A stretch of 33,902 nt of DNA from Caryophanales bacterium (GTDB lineage: Bacteria; Bacillota; Bacilli; Paenibacillales; CANHCR01). Under the pieces are notes generated by a model that was not told the DNA's origin, searched no databases, and worked only from the letters and a program-made list of their open reading frames with translations. The stretch covers positions 1 to 33,902 of the forward strand of contig CANHCR010000026.1 of NCBI GenBank assembly GCA_947459205.1. Direction: 5' to 3'. This document shows, in pieces, positions 1 to 33,902 of the stretch. Each line of letters starts with the position of its first letter. Position 1 is the first letter of the stretch. The translations under genes were made by a program, and so were the position numbers.

Positions 1-48
1 CAACATCAGCGCCCGTCCAAATTGTTGCAGGCCTCCCATCCAGTTCAT
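1..48 (-). CDS. PTS sugar transporter subunit IIC/IIBC, N-terminal fragment (cut by window edge)
   Basis: Only the first 16 codons are present: ATG at 48 reading MNWMGGLQQFGRALML. The pattern of a short amphipathic start followed by LQxxGxALML is typical of the N-terminus of glucose/N-acetylglucosamine-type PTS EIIC proteins, which take up and phosphorylate sugars at the membrane. A G-rich ribosome binding site (AAAGGGGG) lies upstream. The gene begins 19 nt after the thiE stop on the same strand, so it may be co-transcribed. The sugar cannot be assigned from 16 residues, and the family call rests on this short N-terminus only. Confidence 0.55.
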   Translation of the reverse strand, partial: MNWMGGLQQFGRALML

Positions 49-67
49 GTCGGTCGGCCCCCTTTCT

Positions 68-703
68 TTATCTTGAATATCGTGCGACCAGCTGTTTCAG
101 GTTATGTGCAGCCAGTTTAACGTCTGCCGCCTCGCTGATGGCCGAAACAACCGCGATGCCTTCGGCGCCCGCCTGCAGAACCGGTTCTGCATTGTTCAAG
201 TTGATGCCGCCGATTCCAACCTGCGGCACGCGTAGCTGCCGATCAATTTGTGCAATCAGCGTCGTGCCGATTGGCTCACCGGCATCGTCTTTCGTCGCTG
301 TCGCATAGACCGCGCCAACCCCGATGTAATCGGCGCCGTCACGCTCCGCCTGCTCTGCCTCTGCGAACGTGCCCGTCGAGATGCCGATGATGCGATCCGC
401 TCCAAGTACACGTCGCGCCTCAAGAAGCGGCACGTCGTCTTGGCCGAGATGAACCCCATCTGCCTCGAGCAAAAGCGCGAGGTCAATGCGGTCGTTGACG
501 ATGAACGGCACGTCGTGTGCACGGCACAGCGCCCGCATCTCGCCGGCAATTGCTAGCGCCTCGCGAATCGGCAATTTCTTCTCGCGCCACTGGACGATGC
601 TTACACCGCCTGCTAGCGCTTGTGCAACAATCTCTAAAGCCGACAGACCATAACGATTTTGAGCGCCGCCAATCACCAAATACAGACCTAGTTGTCGATT
701 CAT
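68..703 (-). CDS. thiE: Thiamine phosphate synthase ThiE
   Basis: ThiE joins HMP pyrophosphate and thiazole phosphate to give thiamine phosphate in the cytoplasm. The 211-aa protein has the family's TIM-barrel marks in order: QWREK near the N-terminus, VNDRIDLA followed by ADGVHLGQDD in the middle, GISTGT, then DYIGVGAVYATATK and the phosphate-binding GIGGIN near the C-terminus. The reading frame extends 15 codons further upstream, but ATG at 703 is preferred because it is preceded by AGAGGTTGCG and gives the usual ThiE start. The gene lies just after the CoA-binding protein gene (8-nt gap). No thiM, thiD or thiazole genes are nearby, and no THI-box was recognised. Confidence 0.93.
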   Translation of the reverse strand: MNRQLGLYLVIGGAQNRYGLSALEIVAQALAGGVSIVQWREKKLPIREALAIAGEMRALCRAHDVPFIVNDRIDLALLLEADGVHLGQDDVPLLEARRVLGADRIIGISTGTFAEAEQAERDGADYIGVGAVYATATKDDAGEPIGTTLIAQIDRQLRVPQVGIGGINLNNAEPVLQAGAEGIAVVSAISEAADVKLAAHNLKQLVARYSR

Positions 704-711
704 CGCAACCT

Positions 712-1131
712 CTAGCGAATCAGCACGGAATGCGCGACTTTGATACACAAATTCATGATCGCAGTAATGCCGTTTTGCTCCACCAAATCAGCCGCCTGCT
801 CGTTGTAGATTTCCTGTTGCAACCAAAAACAATTGGCGCCAACCGCAACCGTTTCTTCAGCGACCGGCAACACCTGCTCGCTACGGCGAAACACATTGAC
901 GATATCGATCGGCACGGGCACTTCTTTGAGCGACGAATAACAAGTCTCTCCAAGAATCTCACCGCTGACCATCGGATTGACGGGAATAATACGGTAGCCG
1001 CGCGCTTGCATCGCCGCCGCCACCATGTACGATGTGCGGTCTGGTTTGTCGGATAGACCGACGACAGCAATCGTTTTTGCCGCTTTCAAAATGTCTGCAA
1101 TTGCTTCATTCGACGGATTTGCGTAGCCCAT
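712..1131 (-). CDS. CoA-binding domain protein (YccU/YneT type)
   Basis: A 139-aa single-domain Rossmann-fold protein. The N-terminal part reads KTIAVVGLSDKPDRTSYMVA, followed by GYRIIPVNP and a C-terminal IMNLCIKVAH, the order seen in succinyl-CoA-synthetase-like CoA-binding proteins of the YccU/YneT family. These bind CoA in vitro but their cellular role is unsettled. The open frame reaches 1356, overlapping the previous gene. ATG at 1131 is chosen because GGAAG lies 9 nt upstream; the ATG at 1140 directly abuts that site. The gene sits 16 nt after the peptidase gene and 8 nt before thiE. Confidence 0.85.
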   Translation of the reverse strand: MGYANPSNEAIADILKAAKTIAVVGLSDKPDRTSYMVAAAMQARGYRIIPVNPMVSGEILGETCYSSLKEVPVPIDIVNVFRRSEQVLPVAEETVAVGANCFWLQQEIYNEQAADLVEQNGITAIMNLCIKVAHSVLIR

Positions 1132-1147
1132 CACATTCATCTTCCTT

Positions 1148-1951
1148 TCAATAACTGATTGCCTGGCGTCCAAGCGCCTGCCAACCGCGTTTAAATTTGT
1201 TTTTGTCGATGCGCTGTTGTTTACGATAAGATAGCGGGTCGTTGACGTACACATATTTGCTGTCATAGCCAACCAGTAGCACCGCATGCTCCTCGCGTGT
1301 CGTGCGAATTGGACCGCTCGGCGTGTCCCACTGTTGCCAGACACGAGGTACATCATAATGATTGGTCGTCCAAACGAGCACTGGCTTCTTTTGCGCCAAT
1401 TTTTGCTCTAACTTTTTGTATGGTGAGTTGGTCAAATCTACCGCTGTTTTCAAATAGAACCGCGTGAACATATATAGCGGACCATGATAAATCGCATAGC
1501 CCGGGTTCTTGCCAGTGACATCACCGACGAATCCGCTGTTCGGATTGCCCCAGTAGACAATTTTGCCGTTGCGATCACGTTTCAGCGGCGTCTTATCTTT
1601 CGGCATCGCCCGTGCGACTTCCATTTTATCAACTGACACACCCGCATACTGCAGTAACATCGTCAAACTTGTCGCTTCACAACCATTATCCAGTTCGGGA
1701 TTTTGATTGATGAGCGGTGCGTCGAGCATGATGGATGCTGGATGCTTCGTTTCCACCTTCACGGAAGGGGCGTTTTTTTTTGGACCGGTCGCATCTTTCG
1801 TCAGCGTCTGCTCCATCTTTTTGCGCTCCACTTCCTTGCCGTACTGCACTGTGCGAGATGGCTCTCCGTCACTGTTTAGCCATAAAATAAACCCGACCGC
1901 CAACACCACCACCAGCACCCCGGCATATACGAATGTCAGCGTCCGTTTCAC
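1148..1951 (-). CDS. Membrane-anchored C39-like cysteine peptidase
   Basis: A 267-aa protein with an uncleaved-looking N-terminal membrane segment (about residues 7-25), a charged linker rich in Lys and Glu (30-70), and an extracytoplasmic C39-like (Peptidase_C39_2) domain. The probable catalytic triad is Cys91 in DNGCEATS, His222 in EEHAVLLVGYD and Asp238 in VNDPL. This double-glycine-peptidase-like family is common in Bacillota, but the substrates of these standalone, transporter-free members are unknown. It starts with GTG one nucleotide after the aroA stop, so translation is probably coupled to aroA. A role in cell wall or secreted-peptide processing would be inference only. Confidence 0.8.
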   Translation of the reverse strand: MKRTLTFVYAGVLVVVLAVGFILWLNSDGEPSRTVQYGKEVERKKMEQTLTKDATGPKKNAPSVKVETKHPASIMLDAPLINQNPELDNGCEATSLTMLLQYAGVSVDKMEVARAMPKDKTPLKRDRNGKIVYWGNPNSGFVGDVTGKNPGYAIYHGPLYMFTRFYLKTAVDLTNSPYKKLEQKLAQKKPVLVWTTNHYDVPRVWQQWDTPSGPIRTTREEHAVLLVGYDSKYVYVNDPLSYRKQQRIDKNKFKRGWQALGRQAISY

Positions 1952-1952
1952 T

Positions 1953-3245
1953 TTACTTCACCCACTCAACCTGAGCGCCCAACGCCTGCAAATGGTCAAA
2001 ATAAATTGGATATGACTTGGCCACATGATGCGCGTCCTTAATAAGCAAACCTTGTTTGGAGCGTAAGCCGACGACGGTCAGCGCCATGATGACGCGATGA
2101 TCAAAATGTGCATCGATTTCGACGCCGCCTTCAACACCTTCCGGACGACCGTGAACGATAATTTCGCTCTGAGTTTCTTCGACGTTCGCGCCTGCTTTGC
2201 GCAATTCGTTCAAATAATCGGTGATGCGATCACACTCTTTGTAACGCAAATTTTCGACATTGTAGAAGCGCGATGTGCCCTCAGCAAATACGGCTGCGGC
2301 AACCATCGCCAACACGCCGTCGGTGAATGTGTCGCCGTCAAATTCGACAGCGCGCAGTTTTTGAGTACCCTGCACATGTACGGTGCCATTTGTATGCGTC
2401 AACGGAGCGCCCATCGCACGCAACACGTCAACGACCGCACGCTCACCTTGCTTGCTATCTTCCTTAAGACGATGAATTTTCACATCGGAGTTGGTCACCG
2501 CAGCAGCCGCCAACACAGCCGCTGAACCCGGATAATCGCCTTGCACGAGATACTCTTGCGGTTTGTATGCTTGTCCGCCGCGCACTTTGAAAAATGAATA
2601 ATCGCTCGACGCTTCAATCTCAACGCCGGCTTGGGCAATCACTTCAAGCGTTTGGCCGACGACGACTTTCGATTTCAAATCGCCAGTGACGGTAATTTCG
2701 CTATCCTCGGCCAAGAGCGGCGTCATGAATAGCAAGGAACTCAAATATTGTGAACTCAGTTCGCCGGAAACGGTGATTTTGCCACCGCGCGGCTGCCCGC
2801 CATGAATCGTGATTGGCAAGCGCCCCTCATTATGCGTGACGCGCACATTCATCTGTTCCAACGCATGGATCAGGTCGAGGTGCGGTCGTTTGCCGAGCGA
2901 TTGCGGATAGGCGTTAATGAATGTCAGTTCTGGACAAAAAGCGGCAGTCGACATGAGAAAGCGGAGCACCGCACCAGCATTGCCGACATCAAGTTGTGAC
3001 ACATGTTTCGGATGATTGCCGAAGCCAGTAATCACCATGCGTTCTTCATTTTCATCAATTACCGCACCCAAATCACGGATACAGCGGCGCATTGCATCGC
3101 TATCTTCACTATGTGCGGGATGCCAAATCGTACTCGTGCCGTCGGCCAAAGCTGCCGTCAGCATGTAGCGCGTTGTATAATTTTTCGAAGCCAATGCGTT
3201 GATTTCTCCCTTGAGTTCGGGAGTTGGTGTCACTCGTACATTCAT
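1953..3245 (-). CDS. aroA: 3-phosphoshikimate 1-carboxyvinyltransferase (EPSP synthase), atypical active-site loop
   Basis: AroA transfers enolpyruvate from PEP to shikimate-3-phosphate in aromatic amino acid synthesis. The 430-aa protein has the expected pieces in order: SKNYTTR (K21, R26), GNAGAVLRFL (89-98 region), LSSQYLSSLLF, FTDGVLA, RYKECDRI, DHRVIMAL and AKSYPIYF. Compared with the E. coli enzyme, Ser23 is Asn here, Thr97 of the PEP/glyphosate loop is Ala (A92) and Pro101 is Phe (F96), while the catalytic Asp, Glu and Lys positions are kept. It follows the crcB pair by 51 nt on the same strand and is coupled to the C39-like gene. The partner aroK lies 2.4 kb upstream in another transcript. 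Confidence 0.92.
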   Translation of the reverse strand: MNVRVTPTPELKGEINALASKNYTTRYMLTAALADGTSTIWHPAHSEDSDAMRRCIRDLGAVIDENEERMVITGFGNHPKHVSQLDVGNAGAVLRFLMSTAAFCPELTFINAYPQSLGKRPHLDLIHALEQMNVRVTHNEGRLPITIHGGQPRGGKITVSGELSSQYLSSLLFMTPLLAEDSEITVTGDLKSKVVVGQTLEVIAQAGVEIEASSDYSFFKVRGGQAYKPQEYLVQGDYPGSAAVLAAAAVTNSDVKIHRLKEDSKQGERAVVDVLRAMGAPLTHTNGTVHVQGTQKLRAVEFDGDTFTDGVLAMVAAAVFAEGTSRFYNVENLRYKECDRITDYLNELRKAGANVEETQSEIIVHGRPEGVEGGVEIDAHFDHRVIMALTVVGLRSKQGLLIKDAHHVAKSYPIYFDHLQALGAQVEWVK

Positions 3246-3296
3246 CTGTCTAATTCTCCTCTGTAATTTTCATAAAAATATTTAATAGGTCATTTC

Positions 3297-3671
3297 TCAA
3301 AAAACAAACAACGAATATGTGCAGACCGCCAATAAAAGGCCACCACCGTAACTGCTCAGGCAATATACCATCGCGCGCGTGCGAAGACCGTTTTGCAACA
3401 AACGCAACATTTCCACATTGAAAGTAGAAAAGGTTGTGAACGCGCCGAGCGCCATATAAGCGGTTTGCGCAGGTAGTGAGTCGGCATTCCAAGCCCCGTA
3501 AACGGCACCAAGCAAAAAACTGCCGCAGAGATTTACTGTCAGTGTAGCATAAGGAAACGTCGCTTGAAAACCGCGTTCGAACAAGAGGCCGACTGCATAG
3601 CGTGCAAGTGTTCCGATGGCAGCCGCAAGTGTCAGTGCGAGTAGCCATGTGAGGCTAAAATGTGCGCTCAT
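3297..3671 (-). CDS. crcB: Fluoride channel subunit CrcB/FluC (copy 1)
   Basis: A 124-aa, four-helix membrane protein of the Fluc/CrcB family, which exports fluoride as a dual-topology dimer. Family motifs are IGTLARY near the N-terminus, the pore TVNLCGSFLLG and GAFTTFSTFN. ATG at 3671 is the start because it overlaps the stop of the upstream crcB copy (ATGA). The open frame 16 codons further upstream is inside the neighbour. Two adjacent non-identical copies usually form heterodimers of opposite orientation, as known for paired Bacillota crcB genes. No fluoride riboswitch was recognised upstream. Confidence 0.93.
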   Translation of the reverse strand: MSAHFSLTWLLALTLAAAIGTLARYAVGLLFERGFQATFPYATLTVNLCGSFLLGAVYGAWNADSLPAQTAYMALGAFTTFSTFNVEMLRLLQNGLRTRAMVYCLSSYGGGLLLAVCTYSLFVF

Positions 3672-4072
3672 GTCACGCTCACCTTCTTTTGACGTCGTGC
3701 CAATGTGGCGCCGAACCAAGCGAACAACAAGCCGCCGAACAAACTGCCAAATCCATAAGCGCCAACCGCAATCCAGTGCCCTTCCTCAAGCAAACGCAAG
3801 AGATCGATACTAAGCGCAGAAAACGTCGTGAATGCGCCGAGAAAGCCGATGGAGATTGCGCTGTATAACGTCTGAGAAAGGCGTTCGGCACACAACGTCA
3901 CAAACCATCCGAGCAAGAAGCTGCCGAGCAGATTGCAGACAAATGTCGTCAGCGGAAAATGTCCCTCCGCAGCAGCGAACAGAACCGTCTCGCCTAACAA
4001 CAGCCTGCACCACGCACCGAGCGCGCCGGCAAACGCGATACTCAGCAAAAATATCGGTTTAATGACGCTCAC
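3668..4072 (-). CDS. crcB: Fluoride channel subunit CrcB/FluC (copy 2)
   Basis: A 134-aa membrane protein with the same family marks as its partner: GALGAWCR, TFVCNLLGSFLLG and GAFTTFSALS. The C-terminus is basic (ARRQKK), as expected if the two copies insert with opposite topology. The start is uncertain: GTG at 4072 directly abuts a GGAGG, which is too close for normal initiation, and no other ATG/GTG/TTG lies at a good distance before the first helix. An ATT at 4063 is 9 nt from the GGAGG. The gene begins 12 nt after the chrA stop, so coupling to chrA is likely. Confidence 0.92.
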   Translation of the reverse strand: MSVIKPIFLLSIAFAGALGAWCRLLLGETVLFAAAEGHFPLTTFVCNLLGSFLLGWFVTLCAERLSQTLYSAISIGFLGAFTTFSALSIDLLRLLEEGHWIAVGAYGFGSLFGGLLFAWFGATLARRQKKVSVT

Positions 4073-4084
4073 CCTCCATTTACT

Positions 4085-5278
4085 TTAGAGTACGTTCAGC
4101 CAATAACCGAATGCGCCGACCACCGCCCCGCCGAGCACGAACCATGCCGAGTTCCAAGTGTAACGGAGCAACAAGAATAGCGTTAGCACAGCAAGTGTCG
4201 GCTGCCAAAACGTGCCGGTCAAGTCCGCGCACAACGCCAGTGCGACGAGCGCGATAAACGCGAGCGAGGCACAGTTGATGGCGTCGAGGGCGGTCGCAAT
4301 CAAGCGATTGCTCCGAAGGCGCGCGACCCAAGGTGCGACGAGTGCAACGAATAGAAAGGCCGGCAGGAAGATGGCGAGCGTGGCGAGCCAAGCACCCTGA
4401 AAGCCGTGCAACACGTAACCGATGAAAGTTGCCGTGGTAAACAACGGACCAGGTGTGAATTGACCGATTGTCACGGCATCGAGCAGTTGTTGCTGGGTGA
4501 GTGCGCCGAATCGTTCGACAAAATCGGTTTGCAAGTAGGCAATCAGCACGTAACCGCTGCCGTAGAGAACAGTACCAATTTTCAAAAATGTGATGAACAT
4601 TTGGCTAAGCGTGAGACCATCGGCACTATGTAAAACAGTGCCGTCTCCCTTATCCGCTTTGGTGATGGTTTGCGTAGATGCGAGTAGCAATAGCGCGAGT
4701 GCCCCTGGCGATGCAAAAAAACGATTGCGCATCGCTTGTCGTTGTTCCCACAGCAAGTAAAGTGCACCGGCTGCGGCAATCATCAGCAATTCGTTGACGC
4801 CGAGCCACATCAGCGCAAAACTGCTGATTGTGACGATTAGCAATGTCCGGTTTTTCACGGCGGATTTGGCGAGCAGCCAAACGGCGTGCGCAATGATAGC
4901 GACGACGACTGGCTTAATGCCGGACATCAGATACTGCATGAACGGCAGCATCGCATATTTTTGATAGACGAGAGCCAGCACACTGACGATGAGCATCGCT
5001 GGCAATATAAAACTGACGCCGGCAACGACTAGCCCCGCCCAACCTGCTCGCCGATAGCCGATATGAATCGCCAACTCGGTCGAATTCGGACCAGGAATTA
5101 GTTGCGAAATACTGTTCAAGTCGAGAAACGTTTGCCGATCAAGCCAGCCGCGTTTTTCTACGAGTTCTCGTTGCATGAGTGCGATGTGGGCTGCCGGACC
5201 ACCAAACGAAATCGTGCCTAATTTAGCGAAAACAGCGAACACCTCAAGGAGTCGCTGCCTGAATGACGAGTTGGACAT
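4085..5278 (-). CDS. chrA: Chromate transporter ChrA (long, two-domain CHR family)
   Basis: A 397-aa membrane protein with two homologous halves, each about 190 residues, typical of long-chain CHR proteins that export chromate. Half one carries FAKLGTISFGGPAAHIALMQ and SISQLIPGPNSTE. Half two carries FLKIGTVLYGSGYVLIAYLQ and VTIGQFTPGPLFTT. ATG at 5278 is chosen over the first in-frame codon at 5320: the frame upstream crosses a probable hairpin leader, and GGAGAGGG lies just before 5278. It heads a probable chrA-crcB-crcB operon. No ChrB-type regulator is nearby, so the true anion may not be chromate. Confidence 0.9.
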   Translation of the reverse strand: MSNSSFRQRLLEVFAVFAKLGTISFGGPAAHIALMQRELVEKRGWLDRQTFLDLNSISQLIPGPNSTELAIHIGYRRAGWAGLVVAGVSFILPAMLIVSVLALVYQKYAMLPFMQYLMSGIKPVVVAIIAHAVWLLAKSAVKNRTLLIVTISSFALMWLGVNELLMIAAAGALYLLWEQRQAMRNRFFASPGALALLLLASTQTITKADKGDGTVLHSADGLTLSQMFITFLKIGTVLYGSGYVLIAYLQTDFVERFGALTQQQLLDAVTIGQFTPGPLFTTATFIGYVLHGFQGAWLATLAIFLPAFLFVALVAPWVARLRSNRLIATALDAINCASLAFIALVALALCADLTGTFWQPTLAVLTLFLLLRYTWNSAWFVLGGAVVGAFGYWLNVL

Positions 5279-5293
5279 GATTATGGTCCCTCT

Positions 5294-5322
5294 CCGGCGA
5301 ATGCCGGTGCGGATTGACACCG
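5294..5322 (-). promoter_or_regulatory. chrA leader with two overlapping, mutually exclusive hairpins
   Basis: Read on the minus strand, the probable start of the chrA transcript can form hairpin A (CGGTG with CACCG, 5322-5305, 8-nt loop) or hairpin B (CCGGC with GCCGG around an ATTC loop, 5307-5294). They share bases 5305-5307, so only one can form fully. Hairpin B runs directly into the GGAG of the ribosome binding site. This geometry suggests translational control, but it matches no riboswitch class I recognise and it lacks the fluoride (crcB) riboswitch core. Confidence 0.4.
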
Positions 5323-5343
5323 CTATGTCTTATAGTGTTAAAT
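5314..5343 (+). promoter_or_regulatory. Probable promoter of the rhodanese gene
   Basis: A perfect -35 TTGACA at 5314-5319 is followed, after 18 nt, by a moderate -10 TTAAAT at 5338-5343. It overlaps the divergent chrA promoter, so the two transcripts may compete for polymerase. Confidence 0.4.
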
Positions 5344-5357
5344 CCTAAGTATAACAA
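5329..5357 (-). promoter_or_regulatory. Probable sigma-A promoter of chrA-crcB-crcB
   Basis: On the minus strand a -35 TTGTTA (5357-5352) and a -10 TATAAG (5334-5329) are separated by 17 nt. Transcription would start near 5322, at the foot of the leader hairpins, about 44 nt before the chrA ATG. It overlaps the probable divergent rhodanese promoter. Confidence 0.5.
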
Positions 5358-5379
5358 TATACGGAAGGAGGTATTATGA

Positions 5380-5679
5380 ATGAGCAGTTTTGCAACGATT
5401 ACACCAGCAGAGCTCAAGGCGCGCCTCGACGGCGGTGAGCGTCCGCTGATGGTTGACGTGCGCGAAGACGAGGAAGTTGCACAAGGCATGATCGCCGGTG
5501 CGGTTCACATTCCGCTCGGTCTAATCGGCGAACGTTATAACGAGTTGCCAACGTCGCAGGAAATCATCATGATTTGCCGGAGCGGCGGACGCAGCGGACG
5601 TGCCTGCGAGTTTCTTAGCGCCAACGGCTTCAACGTAACGAACATGTCCGGCGGTATGCTGGCTTGGGAAAAACTTTAA
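5380..5679 (+). CDS. Rhodanese-like domain protein
   Basis: A 99-aa single rhodanese domain, a family that moves sulfane sulfur through a cysteine persulfide. It has LMVDVREDEE, HIPLG and the active-site loop CRSGGRSGRA with the catalytic Cys first, then NMSGGMLAW near the end, all standard for small GlpE-like rhodaneses. AAGGAGG 8 nt before ATG 5380 sets the start. It diverges from chrA and converges on aroK, leaving only 6 nt between the two stop codons. The sulfur acceptor is unknown. Confidence 0.92.
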   Translation: MSSFATITPAELKARLDGGERPLMVDVREDEEVAQGMIAGAVHIPLGLIGERYNELPTSQEIIMICRSGGRSGRACEFLSANGFNVTNMSGGMLAWEKL

Positions 5680-5685
5680 ATCTCG

Positions 5686-6201
5686 TCACTCCACGTGTGC
5701 ACTAGTGAACTGGCGCACAATTTTTTCGACAATCTCATCTACACCAAGGTCTGTCGTGTCGATCGTAAAGTCTGCAAACTTGTACGCATTCTCGCGCTCA
5801 CGCAACAACTGATGCACCCGCTCCTCCAAATTCCCCTGGAGGAGCGGACGACTTTCATCCTCTCGAACGCGCTTAATAATCGTCTCCGGCGTCGCCGTCA
5901 GCAACACCACAAAACCCGATTGTTTTAAAACGATGCGATTTTCTGGCAAGAGCACGGAACCGCCACCTGTCGTAATGACTAGCTGATGGTCGAGCACGAC
6001 GCGGCGGATGCAAGCCGCTTCAATTTGCCGATAATGCGCCTCCCCGTGCTTATGAAAAATCTCCAAAATGGAGCCTTCCTTTTCTTCAATCAACATGTCA
6101 GTATCTACATGTTGCCACTTCATTTTTTGGGCTAACGCGCTACCCACAGTTGTCTTACCGGTTCCCATAAAACCGATCAAAATGATGTTTTTCTTGCTCA
6201 A
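5686..6201 (-). CDS. aroK: Shikimate kinase
   Basis: Shikimate kinase uses ATP to phosphorylate shikimate, the step before EPSP synthase. The protein (171 aa from this start) has the Walker A GFMGTGKTT, the shikimate-binding DTDMLIEE, the TTGGG loop and the lid region ESRPLLQG. An upstream GTG at 6210 is in frame, but GGAG directly abuts it. TTG at 6201 is 8 nt from that GGAG and is preferred, adding or removing only three residues. It lies 46 nt downstream of gndA on the same strand and may share its transcript. Confidence 0.92.
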   Translation of the reverse strand: MSKKNIILIGFMGTGKTTVGSALAQKMKWQHVDTDMLIEEKEGSILEIFHKHGEAHYRQIEAACIRRVVLDHQLVITTGGGSVLLPENRIVLKQSGFVVLLTATPETIIKRVREDESRPLLQGNLEERVHQLLRERENAYKFADFTIDTTDLGVDEIVEKIVRQFTSAHVE

Positions 6202-6247
6202 ATCGATCACTCCGAACTAGCGATATTGAAAATGGCAGAACCGTTTA

Positions 6248-7657
6248 TTAACCCAACCAAGCAGTGTGGAACGTGCCTTCTTTGTCTACACGCTGATACG
6301 TATGCGCACCGAAATAGTCGCGCTGTGCTTGTAGCAAGTTGGCTGGAAGAGTGGCTGTACGATAACTATCAAAATAAGCAAGTGCGCTCGCAAATGCCGG
6401 CACCGGAATGCCGTTCGTCACCGCAGCGGCTACCACATCGCGCCATGCTTGTTGATATTCCTCGATAATAGCTTTGAAATAGCCGTCGAGCAACAGGTTT
6501 TGCAACGCTGGATTACGGTCATATGCGTCTTTTATGTTTTGCAAGAAGCGTGCGCGGATGATGCAGCCCCCACGGAAAATCATCGCAATTTCACCGTAAT
6601 TTAAATTCCAGTTGTACTCTTCGGAAGCGGCTTTCATCTGTGCGAATCCTTGAGCGTAGGAACAAATTTTGCTGGCATAAAGGGCTTTACGAATTTTCTC
6701 GATGAACGCGGCACGCTCGCCAACGTTAACGGATTGAGTTGGAGCAGCATACAAAGCGGAGGCCGTCACGCGCTCATTTTTCATCGCTGACAAGCAACGC
6801 GCAAACACCGATTCTGTGATGATGGACAACGGCACGCCAAGATCGAGCGCGCTTTGACTCGTCCATTTGCCCGTGCCTTTTTGACCCGCTTTATCGAGAA
6901 TCACATCGACTAGTGGTTTGCCCGTTTCATCGTCGATTTTCGTAAAGATGTCAGCGGTAATTTCGATTAAATAACTATCGAGTTCCCCGCGGTTCCATTC
7001 GGCAAAAATTTGATGCAGTTCAGCGGCATCAGCACCGACGACATCTTTCAGCAAATGATACGCCTCGCAAATGAGTTGCATATCACCATATTCGATACCG
7101 TTGTGTACCATTTTAACGTAGTGACCGGCGCCATCAGGACCGATGTACGTACAGCAAGGATCGCCACCGACTTTCGCAGAGATGGAGGTGAAAATATCCG
7201 ACACAAGTTCGTATGCGTCCTTTTGACCACCAGGCATGATTGCCGGGCCCTTAAGAGCACCCTCTTCGCCACCAGAGACACCAGTGCCGATGAAACGCAG
7301 TCCCTTCTCTTCAAGCAAATTACTACGGCGCAAAGTATCATGAAAATGCGCATTGCCACCGTCGATTAGGATATCTCCCGTAGACAGTAGCGGAATCAAT
7401 TGTTCAATCGTAGCATCGGTCGCGGCGCCAGCTTGCACCATGATTAAAATTTTGCGCGGTGTTTCCAATGACTGCACGAATTCTTCAATCGTAAATGTAC
7501 CGACCAGATTTTTGCCTTTCGCTTCGTTCAACAGTTCCTCTGTTTTGCTAGCCGAACGATTAAACACGGATACAGTATAGCCTCTACTTTCGATATTCAG
7601 CGCCAGATTTTTGCCCATTACGGCCAATCCAATCACGCCGATTTGCTGCTTCGTCAT
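6248..7657 (-). CDS. gndA: 6-phosphogluconate dehydrogenase, decarboxylating
   Basis: This enzyme oxidises 6-phosphogluconate to ribulose-5-phosphate and CO2 with NADP+ in the oxidative pentose phosphate pathway. The 469-aa length is normal. It begins with the Rossmann motif [16 protein letters not shown], followed by FNRS at the NADP-specificity position, [11 protein letters not shown], the catalytic region [10 protein letters not shown], and the C-terminal [14 protein letters not shown] 7657 follows AAAGGA. A probable extended -10 promoter with an inverted repeat lies 50 nt upstream. Confidence 0.96.
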
Positions 7658-7687
7658 GAACGTTCCGTCCTTTTCAGTAAAAATTTT

Positions 7688-7712
7688 GGTGAAAAAATTT
7701 CACCTTAGTATA
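7688..7712 (-). promoter_or_regulatory. gndA promoter with inverted repeat at the start site
   Basis: On the minus strand there is an extended -10 (TGC then TATACT, with TATACT at 7712-7707) and no convincing -35. Immediately downstream, at 7704-7688, lies the perfect 7-bp inverted repeat GGTGAAA-TTT-TTTCACC. Its place over the expected start point fits a repressor operator. It could also form a small leader hairpin. Confidence 0.45.
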
Positions 7713-7755
7713 GCACATTTCATCCTGAAACGATAAATTTTCCACAAAAAATGAC

Positions 7756-7783
7756 TTGCATTGCCGACAATTTCAGTTATAAT
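7756..7783 (+). promoter_or_regulatory. Sigma-A promoter of the SOS-box gene
   Basis: A -35 TTGCAT (7756-7761) and a perfect -10 TATAAT (7778-7783) are separated by 16 nt. The predicted start (about 7790) falls inside the LexA box. Confidence 0.65.
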
Positions 7784-7785
7784 AA

Positions 7786-7797
7786 GAACATACGTTC
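7786..7797 (+). promoter_or_regulatory. LexA/DinR (SOS) box
   Basis: GAACATACGTTC matches the Gram-positive SOS box core GAAC-RNRY-GTTC at every position; the flanking bases are A and T rather than C and G. It begins 2 nt after the -10 and covers the predicted start site, where LexA binding blocks transcription. The gene at 7816 is therefore predicted to be DNA-damage inducible. Confidence 0.7.
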
Positions 7798-7815
7798 TCA
7801 TTTGGAGGTTGAAAC

Positions 7816-8232
7816 ATGGGCGAACGGATGTATTTCAATAAAATACCTGAATACCAGGAGTTGTTTGCGCTCAAATTGGTGTTGCTCATCCCCATCATAC
7901 TCTCGATTTTTAGCAAAGATCAGAAAATCATCGGACAGCTACCCATCAAGACTAAAGAGCCTTACGTCGATTTATTGCAGATGGCGATGGATAATGCTCA
8001 TAAGGAATTGTCTAAGCAAGAGCAACGTTTGAAGCAGTTGCGACTAGAAATCATTGAGCACGACTTGTCCAAACAGGGGTTGAGTTGTTTATTCAGTTGC
8101 AATGGCTACAGTCATCAATTCCATATGCAGAGCGACTTGCTGCGTGCAGAATTGATGATGTGGATGAAGCATTTCCTCGGGCAAGACGTGCTTAAATATA
8201 TCAAGACGACCAATCCCGACCATCTGCAATGA
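7816..8232 (+). CDS. Unknown 138-aa protein under a predicted SOS box
   Basis: I do not recognise this family. The protein has a hydrophobic stretch near the N-terminus (about residues 17-33, LFALKLVLLIPIILSIF), which may be a membrane segment or a buried helix. A strongly helical, charged part (about 59-82, KELSKQEQRLKQLR) could form a coiled coil. The C-terminal half is rich in Met and His. GGAGG 7 nt upstream fixes ATG 7816. It is monocistronic, converging on the rhomboid gene. The SOS box suggests a damage-response role; a small division inhibitor is one possibility, but no LysM or YneA-like motif is present. Confidence 0.75.
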   Translation: MGERMYFNKIPEYQELFALKLVLLIPIILSIFSKDQKIIGQLPIKTKEPYVDLLQMAMDNAHKELSKQEQRLKQLRLEIIEHDLSKQGLSCLFSCNGYSHQFHMQSDLLRAELMMWMKHFLGQDVLKYIKTTNPDHLQ

Positions 8233-8248
8233 ATGATCGGCAACATTG

Positions 8249-8845
8249 TTAATGATGCTCAATGCGCAGTACGCGTGCGAGCATGTATCCCGCAACGAGT
8301 CCACCCAAATGGCCAATGATTGACGTGCCAGTAAAAATGAACGTTGCTACTACATTGAAAAGGATGATTATATAGAGCGTTGATTTGGCCGACCCGTCAA
8401 AAATATAAGGTTTCTTGCGACTCAAGTAAAATAAAGCGCCGAACACGGCGAACACGGCACCAGATGCACCAACCGTAAATTGTGCCTGCGAGAAGAAATA
8501 AACCAACACATAAGACAAAAATCCGCTACCTAGATAGAGCAAGCCATACTTCCACTTGGACGTCAACTGCTCAACAATCGAAGCGAATAAATAAATCGAA
8601 ATCAAATTCAAAAACAGATGAACGAAATCGAAATGTGTGAAGACCGCAGTGAACAACCGGTACCATTCACCCTCGGCGATTTTCAGCGCGTCAAAAATCC
8701 CCCATGCCTGCAAGACACCAGATCCGCTAATAAAGAATTTGATATAAATAAAGTAAGCGATGTTCAGAACAATCAACGCCATTGTAATTGGGAATTTGCG
8801 AATGTAGCCCTCCAAATTTTCGTTTCGAATAAATACGTTCAACAT
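8249..8845 (-). CDS. Rhomboid family intramembrane serine protease
   Basis: A 198-aa polytopic membrane protein with about six hydrophobic helices. Rhomboid landmarks are WYRLFTAVFTH with HLFLN (His76, Asn80) in helix 2, the catalytic serine in GASGA (Ser128) and the catalytic histidine in GHLGG (His179). These form the Ser-His dyad that cuts substrates within the membrane. The open frame extends 43 codons upstream, but ATG 8845 follows GAGGTGAT and starts at the first helix region. It lacks the C-terminal repeats of longer Bacillus rhomboids. The substrate is unknown. Confidence 0.9.
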   Translation of the reverse strand: MLNVFIRNENLEGYIRKFPITMALIVLNIAYFIYIKFFISGSGVLQAWGIFDALKIAEGEWYRLFTAVFTHFDFVHLFLNLISIYLFASIVEQLTSKWKYGLLYLGSGFLSYVLVYFFSQAQFTVGASGAVFAVFGALFYLSRKKPYIFDGSAKSTLYIIILFNVVATFIFTGTSIIGHLGGLVAGYMLARVLRIEHH

Positions 8846-8860
8846 TATCACCTCATGTCT

Positions 8861-8889
8861 ATTGTAAAACAAAGCAGGCACATTGTCAC
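8861..8889 (-). promoter_or_regulatory. Promoter of the rhomboid gene
   Basis: On the minus strand, -35 GTGACA (8889-8884) and -10 TACAAT (8866-8861) are spaced by 17 nt. It lies between the upstream gene's terminator and the rhomboid ATG. Confidence 0.55.
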
Positions 8890-8902
8890 AGGTGCGGACA
8901 GT

Positions 8903-8933
8903 AAAAATCCGCCCTGCAAAAATGCAGGACGGA
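8903..8933 (-). terminator. Rho-independent terminator of the 200-aa unknown gene
   Basis: On the minus strand TCCGTCCTGCA pairs with TGCAGGGCGGA (11 bp including one T-G pair) around a TTTT loop and is followed by TTTTT. It starts 15 nt after the stop of the gene at 8949-9551. Confidence 0.85.
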
Positions 8934-8948
8934 CCCCTTTTCATTGAA

Positions 8949-9551
8949 TTACACTTCAAGCACAAACATCTCATGATGAAGTTCTTTGAGACGCTCCTTG
9001 TGTTCGTATACTTTCACATCGTCATTTTTTGTCATTGCTTCATAAAGACAGGCGAGTTCGTAATCAATTTCGAGTTTTAAGACAGGAATACGTTGCTCGA
9101 TTCGCTTCGAACGCAGTGCCTTCTTGATGTCATCTGTTGAGATCGACATCGCCTTTTCGAACAAGATGCGATGTTCCACTCCGCTAATCGAAACTTTTTT
9201 CACCAATTCACCAAACATGATATTCTCAATCAATATTTCCTGCTGCATGAACCGCTTGACCACTGCATGACCACGTGTCATGTCGATCATTTTTTCCATC
9301 AGAGTCACTAACCGGTCATCCGCCAACAAACATTCACCGACCATTTTGAACCGTTGCCCCATCCGCAAAAATGTCATTTGCACCATCCGTTCTCCCGACT
9401 GAATCGAAACGATAAATTGTCCCTCGTTTTCTGACCAGTACAAGGAATAACCAGAGTAAATGAGCGATTTGACGAAATCTCGAATTTGTGCGCGATCAAA
9501 ACGGAGCTCCAAATTGCAATACTCAACTTCATAAGGTTGATTCATCATCAT
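8949..9551 (-). CDS. Unknown 200-aa cytoplasmic protein, possibly catabolite controlled
   Basis: I do not recognise the family. The protein is soluble-looking, with no signal peptide or membrane segment. The N-terminal part looks alpha/beta (LELRFDRAQIRDFVKSLIYS), the middle is methionine rich (about 75-110), and the C-terminal third is helical and charged (KALRSKRIEQRIPVLKLEID). Start ATG 9551 is 6 nt after GGGAGG. It is transcribed alone, between its own promoter and terminator, and diverges from yktB across a region with a cre box. Confidence 0.8.
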   Translation of the reverse strand: MMMNQPYEVEYCNLELRFDRAQIRDFVKSLIYSGYSLYWSENEGQFIVSIQSGERMVQMTFLRMGQRFKMVGECLLADDRLVTLMEKMIDMTRGHAVVKRFMQQEILIENIMFGELVKKVSISGVEHRILFEKAMSISTDDIKKALRSKRIEQRIPVLKLEIDYELACLYEAMTKNDDVKVYEHKERLKELHHEMFVLEV

Positions 9552-9607
9552 TCATCGCCTCCCTCGTTCACTTCACTGAATGTTCAGACAATTATTTGGT
9601 TTCTTTT

Positions 9608-9636
9608 ATTTTATCTTATCTTATGCCGTTTGGCAA
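9608..9636 (-). promoter_or_regulatory. Promoter of the 200-aa unknown gene
   Basis: On the minus strand, -35 TTGCCA (9636-9631) and -10 TAAAAT (9613-9608) are separated by 17 nt. The cre box lies 7 bp upstream of the -35. Confidence 0.5.
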
Positions 9637-9643
9637 TGATTTT

Positions 9644-9657
9644 TGTAAACGTTTTCA
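9644..9657. promoter_or_regulatory. Catabolite-responsive element (cre), CcpA operator
   Basis: TGTAAACGTTTTCA matches the Bacillus consensus TGWAARCGYTWNCW at all 14 positions, and so does its reverse complement. It sits between two divergent promoters, 7 bp upstream of one -35 and 2 bp upstream of the other. In Bacillus, CcpA sites upstream of -35 more often activate than repress, but this depends on helical phase. Confidence 0.7.
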
Positions 9658-9659
9658 CT

Positions 9660-9688
9660 TTGATTTTCGCCCATTTTTCGATTACAAT
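9660..9688 (+). promoter_or_regulatory. Promoter of yktB
   Basis: -35 TTGATT (9660-9665) and -10 TACAAT (9683-9688) with a 17-nt spacer, 30 nt before the yktB start codon. The cre box ends 2 bp upstream of the -35. Confidence 0.55.
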
Positions 9689-9718
9689 GACAACGACATA
9701 ACAAAGGAGGATATTCCC

Positions 9719-10345
9719 ATGTTCACCGGTTTTTCAAACGATGATTTCGAGGTCTTCTCTGTACCTGGTCTAGATGCGCGAATGGAGAAATTAATCGAAC
9801 TCATCCGTCCAAAATTAAACATGCTCGGTGCCGATTTCGCACCACAACTTTCTATCCTTTGCGGTGAAGAAATGTTTTCGCACGTTGCCAAACACGCTCG
9901 CCGCACTGTGAATCCGCCAAAAGATACGTGGGTCGCTTGGGCGAAAAACAAACGCGGATACAAGGCGTTACCGCATTTTCAAATCGGTCTATGGGGCACA
10001 CACGTGTTTATCCAGTTTACCATCATTTACGAATGTACGAACAAACAAGTCTTTGCCGAAAATTTGAAAAATCATAAAATACCGCTATACCGACTGGTAC
10101 CCGGGCACTACTACTGGTCAATGGATCACACAAAACCCGAAGTCAACAAAGTGTCCTCACTGGACGAATCGTCCATCGACACAATCACGCAAAAATTGCT
10201 CAATAACAAAAACGCCGAATTTCTGTGTGGCCTACAAATCAACAATGACGACCCAATACTTACAGATGGGGCAAAGTTTTATCGTCTAGTCGAAGAAACA
10301 TTCGAAACGTTGTTGCCCCTTTATCAAATGTCATTTGAATCTTAA
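9719..10345 (+). CDS. yktB: UPF0637/DUF1054 family protein YktB
   Basis: A 208-aa soluble protein of the YktB family (about 212 aa in Bacillus). Recognisable parts are FTGFSNDDFEVFSVPGLDAR at the N-terminus, PPKDTWVAW, the GYKALPHFQIGLW segment and HTKPE. The biochemical role is unknown. The open frame extends 77 codons further upstream, but that stretch holds promoters and a cre box. AGGAGG 7 nt before ATG 9719 marks the true start. It ends at a hairpin shared with the converging Rpn-like pseudogene. Confidence 0.9.
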   Translation: MFTGFSNDDFEVFSVPGLDARMEKLIELIRPKLNMLGADFAPQLSILCGEEMFSHVAKHARRTVNPPKDTWVAWAKNKRGYKALPHFQIGLWGTHVFIQFTIIYECTNKQVFAENLKNHKIPLYRLVPGHYYWSMDHTKPEVNKVSSLDESSIDTITQKLLNNKNAEFLCGLQINNDDPILTDGAKFYRLVEETFETLLPLYQMSFES

Positions 10346-10379
10346 AAAAATGCTCCCTTGTCAGCAAAACAAGGGAGCA
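10344..10379 (-). terminator. Rho-independent terminator at the end of the Tad/Rpn operon
   Basis: A perfect 11-bp stem (10351-10361 with 10369-10379, TGCTCCCTTGT) and a 7-nt loop. On the minus strand it is followed by TTTTTTT, so it mainly ends transcription from the Rpn-like gene. On the plus strand it lies just after the yktB stop but has no T tract there. Confidence 0.85.
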
Positions 10380-10385
10380 ACACGT

Positions 10386-10601
10386 TTATACTGTCAAACC
10401 ACGCACTTGATCAGCGGTCAAACCTGTTAAATCGGCAATTCTCTCCAATGTAAATGTTCCGTCGGCAAGCAACCGTCTTGCCAACGCGATTTGACTTTCT
10501 AGTTTGCCCTCTAGTAGTGCCTGTTCCCGTACCTCGCGAAACGTGCGTTGATAATATGTCTCCACTGTTTCAGACACTTTTCCTTCTTCTCCACGCTTCA
10601 T
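10386..10601 (-). CDS. Possible internally initiated Rpn C-terminal protein (71 aa)
   Basis: Inside the frameshifted Rpn gene, the downstream frame holds ATG 10601 preceded, 9-10 nt upstream, by GAGGTG, a six-base match to the anti-Shine-Dalgarno sequence. The product would be a 71-aa helical, charged protein starting MKRGEEGKVSE and ending LTGLTADQVRGLTV. In E. coli Rpn genes an internal start is known to make a short C-terminal partner of the nuclease. By analogy this fragment could still be made although the long form is broken. This is inference; the fragment may be debris. Confidence 0.4.
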   Translation of the reverse strand: MKRGEEGKVSETVETYYQRTFREVREQALLEGKLESQIALARRLLADGTFTLERIADLTGLTADQVRGLTV

Positions 10602-11317
10602 TTGCTTAAACACCTCTGCGATTTCGACTTTATAAACCAATCCATCAAAGCATCGTATTCATCATCCGACAGCTTATCAAGGTATCGTGGCAACTCTTTC
10701 AAACGACGAATCGTTTCAATGTGATGAACTTCTAATACTTGCTCAATCCAAAACACTTTACTCATGCAACTACGCATCGACTGAAGTTCGTCGGCAGGCA
10801 ACCGATGTACATCGAGAAGTTGCACGAGTTGATGTTTAATAACAGACTCATCACCCCATTCTGCAGTTATGTCTCTCGACAACGAAATTCGCTCATGCCA
10901 ACCCCGCCATGGATACAAACCGTTATAGAGCACCACTCTTTTCACTGTTGGCAATCGCAGTTGGTCGGGACGAGGCGCTTCAGCAAGATCTAATCGCCAA
11001 GCATCAATTTTTGACTGCATTGCCTGAAGTTCATATTCAAGAAAACGCAAATCAATAATCGGATCTTCGGTTCGCTGAAATTCCACCATCACTAACCATT
11101 CTCTTGTAATGCCATTCAATTCGATAACGAAAAGTACATATTCCGTCTCCAATGAGGTGACATCCAGCACGGTCGATTCCCGCGGTAAGCCCATGAAATC
11201 ATACAAAAAACCAAGGAAGACTTGAAGTTTACGAAACAATCTTTTGTACCCTTTGTCGTGCACTTGGTACAACTTTTCCGGGGCATCTTCTGTCGCGTCA
11301 AAAACGTAAGTTTGCAA
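10386..11317 (-). pseudogene. Rpn-type PD-(D/E)XK nuclease/transposase gene, frameshifted
   Basis: Rpn proteins are PD-(D/E)XK nucleases, historically labelled putative transposases and linked to RecA-independent recombination and, for some, phage defence. The N-terminal frame (down to the stop at 10598) begins FDATEDAPEKLYQVHDKGYK and has the nuclease-like WLVMVEFQ (E-x-Q). Near 10635 the downstream frame must be entered by a -1 shift: that frame continues as VYKVEIAEVFKQMKRGEEGK and ends with a LARRLLADGTF...ADLTGLT motif shared with the intact Rpn gene at 30351. No slippery heptamer is visible, so a mutational frameshift is most likely. A TTG at 11317 is the favoured start (AGGGG 8 nt upstream), just after the preceding gene. 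Confidence 0.75.
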
Positions 11318-11330
11318 GCTAACAGCCCCT

Positions 11331-12107
11331 CTAATATGAAGTATACAATATTTCATTCAGTTTTGAAGTCGATAATGCGTATAATGTATTGGTCCAGATA
11401 CCAACTGATTCTGCTCGCATACAAGTAATTAAACCTTCATCAATCACAATATTTCCATACTCCGCATCGTTTCTACCACTTTGATCAGAGTTGGGAAAGG
11501 AAAATTCGAATTCATCGCCGACCGCGAGTTGTAGATCTCGCTGCAGTTGTTCCATCATCACCGACTGTTTCCAACGTTTGAAGGATGTCTCATCCGAGAG
11601 CAGTTTCACTTTCGTTTGCTGAAATAGTTCAGCCCGGTTTCCACTCAACCAACGATTTTCTGCAGCGTAGTACATCGTCAGCGATGATCTGCTCGTTAAT
11701 TGATATACATTGCCCGCTCGATCAGTAGCAGAGAAGTTTCGTTTCGCTTGCACATTGCGTTTCGGCTCACCGTATGCGCCATTACCGGCAGCCACCTCAT
11801 GAAAAGGTACCATGGTGTATCCATCGTGTTCAACGATGACCATTAACGCAAGATGCTTCTGAGCACGAACTGCAATTGAACCAAAATTGAGGTTTGACAG
11901 GCTGCGGTAAAAACGATCAATCACCGCAGCTTCCCCCAACCCTTGTGACATAACAAACGACGCATCTTCTGTCGCTGATTGTAACATGCGCTCAAGCCAA
12001 ATCATTGACTGTTCGTCGCGAGACCATTGTTGCAATTGCCAATCTAACTGCAATTGAAACGGACTAATGATAATGACCCAAAGCAATGCGAAATCAGTGA
12101 GGCGCAT
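11331..12107 (-). CDS. Unknown membrane-anchored protein of the Tad-type operon (258 aa)
   Basis: No family recognised. The N-terminus is a single hydrophobic segment (about residues 5-20, FALLWVIIISPFQLQL) and the rest is predicted outside the membrane. It resembles the small minor-pilin or TadE/TadG-like proteins that follow the platform gene in Tad loci, but no sequence motif proves it. ATG 12107 lies 14 nt inside the previous gene, so translation is coupled. It is the last clear structural gene before the Rpn pseudogene. Confidence 0.7.
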   Translation of the reverse strand: MRLTDFALLWVIIISPFQLQLDWQLQQWSRDEQSMIWLERMLQSATEDASFVMSQGLGEAAVIDRFYRSLSNLNFGSIAVRAQKHLALMVIVEHDGYTMVPFHEVAAGNGAYGEPKRNVQAKRNFSATDRAGNVYQLTSRSSLTMYYAAENRWLSGNRAELFQQTKVKLLSDETSFKRWKQSVMMEQLQRDLQLAVGDEFEFSFPNSDQSGRNDAEYGNIVIDEGLITCMRAESVGIWTNTLYALSTSKLNEILYTSY

Positions 12108-12591
12108 TTTTCACAATTCCGCCATATGGCAGCCAGACAAGCGGTACAGAATCTTGGTTACCTGCTGTTTCCTCACTTTTTACCGTGACATAGAATTCAT
12201 CACCAGCGGCGAAGTAATACGTGCCGTCCGAATCAGCATCTTCGTAATCATCGGCAGGAAACAACACTTCAAGAATTTGTGGATTGTAATACTCTTCCAT
12301 ACTCTCAATCATATCTCCATTCTCTTTACTCGTTATCCAACGTTTTTTCACATGTTTCAAATCCACGCGAATCGACAATCCGCTTGTCGCCAGCTGTTCT
12401 TCAAATTCCCGATACATCGGAGCGCTCAAAAACCCTTTCGCACATACATCGTCGACAAAACGCGTTACTGCTTGTTGCGTCATCAAAAATATTAACTGTT
12501 GCTGTCTGTCTAATGAGGCTGTGAGCGGATAAAGGTACAATAAAATAGCGCTCACGACAACAGCTACGACGAATGACAAACTATCTTTCAA
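12094..12591 (-). CDS. Unknown membrane-anchored protein of the Tad-type operon (165 aa)
   Basis: No family recognised. It has one N-terminal membrane segment (about 5-22, LSFVVAVVVSAILLYLYPL), then a helical part with TQQAVTRFVDDVCAKG and an acidic, tyrosine-rich C-terminal half (EDADSDGTYYF, residues about 120-140). The layout is that of a pseudopilin or pilus-accessory protein: a short cytoplasmic start, one helix and an extracellular domain. The start is TTG 12591, 6 nt after the upstream stop, and its end overlaps the next gene. Confidence 0.7.
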   Translation of the reverse strand: MKDSLSFVVAVVVSAILLYLYPLTASLDRQQQLIFLMTQQAVTRFVDDVCAKGFLSAPMYREFEEQLATSGLSIRVDLKHVKKRWITSKENGDMIESMEEYYNPQILEVLFPADDYEDADSDGTYYFAAGDEFYVTVKSEETAGNQDSVPLVWLPYGGIVKNAPH

Positions 12592-12597
12592 ACGGAA

Positions 12598-12774
12598 TCA
12601 CGCTCCGCCCACACGTTTTAGCATAATCGTTTGCTGTCCGCCTGCCACTTTGGCGAATGATTCAATGCCAACGCGATCTTGTTCAAACAAAGCCATTGCG
12701 AGCGGTATTGCGCTGAGAAATAAAATGCAGGCTGCAATCAACGTTAACGCCGCACCAGTGGTCACCTCGTTCAT
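12598..12774 (-). CDS. Small membrane protein of the Tad-type operon (58 aa)
   Basis: A 58-codon frame in the gap between two operon genes. It reads MNEVTTGAALTLIAACILFL at the start, giving one membrane helix (about residues 8-30), followed by a short polar tail with VAGGQQTIMLKRVGGA. It begins 7 nt after the stop of the pilin-like gene and ends 6 nt before the next start, with no strong ribosome binding site, so it is probably translated by coupling. Its size and place suggest a small pilin-like or assembly subunit. The function is unproven. Confidence 0.65.
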   Translation of the reverse strand: MNEVTTGAALTLIAACILFLSAIPLAMALFEQDRVGIESFAKVAGGQQTIMLKRVGGA

Positions 12775-12781
12775 CTGCCAA

Positions 12782-13243
12782 TTAACTCGTTTTCTGAGTT
12801 AAGACAATGGCACGCACAACACGGTTGCTATCATAAATCAGTTGCGATTTAAATTGAGCAATTGGATTGACATAATCGACATGTGCATCGTCATATGCGT
12901 TGCTGAGATCGGTGACCCCTGCGGCGCCCACCACACCAAGTGAACTCACTACTTTGCCGTACCAAATACCTGTCGTATTTTTACCAGTTTTGACACTTAC
13001 GCCGAACTGCGGATTGGTGGCATATTTGCGGATGGCATTCATTACTTGACTGCCAGACACCGTTTTTTGGTCATAAGCCGAAAATTGCACGGTCGCCATA
13101 TCGTTTTGCAAGTCTGAGAATCCTTTTTGCGCTTGCGAAGCCGCCTCTTGTCCGGATTGAAATACGATTACCCCCAACGTGATAATGGCTATGGTGATCA
13201 ACACGGCCGCAGCGATCATTAAAGCTTTAACTCCATTTTCCAT
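12782..13243 (-). CDS. Pilin-like protein of the Tad-type operon (153 aa)
   Basis: The protein starts MENGVKALMIAAAVLITIAI: a seven-residue polar leader followed by a long hydrophobic helix (about 8-28), and then a soluble domain of about 120 residues with QAQKGFSDLQND and a GKNTTGIWYG segment. This is the plan of a type IV pilin-like subunit placed directly after the TadBC platform, so it is the best candidate for the major exported subunit. It lacks the canonical Flp prepilin cleavage pattern (G before a +5 Glu), so the processing route is unclear. GAGGAGAG 9 nt upstream supports ATG 13243, the strongest such site in this part of the operon. Confidence 0.65.
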   Translation of the reverse strand: MENGVKALMIAAAVLITIAIITLGVIVFQSGQEAASQAQKGFSDLQNDMATVQFSAYDQKTVSGSQVMNAIRKYATNPQFGVSVKTGKNTTGIWYGKVVSSLGVVGAAGVTDLSNAYDDAHVDYVNPIAQFKSQLIYDSNRVVRAIVLTQKTS

Positions 13244-13258
13244 GAATAAATCTCTCCT

Positions 13259-14989
13259 CTAAAGTGTTTGAAATTGTTGATAATACGTTTGCATCTGCTG
13301 CATACCGACGAACATCATGGGAATGAGCAAATAAATAAAAATGACGGCATAGAGTGGCACAAAACCAATTAATTTGCCCCACGCTGATTTGGCTGCGATA
13401 TTTTTTTCAAACTGTAACTTACGTTGTTCGTGAATAAACGCTCGGTCGCTATTTAGATCATCGAATGCAACACGCAAGTCGACGCGCTCAGCCGCTTCAA
13501 TCAACTGTTCGACGATTTGTCGGAATGGTTCAAAAGCAACTTGGTCGCGCAGTTCTTCAAGCGCTTGCCGTCCACCCGCACCGAACGAGAGGAGACACTG
13601 TTGCAACGGTGTCTGGAAATGCTGGGCAAAACGCAACATCCACTCGAGTACGTGTTCGACGTTCATCCGCTCCATCGGCGTTAAAATAGTGAGTAAGGTC
13701 TCAAATTGTTCGACTTCACCGGCAAGCGCGAATTTACGCATTCCTCTTCGAAACATCAACAAAAACAACGGAAGCAAATAGGCGAAACAGACGATGAAGC
13801 AACAAGCGATAAACTGCAGGACTGTAAATGATGAGAAGGATACAAGACATACAGCGGTGGATAGTAGACCTGTAAGTATTGCGTAAATAAGGCGACGCAA
13901 ATAAAAAAGTTCGACTTCTGCTTGCTCGCCGAGCAAAATCAACTGACTGCGCATCCACTCATATTTGGCCGCTCCCGGATTCGGCATCCAGCGAATCAGA
14001 ACAACACGTATCCATCGCGAGCGAAACAATCGTTTTTCTAAAGACATAGATGGCGATGATCCAGCGCTCTCGCCCCACTCCAATACGTGTAACTGTCGCA
14101 CCAATACAAAGCATAAAAAACTCGTCACATAAATGGCGATTTCGCACAAAAATCCATGCCCGCTCGCATAGAACTCTCCCATCCCTGGGAAACTGTCACT
14201 TGCCCAGCGAGCAAGTGGCGCCAGCGACAACAAAGGTAAGACAGTGATGGTTTGCAAACTTTGAAGCAGAAAACTCAAGCGCTGTCTACGCACGTGCTCC
14301 ATCTCGATTTCCCCAATAAGACCGGCCAAAGATTTTTGAAAGAGTGAACCATCGCTTAATGTTCGGTCACCAAATTCAAAAACCAAGTAAGCAACGCCAG
14401 CCAATGCCTGCAAATATTTGTTAGGCGCCGTTTCGTAATACTCACCGATGGCCGTTTGCGGATGATGAGAGGCAAGACACTCCGCTATTTTTAATGCATG
14501 CGTTTTTGCTACATTCGGCGCCTCTGCTGCTGCCTCGTAAATCGCTTCATACACCATTTGATGACGATGATAGCGCCTGCGAATTTGTGCAATCAATCCA
14601 GTGAGCTGCCTAAGTAACCTCATCTCTAATCGACGAATCAAGATATCGGACAAAAACCCGTAAATATAGACCGTACTGAACAGCAGCAGCATCAATGAAA
14701 ACACATCGCGGTTTATGCTAAGGACTACCACCCATATCGTCAAAAAACTAAGGATAACGAGCAAAAAGTAGCGGACTGACTGAAGCCGGATACTATGTTC
14801 GTCGTCTGCTTGAATCATCCGGATGCGGTGCTGGATATCCAGTAGAATCGAACGAAGCAACGGACGGCGCACACAAAACTCATATAAGACCATCAAGAAG
14901 CGATACAGATGTTGACGCCATGCGATTCGCTCTGTCAGGCCCTCGCGGCTAGCTCGTCTCAATCGTTTCGTTCGAAACATTCGTTTCAT
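13259..14989 (-). CDS. Tad-type membrane platform, TadB-TadC fusion
   Basis: A 576-aa polytopic protein. Membrane segments appear near residues 70-115, 240-300, 365-412 and 540-565. Two GspF-like (T2SSF) halves are visible: one around residues 115-300 and one around 415-570, the second ending with the hydrophobic VPLYAVIFIYLLIPMMFVGM. Standard Tad systems split these into TadB and TadC (about 300 aa each), so this looks like a natural fusion. It would form the inner platform driven by the TadA ATPase encoded just upstream. ATG 14989 follows GAGGTAGGTG and lies 41 nt inside the TadA gene. Confidence 0.75.
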   Translation of the reverse strand: MKRMFRTKRLRRASREGLTERIAWRQHLYRFLMVLYEFCVRRPLLRSILLDIQHRIRMIQADDEHSIRLQSVRYFLLVILSFLTIWVVVLSINRDVFSLMLLLFSTVYIYGFLSDILIRRLEMRLLRQLTGLIAQIRRRYHRHQMVYEAIYEAAAEAPNVAKTHALKIAECLASHHPQTAIGEYYETAPNKYLQALAGVAYLVFEFGDRTLSDGSLFQKSLAGLIGEIEMEHVRRQRLSFLLQSLQTITVLPLLSLAPLARWASDSFPGMGEFYASGHGFLCEIAIYVTSFLCFVLVRQLHVLEWGESAGSSPSMSLEKRLFRSRWIRVVLIRWMPNPGAAKYEWMRSQLILLGEQAEVELFYLRRLIYAILTGLLSTAVCLVSFSSFTVLQFIACCFIVCFAYLLPLFLLMFRRGMRKFALAGEVEQFETLLTILTPMERMNVEHVLEWMLRFAQHFQTPLQQCLLSFGAGGRQALEELRDQVAFEPFRQIVEQLIEAAERVDLRVAFDDLNSDRAFIHEQRKLQFEKNIAAKSAWGKLIGFVPLYAVIFIYLLIPMMFVGMQQMQTYYQQFQTL

Positions 14990-16733
14990 CACCTACCTCA
15001 TCGCCCCAATATTGATTGCAAAATTGGATAAATTGCAGGCGATCGGCAGCATTCATCTGTTCAAGCATTGCCCGTTTCGATGCCAAAGTGAGCGGTTTTC
15101 CAGGGATATAAGTTTGATTGCGCCAAATCGCTACATCGCGGTCGACAAACGAATATGAACCTTCACCAGTTAGTGGTACACATTCCGTCACTCGCTCGAT
15201 GTATCGACGCCCATCGATGTCGCGCCGCAAATGAACATTAAAATGGAGCACCGACACTACCTGCTGTTCCGCCATCTTTTCCTGTGAAAAGACACCCGTT
15301 TTCAGCAATGAATTGCGCAGCGAAAAGATCAAATCGGAAAACGTTTTGGCGTGATGCGTAAACAAAGTAAACAAACTGGCGACCTGTGCCGCTTGAATCA
15401 TCCACGCCGCCACGGCATCGCTCGCGACCTCGCCGATAATGTTGACTGTACCGTCCGTCTTTTTTTGCACATCTAAGCCTTGCTGACCGCTAATTTCTTC
15501 CGTCTCGCGAAAAGACAAGATGTTTCGCTCCGGGTAGAGTGAGCGTAACCGCAATTCAAACGCCATTTCCTGCACACGGATGTTGTATGCCTCATCAATC
15601 TGCTCGACAAGTGCCATCAATAGCGTCGTTTTACCGCTGCCTTGTGCACCTGTCACTGCGGTGACACGTGCCCCTTTGATGAGGTAGGTCAGCAATTGAA
15701 TGAGGAAAGTTGCCTCCTCATCACGGAGCAACTGTTCAAGCGAAACATGACGAGTGTCGAATTTTCGCACAAAAAACGCCCACGATTCGGAAAACGGCGG
15801 CCTCACAACGACCACCCGACTGCCGTCTGCCATTTGGTTCACTTTGTACCCATTGCGCTCGGACAATTGTCCAGGGTAATTGAATTTGTAGATGTTTTGA
15901 CAAACGCGCTTCAACTCCTCCGCCGATCCAAATGACAGGCATTGCATGTGAATCGATTTGCCGCGAAAGAAAATCCAAATACTGTCGTAGTCGTAGGCAC
16001 CGCGGCGCAATCCTTCCTCATCGCTCGAACGATCGCCATAAAATGAGGGCATGCCAGACACGCCACCAGACACGCCGTCAATCGCCATATCACGAAGTTC
16101 ATCGACCGCGCCAAATCCGAGCATTTGCCGATACAATGTTTGTGTGATGAGCATCAATTGATCGCTAGGAGTCATATGGGGCCGTTCGCGTGTGTATAGA
16201 CGGCGAACATCATCGGCCGTCAATTTGTTACTAGTCAACGTCATTTTATCTAGCATCACACTGAGCGCCTGCATGCCGTGCTTCTTTTTGAAGTTGTACA
16301 ATAAAATATCAAACTGTATCTGATCAGTGAGTCGCTCGCGCATGGAGGTAGGCAGAAACCGTTGGTACGTTTCATCATCCCAGCGAAAGGCATGCATCAA
16401 CTCATCGAAAATAAACTGCAACACAAATTGTTTATCTTGTACATTACCGCCCGTACAACCGCTAATCGCTTTTTTTATCGCGGTTCGCCGGTTACGAAGC
16501 CGTTGGTACTCTTCCTCGGAAACACCGAACGTTCGCAAATCGGCATAGAGAGTATCCTGCAAGACGGTTCTTAAGTGGACTTTCAATTGCGTCCAATCGT
16601 GAGCGGTCTTCGTGGACGGAGACACGGTTTTCGGCCGCTTACTGCGCACGGTGAACATTCTCAGAAAAATATAGAGGGCAATGAATGTGGCAAACAAGCA
16701 AATCAGCAAAAAATGAAGGGATGGCGTCAACAA
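14949..16733 (-). CDS. tadA: TadA/CpaF-type secretion ATPase
   Basis: A 594-aa ATPase that would power pilus assembly or secretion. Unusually, residues 5-25 form an N-terminal membrane segment. The CpaF-like N-domain spans about 50-330. The motor domain has Walker A GAQGSGKTT (362-370), a modified Asp box VQEMAFEL (387-394), Walker B NIIGEVA (431-437) and a His box THHAKT (459-464). In canonical CpaF the Walker B is followed by Arg (GEVR); here it is Ala. The start is TTG 16733 with AAGGTG upstream, overlapping the TadZ-like gene by 7 nt. Confidence 0.85.
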   Translation of the reverse strand: MLTPSLHFLLICLFATFIALYIFLRMFTVRSKRPKTVSPSTKTAHDWTQLKVHLRTVLQDTLYADLRTFGVSEEEYQRLRNRRTAIKKAISGCTGGNVQDKQFVLQFIFDELMHAFRWDDETYQRFLPTSMRERLTDQIQFDILLYNFKKKHGMQALSVMLDKMTLTSNKLTADDVRRLYTRERPHMTPSDQLMLITQTLYRQMLGFGAVDELRDMAIDGVSGGVSGMPSFYGDRSSDEEGLRRGAYDYDSIWIFFRGKSIHMQCLSFGSAEELKRVCQNIYKFNYPGQLSERNGYKVNQMADGSRVVVVRPPFSESWAFFVRKFDTRHVSLEQLLRDEEATFLIQLLTYLIKGARVTAVTGAQGSGKTTLLMALVEQIDEAYNIRVQEMAFELRLRSLYPERNILSFRETEEISGQQGLDVQKKTDGTVNIIGEVASDAVAAWMIQAAQVASLFTLFTHHAKTFSDLIFSLRNSLLKTGVFSQEKMAEQQVVSVLHFNVHLRRDIDGRRYIERVTECVPLTGEGSYSFVDRDVAIWRNQTYIPGKPLTLASKRAMLEQMNAADRLQFIQFCNQYWGDEVGDETNVSNETIETS

Positions 16734-17542
16734 CTGGGCACCTTATCAAATAGCGCTTGTACACATGTTCTAAATTCTAGCAAACAACGCGCCAGTAGCC
16801 CCCGGTCCGTTCGTTCCGAGCGAAATAAATGTCTCAAAAAGAGTTCGGCAAACTCACCCTCGTTTGCAGCATTTCGTAATTCCGTACAATACGGAATCGC
16901 AAACATCGGATAGCGCGCTCCATATATTTTTTTCAGTTGTTGTGCGTTCAAGCGTGCAGATGCGTCATAATCGGCGACAATAAATAGCGTCCGTTCCGGC
17001 CACTGATGTTGTTTGCTATGAAATTTTTCGAAAAAATGACGCAGTCGGTGCTCGTTTTGTTCCAAGCAGACGACCAGTACATCGACTTCATCAATCGTCG
17101 CAGAGTATTGCGGATCTACGACAACATCAGGCAAACGAATGAGCGATGCGGGATATTCTGCTCGTAATTGGCGGAGCAACTGGCGAATAACGGCAGGGCG
17201 TAATGACGGCAACTGATGCAGACGACTTTCCGGTAACCAATCGAGCCGACCTTTTAAAATCGATTGGACATAGTCGCGAACATGCACTTGAGAAACATAG
17301 CCATGTGATAGCGCTCGAAGCAGGCCGTCAACCCCTGCACGTCCGGCAAAACTTTCTGGCAAGTGAGCGAACGACGGCATGCGCCGCGCAAGCATTGCCT
17401 CCATGCTCGTTGGTGAATCGCACAAATGGCTTAGCAATACGTGTTCATTATTGTTGAGTGCTACGGTCAGTGCGCAACCCAGCTGAATCGAATCAACTGC
17501 GGGCATGCCGCGATACATACCTAAAAAACCGATGACTGTCAT
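16727..17542 (-). CDS. TadZ/CpaE-like localisation protein with degenerate P-loop
   Basis: A 271-aa protein. The N-terminus reads MTVIGFLGMYRGMPAVDS, aligning by pattern with the MinD/ParA-type starts of TadZ proteins, where a Gly-rich loop with Lys and Ser/Thr would follow the first strand. Here that loop has no Lys. A later strand TIDEVDVLVVCLEQN fits the fold. In Tad systems TadZ proteins place the machine at a site in the cell. Position between the kinase and TadA genes (ATGA overlap with the kinase gene, 7-nt overlap with tadA) supports the assignment. It probably does not hydrolyse ATP. Confidence 0.6.
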   Translation of the reverse strand: MTVIGFLGMYRGMPAVDSIQLGCALTVALNNNEHVLLSHLCDSPTSMEAMLARRMPSFAHLPESFAGRAGVDGLLRALSHGYVSQVHVRDYVQSILKGRLDWLPESRLHQLPSLRPAVIRQLLRQLRAEYPASLIRLPDVVVDPQYSATIDEVDVLVVCLEQNEHRLRHFFEKFHSKQHQWPERTLFIVADYDASARLNAQQLKKIYGARYPMFAIPYCTELRNAANEGEFAELFLRHLFRSERTDRGLLARCLLEFRTCVQALFDKVPSC

Positions 17543-19026
17543 GAGCGAATCCTCTCTTTTTTTCGATTAGCGATCCATTTTTGCAACCATGCGCCAAGCC
17601 GACCGCCCGAGCCATCGGCGCTCGCTGTTTCTAATCCTAGCAACTTGCTGACAAACGAAACGACCTCTTCCCCCGGTTGAAGCGGATTCGGACAAAACGG
17701 TGCATCATGAATCTGCGCATCCGTTAAATGTACTCTGCTAAGCGCAGTCGCAGTCTGTTGCGAAGCGGCTAGCATCAGCAATACTCTCATTCGTTCTTGC
17801 AAAGATGGCGGATACTCGCTGTATTGCATATTCTCACTGTGCGCCAGACTCACACCGAGCAAACCGCCAAACGCCGTCACCACTGGTACATCCGCACGCG
17901 CGAATTCACCCTCCTGCGCTACACTCAACTCGCTGCCAAAATCAAACACCAAATCGTCGTAACCAGCATAGAGCCAAACCGCCATATCCAAACTTTGCAC
18001 GTCCAAAAAGTAGTCGACACCAAATTTATGCGCAGTCGCTCGTTGCTCACGTAACATACGACCGAGAATGGGGTAGTTATTCTGTTCAATGAGCGCAACA
18101 CGTCGTCCGGCATGCGCCAAACTATGAGCAATCATCAGCGCGCCATGTGTGCAACCAGAACGTCCTGCGATTCCTCTGCAAACGATGACTTTCGTCGCAC
18201 TTTTCCTTCTGCTCTCGGGAAAACTGTGTAGCGGGAAGCGTAGTTTTTGCTCGATGACACGCAATGCTTCCATCAACACTGAAGCGGAAGCAGGACGCAC
18301 TGTTGGATCAGGATGTAGCAGTTTTTCTAGCAGTTGCACAACAAACGCGGGAACATGTTGCAGATCGATCGAATCATCCGTGCCATGAAACCCGGCGAAA
18401 TTGCCGCCACTAACCAAGTAATACATCAGCGCACCGAGTGAATATAAATCCGAACGTGCGTCACAAGATTTTCCCGCCCATTGTTCAGGCGAGGCGAAAC
18501 CGGCCGAGGCAAACGGTAACGTTTCACCCATCCGCATGGATGACGATTGCCGCGCAATCCCGAAATCAATCAATTTGACGCGCCACCGTTCATCGACCAT
18601 CAGATTGTCCGGTTTTAAATCGCGATGAACAATCGCAGGTTCCACCTGTTCATGCATATAGACATACAAATCACACACTTGGATTGCAATCTGGATGACC
18701 GTTTGTAGTTCAATCGAGCGACCGAGACGCTCGAACTTCGCACGCAACGTTTCACCGACAACATAGTCCATCACGATGCACAGTTGGTTTTGTTGGTGCC
18801 GTGCGAACACATCAACTACACGCGGTATGTGCGGATGATCAAGGCTACTCAACATGCGTGCCTCCGCAAGTTGCGTTTGAATGTCAGCACCTTCCACCAC
18901 TTTCACTGCCCATCGCTTGCCGTTTAATTTGCAATCCTCCGCCAAGTAGACGGTTCCCATACTGCCTTTGCCGATCACTTTCAACAAGCGGTAGCGCTCA
19001 TTCAACAATTCGGAAGATAGGTTCAC
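17539..19026 (-). CDS. Serine/threonine protein kinase fused to a MinD-like domain
   Basis: The 495-aa protein has an N-terminal Hanks-type kinase (about 10-265) with GKGSMGTV (19-26), Lys42 in WAVKVVE, HRDLKPDN (134-141) and DFG (154-156), so it should be active. There is no C-terminal membrane helix or PASTA repeat, unlike PrkC. From about residue 272 a second domain begins KVIVCRGIAGRSGCTHGALM, then RRVALIEQN, resembling a MinD/ParA ATPase whose P-loop has lost its Lys. The kinase sits between the FHA gene (GTGA overlap) and the TadZ-like gene (ATGA overlap). This suggests it phosphorylates Tad components read by the FHA protein. Confidence 0.88.
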   Translation of the reverse strand: MNLSSELLNERYRLLKVIGKGSMGTVYLAEDCKLNGKRWAVKVVEGADIQTQLAEARMLSSLDHPHIPRVVDVFARHQQNQLCIVMDYVVGETLRAKFERLGRSIELQTVIQIAIQVCDLYVYMHEQVEPAIVHRDLKPDNLMVDERWRVKLIDFGIARQSSSMRMGETLPFASAGFASPEQWAGKSCDARSDLYSLGALMYYLVSGGNFAGFHGTDDSIDLQHVPAFVVQLLEKLLHPDPTVRPASASVLMEALRVIEQKLRFPLHSFPESRRKSATKVIVCRGIAGRSGCTHGALMIAHSLAHAGRRVALIEQNNYPILGRMLREQRATAHKFGVDYFLDVQSLDMAVWLYAGYDDLVFDFGSELSVAQEGEFARADVPVVTAFGGLLGVSLAHSENMQYSEYPPSLQERMRVLLMLAASQQTATALSRVHLTDAQIHDAPFCPNPLQPGEEVVSFVSKLLGLETASADGSGGRLGAWLQKWIANRKKERIRS

Positions 19027-20231
19027 AGTTCGTCCACCTCTTGCAAAATGAATTGCGCACGACCGACAGCAAGCACATCTCCCACCATAAATGGGTGGAC
19101 TTTATACGGAATAAGCAGTTGATCATTAAGTAACGTGCCATTGCGCGAGCCCAGATCGCGAACGAAGTAGCGGCCCTCGTCGCAAGTGCATTCGACCTGC
19201 AATCTTGAAACAGAAGGTTCCGACAAAACAAAGTTCGCTACCTGCTCATCACGTCCGATGACAAACGGCCAGTGAGATAGTTCGATGCGTTCTCCGCTGT
19301 CTGGGTTGATTAGATAGGGTTGAATTTTACGTAGCGCTGGCGGACGATTGCTTAACACCACGGTGCGATGATAGTAATCATCTTCAATCGCCGGCAATGG
19401 CAGTGGCTCTACATTTTCCGCAAGCGGCAACGAAACCTGTTCAGCAATCACAGCCTCATTGGATCGCACGATAAAACTGATGGCGAACGCCAAGCAAAAT
19501 CCGCTGGAGACAAACAACAAGAATGTATCCCCTGTCCACCACCAAACGCCAAATGCACCGAGCACACCGCACGCTGTCACACTTCGAATCACGTTCGTCC
19601 ATTGTGTCGGTCGCACCAACGGCTTCACAACACTTACAGGTTCCGAACGCTCGTCCCGAACATCAAGTGTCTCAGCCGTCTCGAACACCTGACTCCATTG
19701 AAATGGCGCTCGCAATCCCACATCACCAAGCGCGTTCAGCATCGCTCTTGTCTCGTCGGCAACATACGGTCGCAACTTTTGGCAAAATGCAAGCCACTGT
19801 TCGCCCGAACGTTGTCGTTGCTTCATTTGTAGCGGCAGATGGATGAAAAAATAATGCCCGTTCGACGGCTCCACAAACACATAGTCGGGGTCAAACAAAA
19901 ACTGCTCTTCATGCAGCAAATAACTATCCGACATCTGCAATACGCGTTGCCAACTGTTTAAGAGTCGCAGTAAATCATCATGCCGCAACCGATTACTGCG
20001 CAACACCTGACTAAGCATGCGCTTGCCTTCATGAACGAAATACAGCGACACGAAACCATCGAGTTCGTCACATCGCATGTTCAGTACATGCGGAATGTCA
20101 TGCAACAACTGCATTTGAAACGCGTGGACCATCAAATCATCGCGCGAAAGCGGTCCATCTCTGCCACGCACCATCAATGATTGTCCGTATGTATCTACGA
20201 ATTCACATTCTATGTTTGCTGCAAAAATCAT
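19023..20231 (-). CDS. Membrane FHA-domain protein with N-terminal DUF6382-like domain
   Basis: The 402-aa protein has an N-terminal domain (about 1-175) like the DUF6382 part of Bacillota FHA proteins, two close membrane segments (about 215-260), and a C-terminal FHA domain (about 320-398) with FVIGRDEQVANF, SVSRLQVEC and DLGSRNGTLLND. FHA domains bind phosphothreonine; the usual SRxH motif is SRLQ here. It heads the operon directly after a sigma-A promoter and overlaps the kinase gene by 4 nt, so it is the likely membrane receptor for the kinase. TAGGAG 6 nt before ATG 20231 sets the start. Confidence 0.85.
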   Translation of the reverse strand: MIFAANIECEFVDTYGQSLMVRGRDGPLSRDDLMVHAFQMQLLHDIPHVLNMRCDELDGFVSLYFVHEGKRMLSQVLRSNRLRHDDLLRLLNSWQRVLQMSDSYLLHEEQFLFDPDYVFVEPSNGHYFFIHLPLQMKQRQRSGEQWLAFCQKLRPYVADETRAMLNALGDVGLRAPFQWSQVFETAETLDVRDERSEPVSVVKPLVRPTQWTNVIRSVTACGVLGAFGVWWWTGDTFLLFVSSGFCLAFAISFIVRSNEAVIAEQVSLPLAENVEPLPLPAIEDDYYHRTVVLSNRPPALRKIQPYLINPDSGERIELSHWPFVIGRDEQVANFVLSEPSVSRLQVECTCDEGRYFVRDLGSRNGTLLNDQLLIPYKVHPFMVGDVLAVGRAQFILQEVDEL

Positions 20232-20280
20232 CTCACACTCCTATCTTCTGATTTGGATAATCATTAGATTTTCCTACTAA

Positions 20281-20309
20281 AATATACCATTTCCAATTTA
20301 TGATTTCAA
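20281..20309 (-). promoter_or_regulatory. Promoter of the FHA/kinase/Tad operon
   Basis: On the minus strand, -35 TTGAAA (20309-20304) and -10 TATATT (20286-20281) are separated by exactly 17 nt, in a very AT-rich stretch between an upstream terminator and the FHA gene. No internal terminator was seen down to 10379, so this promoter may drive the whole ten-kilobase block. Confidence 0.65.
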
Positions 20310-20350
20310 TTATTTTCCACTAGTTCAAAAATTGTTCAATAAGTGTCTAC

Positions 20351-20382
20351 AAAAAAACTGCCCGCAATCAATCGCAGGCAGT
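20351..20382 (-). terminator. Rho-independent terminator of the pyrD-to-HAD operon
   Basis: On the minus strand ACTGCCTGCG pairs with the matching arm TGCGGGCAGT (10 bp including two G-T pairs) around a short loop and is followed by TTTTTTT. It begins 17 nt after the HAD gene stop. Confidence 0.85.
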
Positions 20383-20398
20383 CCCTTCAATACCAACA

Positions 20399-21190
20399 TC
20401 AAAGCAAATATTTTTTTAAGGCATGATACACACCGTCGTCATTGTTGGAGGCCGTCACATCATCCGCGAGCGCCTTCAAATCTTCAGGCGCATTCGCCAC
20501 GGCAACGCCAACACCGGCATACGCAATCATTTCACGATCATTGTAATAGTTACCGATGGCTAACACCTCACTGCGATCAATCCCGTAGCGCACACACAAA
20601 CGCGCCAACGCCGCTCCTTTCGAAATGTCAGGCACCATAAAATCAATGAAGCGCGCATCGCTGCGAATCATGTTCAACCCATGGGCAATCGCCGCACAGT
20701 CGCGCTCAATGACATCCATCTGCGCTTGCTCCCCGAACAACGTCAGCTTAACAATCGGTTCTGTCAGCGTCATCACATCATCGAGCAGCACCGGCTCAAT
20801 CAAAAAATGCTGGTACATTTGCTGCTCGTATTCGCCCATCGTTTCACAATACAAATGGTCGACCGAACACAAGTCAAAATGGACGTTGTGACTGCGGCAA
20901 TATTCAATAACTGGACGCACGTCAGCGACCGCAAACGACGAACTTTCAAGCACGCGATACGGCGCCGAATGACAGGTCACACCTCCATTGTGACTGAGCA
21001 TGTAGCCGCTAATCCCCAGTTTTTCAAACACTGGCAACGTATTCGCAGGCCCGCGCCCTGTACAGAGCGCCACCATCACACCGTTCGCAAATGCAGTAGC
21101 AACCGCATCCCGCACCCGCTCCGTCAGACGATGTTCGTCATTGACCAGCGTGCCGTCGACATCAAGCGCAATTAACTTTATTTTATTCAT
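20399..21190 (-). CDS. Cof-type HAD-IIB sugar/nucleotide phosphatase
   Basis: A 263-aa cytoplasmic phosphatase of the HAD superfamily, C2B cap type. Motif I is LDVDGTLVND (9-18), motif II CTGR near residue 43, motif III Lys in the ISKGAAL segment, and motif IV GNYYNDREMI. The length fits the YcsE/YwtE/YkrA group, which dephosphorylates small metabolites with low specificity. ATG 21190 follows GAGGA and overlaps the RsuA-type gene by 8 nt. It is the last gene before a strong terminator. In motif IV, GN-Y-ND replaces the usual GDxxND (Asp to Asn), a change also common in this subgroup. Confidence 0.9.
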   Translation of the reverse strand: MNKIKLIALDVDGTLVNDEHRLTERVRDAVATAFANGVMVALCTGRGPANTLPVFEKLGISGYMLSHNGGVTCHSAPYRVLESSSFAVADVRPVIEYCRSHNVHFDLCSVDHLYCETMGEYEQQMYQHFLIEPVLLDDVMTLTEPIVKLTLFGEQAQMDVIERDCAAIAHGLNMIRSDARFIDFMVPDISKGAALARLCVRYGIDRSEVLAIGNYYNDREMIAYAGVGVAVANAPEDLKALADDVTASNNDDGVYHALKKYLL

Positions 21191-21920
21191 GACGATTCCT
21201 CAAACCTTTCCATTCTTCTTCCGTCAACTCGCGCACAGCCCCGAGCGCCAACGTTTCATCCAATACAAGCGCGCCCATCGCCAGCCGCTTCAAATACAGC
21301 ACCTGTTTGCCACGAGCGAGGAACATGCGCTTCACCTGGTGAAATTTGCCCTCAGTAATCGTCAAACGAATGCTGCTCTGTTCACTCGCCACATCGGCCC
21401 GATCAATCACTAGTTGTGCCGGCAATGTCACATATCCATCATCGAGCGTCACCCCTTCGGAAAAGGCGGCGACATCCGCATCGTCAACGATTCCTTGAAC
21501 CAGCGCATGATACGTTTTCGCGACATGCTTGCGCGGCGACAATAAATCGTGCGCCAACTGTCCATCATTCGTCAGCAACAGCAACCCTTCCGTATCGCGG
21601 TCAAGCCGTCCCACCGGGAACAACTCAAAATGCGCATACTCCGCAGGCAGCAAATCGAGTACCGTACGCAGACGCCGATCTTCCGTCGCACTGATTACGC
21701 CCGCCGGCTTGTTCATCATCAAATAGACAAATTCGCGGTAGACGACACGTTCGCCCGCCACCATGACAACCGCAGTCTCAACGTTTACCTTAAGACCGTT
21801 GTCTTTGACGAGAACGCCGTCCACCGACACTTCTCCGCGCTTCACAAGCGCCTTGATTTCACTCCGTGTGCCGACGCCCATGTGACCTAGCAGTTTATCC
21901 AAACGCAGCCAATTGCTCAA
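21183..21920 (-). CDS. RsuA/RluB-family rRNA pseudouridine synthase
   Basis: A 245-aa enzyme that converts a uridine in rRNA to pseudouridine. It starts with an S4 RNA-binding domain (LRLDKLLGHMG, VKRGEVSVDG), followed by YLMMNKPAG and the catalytic loop GRLDRDTEGLLLLTNDG with its essential Asp, then KTYHALV and FHQVKRMF. The S4 plus catalytic layout fits RsuA (16S position 516), but RluB/E-type specificity cannot be excluded. The start is TTG 21920: GGAGG lies 8 nt upstream and the codon overlaps the previous stop (TTGA). The frame opens a further 5 codons upstream. Confidence 0.92.
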   Translation of the reverse strand: MSNWLRLDKLLGHMGVGTRSEIKALVKRGEVSVDGVLVKDNGLKVNVETAVVMVAGERVVYREFVYLMMNKPAGVISATEDRRLRTVLDLLPAEYAHFELFPVGRLDRDTEGLLLLTNDGQLAHDLLSPRKHVAKTYHALVQGIVDDADVAAFSEGVTLDDGYVTLPAQLVIDRADVASEQSSIRLTITEGKFHQVKRMFLARGKQVLYLKRLAMGALVLDETLALGAVRELTEEEWKGLRNRHE

Positions 21921-23368
21921 GATAGTCGCCTCCACGTTTGCGGATACTCATTTTTCACAATCCCTTGTTGCCATTTGCCCCAACCGAGCGGATACGGACC
22001 CAAACAGATCAACACATAGCGTTTATCGGCTGCTGTGCCGGAATAGCCATCTGCAAACTGCAAATGTTCAAACGGCACGTCCAGTGTCTCGCCGCGCAAA
22101 TAGCGCTGCAACCGTTCGTCATCGAGCGATAAAGAAAGCGAACATTGCGCATCGCCGACTCGCATCGCAAGCGCCAAAGCATGCGCAGGTTCGAACCGAT
22201 TCTTTTTGAGCACGCCGACATATTGCCCCGGTCTGACGACTTTCAAGCCGTCCAAATCTGGCGTTACTTCACTCATCCGATAGACATGGTCGCCGTACGT
22301 CACAAAGCGTTCACCGTGCCAATCGAGCGTCGTCTGTTCCCGCAAAAATTGATGTAAGTCTTGCAAATGCAGCGCTGCACGCGCGGCCGGACGCGCCTCG
22401 CGTTGCCGCACATCGCGTTCGTTCGCTACTTGCTCCTCACGCTCGCCACGTTTGCCGAGCAAAGCGACAAAATGCCCTTCACCATCAAGCAGATGCGGCC
22501 ATAGCCGAACCGAGCGCGCGGCTAGCATACGTTGCTCGTCCGTCGCATCCATACCAAACGTTTGTCCCGCCGCAAATCCCGGCGAACGCTTCACATCCAA
22601 CCATTCAAAGTCTTCATGCTCCGCCAAGAACTCAAGCATCATCCGCTCATTTTCTTCGACCGCGAACGTGCACGTCGAGTAGACGAGCCGCCCGCCCGGC
22701 GCCAGCATGAGCGCCGCATGACGCAAAATATCGCGCTGCATCGCCGTACATTTGACGATGGACTGTTCGCTCCATTCGCGCCACATGTTCTCATCCTTAC
22801 GAAACATGCCCTCTCCGGAACAAGGAGCATCGACCAATATTTTATCGAAAAAGCCGACAAACCGCCGACTCATGCGGTGCGGTGATTCGTTCAAGACGAG
22901 CGAATTGCGCACGCCGAACAATTCCAAATTTTTGACGAGCGCCTTCGTCCGTTCCGCACTCTGATCGTTACTGACAAGCAAGCCGCGCCCGTGCAACTTA
23001 GCCGCCAATTGCGTCGACTTCCCGCCCGGCGCCGCACACAAATCGAGCACCTTGTCGCCCGGCTCGACGCCGAGCAGTTCCCCCGGTGCCATCGCACTCG
23101 GTTCCTGAATATAATAAAGACCGGCGTGGTAATACGGATGGCGCCCCGGCCGGTCCTGCTCATTGTAATAGTAAGCATGCTCCGCCCAAGTCACGGGACG
23201 AAGCTGAAACGGCGTCTCGGCAGCGAACGACTCTACCTTCACTTTCAGTGGATTGAAGCGTAAGCCATAATGGCGCGGTTGCTCATAACTCTCCAAAAAT
23301 GCATCAAATTGCTCACCTAATTGCCGTTTCATCCGCTCGACAAATACATCAGGCAGTTTGACCGCCAT
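21917..23368 (-). CDS. rsmF: RsmF-like rRNA cytosine-C5 methyltransferase
   Basis: A 483-aa SAM-dependent enzyme of the NOL1/NOP2/Sun family. The methyltransferase core has VLDLCAAPGGKSTQLA (SAM binding), ILVDAPCSGEGMF (catalytic Cys) and LVYSTCTF (second Cys). A C-terminal extension (about 300-483) is rich in Arg and contains a PUA-like segment, as in YebU/RsmF. GGAGGTGAGGAG right before ATG 23368 sets the start; the frame opens 13 codons earlier. It lies 25 nt after the ABC permease and overlaps the pseudouridine synthase gene by 4 nt, giving a pair of rRNA modification enzymes. Confidence 0.9.
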   Translation of the reverse strand: MAVKLPDVFVERMKRQLGEQFDAFLESYEQPRHYGLRFNPLKVKVESFAAETPFQLRPVTWAEHAYYYNEQDRPGRHPYYHAGLYYIQEPSAMAPGELLGVEPGDKVLDLCAAPGGKSTQLAAKLHGRGLLVSNDQSAERTKALVKNLELFGVRNSLVLNESPHRMSRRFVGFFDKILVDAPCSGEGMFRKDENMWREWSEQSIVKCTAMQRDILRHAALMLAPGGRLVYSTCTFAVEENERMMLEFLAEHEDFEWLDVKRSPGFAAGQTFGMDATDEQRMLAARSVRLWPHLLDGEGHFVALLGKRGEREEQVANERDVRQREARPAARAALHLQDLHQFLREQTTLDWHGERFVTYGDHVYRMSEVTPDLDGLKVVRPGQYVGVLKKNRFEPAHALALAMRVGDAQCSLSLSLDDERLQRYLRGETLDVPFEHLQFADGYSGTAADKRYVLICLGPYPLGWGKWQQGIVKNEYPQTWRRLS

Positions 23369-23393
23369 CTCCTCACCTCCCAATATCAATCCA

Positions 23394-24182
23394 TCAGCTG
23401 CTCGCACTCGTGTAGGAGCGAAGCGCCAATCGCCAAAGCAAGCGAGTGAGCGCGACGAACGCTAACGCAAGCACGCCCGCAACCAGCAACTGCCAAACAG
23501 ACACGCCCTTCGTCAAAGCGCTCGCAGGGAGCGTCGTGATCAGCCCGACCGGAAACAAATACATCAGCGCAAGCCTCAAAAACCCTTTATATACCGAGAC
23601 TGGAAAGCGCGCCGTATCGAAAAATGACATGAACAAATACGACAAGTTATCGACTTTGACCGCCCAAAAGGATAGCGTCATCAGCATCATCCAAATCGCA
23701 TACACAAGACAGAGCGCCGCGCTGAACAGCACGAAAAACGAAACAATCGCTTGCCACGTCGGCCACGCGCCCATCTGTACGAGCGCAAACACCACCAGCC
23801 CTAAGCCGAGCACAATGTCTGCGATTTTCCAGAACACCATATGACGAAAACTGACGAACAACTGGCTGTCGACCGGTTTCAGCAATACGTAGTCGAGCGT
23901 GCCTTTGCGAATGTGCTGTACGAGCCGCGACATGTTCGGTTGCAGCACCATTTCGATGAAACCGTGAATCGCATTGAACACACCGAGCAGCAGCAACACC
24001 TCATAAAACGACCAACCGCCGACCGAATCAGCGCGAAAGAAGAAGATGTTTGCCATGAACACAGCGAGCGCGAGTTGCAAGCCGGTCGTCAACAAATGTC
24101 CGATAAAATTGAGCCGATATTCGACTTCCTCGACGAAACAGGCACGCAAAAACTCACGTAGCAGCCGCAACGTTTGTCGCAT
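23394..24182 (-). CDS. ABC-2 family transporter permease, second subunit (DUF990-like)
   Basis: A 262-aa protein with about six membrane helices. It belongs by layout to the ABC-2/DUF990 group: a short charged N-terminus, MANIFFFRADS, RKGTLDYVLLKPVD in the coupling region and FPVGLITTLPA in the last third. The RxGTxDxxLLKP segment is the typical contact with the ATPase. Together with the permease just upstream (23-nt gap) it should form a heterodimeric export channel. GGAGGAGGG precedes ATG 24182. The transported compound is unknown. Confidence 0.85.
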   Translation of the reverse strand: MRQTLRLLREFLRACFVEEVEYRLNFIGHLLTTGLQLALAVFMANIFFFRADSVGGWSFYEVLLLLGVFNAIHGFIEMVLQPNMSRLVQHIRKGTLDYVLLKPVDSQLFVSFRHMVFWKIADIVLGLGLVVFALVQMGAWPTWQAIVSFFVLFSAALCLVYAIWMMLMTLSFWAVKVDNLSYLFMSFFDTARFPVSVYKGFLRLALMYLFPVGLITTLPASALTKGVSVWQLLVAGVLALAFVALTRLLWRLALRSYTSASS

Positions 24183-24205
24183 ACGCCACCCTCCTCCTTT
24201 TCAGC

Positions 24206-25021
24206 TTATCCGCCCACCGCGCCGTATTTTTTCAAACCTGCGCGCCACTGCAAGCGTAGCGCCAACCCGAGCATCGCGATCCACACGATCTGACTGCAAA
24301 ATCCGAGCACAATCCACTGCGGATTGTCGCTCAAGCGACCGCTCAGCAACTCGACGGGAAAGCCGACCGTCGCATAGAACGGCAGCCACAACGACCACTC
24401 CAGCCAGCCATCGGGATACATCGATAACGGTGCAATCCGGCCCGATAGCAGCAAGTGTGCCATTTCATAGATGAGAAAAATCGATATCGCACGATTCGTC
24501 CAAAACGCAAGCAAACCGAACATGTAACCGGTCAAAAAGCGCACCGCCGACGAGCCGATGATCGCCAATGTAAACAGCAACACGCTCGAGAGATTGGCAG
24601 CCGGCGACAGCACCGGAAACAGCCAGCCCAGCACCAGCCAAGCAGGCACCATGAGCAACGCAAAAAACGACTTGTAGACGAGGTTTTGCGTGACACTCCA
24701 ATGAATCGGATGAAACGGGCGGAGCAGTTTGGCGGAAAATGTGCCCTCGCGAATGTCTTGGTCCAATTCCCACACGTCCCACGAGCGCGTCAGTCGCTCG
24801 ACGAGCAGGACGCCTAAAAAGTACAAAATATACTCGCGCGCACCGTAGCCGTTGATCGAACCAGTGCCCGATATCGTCAACCAAACAGCCAAACTGATGA
24901 GCGGTTGCACGAAGGCGCCGACCATCCAAATGAGGCTTTCACTTCGATAAGCGAGCATCACCGACCATTCGACTTGAAATAGGCGCGCGTATTTATTCAG
25001 AAAAAGTGTGAGCCGATTCAT
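24206..25021 (-). CDS. ABC-2 family transporter permease, first subunit (DUF990-like)
   Basis: A 271-aa membrane protein with about six helices and the group's REGTFSAKLLRPFHPI coupling segment, parallel to RKGTLDYVLLKPVD in the partner permease. The N-terminal part (SVMLAYRSESLIWMVGAFVQ) is typical of DUF990-type permeases. ATG 25021 overlaps the stop of the ATPase gene (ATGA), so the two are translationally coupled. Confidence 0.87.
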   Translation of the reverse strand: MNRLTLFLNKYARLFQVEWSVMLAYRSESLIWMVGAFVQPLISLAVWLTISGTGSINGYGAREYILYFLGVLLVERLTRSWDVWELDQDIREGTFSAKLLRPFHPIHWSVTQNLVYKSFFALLMVPAWLVLGWLFPVLSPAANLSSVLLFTLAIIGSSAVRFLTGYMFGLLAFWTNRAISIFLIYEMAHLLLSGRIAPLSMYPDGWLEWSLWLPFYATVGFPVELLSGRLSDNPQWIVLGFCSQIVWIAMLGLALRLQWRAGLKKYGAVGG

Positions 25022-26022
25022 GGTTGGACTCCGGCGGCGAACGCCTGGCTGATGACGTCTTCGAGTGACGGGTCTTCAATCGTCAAATCGGCGACCGCCA
25101 ACGTTTGCAACAGCCGGGCAGAGACGGTCGAAATGTGCTGTCTCGCCACCTCGAGCTCAACGTGATGCTCCGTCTGCGCAATTACTTTTAGGCCGCTGTC
25201 ACCGCACGATAGCAATGTGCTTTCTAGCAACTCTAGCGCCTCTCGCCCGCCATCAAACCACAATTTAAGCCGCTTATACGGTGCATGACGCTCGATCAAC
25301 TCGCTGATTTCTCCGTCATACAGCAACTTCCCGCGATTGATGACCATCACGCGCTGGCAGAGCGCGGCCACATCGGCCATATAATGACTGGTCAACAAAA
25401 TCGTCGCCTTATGGAGTCTGTTGTAGCGACGAATAAACTCGCGCACCACTTCCTGCATGTTGACGTCAAGCCCGATGGTCGGTTCATCAAGAAACAGCAA
25501 GTCCGGTTTATGCAGCAACGAGGCCGCCAGTTCACATTTCATCCGTTCCCCGAGCGACAACTGCCGCACCGGTTTTTGCATCACTTCGGCAATTTGCAAA
25601 AGTTCGATCAACTCATCGAGCTGCCGGCGATATGCGGCATCGTCGATTTCGTATATCACTTTATTGACGAGAAACGTTTCGCTGGCCGGCACATCCCAAA
25701 TCAGTTGACTTTTTTGCCCCATCACGAGACTAATCCGCCGCTTAAACGCGCGCTCATGCTTATGCGGCACGAACCCGCCCACTTGCACCTCGCCTGCGGT
25801 CGGATGTAGCAAACCCGTCAGCACCTTCATCGTCGTCGTTTTGCCCGCCCCGTTCGGTCCGAGAAAACCGACGATTTCTCCAGGCGCAATGGAAAAACTG
25901 ACATCATCGACGGCATATACGTCGCGAAATTTGCGATCAAACAGACTGCGCACCGATGACCAAAAACCAGCCTCACGCTCATGCACTTTATACACTTTTT
26001 GCAAGCCACGCACTTCGATCAT
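25018..26022 (-). CDS. ABC transporter ATP-binding protein
   Basis: A 334-aa ATPase driving the two permeases encoded downstream. Motifs in order are Walker A GPNGAGKTTT, the Q-loop region MGQKSQLIWD, the signature LSLGERMK, Walker B LLFLDEPTIGLDV and the His switch LTSHYM. A C-terminal domain of about 90 residues follows the core, as in exporter-type ATPases that work with DUF990 permeases. TAGGAGAA precedes ATG 26022, 12 nt after the DUF309 gene. The N-terminal insert FWSSVRSLFDRKF is usual for this group. Confidence 0.93.
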   Translation of the reverse strand: MIEVRGLQKVYKVHEREAGFWSSVRSLFDRKFRDVYAVDDVSFSIAPGEIVGFLGPNGAGKTTTMKVLTGLLHPTAGEVQVGGFVPHKHERAFKRRISLVMGQKSQLIWDVPASETFLVNKVIYEIDDAAYRRQLDELIELLQIAEVMQKPVRQLSLGERMKCELAASLLHKPDLLFLDEPTIGLDVNMQEVVREFIRRYNRLHKATILLTSHYMADVAALCQRVMVINRGKLLYDGEISELIERHAPYKRLKLWFDGGREALELLESTLLSCGDSGLKVIAQTEHHVELEVARQHISTVSARLLQTLAVADLTIEDPSLEDVISQAFAAGVQP

Positions 26023-26034
26023 CGGCGCATTCTC

Positions 26035-26445
26035 CTATTCGTCATGCGGGGTCGGCGGATTGTCAATCAGCGCCAACACTTCCGCTTTCAATACTTCATC
26101 CGTAATTTCCACGTCAATATCATATTGCTCGAACGGCTGCTCCTCATAGCGCAGCAACTTTTGCAAATACAGTTCCGCATCCGCTTTCAACTGTTGCAAA
26201 TTGATGCCCAATTTCGGCTCCTGCTTGAGGTCCAATTTGTTGATAGCGGCACTCATCAATTTCACCGCTCCGCTCAAATTATTGTTCTGATGGTGATACA
26301 GTCCGACCGCGACTTGCAAAAGCCCTTGGTAAATCGGCGCTCGCCCTTCCTCCAACCAGAAATGCTCCATCAATTCATGACACTCAAAATAATCACGAGC
26401 AATGTTGAAATAGTAAAAAAATTCGACATATAAACGGTCGTACAT
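26035..26445 (-). CDS. DUF309 family protein
   Basis: A 136-aa helical protein with the DUF309 signature near its start: FNIARDYFECHELMEHFWLE. The rest is helical and acidic, with GLLQVAVGLYHHQNNN in the middle. The family is widespread in Bacillota and archaea; its function is not established. GGAGGTG 10 nt before ATG 26445 sets the start (the frame is open 21 codons further, inside pyrD). It lies 7 nt after pyrD. Confidence 0.9.
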   Translation of the reverse strand: MYDRLYVEFFYYFNIARDYFECHELMEHFWLEEGRAPIYQGLLQVAVGLYHHQNNNLSGAVKLMSAAINKLDLKQEPKLGINLQQLKADAELYLQKLLRYEEQPFEQYDIDVEITDEVLKAEVLALIDNPPTPHDE

Positions 26446-26452
26446 CGTCTCG

Positions 26453-27568
26453 CTACACCTCCGCACGGTGATCGGCACCGATTGCTTGTTCGATGCTCGT
26501 AAATCCATCTTGGCGCATGCGCTTCAGCAGTCCGCGCTGAATTTCGCCAATCATCTCCGGTCCGCGATACACGAGCCCAGTGTATACCTCAACGAGCGAA
26601 GCGCCGGCACGAATTTTTTCATAGGCATCGTCGGCATCGAAAATCCCGCCGGAACCGATGATTGGCAACTCGCCGTTCGTCCATTTGTAAATGAGGCGAA
26701 TGAACTCGGTCGAGCGTTGGCGCACGGGCACCCCACTCAAGCCGCCCATCTCTTTCTGATGCGGATGGTGCAAACCGTCGCGGCTCACCGTCGTATTCGT
26801 GGCAATGATACCGGCCACCCCGCTCTGCACGATGGTCGCCACCACTTCTTTCAGTTCCGCCTCGCTCATGTCGGGGGCAATTTTGACAAGAATCGGTTTG
26901 ACGTCGGTGCGATGAGCCGTTGCCTGCTCATACATCTCTTGCTTGATTTCTTGAAGCAGCCGGTTCAACTCCTCGCCGTACTGCAAATTGCGCAAATCAG
27001 GCGTGTTCGGAGAACTGATGTTGACGACGAAGAAATCGCCGTATGCGAACAGTTCTCGCACGCAAGCGCGGTAGTCGTCGACCGCCTGTTCGTTGGCCGT
27101 CGTTTTATTTTTGCCGATGTTGATTGCAAGCGGATTCCGGTACTTAGTGCGCGGCAAAGACTGAGCCAGTGTCGCAGCCGCCTGACTGGCACCAACGTTG
27201 TTGAATCCCATGCGATTGATGAGCGCCTGATCGACGGGCAAGCGGAACAAGCGTGGTCGTTCGTTACCGGCCTGTGGACGCGGCGTCAGCGTACCGACTT
27301 CCATGAATGCAAAGCCAATCGCCGAAAAAGCAGGCACCGCCTCGGCATTTTTGTCGAGTCCAGCAGCAAGTCCGAGCGGATGCGCAAACGTGAGTCCGAA
27401 TCGTTCGAGACGCAAAGCCTCATTCGTCTTGGTTGCGTACAGCCCATGAAAGAGCGACTGCATGCCGGGAATGCGTGCGCTTTTACTGAGTACACCCATC
27501 AATAAATGGTGCGCCTGCTCTGCGTCGAGCGCAAACAACAGTGGCTTTAATAGTTTTCGATAAATCAA
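26453..27568 (-). CDS. pyrD: Dihydroorotate dehydrogenase, class 2 (quinone-dependent)
   Basis: PyrD oxidises dihydroorotate to orotate at the membrane, passing electrons to quinone. The N-terminal extension of class 2 enzymes is present (IYRKLLKPLLFALDAEQAHH), followed by FGLTFAHPLGLAAGLDKN, the catalytic-Ser segment NISSPNTPDLRNLQ and the FMN-binding IGSGGIFDADDAYEKI. The length is 371 aa from TTG 27568, which has GGAGTG 7 nt upstream and gives the usual start; an in-frame ATG at 27607 has no site. Class 2 PyrD standing alone, outside a pyr operon, is unusual for Bacillus, which mostly uses class 1B. No PyrR attenuator was seen. Confidence 0.93.
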   Translation of the reverse strand: MIYRKLLKPLLFALDAEQAHHLLMGVLSKSARIPGMQSLFHGLYATKTNEALRLERFGLTFAHPLGLAAGLDKNAEAVPAFSAIGFAFMEVGTLTPRPQAGNERPRLFRLPVDQALINRMGFNNVGASQAAATLAQSLPRTKYRNPLAINIGKNKTTANEQAVDDYRACVRELFAYGDFFVVNISSPNTPDLRNLQYGEELNRLLQEIKQEMYEQATAHRTDVKPILVKIAPDMSEAELKEVVATIVQSGVAGIIATNTTVSRDGLHHPHQKEMGGLSGVPVRQRSTEFIRLIYKWTNGELPIIGSGGIFDADDAYEKIRAGASLVEVYTGLVYRGPEMIGEIQRGLLKRMRQDGFTSIEQAIGADHRAEV

Positions 27569-27610
27569 TCGTTCCACTCCATTCAGTAAGAAAAAAATAT
27601 TGTCCATTAA

Positions 27611-27639
27611 AGTGTATAAAAAAAGACGCTTCTTGTCGA
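27611..27639 (-). promoter_or_regulatory. Probable promoter of the pyrD operon
   Basis: On the minus strand, -35 TCGACA (27639-27634) and -10 TACACT (27616-27611) have a 17-nt spacer. The -35 shares five bases with that of the divergent promoter at 27633-27661, so both cannot be used at once by two polymerases. Confidence 0.45.
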
Positions 27640-27661
27640 TTTTATCTATCTGTTATATGAT
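27633..27661 (+). promoter_or_regulatory. Promoter of the 43-aa peptide gene
   Basis: -35 TTGTCG (27633-27638) and -10 TATGAT (27656-27661), spacer 17 nt, with AAAAGG following. It overlaps the divergent pyrD promoter at the -35. Confidence 0.5.
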
Positions 27662-27694
27662 AAAAGGACTACATACAGAAAGGTCTGATTCTCT

Positions 27695-27826
27695 ATGAAA
27701 TTGAAAAAGCCGAACGCAATCTTGAACAAAAAGGAAGAAGTCAACAAAAAGGCGCTCTACTGGATCATCGGTAGCGCTGTTGGTGTGGTCATCCTCGTCA
27801 GCACCTTACTTATTTTGAACGTGTAA
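27695..27826 (+). CDS. Small single-pass membrane protein (43 aa)
   Basis: A short frame bounded by its own promoter and terminator. The peptide has a lysine-rich start (MKLKKPNAILNKKEEVNKKA) and one membrane helix of about 20 residues (YWIIGSAVGVVILVSTLLIL) close to the C-terminus, ending NV. No family is recognised. The ribosome binding site is weak (AAAGG, 12 nt upstream). The positive N-terminus predicts an N-in orientation with almost nothing outside. Likely real because of the flanking signals, though not proven. Confidence 0.6.
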   Translation: MKLKKPNAILNKKEEVNKKALYWIIGSAVGVVILVSTLLILNV

Positions 27827-27858
27827 TTGACTATTCATCTATATCGTTCTACACATAT

Positions 27859-27892
27859 AAAAAAACTTTCCCAGAGAAGGGAAAGTTTTTTT
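27859..27892. terminator. Bidirectional terminator between the 43-aa gene and ferredoxin
   Basis: AAAAACTTTCCC (27861-27872) pairs perfectly with GGGAAAGTTTTT (27879-27890) around AGAGAA. T tracts follow on both strands, so it can end the plus-strand small gene and the minus-strand ferredoxin gene. Confidence 0.85.
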
Positions 27893-27928
27893 ATGTCAGT
27901 TTGGCGTAAAGCCAAATCTAAAGCGGTA

Positions 27929-28192
<264 letters not shown>

Positions 28193-28203
28193 TCACAATA
28201 AAT

Positions 28204-28232
28204 AATATAATACATATCCGCAAAAAATTCAA
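28204..28232 (-). promoter_or_regulatory. Promoter of the ferredoxin gene
   Basis: On the minus strand, -35 TTGAAT (28232-28227) and -10 TATATT (28209-28204) are separated by 17 nt, 39 nt before the ATG. Confidence 0.65.
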
Positions 28233-28248
28233 ACGAAATTTTGCCGAT

Positions 28249-28605
28249 TTACGGTTGTTCGTGCGTCGCGCGCACCGTCGTGTAGATGCCGCCGCGAACA
28301 TTAAACTTGCCGATAATTTCTAACTTTTTCGGTTGAATGACGCGCACGAAATCTTTGAGGATCATATTCGTCACGTCTTCGTGAAAATGACCTTCGTCAC
28401 GGTAACTCCACAAATACAGTTTGAGCGACTTCAACTCGCAGATGTACGGTCCAGGCACGAATTTGAATGTGATGGTGCCGAAATCCGGTTGGCCAGTTGC
28501 AGGACAAAGGGCTGTAAACTCCGGACACTCGATTTCTACCTCATATGTCGAGTCTGGGTGTGGGTTCGGGATTGGATCAAGCGTGCGTGATGGTTGACTT
28601 GGCAT
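28249..28605 (-). CDS. queF: NADPH-dependent preQ0 reductase QueF (short form)
   Basis: QueF reduces preQ0 to preQ1 in queuosine tRNA-modification synthesis. The 118-aa protein keeps the core: ECPEFTALCPATGQPDFG with the catalytic Cys34 and Asp41, the NADPH motif ELKSLKLYL (58-66) and HFHEDVTN with Glu77. It is about 45 residues shorter at the N-terminus than B. subtilis QueF (165 aa). AAGGAGG 8 nt before ATG 28605 shows this is the real start, not a truncation artefact. No other queuosine genes (queC, queD, queE) are in the window and no preQ1 riboswitch was recognised. Confidence 0.92.
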   Translation of the reverse strand: MPSQPSRTLDPIPNPHPDSTYEVEIECPEFTALCPATGQPDFGTITFKFVPGPYICELKSLKLYLWSYRDEGHFHEDVTNMILKDFVRVIQPKKLEIIGKFNVRGGIYTTVRATHEQP

Positions 28606-28640
28606 CGTAAAGCCTCCTTGTTTATCGTAACTCTTACAAT

Positions 28641-28669
28641 AATATAGCGAAAAACAGTGAAAATCGCAA
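28641..28669 (-). promoter_or_regulatory. Promoter of queF
   Basis: On the minus strand, -35 TTGCGA (28669-28664) and -10 TATATT (28646-28641) with a 17-nt spacer. It diverges from the cimA promoter 15 bp away. Confidence 0.5.
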
Positions 28670-28683
28670 ATCAACCGAGATAA

Positions 28684-28692
28684 TGTTATAAT
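28684..28692 (+). promoter_or_regulatory. Extended -10 promoter of cimA
   Basis: TGTTATAAT contains a perfect TATAAT (28687-28692) preceded by TG one base earlier, the extended -10 form that needs no good -35. It lies 31 nt before the cimA ATG. No T-box or leucine attenuator fits in so short a leader. Confidence 0.6.
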
Positions 28693-28723
28693 AGATTGTT
28701 ATCATTTTAGGAGGATTTTTTTC

Positions 28724-30295
28724 ATGACTACCGCAGTAACGATTTTTGATACGACTCTGCGCGACGGTACGCAGGGCGAAGGCATCAGTTTGTCCGTCGA
28801 AGATAAATTGAAGATTACAGCAAAACTGGACACGCTCGGCGTTCACTATATTGAAGGCGGTTGGCCTGGCAGTAATGATAAGGACATCGAGTATTTTCAG
28901 CGTGTGCAGAAATTGCCATTGAAACATGCAAAGGTGACGGCATTCGGTTCGACGCGTCGCCGCGATACGAAGCCGCAAGACGACATCAACCTCAATCGCA
29001 TCATTGAGTCGGGCGTGCAGGTGGCGACGATTTTCGGCAAGTCATGGGATTTCCATGTGACGACTGCACTGCAAACGACACTTGAAGAAAATTTGGCGAT
29101 GATTTTTGACTCCGTGCGCTATTTGCGTGAAAGCGGACTGGAAGTCATTTATGACGCGGAGCACTTTTTCGATGGGTACAAGCATAACCCGCAATATGCT
29201 TTGCAAACGATTAGCAAGGCAGCTGAAGCGGGCGCCAATTGGGTTGTCCTCTGCGACACGAACGGCGGCACGATGCCAGGCGAGATTAGCGAAATCGTCA
29301 AAACGGTCAAGCAAACGTTGTCCGTGCCGATCGGCATCCACGCGCACAACGACTGCGAACTGGCGGTCGCGAACAGTTTGGCTGCCGTCGAAGCAGGTGC
29401 CCGTCAAGTTCAAGGTACGACGAACGGCATCGGTGAGCGTTGTGGCAATGCCAATCTGTGTTCGGTCATTCCGAACTTACAGTTAAAATTCAACTATCGT
29501 TGCATCAGCGATGAGCAACTTGCATCACTCACTTCGGTCGCGCGCTACATCAGCGAAATTGCCAACGTGCACCTCGCCGTCAACCAACCGTTTGTCGGCA
29601 GTGCGGCGTTCGCACACAAAGGTGGCATCCACGTTTCGGCGATTTTGAAGCATCCGAAAACTTATGAACACATTCAACCGGAACTCATCGGCAACAAGCA
29701 GCGTGTGCTCGTTTCTGAATTAGCCGGTCAAAGCAACTTGCTCTTCAAAGCGCAGGAACTGAAACTCGACATCAGCTCGGAGCATGCAAAAACGAAAGAT
29801 GTCATCAACAAGATCAAGCAAATGGAGCATCAAGGTTATCAGTTTGAAGGTGCCGATGCGTCGCTTGAGTTGTTGCTGCGTGAGGCATATGGCGAAGTCG
29901 AAGAAATGTTCACACTCGAATCGTTCAAAATTATTGTCGGCAAACAGTCTAGCGACGGCGTCGTTTCCGAAGCGATTGTGAAATTGAACGTTGGTGGTGA
30001 GCCGGTATTTAGCGCCGCTGAAGGCAATGGTCCGGTCAACGCGCTCGACAAAGCGCTGCGCTCAGCACTCGAAAAGTTTTACCCAGGCATTCGCCACATC
30101 CACCTCTCCGATTACAAGGTGCGCGTCATCGACGAAGCCGATGCAACGGCAGCCAAAGTGCGTGTGCTCATCGAAACGACAAGTCCCGAGCATACTTGGA
30201 GCACCGTCGGCGTCTCCGAGAACATTATCGAAGCGAGCTGGGAAGCGCTCATCGACTCGATTCGTTATGCGCTCATCAGCGGTTACGCGAAATAA
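28724..30295 (+). CDS. cimA: (R)-citramalate synthase
   Basis: CimA condenses pyruvate and acetyl-CoA to citramalate, opening a threonine-independent route to isoleucine. The 523-aa protein begins with the HMGL-like barrel FDTTLRDGTQGEGISLS and has HAHNDCELAVANS and GERCGNANL; the C-terminal third is the LeuA-like regulatory domain (about 390-520), the usual site of isoleucine feedback. The IEGGWPGSNDKD segment separates CimA from isopropylmalate and homocitrate synthases. AGGAGG 9 nt upstream marks ATG 28724. It is monocistronic between an extended -10 promoter and a good terminator, apart from any leu/ilv genes. Confidence 0.93.
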   Translation: MTTAVTIFDTTLRDGTQGEGISLSVEDKLKITAKLDTLGVHYIEGGWPGSNDKDIEYFQRVQKLPLKHAKVTAFGSTRRRDTKPQDDINLNRIIESGVQVATIFGKSWDFHVTTALQTTLEENLAMIFDSVRYLRESGLEVIYDAEHFFDGYKHNPQYALQTISKAAEAGANWVVLCDTNGGTMPGEISEIVKTVKQTLSVPIGIHAHNDCELAVANSLAAVEAGARQVQGTTNGIGERCGNANLCSVIPNLQLKFNYRCISDEQLASLTSVARYISEIANVHLAVNQPFVGSAAFAHKGGIHVSAILKHPKTYEHIQPELIGNKQRVLVSELAGQSNLLFKAQELKLDISSEHAKTKDVINKIKQMEHQGYQFEGADASLELLLREAYGEVEEMFTLESFKIIVGKQSSDGVVSEAIVKLNVGGEPVFSAAEGNGPVNALDKALRSALEKFYPGIRHIHLSDYKVRVIDEADATAAKVRVLIETTSPEHTWSTVGVSENIIEASWEALIDSIRYALISGYAK

Positions 30296-30312
30296 TAAGA
30301 TTGGACAAGTAA

Positions 30313-30344
30313 AGGGGCAGTTCACAAGTTGAACGCCCCTTTTT
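30313..30344 (+). terminator. Rho-independent terminator of cimA
   Basis: AGGGGC (30313-30318) pairs with GCCCCT (30335-30340), with an inner GTTC/GAAC stem, followed by TTTT. It starts 17 nt after the cimA stop. Confidence 0.8.
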
Positions 30345-30350
30345 ATCTGC

Positions 30351-30602
30351 CTATGATGATGAATGCTGCTCGAATTCTTCTTTGGTTAACCCGGTAAGCT
30401 CGATGATTTTCTCAGTGCTGAGCAAACCTTCCGCCAACAACTTGCGTGCCAGTTCCAGTTTTGCCATACGCTCGCCTTGCTGCATACCTTGCTGCATACC
30501 TTGCTCCATGCCTTGTTGCATACCTTGCTGCATGCCCTTCTCCATGCCTTGCTGCACACCTTTCTGCATGCCCCTCAATTCCCACGACGTATACAGTTCC
30601 AT
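30351..30602 (-). CDS. Predicted internally initiated Rpn short form (83 aa)
   Basis: In frame within the Rpn gene, ATG 30602 begins MELYTSWELRGMQKG. It is preceded 11 nt upstream by AAGGAGG, a full-strength ribosome binding site. The product would hold only the tetrad repeats and the C-terminal helical motif. In E. coli rpn genes, internal initiation yields a C-terminal protein that binds and blocks the full nuclease, so the same arrangement is inferred here. The purine-rich codons (Glu-Glu-Thr-Lys) could create this site by chance. Confidence 0.5.
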   Translation of the reverse strand: MELYTSWELRGMQKGVQQGMEKGMQQGMQQGMEQGMQQGMQQGERMAKLELARKLLAEGLLSTEKIIELTGLTKEEFEQHSSS

Positions 30603-31355
30603 AATCTTCGTCTCCTCCTTCGGTTGTAACTGATGAATCTTTTCTGTAAGTTCCATCTCTTCCTGTTCGCCAAGTCGCAAGTAGGTCTCAAAAAAGCTAA
30701 CGATCAGTTGCATCTTTGCTGGATTCAGTTCGAACCGTGTGATCATCAATAGAAACTCTAACTTCATTTGCACACGCTCTTTTTTCGTATAACCTGCCCG
30801 GCTCATTAACGCCGCCGCAACCGGATTATCTTGTCTCAGAAACTCACGCCAATTTTTCTGCTTTAATTGTACCACTAAAAACTCAAATGTTAACACTTTT
30901 TTGAACGGTAATTCAATCGTAAATTGGTCTGGCTCCTGTATGTTTTTACCATGCGCAAACATCGCGATCGGCAAGATTTTGCAGCGATACTTCTCGTACA
31001 ATCGGCCGAAGTATACGAACATCCGCTCAGGAAAATTCGGTTGGTATTCCTCCTGTTCTTCCGCGTGGATAATAAGCAGGCAAGGAACGTTCAATAACCT
31101 CGTTTCGACCAATAGATCTACTTCTCGTTTTTCGCCCGCGGTAATGTCGGTGAATACTTCTTTTGGCAGAAACCGAACGTGCGTGAAATCAATTTGCTTG
31201 TGAATGTCGGGAAAGAAGCAGAGCATGAACTCCTCAAAAAACGTCTCAATTAACTGTTTGAAAAGTCGATCGAGCGAGATGCGCTCTCTCTGCTTGTGCT
31301 GATTCCGTTGTTGCTGATTGGGTGCTGACACCGATGTTTGGTTTTGCTCTTCCAT
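30351..31355 (-). CDS. Rpn-type PD-(D/E)XK nuclease/transposase family protein
   Basis: A 334-aa intact member of the same broad group as the pseudogene at 10386-11317. The nuclease core includes EKREVDLLVET and LLIIHAEEQ (the D...E-x-Q pattern of PD-(D/E)XK enzymes). A helical middle follows, then a tail of eight GMQQ-like tetrads and a final ARKLLAEGLLSTEKIIELTG motif shared with the pseudogene. ATG 31355 is 3 nt after AAGGAGG, a tight spacing, but no better start exists; the frame is open to 31388. It has its own promoter. A strong internal ribosome binding site at 30614-30620 suggests a short C-terminal product as well. Confidence 0.8.
   Translation of the reverse strand: MEEQNQTSVSAPNQQQRNQHKQRERISLDRLFKQLIETFFEEFMLCFFPDIHKQIDFTHVRFLPKEVFTDITAGEKREVDLLVETRLLNVPCLLIIHAEEQEEYQPNFPERMFVYFGRLYEKYRCKILPIAMFAHGKNIQEPDQFTIELPFKKVLTFEFLVVQLKQKNWREFLRQDNPVAAALMSRAGYTKKERVQMKLEFLLMITRFELNPAKMQLIVSFFETYLRLGEQEEMELTEKIHQLQPKEETKIMELYTSWELRGMQKGVQQGMEKGMQQGMQQGMEQGMQQGMQQGERMAKLELARKLLAEGLLSTEKIIELTGLTKEEFEQHSSS
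30475..30570 (-). repeat. 12-bp tandem repeat, eight units, inside the Rpn gene
   Basis: Eight near-perfect 12-bp units (plus-strand CCTTGCTGCATA and variants) encode alternating GMQQ/GMEQ/GMEK tetrads. Since each unit is four codons, copy-number change keeps the reading frame but alters the length of the helical linker. Confidence 0.9.
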
Positions 31356-31398
31356 GCGCCTCCTTGGTTGCAAATAAATAAGTTTCATTTCTATTCAT

Positions 31399-31427
31399 AT
31401 TTTACAATATATGTTAATCAAATGCAA
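31399..31427 (-). promoter_or_regulatory. Promoter of the intact Rpn gene
   Basis: On the minus strand, -35 TTGCAT (31427-31422) and -10 TAAAAT (31404-31399) with a 17-nt spacer, about 45 nt before ATG 31355. Confidence 0.6.
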
Positions 31428-31446
31428 GTAAGCGATATGACAATAT

Positions 31447-31472
31447 AAAAAAGCAGCCGCCCTCCGGCGACT
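31447..31472 (-). terminator. Rho-independent terminator after the surface-protein pseudogene
   Basis: On the minus strand AGTCGCC pairs with GGCGGCT (7 bp, one G-T) around GGAG, followed by GC and TTTTTT. It lies 42 nt after the final stop of the pseudogene. Confidence 0.8.
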
Positions 31473-31513
31473 TCCCCATTCTTGAATCCTTATCCACTTG
31501 TGAAGTTGGTTCT

Positions 31514-32908
31514 CTACCTCAGTCTCGGCCCCGCAGTGTCAACCTCAACGACGTCGGTGACAATCTCACTATTTTTGTTACCAGTCAAATCCGAGAGTGC
31601 ATCGGCCGCGATTTTAATGGTGTACTCTTTGTCTTTAACGAGCGCCGTACCGAAGTTGATTTGCAACTGGTTACGCGTCAATTTAATCTGATCGGCTCCC
31701 ACTAATGCAACGAACGATCCGCTATCTGTCTTGATCGTTATCGCCGCTTTGAGCGAAGCGGTATCTGCTGTCTTGTTCCCAGTTGAGAAGCCGCTGCGGA
31801 TGTTCTCGTTCAGCGTGATGACCAACTGGCGATTGAATTTTTTGGACGGCAGTCCAAAACTCGTACAAATGGAAGAGTCGTCCGCATCTAAGGTTTTACA
31901 TGCCGGACCAGTAGAATCGGCTGCAGTCGCTGAAGTGGTCAGCTCAACGCTTTGATTCAAGAATAGATCTCTAAGGGCTCCCGCCGCAATCTTAAATCTG
32001 TTACTCGTGCCACTTAACGCTACCGAGCGCTTGATATTAAGTACGCCTCGCGTCAGATCCACGGTGTCACTCGCATCCAGTGTGCTATAAGTCGTACCGT
32101 CCGCAGAGAACGTGATTGCATTCTTGAGCGCTGCTACTTTCTCAGCTTTGCTACCAGGCGCTGTATTGAACGCTTCCTCATCAAATACGACAGTCACGGT
32201 TTTGTTGTCGGCAGACAGACTTACCTTGTTTAGTACTGGTCCCGTTCCGTCCTCGATTTCAGGCGTCTCGATGAGCACTGATTTGTTGTCCAGCAAATCT
32301 TTGATTGCTTCGGCATTGATTTTGATCTTGTTGTCATCAGTCGTCAACGCCTGTGCAAGTTTGACTTCAATGAATCGGCCGCTGATCGCGACTTTGTCGC
32401 TTGCCGACAAGGCTGCATACGCCGCACTCCCTCGTTTGATGGCGAAGGCCGCTTTGAAGCTAGCCACGATGTCCGCTGGTTTCGCACCAGCCGTTGCCGC
32501 GTAAATGCGTTCACTCATACGCAGTGTAATCTTGCGTTTCTTTTTGTCCATGGTCGTCTTGATGAGCGTAGGCCCGGTCGTATCGACAACGAGCGGCGTC
32601 GTGATTTGCTCCGCAGATTTATAGCCCGCGCGGTCCTTAAGCGCCTCCGCCGCGATTTTGATGCGGTTGTAGTTGCCGCTGATTTGGCTCGCGAAGGTGA
32701 TGATGATGCGATCTTTACGAATGGTGACCGTATCATTCTCACTTAGCGGATTGTACGTCCCACCACCTTCCGCATTGGCATCGCTTGTATAAGTAATTAA
32801 GTCTCTCAGTGTTTTCTTCGGCGTCGCAACAATCGCCGAACTATTATCAAAAATCGTATCTTTGAAGAAAATGGTTACGATTTTGTTCGTCCGGTCTAGC
32901 GTTGCATT
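31514..32908 (-). repeat. Four protein-level repeats (about 111-128 aa each) in the surface-protein pseudogene
   Basis: Each unit has a FxExx-type strand, a LKxAI segment, YxxLxxxDxV, IKIAAxALKD, a GNKS-like turn and mostly ends in D-x-TGP. Units start near 32908, 32566, 32233 and 31900. They are diverged at the protein level, so the repeats are old and not a recent tandem duplication. Confidence 0.8.
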
Positions 32909-33760
32909 TGACTGGCCGACTTCGATTTCGAACATCTGCTCAAAGGTCGCTCCGCCGGCGTCCGTCACGCGCACGCGAATGCTGTGCAGTGGTTGTTCTG
33001 CATAGTCGAAAATGATGGCTGCTTTGAGTGTGTCATCTTCAATCATAAAGTTGGCATTGTCCGTGTCACCTTCGCCGGAGACGAGACTGTAGTTGAACGT
33101 TTCACCCGCGTCTGCATCGGTGGCAGTGAAGGTGCCGATTTCAAAGTCCACCCAGACGTTCTCGCCGATGCGATTGTTGCTGAGCTGGATGGCGGTCGGC
33201 GTGCTGTTGTTGCCTTGCTAATCGTCGTCATTCAGCGTCGTCACAGTTACCGCATTACTCGCCGCCGATACATTGCCAGCAGCATCTTTTGCCTTCACCG
33301 TGAACGTGTAATTTGTAGCCGCCGTCAGTCCCATGACATTGTACGTCGTCGCTGGCGCACTACCATTGCTACCAGTGACGGTTCCGATCAACGTCGTGCC
33401 GCGGTAGACATCATACGCCGTTACGCCCACGTTGTCGGTCGAGGTCGTCCAGTTTAAGGTTAACGTCATCGCGGCGACATTCGCCGAACTTAGACCTGAA
33501 GGAGCGTTAGGTGCTGTCGTATCATCAGGCGCCGAGGATCCCCTGGTCACCAAATATGGATTACTCGATGTACCGCTTCCACCAGATGCGAAGATCGCAG
33601 ATGAAAAATTCAGATGCAAAGCGGGGCGAACGCCGACGGAGTCGTCGGCCGCATGGAGGCTGCCGACATAGCCGTCCGCAGACACAAAGCGCACAGTGCC
33701 GGAGCCGTCGGCGTACGGGGAATTTAACCAATAATACCAATTGTTGTTACTATTTATCAT
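31514..33760 (-). pseudogene. Decayed multi-domain surface protein (DUF6273 end, FN3, cadherin-like, four repeats)
   Basis: One reading frame runs from 33760 to 31514, broken only by a TAG at 33220-33218. Before the TAG: the C-terminal end of a DUF6273-like module (NNWYYWLNSPYADGSG ... GVRPALHL, about 1-65) and a fibronectin type III domain (about 80-175). After it the frame resumes at once with GNNSTPTAIQLSNNRIGENV, a cadherin-like module (TFTATDADAGETFNYSLV), then four homologous repeats of about 111-128 residues, most closing with D-x-TGP. There is no signal peptide at the 5' end, where only a piece of the first domain remains, and no LPXTG, SLH or other anchor at the 3' end. A 5'-truncated adhesin with a nonsense mutation is the simplest reading. 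Confidence 0.75.
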
Positions 33761-33902
33761 ATACGATATCGCACATTAAAAATAGCCTCGCCAGAAAGCA
33801 TCATTGAGAAGTTGCGCTCCGCATCACTCGCAACCTCTCCAAAAATATTCATAGTTTTCTTCGACAATTTACTATTACAATGTAATCGAGTAGGAGGGGA
33901 CG
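33757..33902. other. Window-edge region: hairpin, inverted repeat and a ribosome-binding-site-like motif
   Basis: Upstream of the pseudogene the minus strand has a 31-codon frame (33852-33757, starting MNIFGEVASDAERNFS) with no good ribosome binding site; it overlaps the 33760 ATG as ATGA and may be debris. The same stretch holds an imperfect 11-bp stem (GAGAAGTTGCG with CGCAACCTCTC) and the inverted repeat ATTACAATGTAAT (33874-33886). The last bases contain AGGAGGGG, so a plus-strand gene probably starts just past the window. No gene is called here. Confidence 0.4.

Follow-up and report, generated by a model that had tools for sequence, protein, structure and literature searches.

A gene on the plus strand of the window (the whole stretch of DNA analysed, 33,902 bases in length) carries a match to the LexA operator at its promoter, raising the questions of whether it belongs to the SOS regulon of this organism and what its 138-residue product does. 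The features of the locus are as follows.

7756-7761, + strand: −35-like TTGCAT, read from the sequence, with a 16-nt spacer to TATAAT
7778-7783, + strand: −10 TATAAT, read from the sequence, ending 2 nt before the box
7786-7797, + strand: LexA box GAACATACGTTC, an exact match to GAACNNNNGTTC, overlapping the expected transcription start and kept upstream of homologues
7804-7808, + strand: Shine-Dalgarno GGAGG, read from the sequence
7816-8232, + strand: ORF of 138 amino acids, here assigned to the YhjD family, with ATG at 7816 and stop at 8230-8232

A LexA box over the expected transcription start

The initial annotation described a LexA box over the expected transcription start, and this description holds: the match is exact, lies between TATAAT and the ATG at 7816, and occupies about −4 to +8 relative to the expected start, which a repressor bound at 7786-7797 would cover. 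GAACNNNNGTTC is the Bacillus-type LexA core consensus. A pattern scan of the whole 33,902-base window returned GAACATACGTTC as its sole exact occurrence; with one mismatch allowed, 17 matches were found versus 16.4 by chance, so that within the window the exact core alone is informative. A strict sigma-70 scan called no promoter upstream of the 138-residue ORF, because TTGCAT is a poor −35 hexamer (3/6 identity to TTGACA); a similar TTGCAT lies ahead of the box in several homologues of the protein.

LexA boxes elsewhere in the genome

Across the genome (2.52 Mb, 73 contigs), exact GAACNNNNGTTC sites numbered 47, versus 35 for the reversed control pattern, indicating that most exact sites are chance matches and that a single exact site is weak evidence. 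The same counts favour a reading in which the box at 7786-7797 is itself a chance match and the gene lies outside the SOS regulon; its position over the promoter, and a conservation in two orders that is far above controls (see below), argue against this, and we consider its probability negligible.

We examined the 46 other exact sites, filtering for those outside any open frame longer than 100 amino acids. Two such sites lie between lexA, which this genome encodes, and a YneA-like gene. A third is located 27 nt upstream of the start codon (ATG) of the genome's single Y-family polymerase gene, behind which comes a YolD gene (Pfam, 3.4e-17). The YneA-like gene is a 130-residue ORF, divergent from lexA and with a LysM domain (L005), that matches the YneA model at 5.2e-13, below the curated cut-off. 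Furthermore, recA has a one-mismatch box, GAATATTTGTTC, 56 nt upstream; the region upstream of uvrB is mostly off the contig. The boxes at lexA/YneA-like gene and at recA validate the motif in this organism.

One further exact site outside frames longer than 100 amino acids has no gene after it, and an exact GAACGCTCGTTC, also outside such frames (box at 200-211 of L057, G000:C4:1-1500), stands 73 nt upstream of a gene for a LysR-family regulator. An exact GAACATTTGTTC (box at 999-1010 of L041, G000:C9:11700-13700) sits inside another open frame, 58 nt before a Transposase_31/YhgA-like ORF (Pfam, 1.5e-19), possibly a further SOS gene judging from this site; a relative of that ORF is located in the window itself (10598-11356, − strand). 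Another part of the window (12782-20231, − strand) holds a run of ORFs resembling, by eye, a Tad/Flp-type pilus or secretion cluster, in which a serine/threonine kinase and an FHA-like protein were likewise recognised by eye.

Conservation of the box upstream of homologues

The initial annotation had proposed a look upstream of homologues as a check of the SOS assignment, and the result is far above controls in two orders. Among 83 distinct members from the organism's own order (identical sequences counted once; the best-scoring loci plus 40 stretches taken at about every second listed row, hence not random and mutually related), a box with at most one mismatch was present between −260 and +12 around the start in 70, and was exact in 51; an equal downstream stretch gave 8 (exact in 3) and the reversed pattern upstream gave 7 (exact in 1). 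For Bacillales, all 30 sampled loci (the best-scoring 30, in which the genes of L131 and L133 recur as L157 and L160) carried the box, 27 of them exactly, versus 1 for the downstream stretch and 3 for the reversed pattern.

Thirteen of the 83 order members had no box at −260 to +12, a number that fell to seven after extension to +45; part of these seven sit behind polY, where an own box is not expected. A homologue on a Brevibacillus plasmid (27.5% identity over 66% of the query) had no box within one mismatch near the gene, which counts against universal conservation. The commonest box letters among boxed members are GAAC-A-T-A-C/T-GTTC, with which the window box agrees throughout. In 52 of 106 boxed homologues, the gap between the box and the end of a preceding TAnnnT is exactly 2 nt. 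Since protein identity of the order members to the window protein is 15-37%, the conserved 12-nt site does not simply reflect recent ancestry.

The placement of the gene in the SOS regulon, as first annotated, is thus strongly supported by sequence, through the boxes at lexA, recA and the YneA-like gene and, decisively, through the conservation of the box upstream of homologues in two orders.

A widespread family related to YhjD

Profile searches (profile of 30 homologues) found the family in 287/296 genomes of the order, and a profile search of Bacillales found it in 123/150; in a sample of the phylum it was present in 8/299 genomes, three of these eight being from other orders. The window gene is the one family copy in its own genome. 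Searches of Pfam and NCBIfam gave chance-level matches only, both for the window protein and for the 30-member set, as did a PDB sequence search (best E 0.01); the best PDB match, a nucleotidyltransferase at that E value, was rejected as unrelated. A doubtful homologue in Chryseobacterium (L036, 46% over 36 residues in the genome contig scan) was set aside.

Homologues in Bacillales adjoin genes matching ComK, VTT (yhjE-like) and Peptidase_S26 (e.g., L131), a neighbourhood that we take to be the comK-yhjD-yhjE-sipV region of B. subtilis. There, yhjD is presumably a LexA-regulated gene; the LexA regulon of B. subtilis was reportedly the subject of Au et al. in 2005. Profile-profile alignment (hhalign) of the order family with the Bacillales group gave 99.5% at E 2.7e-23 over 118 columns, and the window family thus shares with YhjD, as represented by the Bacillales comK/yhjE/sip genes, its profile homology, its predicted element order and the box. 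The window protein differs from this group in being 23% identical to Bacillales member L131, in its gene neighbours, and in a first helix more hydrophobic than that of any other of the 83 order members. These comparisons suggest a place for the window gene in the YhjD family, as a stand-alone member, a link made through the locus and through the name YhjD in PMC12926913. The gene, first described as one that could not be assigned, can now be placed in a widespread, uncharacterised family, some relatives of which lie at the comK/yhjE/sip locus. The YhjD family was known before, and it is the window gene that is newly placed in it; in the parts of the literature retrieved for the family name, SOS and translesion partners, we found no work on the stand-alone family.

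Predicted fold and the hydrophobic first helix

The AlphaFold2 model of the window protein consists of two long helices, three strands and one helix (mean pLDDT 88.6), and that of a Bacillales member has the same order of elements (mean pLDDT 91.1), predicting a compact alpha/beta domain. In a fold search with the model, neither PDB nor BFVD yielded a match at E <= 0.001, so that the fold offers no clue to function; the best VIA-align score (Z 7.0, rmsd 2.3 over 68 residues) stems mainly from a helical hairpin and has little meaning. The best conserved stretch, C-R-G-Y (C-N-G-Y in the window protein), lies at the turn between strands two and three, and only its G and Y are invariant once the Bacillales members are added.

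The protein had also been called partly hydrophobic, which is correct and indeed extreme for the family: residues 15-33 have a mean Kyte-Doolittle value of 2.2, the maximum among the 83 order members (family median 1.06) and not far from the value for the hydrophobic segment in the YneA-like protein, 2.26. A value of 1.6 is reached by only 3/83 order members and 1/24 Bacillales members, so that membrane insertion is not a family trait, while the most hydrophobic first helix of 83 leaves room for a membrane role in the window copy.

This helix, together with the short length of the protein and the LexA box upstream, is what favours a small inhibitor induced by damage, as first suggested for the gene; it would act on cell division or replication, perhaps with its first helix anchored in the membrane. 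YneA is a small SOS-controlled protein, as the window protein probably is, but it has a hydrophobic segment plus LysM; a LysM match is missing from the window protein and found instead in the separate ORF at L005. The presence of that YneA-like gene beside lexA makes a division-inhibitor role less likely. In addition, the hydrophobic stretch sits in a helix of what is confidently modelled as an alpha/beta domain, strong hydrophobicity is rare in the family, and the operons of relatives point to translesion synthesis. We therefore find the inhibitor suggestion unsupported and consider it unlikely.

Gene neighbourhoods of the family

With flanks of 1.5-2 kb in view, polY was found on the same strand as the family gene in 21 of the 83 order members, a yolD gene or motif in 22, and either of the two in 25; polY or yolD did not adjoin within the flanks in 58/83 order members and 29/30 Bacillales. 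The arrangement family-polY-yolD occurs, for example, at L016, L028, L071, L090 and L120, polY-yolD-family at L031, and family-yolD with polY not in view at L080, L093, L125 and L126, and in Bacillales one locus (L169) reads box-family-polY-yolD. At L017, L018 and L025, directly behind polY, the family domain comes fused to the N-terminal motif of YolD. Tandem family genes precede polY and yolD at L068, L069 and L092, a duplication inside the same SOS operon.

The window copy is not adjacent to polY and is without a YolD-type arm, the polymerase-binding arm (WESSRMMLPEH-like) being absent from the window protein in the family alignment. The polymerase-yolD operon located elsewhere in this genome has its own LexA box, through which shared regulation would bring the partners together. 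In favour of the accessory role proposed below, the family and YolD tend to be missing together: among the 150 Bacillales genomes, the family was missing from 9/11 without YolD (kept in 2/11) and from 18/139 with YolD (Fisher p 2.4e-6, from few lineages and without ancestry correction).

YolD/YqjX (PF08863) is a small SOS-regulated partner gene of YqjW/UvrX polymerases and shares operons with the family. The window protein has no PF08863 match at E <= 1, and the best value among the 30 members is 0.24. The available part of PMC6511836 argues that YolD proteins are the counterparts of UmuD and proposes an SH3 barrel for YolD; the window protein model is not that SH3 barrel, and the window protein has no Peptidase_S24 match at E <= 1 for a comparison with UmuD.

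The accessible sections of PMC12926913 (2026) describe, as a third variant of the YqjW-YqjX-RecA complex, the YhjD of Cohnella abietis, in which a YolD-like N-terminal arm is joined to a domain unrelated to YqjX; the arm of this YhjD fusion is modelled inside the polymerase, with the fusion as a polymerase subunit. This layout (arm plus domain, with a YqjW/UvrX polymerase) fits L017, L018 and L025, the identity of the domain being judged from name and layout, and the window protein differs from it in being armless and unlinked to polY.

The operons and the shared regulation would equally fit a protein that restrains or antagonises PolY or YolD and is induced jointly with them to limit mutagenesis, for instance by competing for the polymerase. 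Since some members are fused to a polymerase-binding arm, the domain may be able to sit on the polymerase, and armless copies could act in trans; however, the operons suit a helper and a brake alike, and we regard a brake as improbable.

Stand-alone and phage-borne copies

Relatives of the protein (26-27% identity) are encoded by the Paenibacillus larvae phages Tripp, Heath, Halcyone and Scottie. In Tripp and Heath (L187:3480-3866 and L188:3480-3866), the family gene has repressor or integrase genes as neighbours and an exact box in front of it, and is possibly a lysogeny-linked SOS gene, judging from this context. In two viral contigs (L192 and L193), yolD immediately precedes the family gene, abutting or overlapping it; in L192, 2 nt separate yolD (376-711) from the family gene (714-1061), two LexA-like boxes, one of them exact, lie ahead of yolD, and no polymerase gene was found within the 3.5 kb examined. 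All 16 members of the alignment, the window protein included, match PHROG 34234, a phage protein family that carries no functional annotation.

That most copies stand alone, that those of Bacillales are mostly beside comK, and that the P. larvae phage copies follow an exact box and neighbour integrase and repressor genes would suit a general DNA-damage factor apart from the polymerase, acting for example on RecA, competence or prophage control. Such a factor leaves the repeated linkage to polY and yolD unexplained, and the comK neighbourhood is absent at the window copy; we judge this reading to have a rather low probability.

A proposed role in SOS translesion synthesis

We lean slightly towards the reading that the window gene encodes an SOS-induced accessory of the PolY2-YolD translesion system. 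What the sequence shows here is the box, the family, the conservation of the box, and the frequent polY/YolD operons of relatives; from these we infer binding by LexA, induction by damage, contact with the polymerase complex and an effect on mutagenesis. LexA would repress the gene until DNA damage activates RecA and thereby induces it. The product may then dock on the complex of the Y-family polymerase with YolD, or on RecA or the clamp nearby, and, once docked, could tune the timing at which the polymerase (YqjW/UvrX-type, with YolD) is used. The PolY2-YqjX model of B. subtilis is itself disputed: according to the available part of PMC13335488, loss of YqjX was without significant effect and no PolY2-YqjX interaction was detected.

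A more far-reaching proposal, which we make tentatively and hold to be on balance doubtful, is that the Gram-positive Pol V-like mutasome has the YhjD domain as its third component. The domain would work in cis where joined to the arm of YolD and in trans in cases like the present one, would be conserved and under LexA control in at least two orders of Bacilli, and would also be carried by phages. If this is true, the third component, as a missing factor, could explain the unclear genetics of PolY2-YqjX alone.

Through this analysis, an ORF that lacked an assignment becomes a component of SOS mutagenesis in Bacilli that can be put to the test. Its family is near-universal in the order and without a Pfam or NCBIfam model, and the accessible sections of PMC12926913 note one form of it as a polymerase subunit that arose by fusion. 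Should the stand-alone form act on PolY2-YolD, it would be a candidate controller of damage-induced mutation in Gram-positive bacteria.

Follow-up and report, generated by a model that had tools for sequence, protein, structure and literature searches.

Introduction

The Tad/Flp (type IVc) pilus and its relatives provide the closest described counterparts of the locus reported here. In Caulobacter, the CpaF motor has been modelled with CpaE dimers fitted in a ring about it, and these dimers shift upon piliation (PMC13170226); TadZ/CpaE is described as a localisation factor (PMC13170226, PMC6668835). A Tad-like machine with FHA proteins is also found in the Kil apparatus of Myxococcus xanthus, which is contact-triggered and carries several of them; it differs from the present operon in its diderm host, its secretin and the fusion of FHA to the ATPase, and the portion of the published account available to us describes no kinase-TadZ fusion (PMC8460266). 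The novel type VII secretion systems T7SSc-T7SSj include kinases, phosphatases and a TadZ-like protein, T7SSg and T7SSh adjoin Tad genes, and TsfJ of T7SSf combines DUF6382, two membrane segments and FHA, the same layout as the first gene of the operon described below (PMC11217815). This source was the only one in the literature searched to name DUF6382. Unlike T7SSc-T7SSj, the operon contains no recognisable WXG100 or EssC-type gene.

The window considered here is the whole 33,902-nucleotide stretch of contig CANHCR010000026.1 (assembly GCA_947459205.1), from a genome of 2.52 Mb that is 99% complete and has its relatives in Paenibacillales. By sequence comparison, its operon belongs to a divergent ("type B") Tad-like system. 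The machine is probably, though by no means certainly, a divergent Tad-like ATPase-platform machine of Paenibacillales, controlled by a dedicated Ser/Thr kinase built into its base. Fusion of a kinase to a TadZ-family domain provides a concrete and testable physical link from Ser/Thr phosphorylation to Tad-type machines across Bacillota, in parallel with kinase/FHA control of type VI secretion and the proposed control of type VII secretion.

Organisation of the operon

Nine close-set genes on the minus strand, from 20231 to 11331, form the machine operon, which is real; at every junction the genes overlap or are separated by no more than 15 bases. The overlaps comprise 4 bases at both the FHA-kinase and kinase-TadZ junctions, 7 bases between TadZ and TadA, 44 bases between TadA and TadBC (with the longest start taken) and 14 bases between the genes for the 165-aa and 258-aa proteins, and the remaining gaps measure 6-15 bases. 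Pfam matches were limited to DUF6382 and FHA in gene 1, Pkinase in gene 2 and T2SSE in TadA; the other machine genes gave no useful match and were identified through their relatives. The features are as follows.

20281..20309, minus strand: promoter-like site TTGAAA-17-TATATT with extended -10 (TG) (consensus scan, weak evidence)
19023..20231, minus strand: putative protein with DUF6382, membrane segment(s) and C-terminal FHA domain, 402 aa (Pfam DUF6382 3.2e-19, FHA 1.4e-13; FHA alignment; hydropathy)
17539..19026, minus strand: predicted Ser/Thr kinase fused to a TadZ/CpaE-like domain, 495 aa (Pkinase 3.3e-37; AF2 model; tail family profile)
16727..17542, minus strand: second TadZ-like protein, 271 aa (family alignment; profile comparison with ordinary TadZ, P 96.6%)
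14949..16733, minus strand: TadA/CpaF-like ATPase, 594 aa (T2SSE 7.8e-8; family profile against CpaF structures, E 1.4e-11)
13259..14992, minus strand: single-chain TadB/C-like membrane platform, 577 aa (TadB profile match)
12782..13243, minus strand: pilin-like protein, 153 aa (40-member alignment; AF2 model, pLDDT 87.9)
12598..12774, minus strand: 58-aa membrane peptide (position; open reading frames of relatives)
12094..12591, minus strand: membrane-anchored protein, 165 aa, core gene of type B loci (phmmer/HMM matches in type B loci)
11331..12107, minus strand: anchored protein, 258 aa, type B core gene and final machine gene (phmmer/HMM matches in type B loci)
10598-11356: Rpn-type open reading frame, Transposase_31/YhgA-like (Pfam match)

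The gene order, overlaps and motifs agree with the first-pass annotation of this DNA, and the Pfam scan bears out its statements that the operon holds neither a secretin nor a prepilin peptidase. Its lower boundary has to be moved, as the open reading frame at 10598-11356, which had been counted within the Tad operon, is ruled out as a machine gene by its Transposase_31/YhgA-like (Rpn-type) match, and the machine ends at 11331. Behind this Rpn-type frame lies a further open reading frame (10386-10640) in another frame, and a strong terminator-like hairpin stands beyond it at 10379-10351. Transcription from one upstream promoter, as first proposed, is plausible to the extent that the best promoter-like site of the minus strand (TTGAAA-17-TATATT) lies directly upstream of gene 1, but such matches are only in mild excess over shuffled sequence (26 observed against 17.1 +/- 3.8).

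Type B systems in Paenibacillales

Of the 200 Paenibacillales genomes sampled, 88 hold a type B TadA, and with a cut-off of E <= 1e-100 the window's TadA has close relatives in 17 of 41 genomes; a scan found none in viral contigs. For the comparison of loci, a scan of named genomes returned 337 candidate relatives, of which the best 80 were kept; these derive from Paenibacillus, Cohnella, Tumebacillus, a Brevibacillus MAG and one record labelled Neobacillus. The loci vary very little in gene order, with an optional kinase followed by CpaB/SAF, X (~237 aa), TadZ, TadA, single-chain TadBC, the pilin-like protein, a small anchored protein and two further anchored proteins. CpaB/SAF is present in all of these loci (80/80, best 80 of 337), while profile searches recovered neither CpaB nor X anywhere in the window's genome. 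The window operon further departs from its relatives in that its small anchored protein is only 58 aa long and its first gene encodes FHA.

The ATPase, the TadZ-like protein and, more tentatively, the TadB-like platform connect the machine to the Tad/Flp pilus, as does the CpaB/RcpC-like SAF protein of type B relatives. In the TadA family of type B, GAQGSGKT and GEV are conserved and profile-profile comparison with ordinary TadA gives P 99.1%; by these measures the protein has the character of a TadA/CpaF ATPase of Tad pili, albeit the most divergent of the four T2SSE-family ATPases in its genome. The profile match of the 271-aa protein likewise identifies it, at the level of sequence, as a TadZ/CpaE component. 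The N-terminal half of the platform protein matches the TadB profile (P 93.5%) and the C-terminal half does so weakly (P 53.6%), with no Pfam T2SSF match to the 577 residues. Differences from the Tad/Flp pilus include this single-chain platform, the N-terminal hydrophobic (membrane) segment of TadA at residues 6-24 and the fusion of the kinase to a TadZ-like domain.

The kinase and its TadZ-like tail

The kinase comprises a catalytic domain (~1-265) with all catalytic motifs and a TadZ/CpaE-like domain of ParA/MinD type (~275-495). The kinase domain is complete, its AF2 model resembles PknB (Z 27), and K42, E55, D136 and D154 (the VAIK Lys, alpha-C Glu, HRD Asp and DFG Asp) are invariant in 26 family sequences; it thus has the residues expected of an active Hanks-type Ser/Thr kinase and is predicted to be one. 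A structure search with the kinase model returned kinase domains and is silent on the tail. The family profile of the tail (C-terminal 220 residues) matches ordinary TadZ (P 96.8%) and, among PDB entries, Soj, MinD and FleN (E 0.0004-0.003), and some family members match CbiA and AAA_31, all of which points to membership of the ParA/MinD/TadZ superfamily. ATP hydrolysis by the tail is doubtful, since its P-loop, GRSGCTH, keeps the glycines and Thr and lacks the lysine. The TadZ/ParA-like C-terminal domain is a feature that the first-pass annotation did not record.

A kinase is present in 38 of the 80 named type B loci (best 80 of 337), and every one of these 38 kinases (from the best 80 of 337) carries the TadZ-like tail; in one further locus (L140) the tail stands alone at the kinase position, without a kinase domain. 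Since about half of type B loci have no kinase, the machine does not in general depend on one. The linkage extends beyond type B: a kinase lies beside ordinary Tad genes in 11/20 fetched loci of Paenibacillales, again with a TadZ-like tail (profile P 97.5%), and in another Bacillota family four kinases with such tails stand next to DUF6382-FHA in Tad loci. Confinement to this lineage, which the first-pass annotation had named as an argument against functional coupling, is therefore not what was found for the kinase, and the kinase-Tad linkage is strongly supported by gene neighbourhoods. A tree of kinase domains did not place the window's kinase, ordinary or type B, owing to a long branch; its origin was settled instead by the C-terminal domain, which by its score is a type B tail (75.7 against 7.5 bits).

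The strongest argument for action of the kinase at the machine is the TadZ-family domain that it contains. Co-transcription without functional coupling, by which a general signalling pair would have come to lie upstream by chance, could draw on the fact that this genome alone places FHA within a type B operon, but is highly improbable given a linkage that recurs across families and a kinase that carries the TadZ-family domain itself. It is also conceivable, though unlikely, that control is spatial only, so that the kinase-TadZ fusion and the FHA protein would serve to fix the position of the machine, as polarity or placement factors, with no on/off gating. The role of TadZ/CpaE in localisation (PMC13170226, PMC6668835) and the three TadZ-family proteins that can share an operon (TadZ, the tail of the kinase and, among relatives, X) favour such a function, whereas a fully conserved catalytic kinase exceeds the needs of a positional marker.

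In the preferred reading, in which the kinase controls the machine, the TadZ-like tail would dock at the cytoplasmic face on the ring of TadZ and TadA, comparable to CpaE around CpaF in Caulobacter, and the kinase would phosphorylate threonines of its own activation loop and/or of the platform, TadZ or TadA. The FHA protein that this genome adds at the membrane may bind the resulting phosphothreonine and stabilise or recruit the machine; phosphorylation would thereby gate where or when the machine runs. We infer such gating by kinase and FHA from sequence.

The FHA protein and the ordinary Tad locus

In the FHA domain of the window, alignment shows the key residues GR, SR and NGT to be kept, with Gln in place of the usual His after SR; the contact residues for phosphothreonine (GR, S(R), N(G)) are in place, and binding is predicted. 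Its gene is the sole DUF6382 gene of the genome. DUF6382 occurs in 40/41 genomes (41 matches in total), with or without a type B system present, and DUF6382-FHA lies within an ordinary Tad locus in all 20 fetched Paenibacillales loci, mostly after TadE and an A24 peptidase. Outside Paenibacillales, 18/20 loci have Tad genes beside DUF6382-FHA, and TadA falls in the fetched stretch in 11. These counts argue for an FHA-Tad linkage that is phylum-wide in Bacillota, in ordinary Tad loci. Such loci, where they hold kinase and DUF6382-FHA, share with the window operon the kinase-TadZ-like fusion, DUF6382-FHA, TadZ and TadA; they differ in the position of FHA after TadE and A24 peptidase and in having TadB and TadC as separate genes.

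As a standard type B component the FHA protein has to be rejected, as none of the 80 named loci (best 80 of 337) has DUF6382-FHA in its operon, and the sole match nearby (L132) belongs to an adjoining ordinary Tad locus. The link of FHA to the type B machine rests on one genome, and its distribution marks the protein chiefly as an ordinary-Tad component. The earlier picture of a Tad machine wired to Ser/Thr phosphorylation consequently stands as genomic linkage across Bacillota, and narrows to a single genome where FHA and the type B machine are concerned.

The ordinary Tad locus of this genome (contig 13) encodes TadZ, TadA, TadB, TadC, a Flp pilin, an A24 peptidase and TadG-like and TadE-like proteins, and continues into a Cu-amine-oxidase-N1 protein and then a DUF5704 protein; both the kinase and DUF6382-FHA are absent from it. 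Since none of the other type B operons compared holds FHA and this ordinary locus has none either, the simplest reading of the sequences is that within this lineage FHA left the ordinary locus for the type B operon. The DUF5704 and Cu-amine-oxidase-like genes, which accompany type B in relatives, stand at the ordinary locus here, which suggests that parts are shared or exchanged between both Tad systems of this genome. The same arrangement would suit a rather improbable explanation in which the ordinary Tad of contig 13 is the target in trans of FHA, possibly also of the kinase, and their type B placement is incidental; relatives keep DUF6382-FHA in ordinary Tad loci, and the ordinary locus here has neither gene. 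Against this stand the 4-base overlaps joining the FHA, kinase and TadZ genes and the clearly type B kind of the kinase tail.

The pilin-like subunit and prepilin processing

The AF2 model of the pilin-like protein (pLDDT 87.9) combines a 54-residue N-terminal helix (2-55) with a beta-rich C-terminal domain, and in the 40 aligned family members the hydrophobic helix starts almost at the N terminus. In outline this model resembles a type IV pilin; "pilin" nevertheless stays an analogy because no PDB structure matched its fold (best Foldseek E 0.33; VIA-align gave single-helix matches only). The prepilin cleavage signature (Gly, Glu at +5) is absent from all 40 aligned members, in contrast to the Flp pilin of this genome's own ordinary Tad locus on contig 13, which bears the canonical G|xxxxE signature as ALG|TLEILL. 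Across the 80 type B loci (best 80 of 337), the only prepilin peptidases were one of an adjoining ordinary Tad locus (L132) and a distant gene (L088). The window's genome encodes two, on contigs 13 and 35, and action in trans from either is possible, an arrangement that the literature admits for other systems (PMC6668835).

The 58-aa membrane peptide stands where relatives encode a second anchored protein of ~130 aa, and it is missing the C-terminal domain of that protein. Further differences from the Tad/Flp pilus are the missing prepilin signature and the lack of a prepilin peptidase in the locus; TadE/TadG-type genes were not recognised, as profile comparison of the anchored proteins gave no TadE/TadG match. 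Of the designation "Tad-type pilus" given earlier, the TadA and TadZ components are upheld; we do not class the machine among canonical Tad pili, since neither the pilin signature nor a linked peptidase was found, and it is best described as Tad-like, a machine on the Tad plan known here from its genes. We infer that it is independent of prepilin processing, so that membrane-anchored pilin-like subunits would be assembled with no recognisable cleavage step.

DUF5704 as a probable surface partner

In many type B loci the last genes encode a Cu-amine-oxidase-N1 protein together with a large DUF5704 protein; in others they encode SLH proteins. Among 200 Paenibacillales genomes, 83 have both type B TadA and DUF5704, 5 have TadA alone, 2 DUF5704 alone and 110 neither (Fisher p 2.5e-47, uncorrected for kinship). 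The two are often unlinked, for example more than 1 Mb apart in four genomes (G029, G340, G352, G396), and the co-occurrence is therefore not merely hitch-hiking. No mention of the DUF5704 family was found in the literature searched. On this co-occurrence, a secreted DUF5704 protein is the probable surface partner with which the type B machine would work, and the machine is in turn the predicted partner of this large secreted family. A bolder and tentative extension, which we hold to be possible and on balance doubtful, is a Tad-derived machine freed from prepilin processing, driven by a kinase made structural through its TadZ-like fusion and dedicated to assembling or displaying large secreted DUF5704 on the Gram-positive surface. 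The DUF5704 proteins are long and have apparent signal peptides, with Ig-like domains in at least one.

Variation in the type B machinery among relatives

Two proteins of type B, the divergent Tad-like system to which the window operon belongs, depart from the window's arrangement or length at relatives' loci.

L037-L055: small anchored protein, about 130 aa, its gene flanked by those for the pilin-like and 165-aa-type proteins
L048:3039-4451: TadZ-like tail protein lacking a kinase domain, in the kinase's place
L051:12361-13635: likewise

The motif set SGAEV...VEVDG...Y.P.Y.RD occurs both in the small anchored protein and in the C-terminal portion of the pilin-like one, so that the small protein looks like a possible second subunit. 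In the window it is shortened to 58 aa. In the two kinase-less proteins the TadZ-like tail is joined to a different N-terminal region, and both also have a membrane segment on the C-terminal side.

Accompanying genes

Window 8949-9551: 200-aa protein, 3' of the operon
L042:13231-13893: its counterpart at the type B locus of a relative, immediately 5' of the kinase gene
Window 10386-11356, minus strand: Rpn/YhgA-like (Transposase_31) ORF and second ORF
L185:1229-3913 (contig 13 of the window's genome): DUF5704 protein, behind ordinary Tad genes
L185:300-1232 (same contig): Cu-amine-oxidase-N1 protein, behind ordinary Tad genes

Type B TadA and DUF5704 co-occur near-perfectly across 200 genomes. 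DUF5704 and Cu-amine-oxidase-N1 accompany type B loci in relatives, whereas the window's genome carries them beside its ordinary Tad genes.

The 200-aa protein and its counterpart, both without a Pfam match, have in common the stretch VEYCNLELRFDR.

The window's last machine gene overlaps the Rpn/YhgA-like ORF by 26 bases. Behind this ORF lies the second, in another frame, and the pair reads as though frameshifted; a strong terminator-like hairpin follows.

Elsewhere in this genome (contig 47, L183), three consecutive kinase-like genes adjoin a protein-phosphatase-like gene, and the same neighbourhood encodes long proteins that contain an FGRYN.APILWRVIHKE module and are probably secreted.
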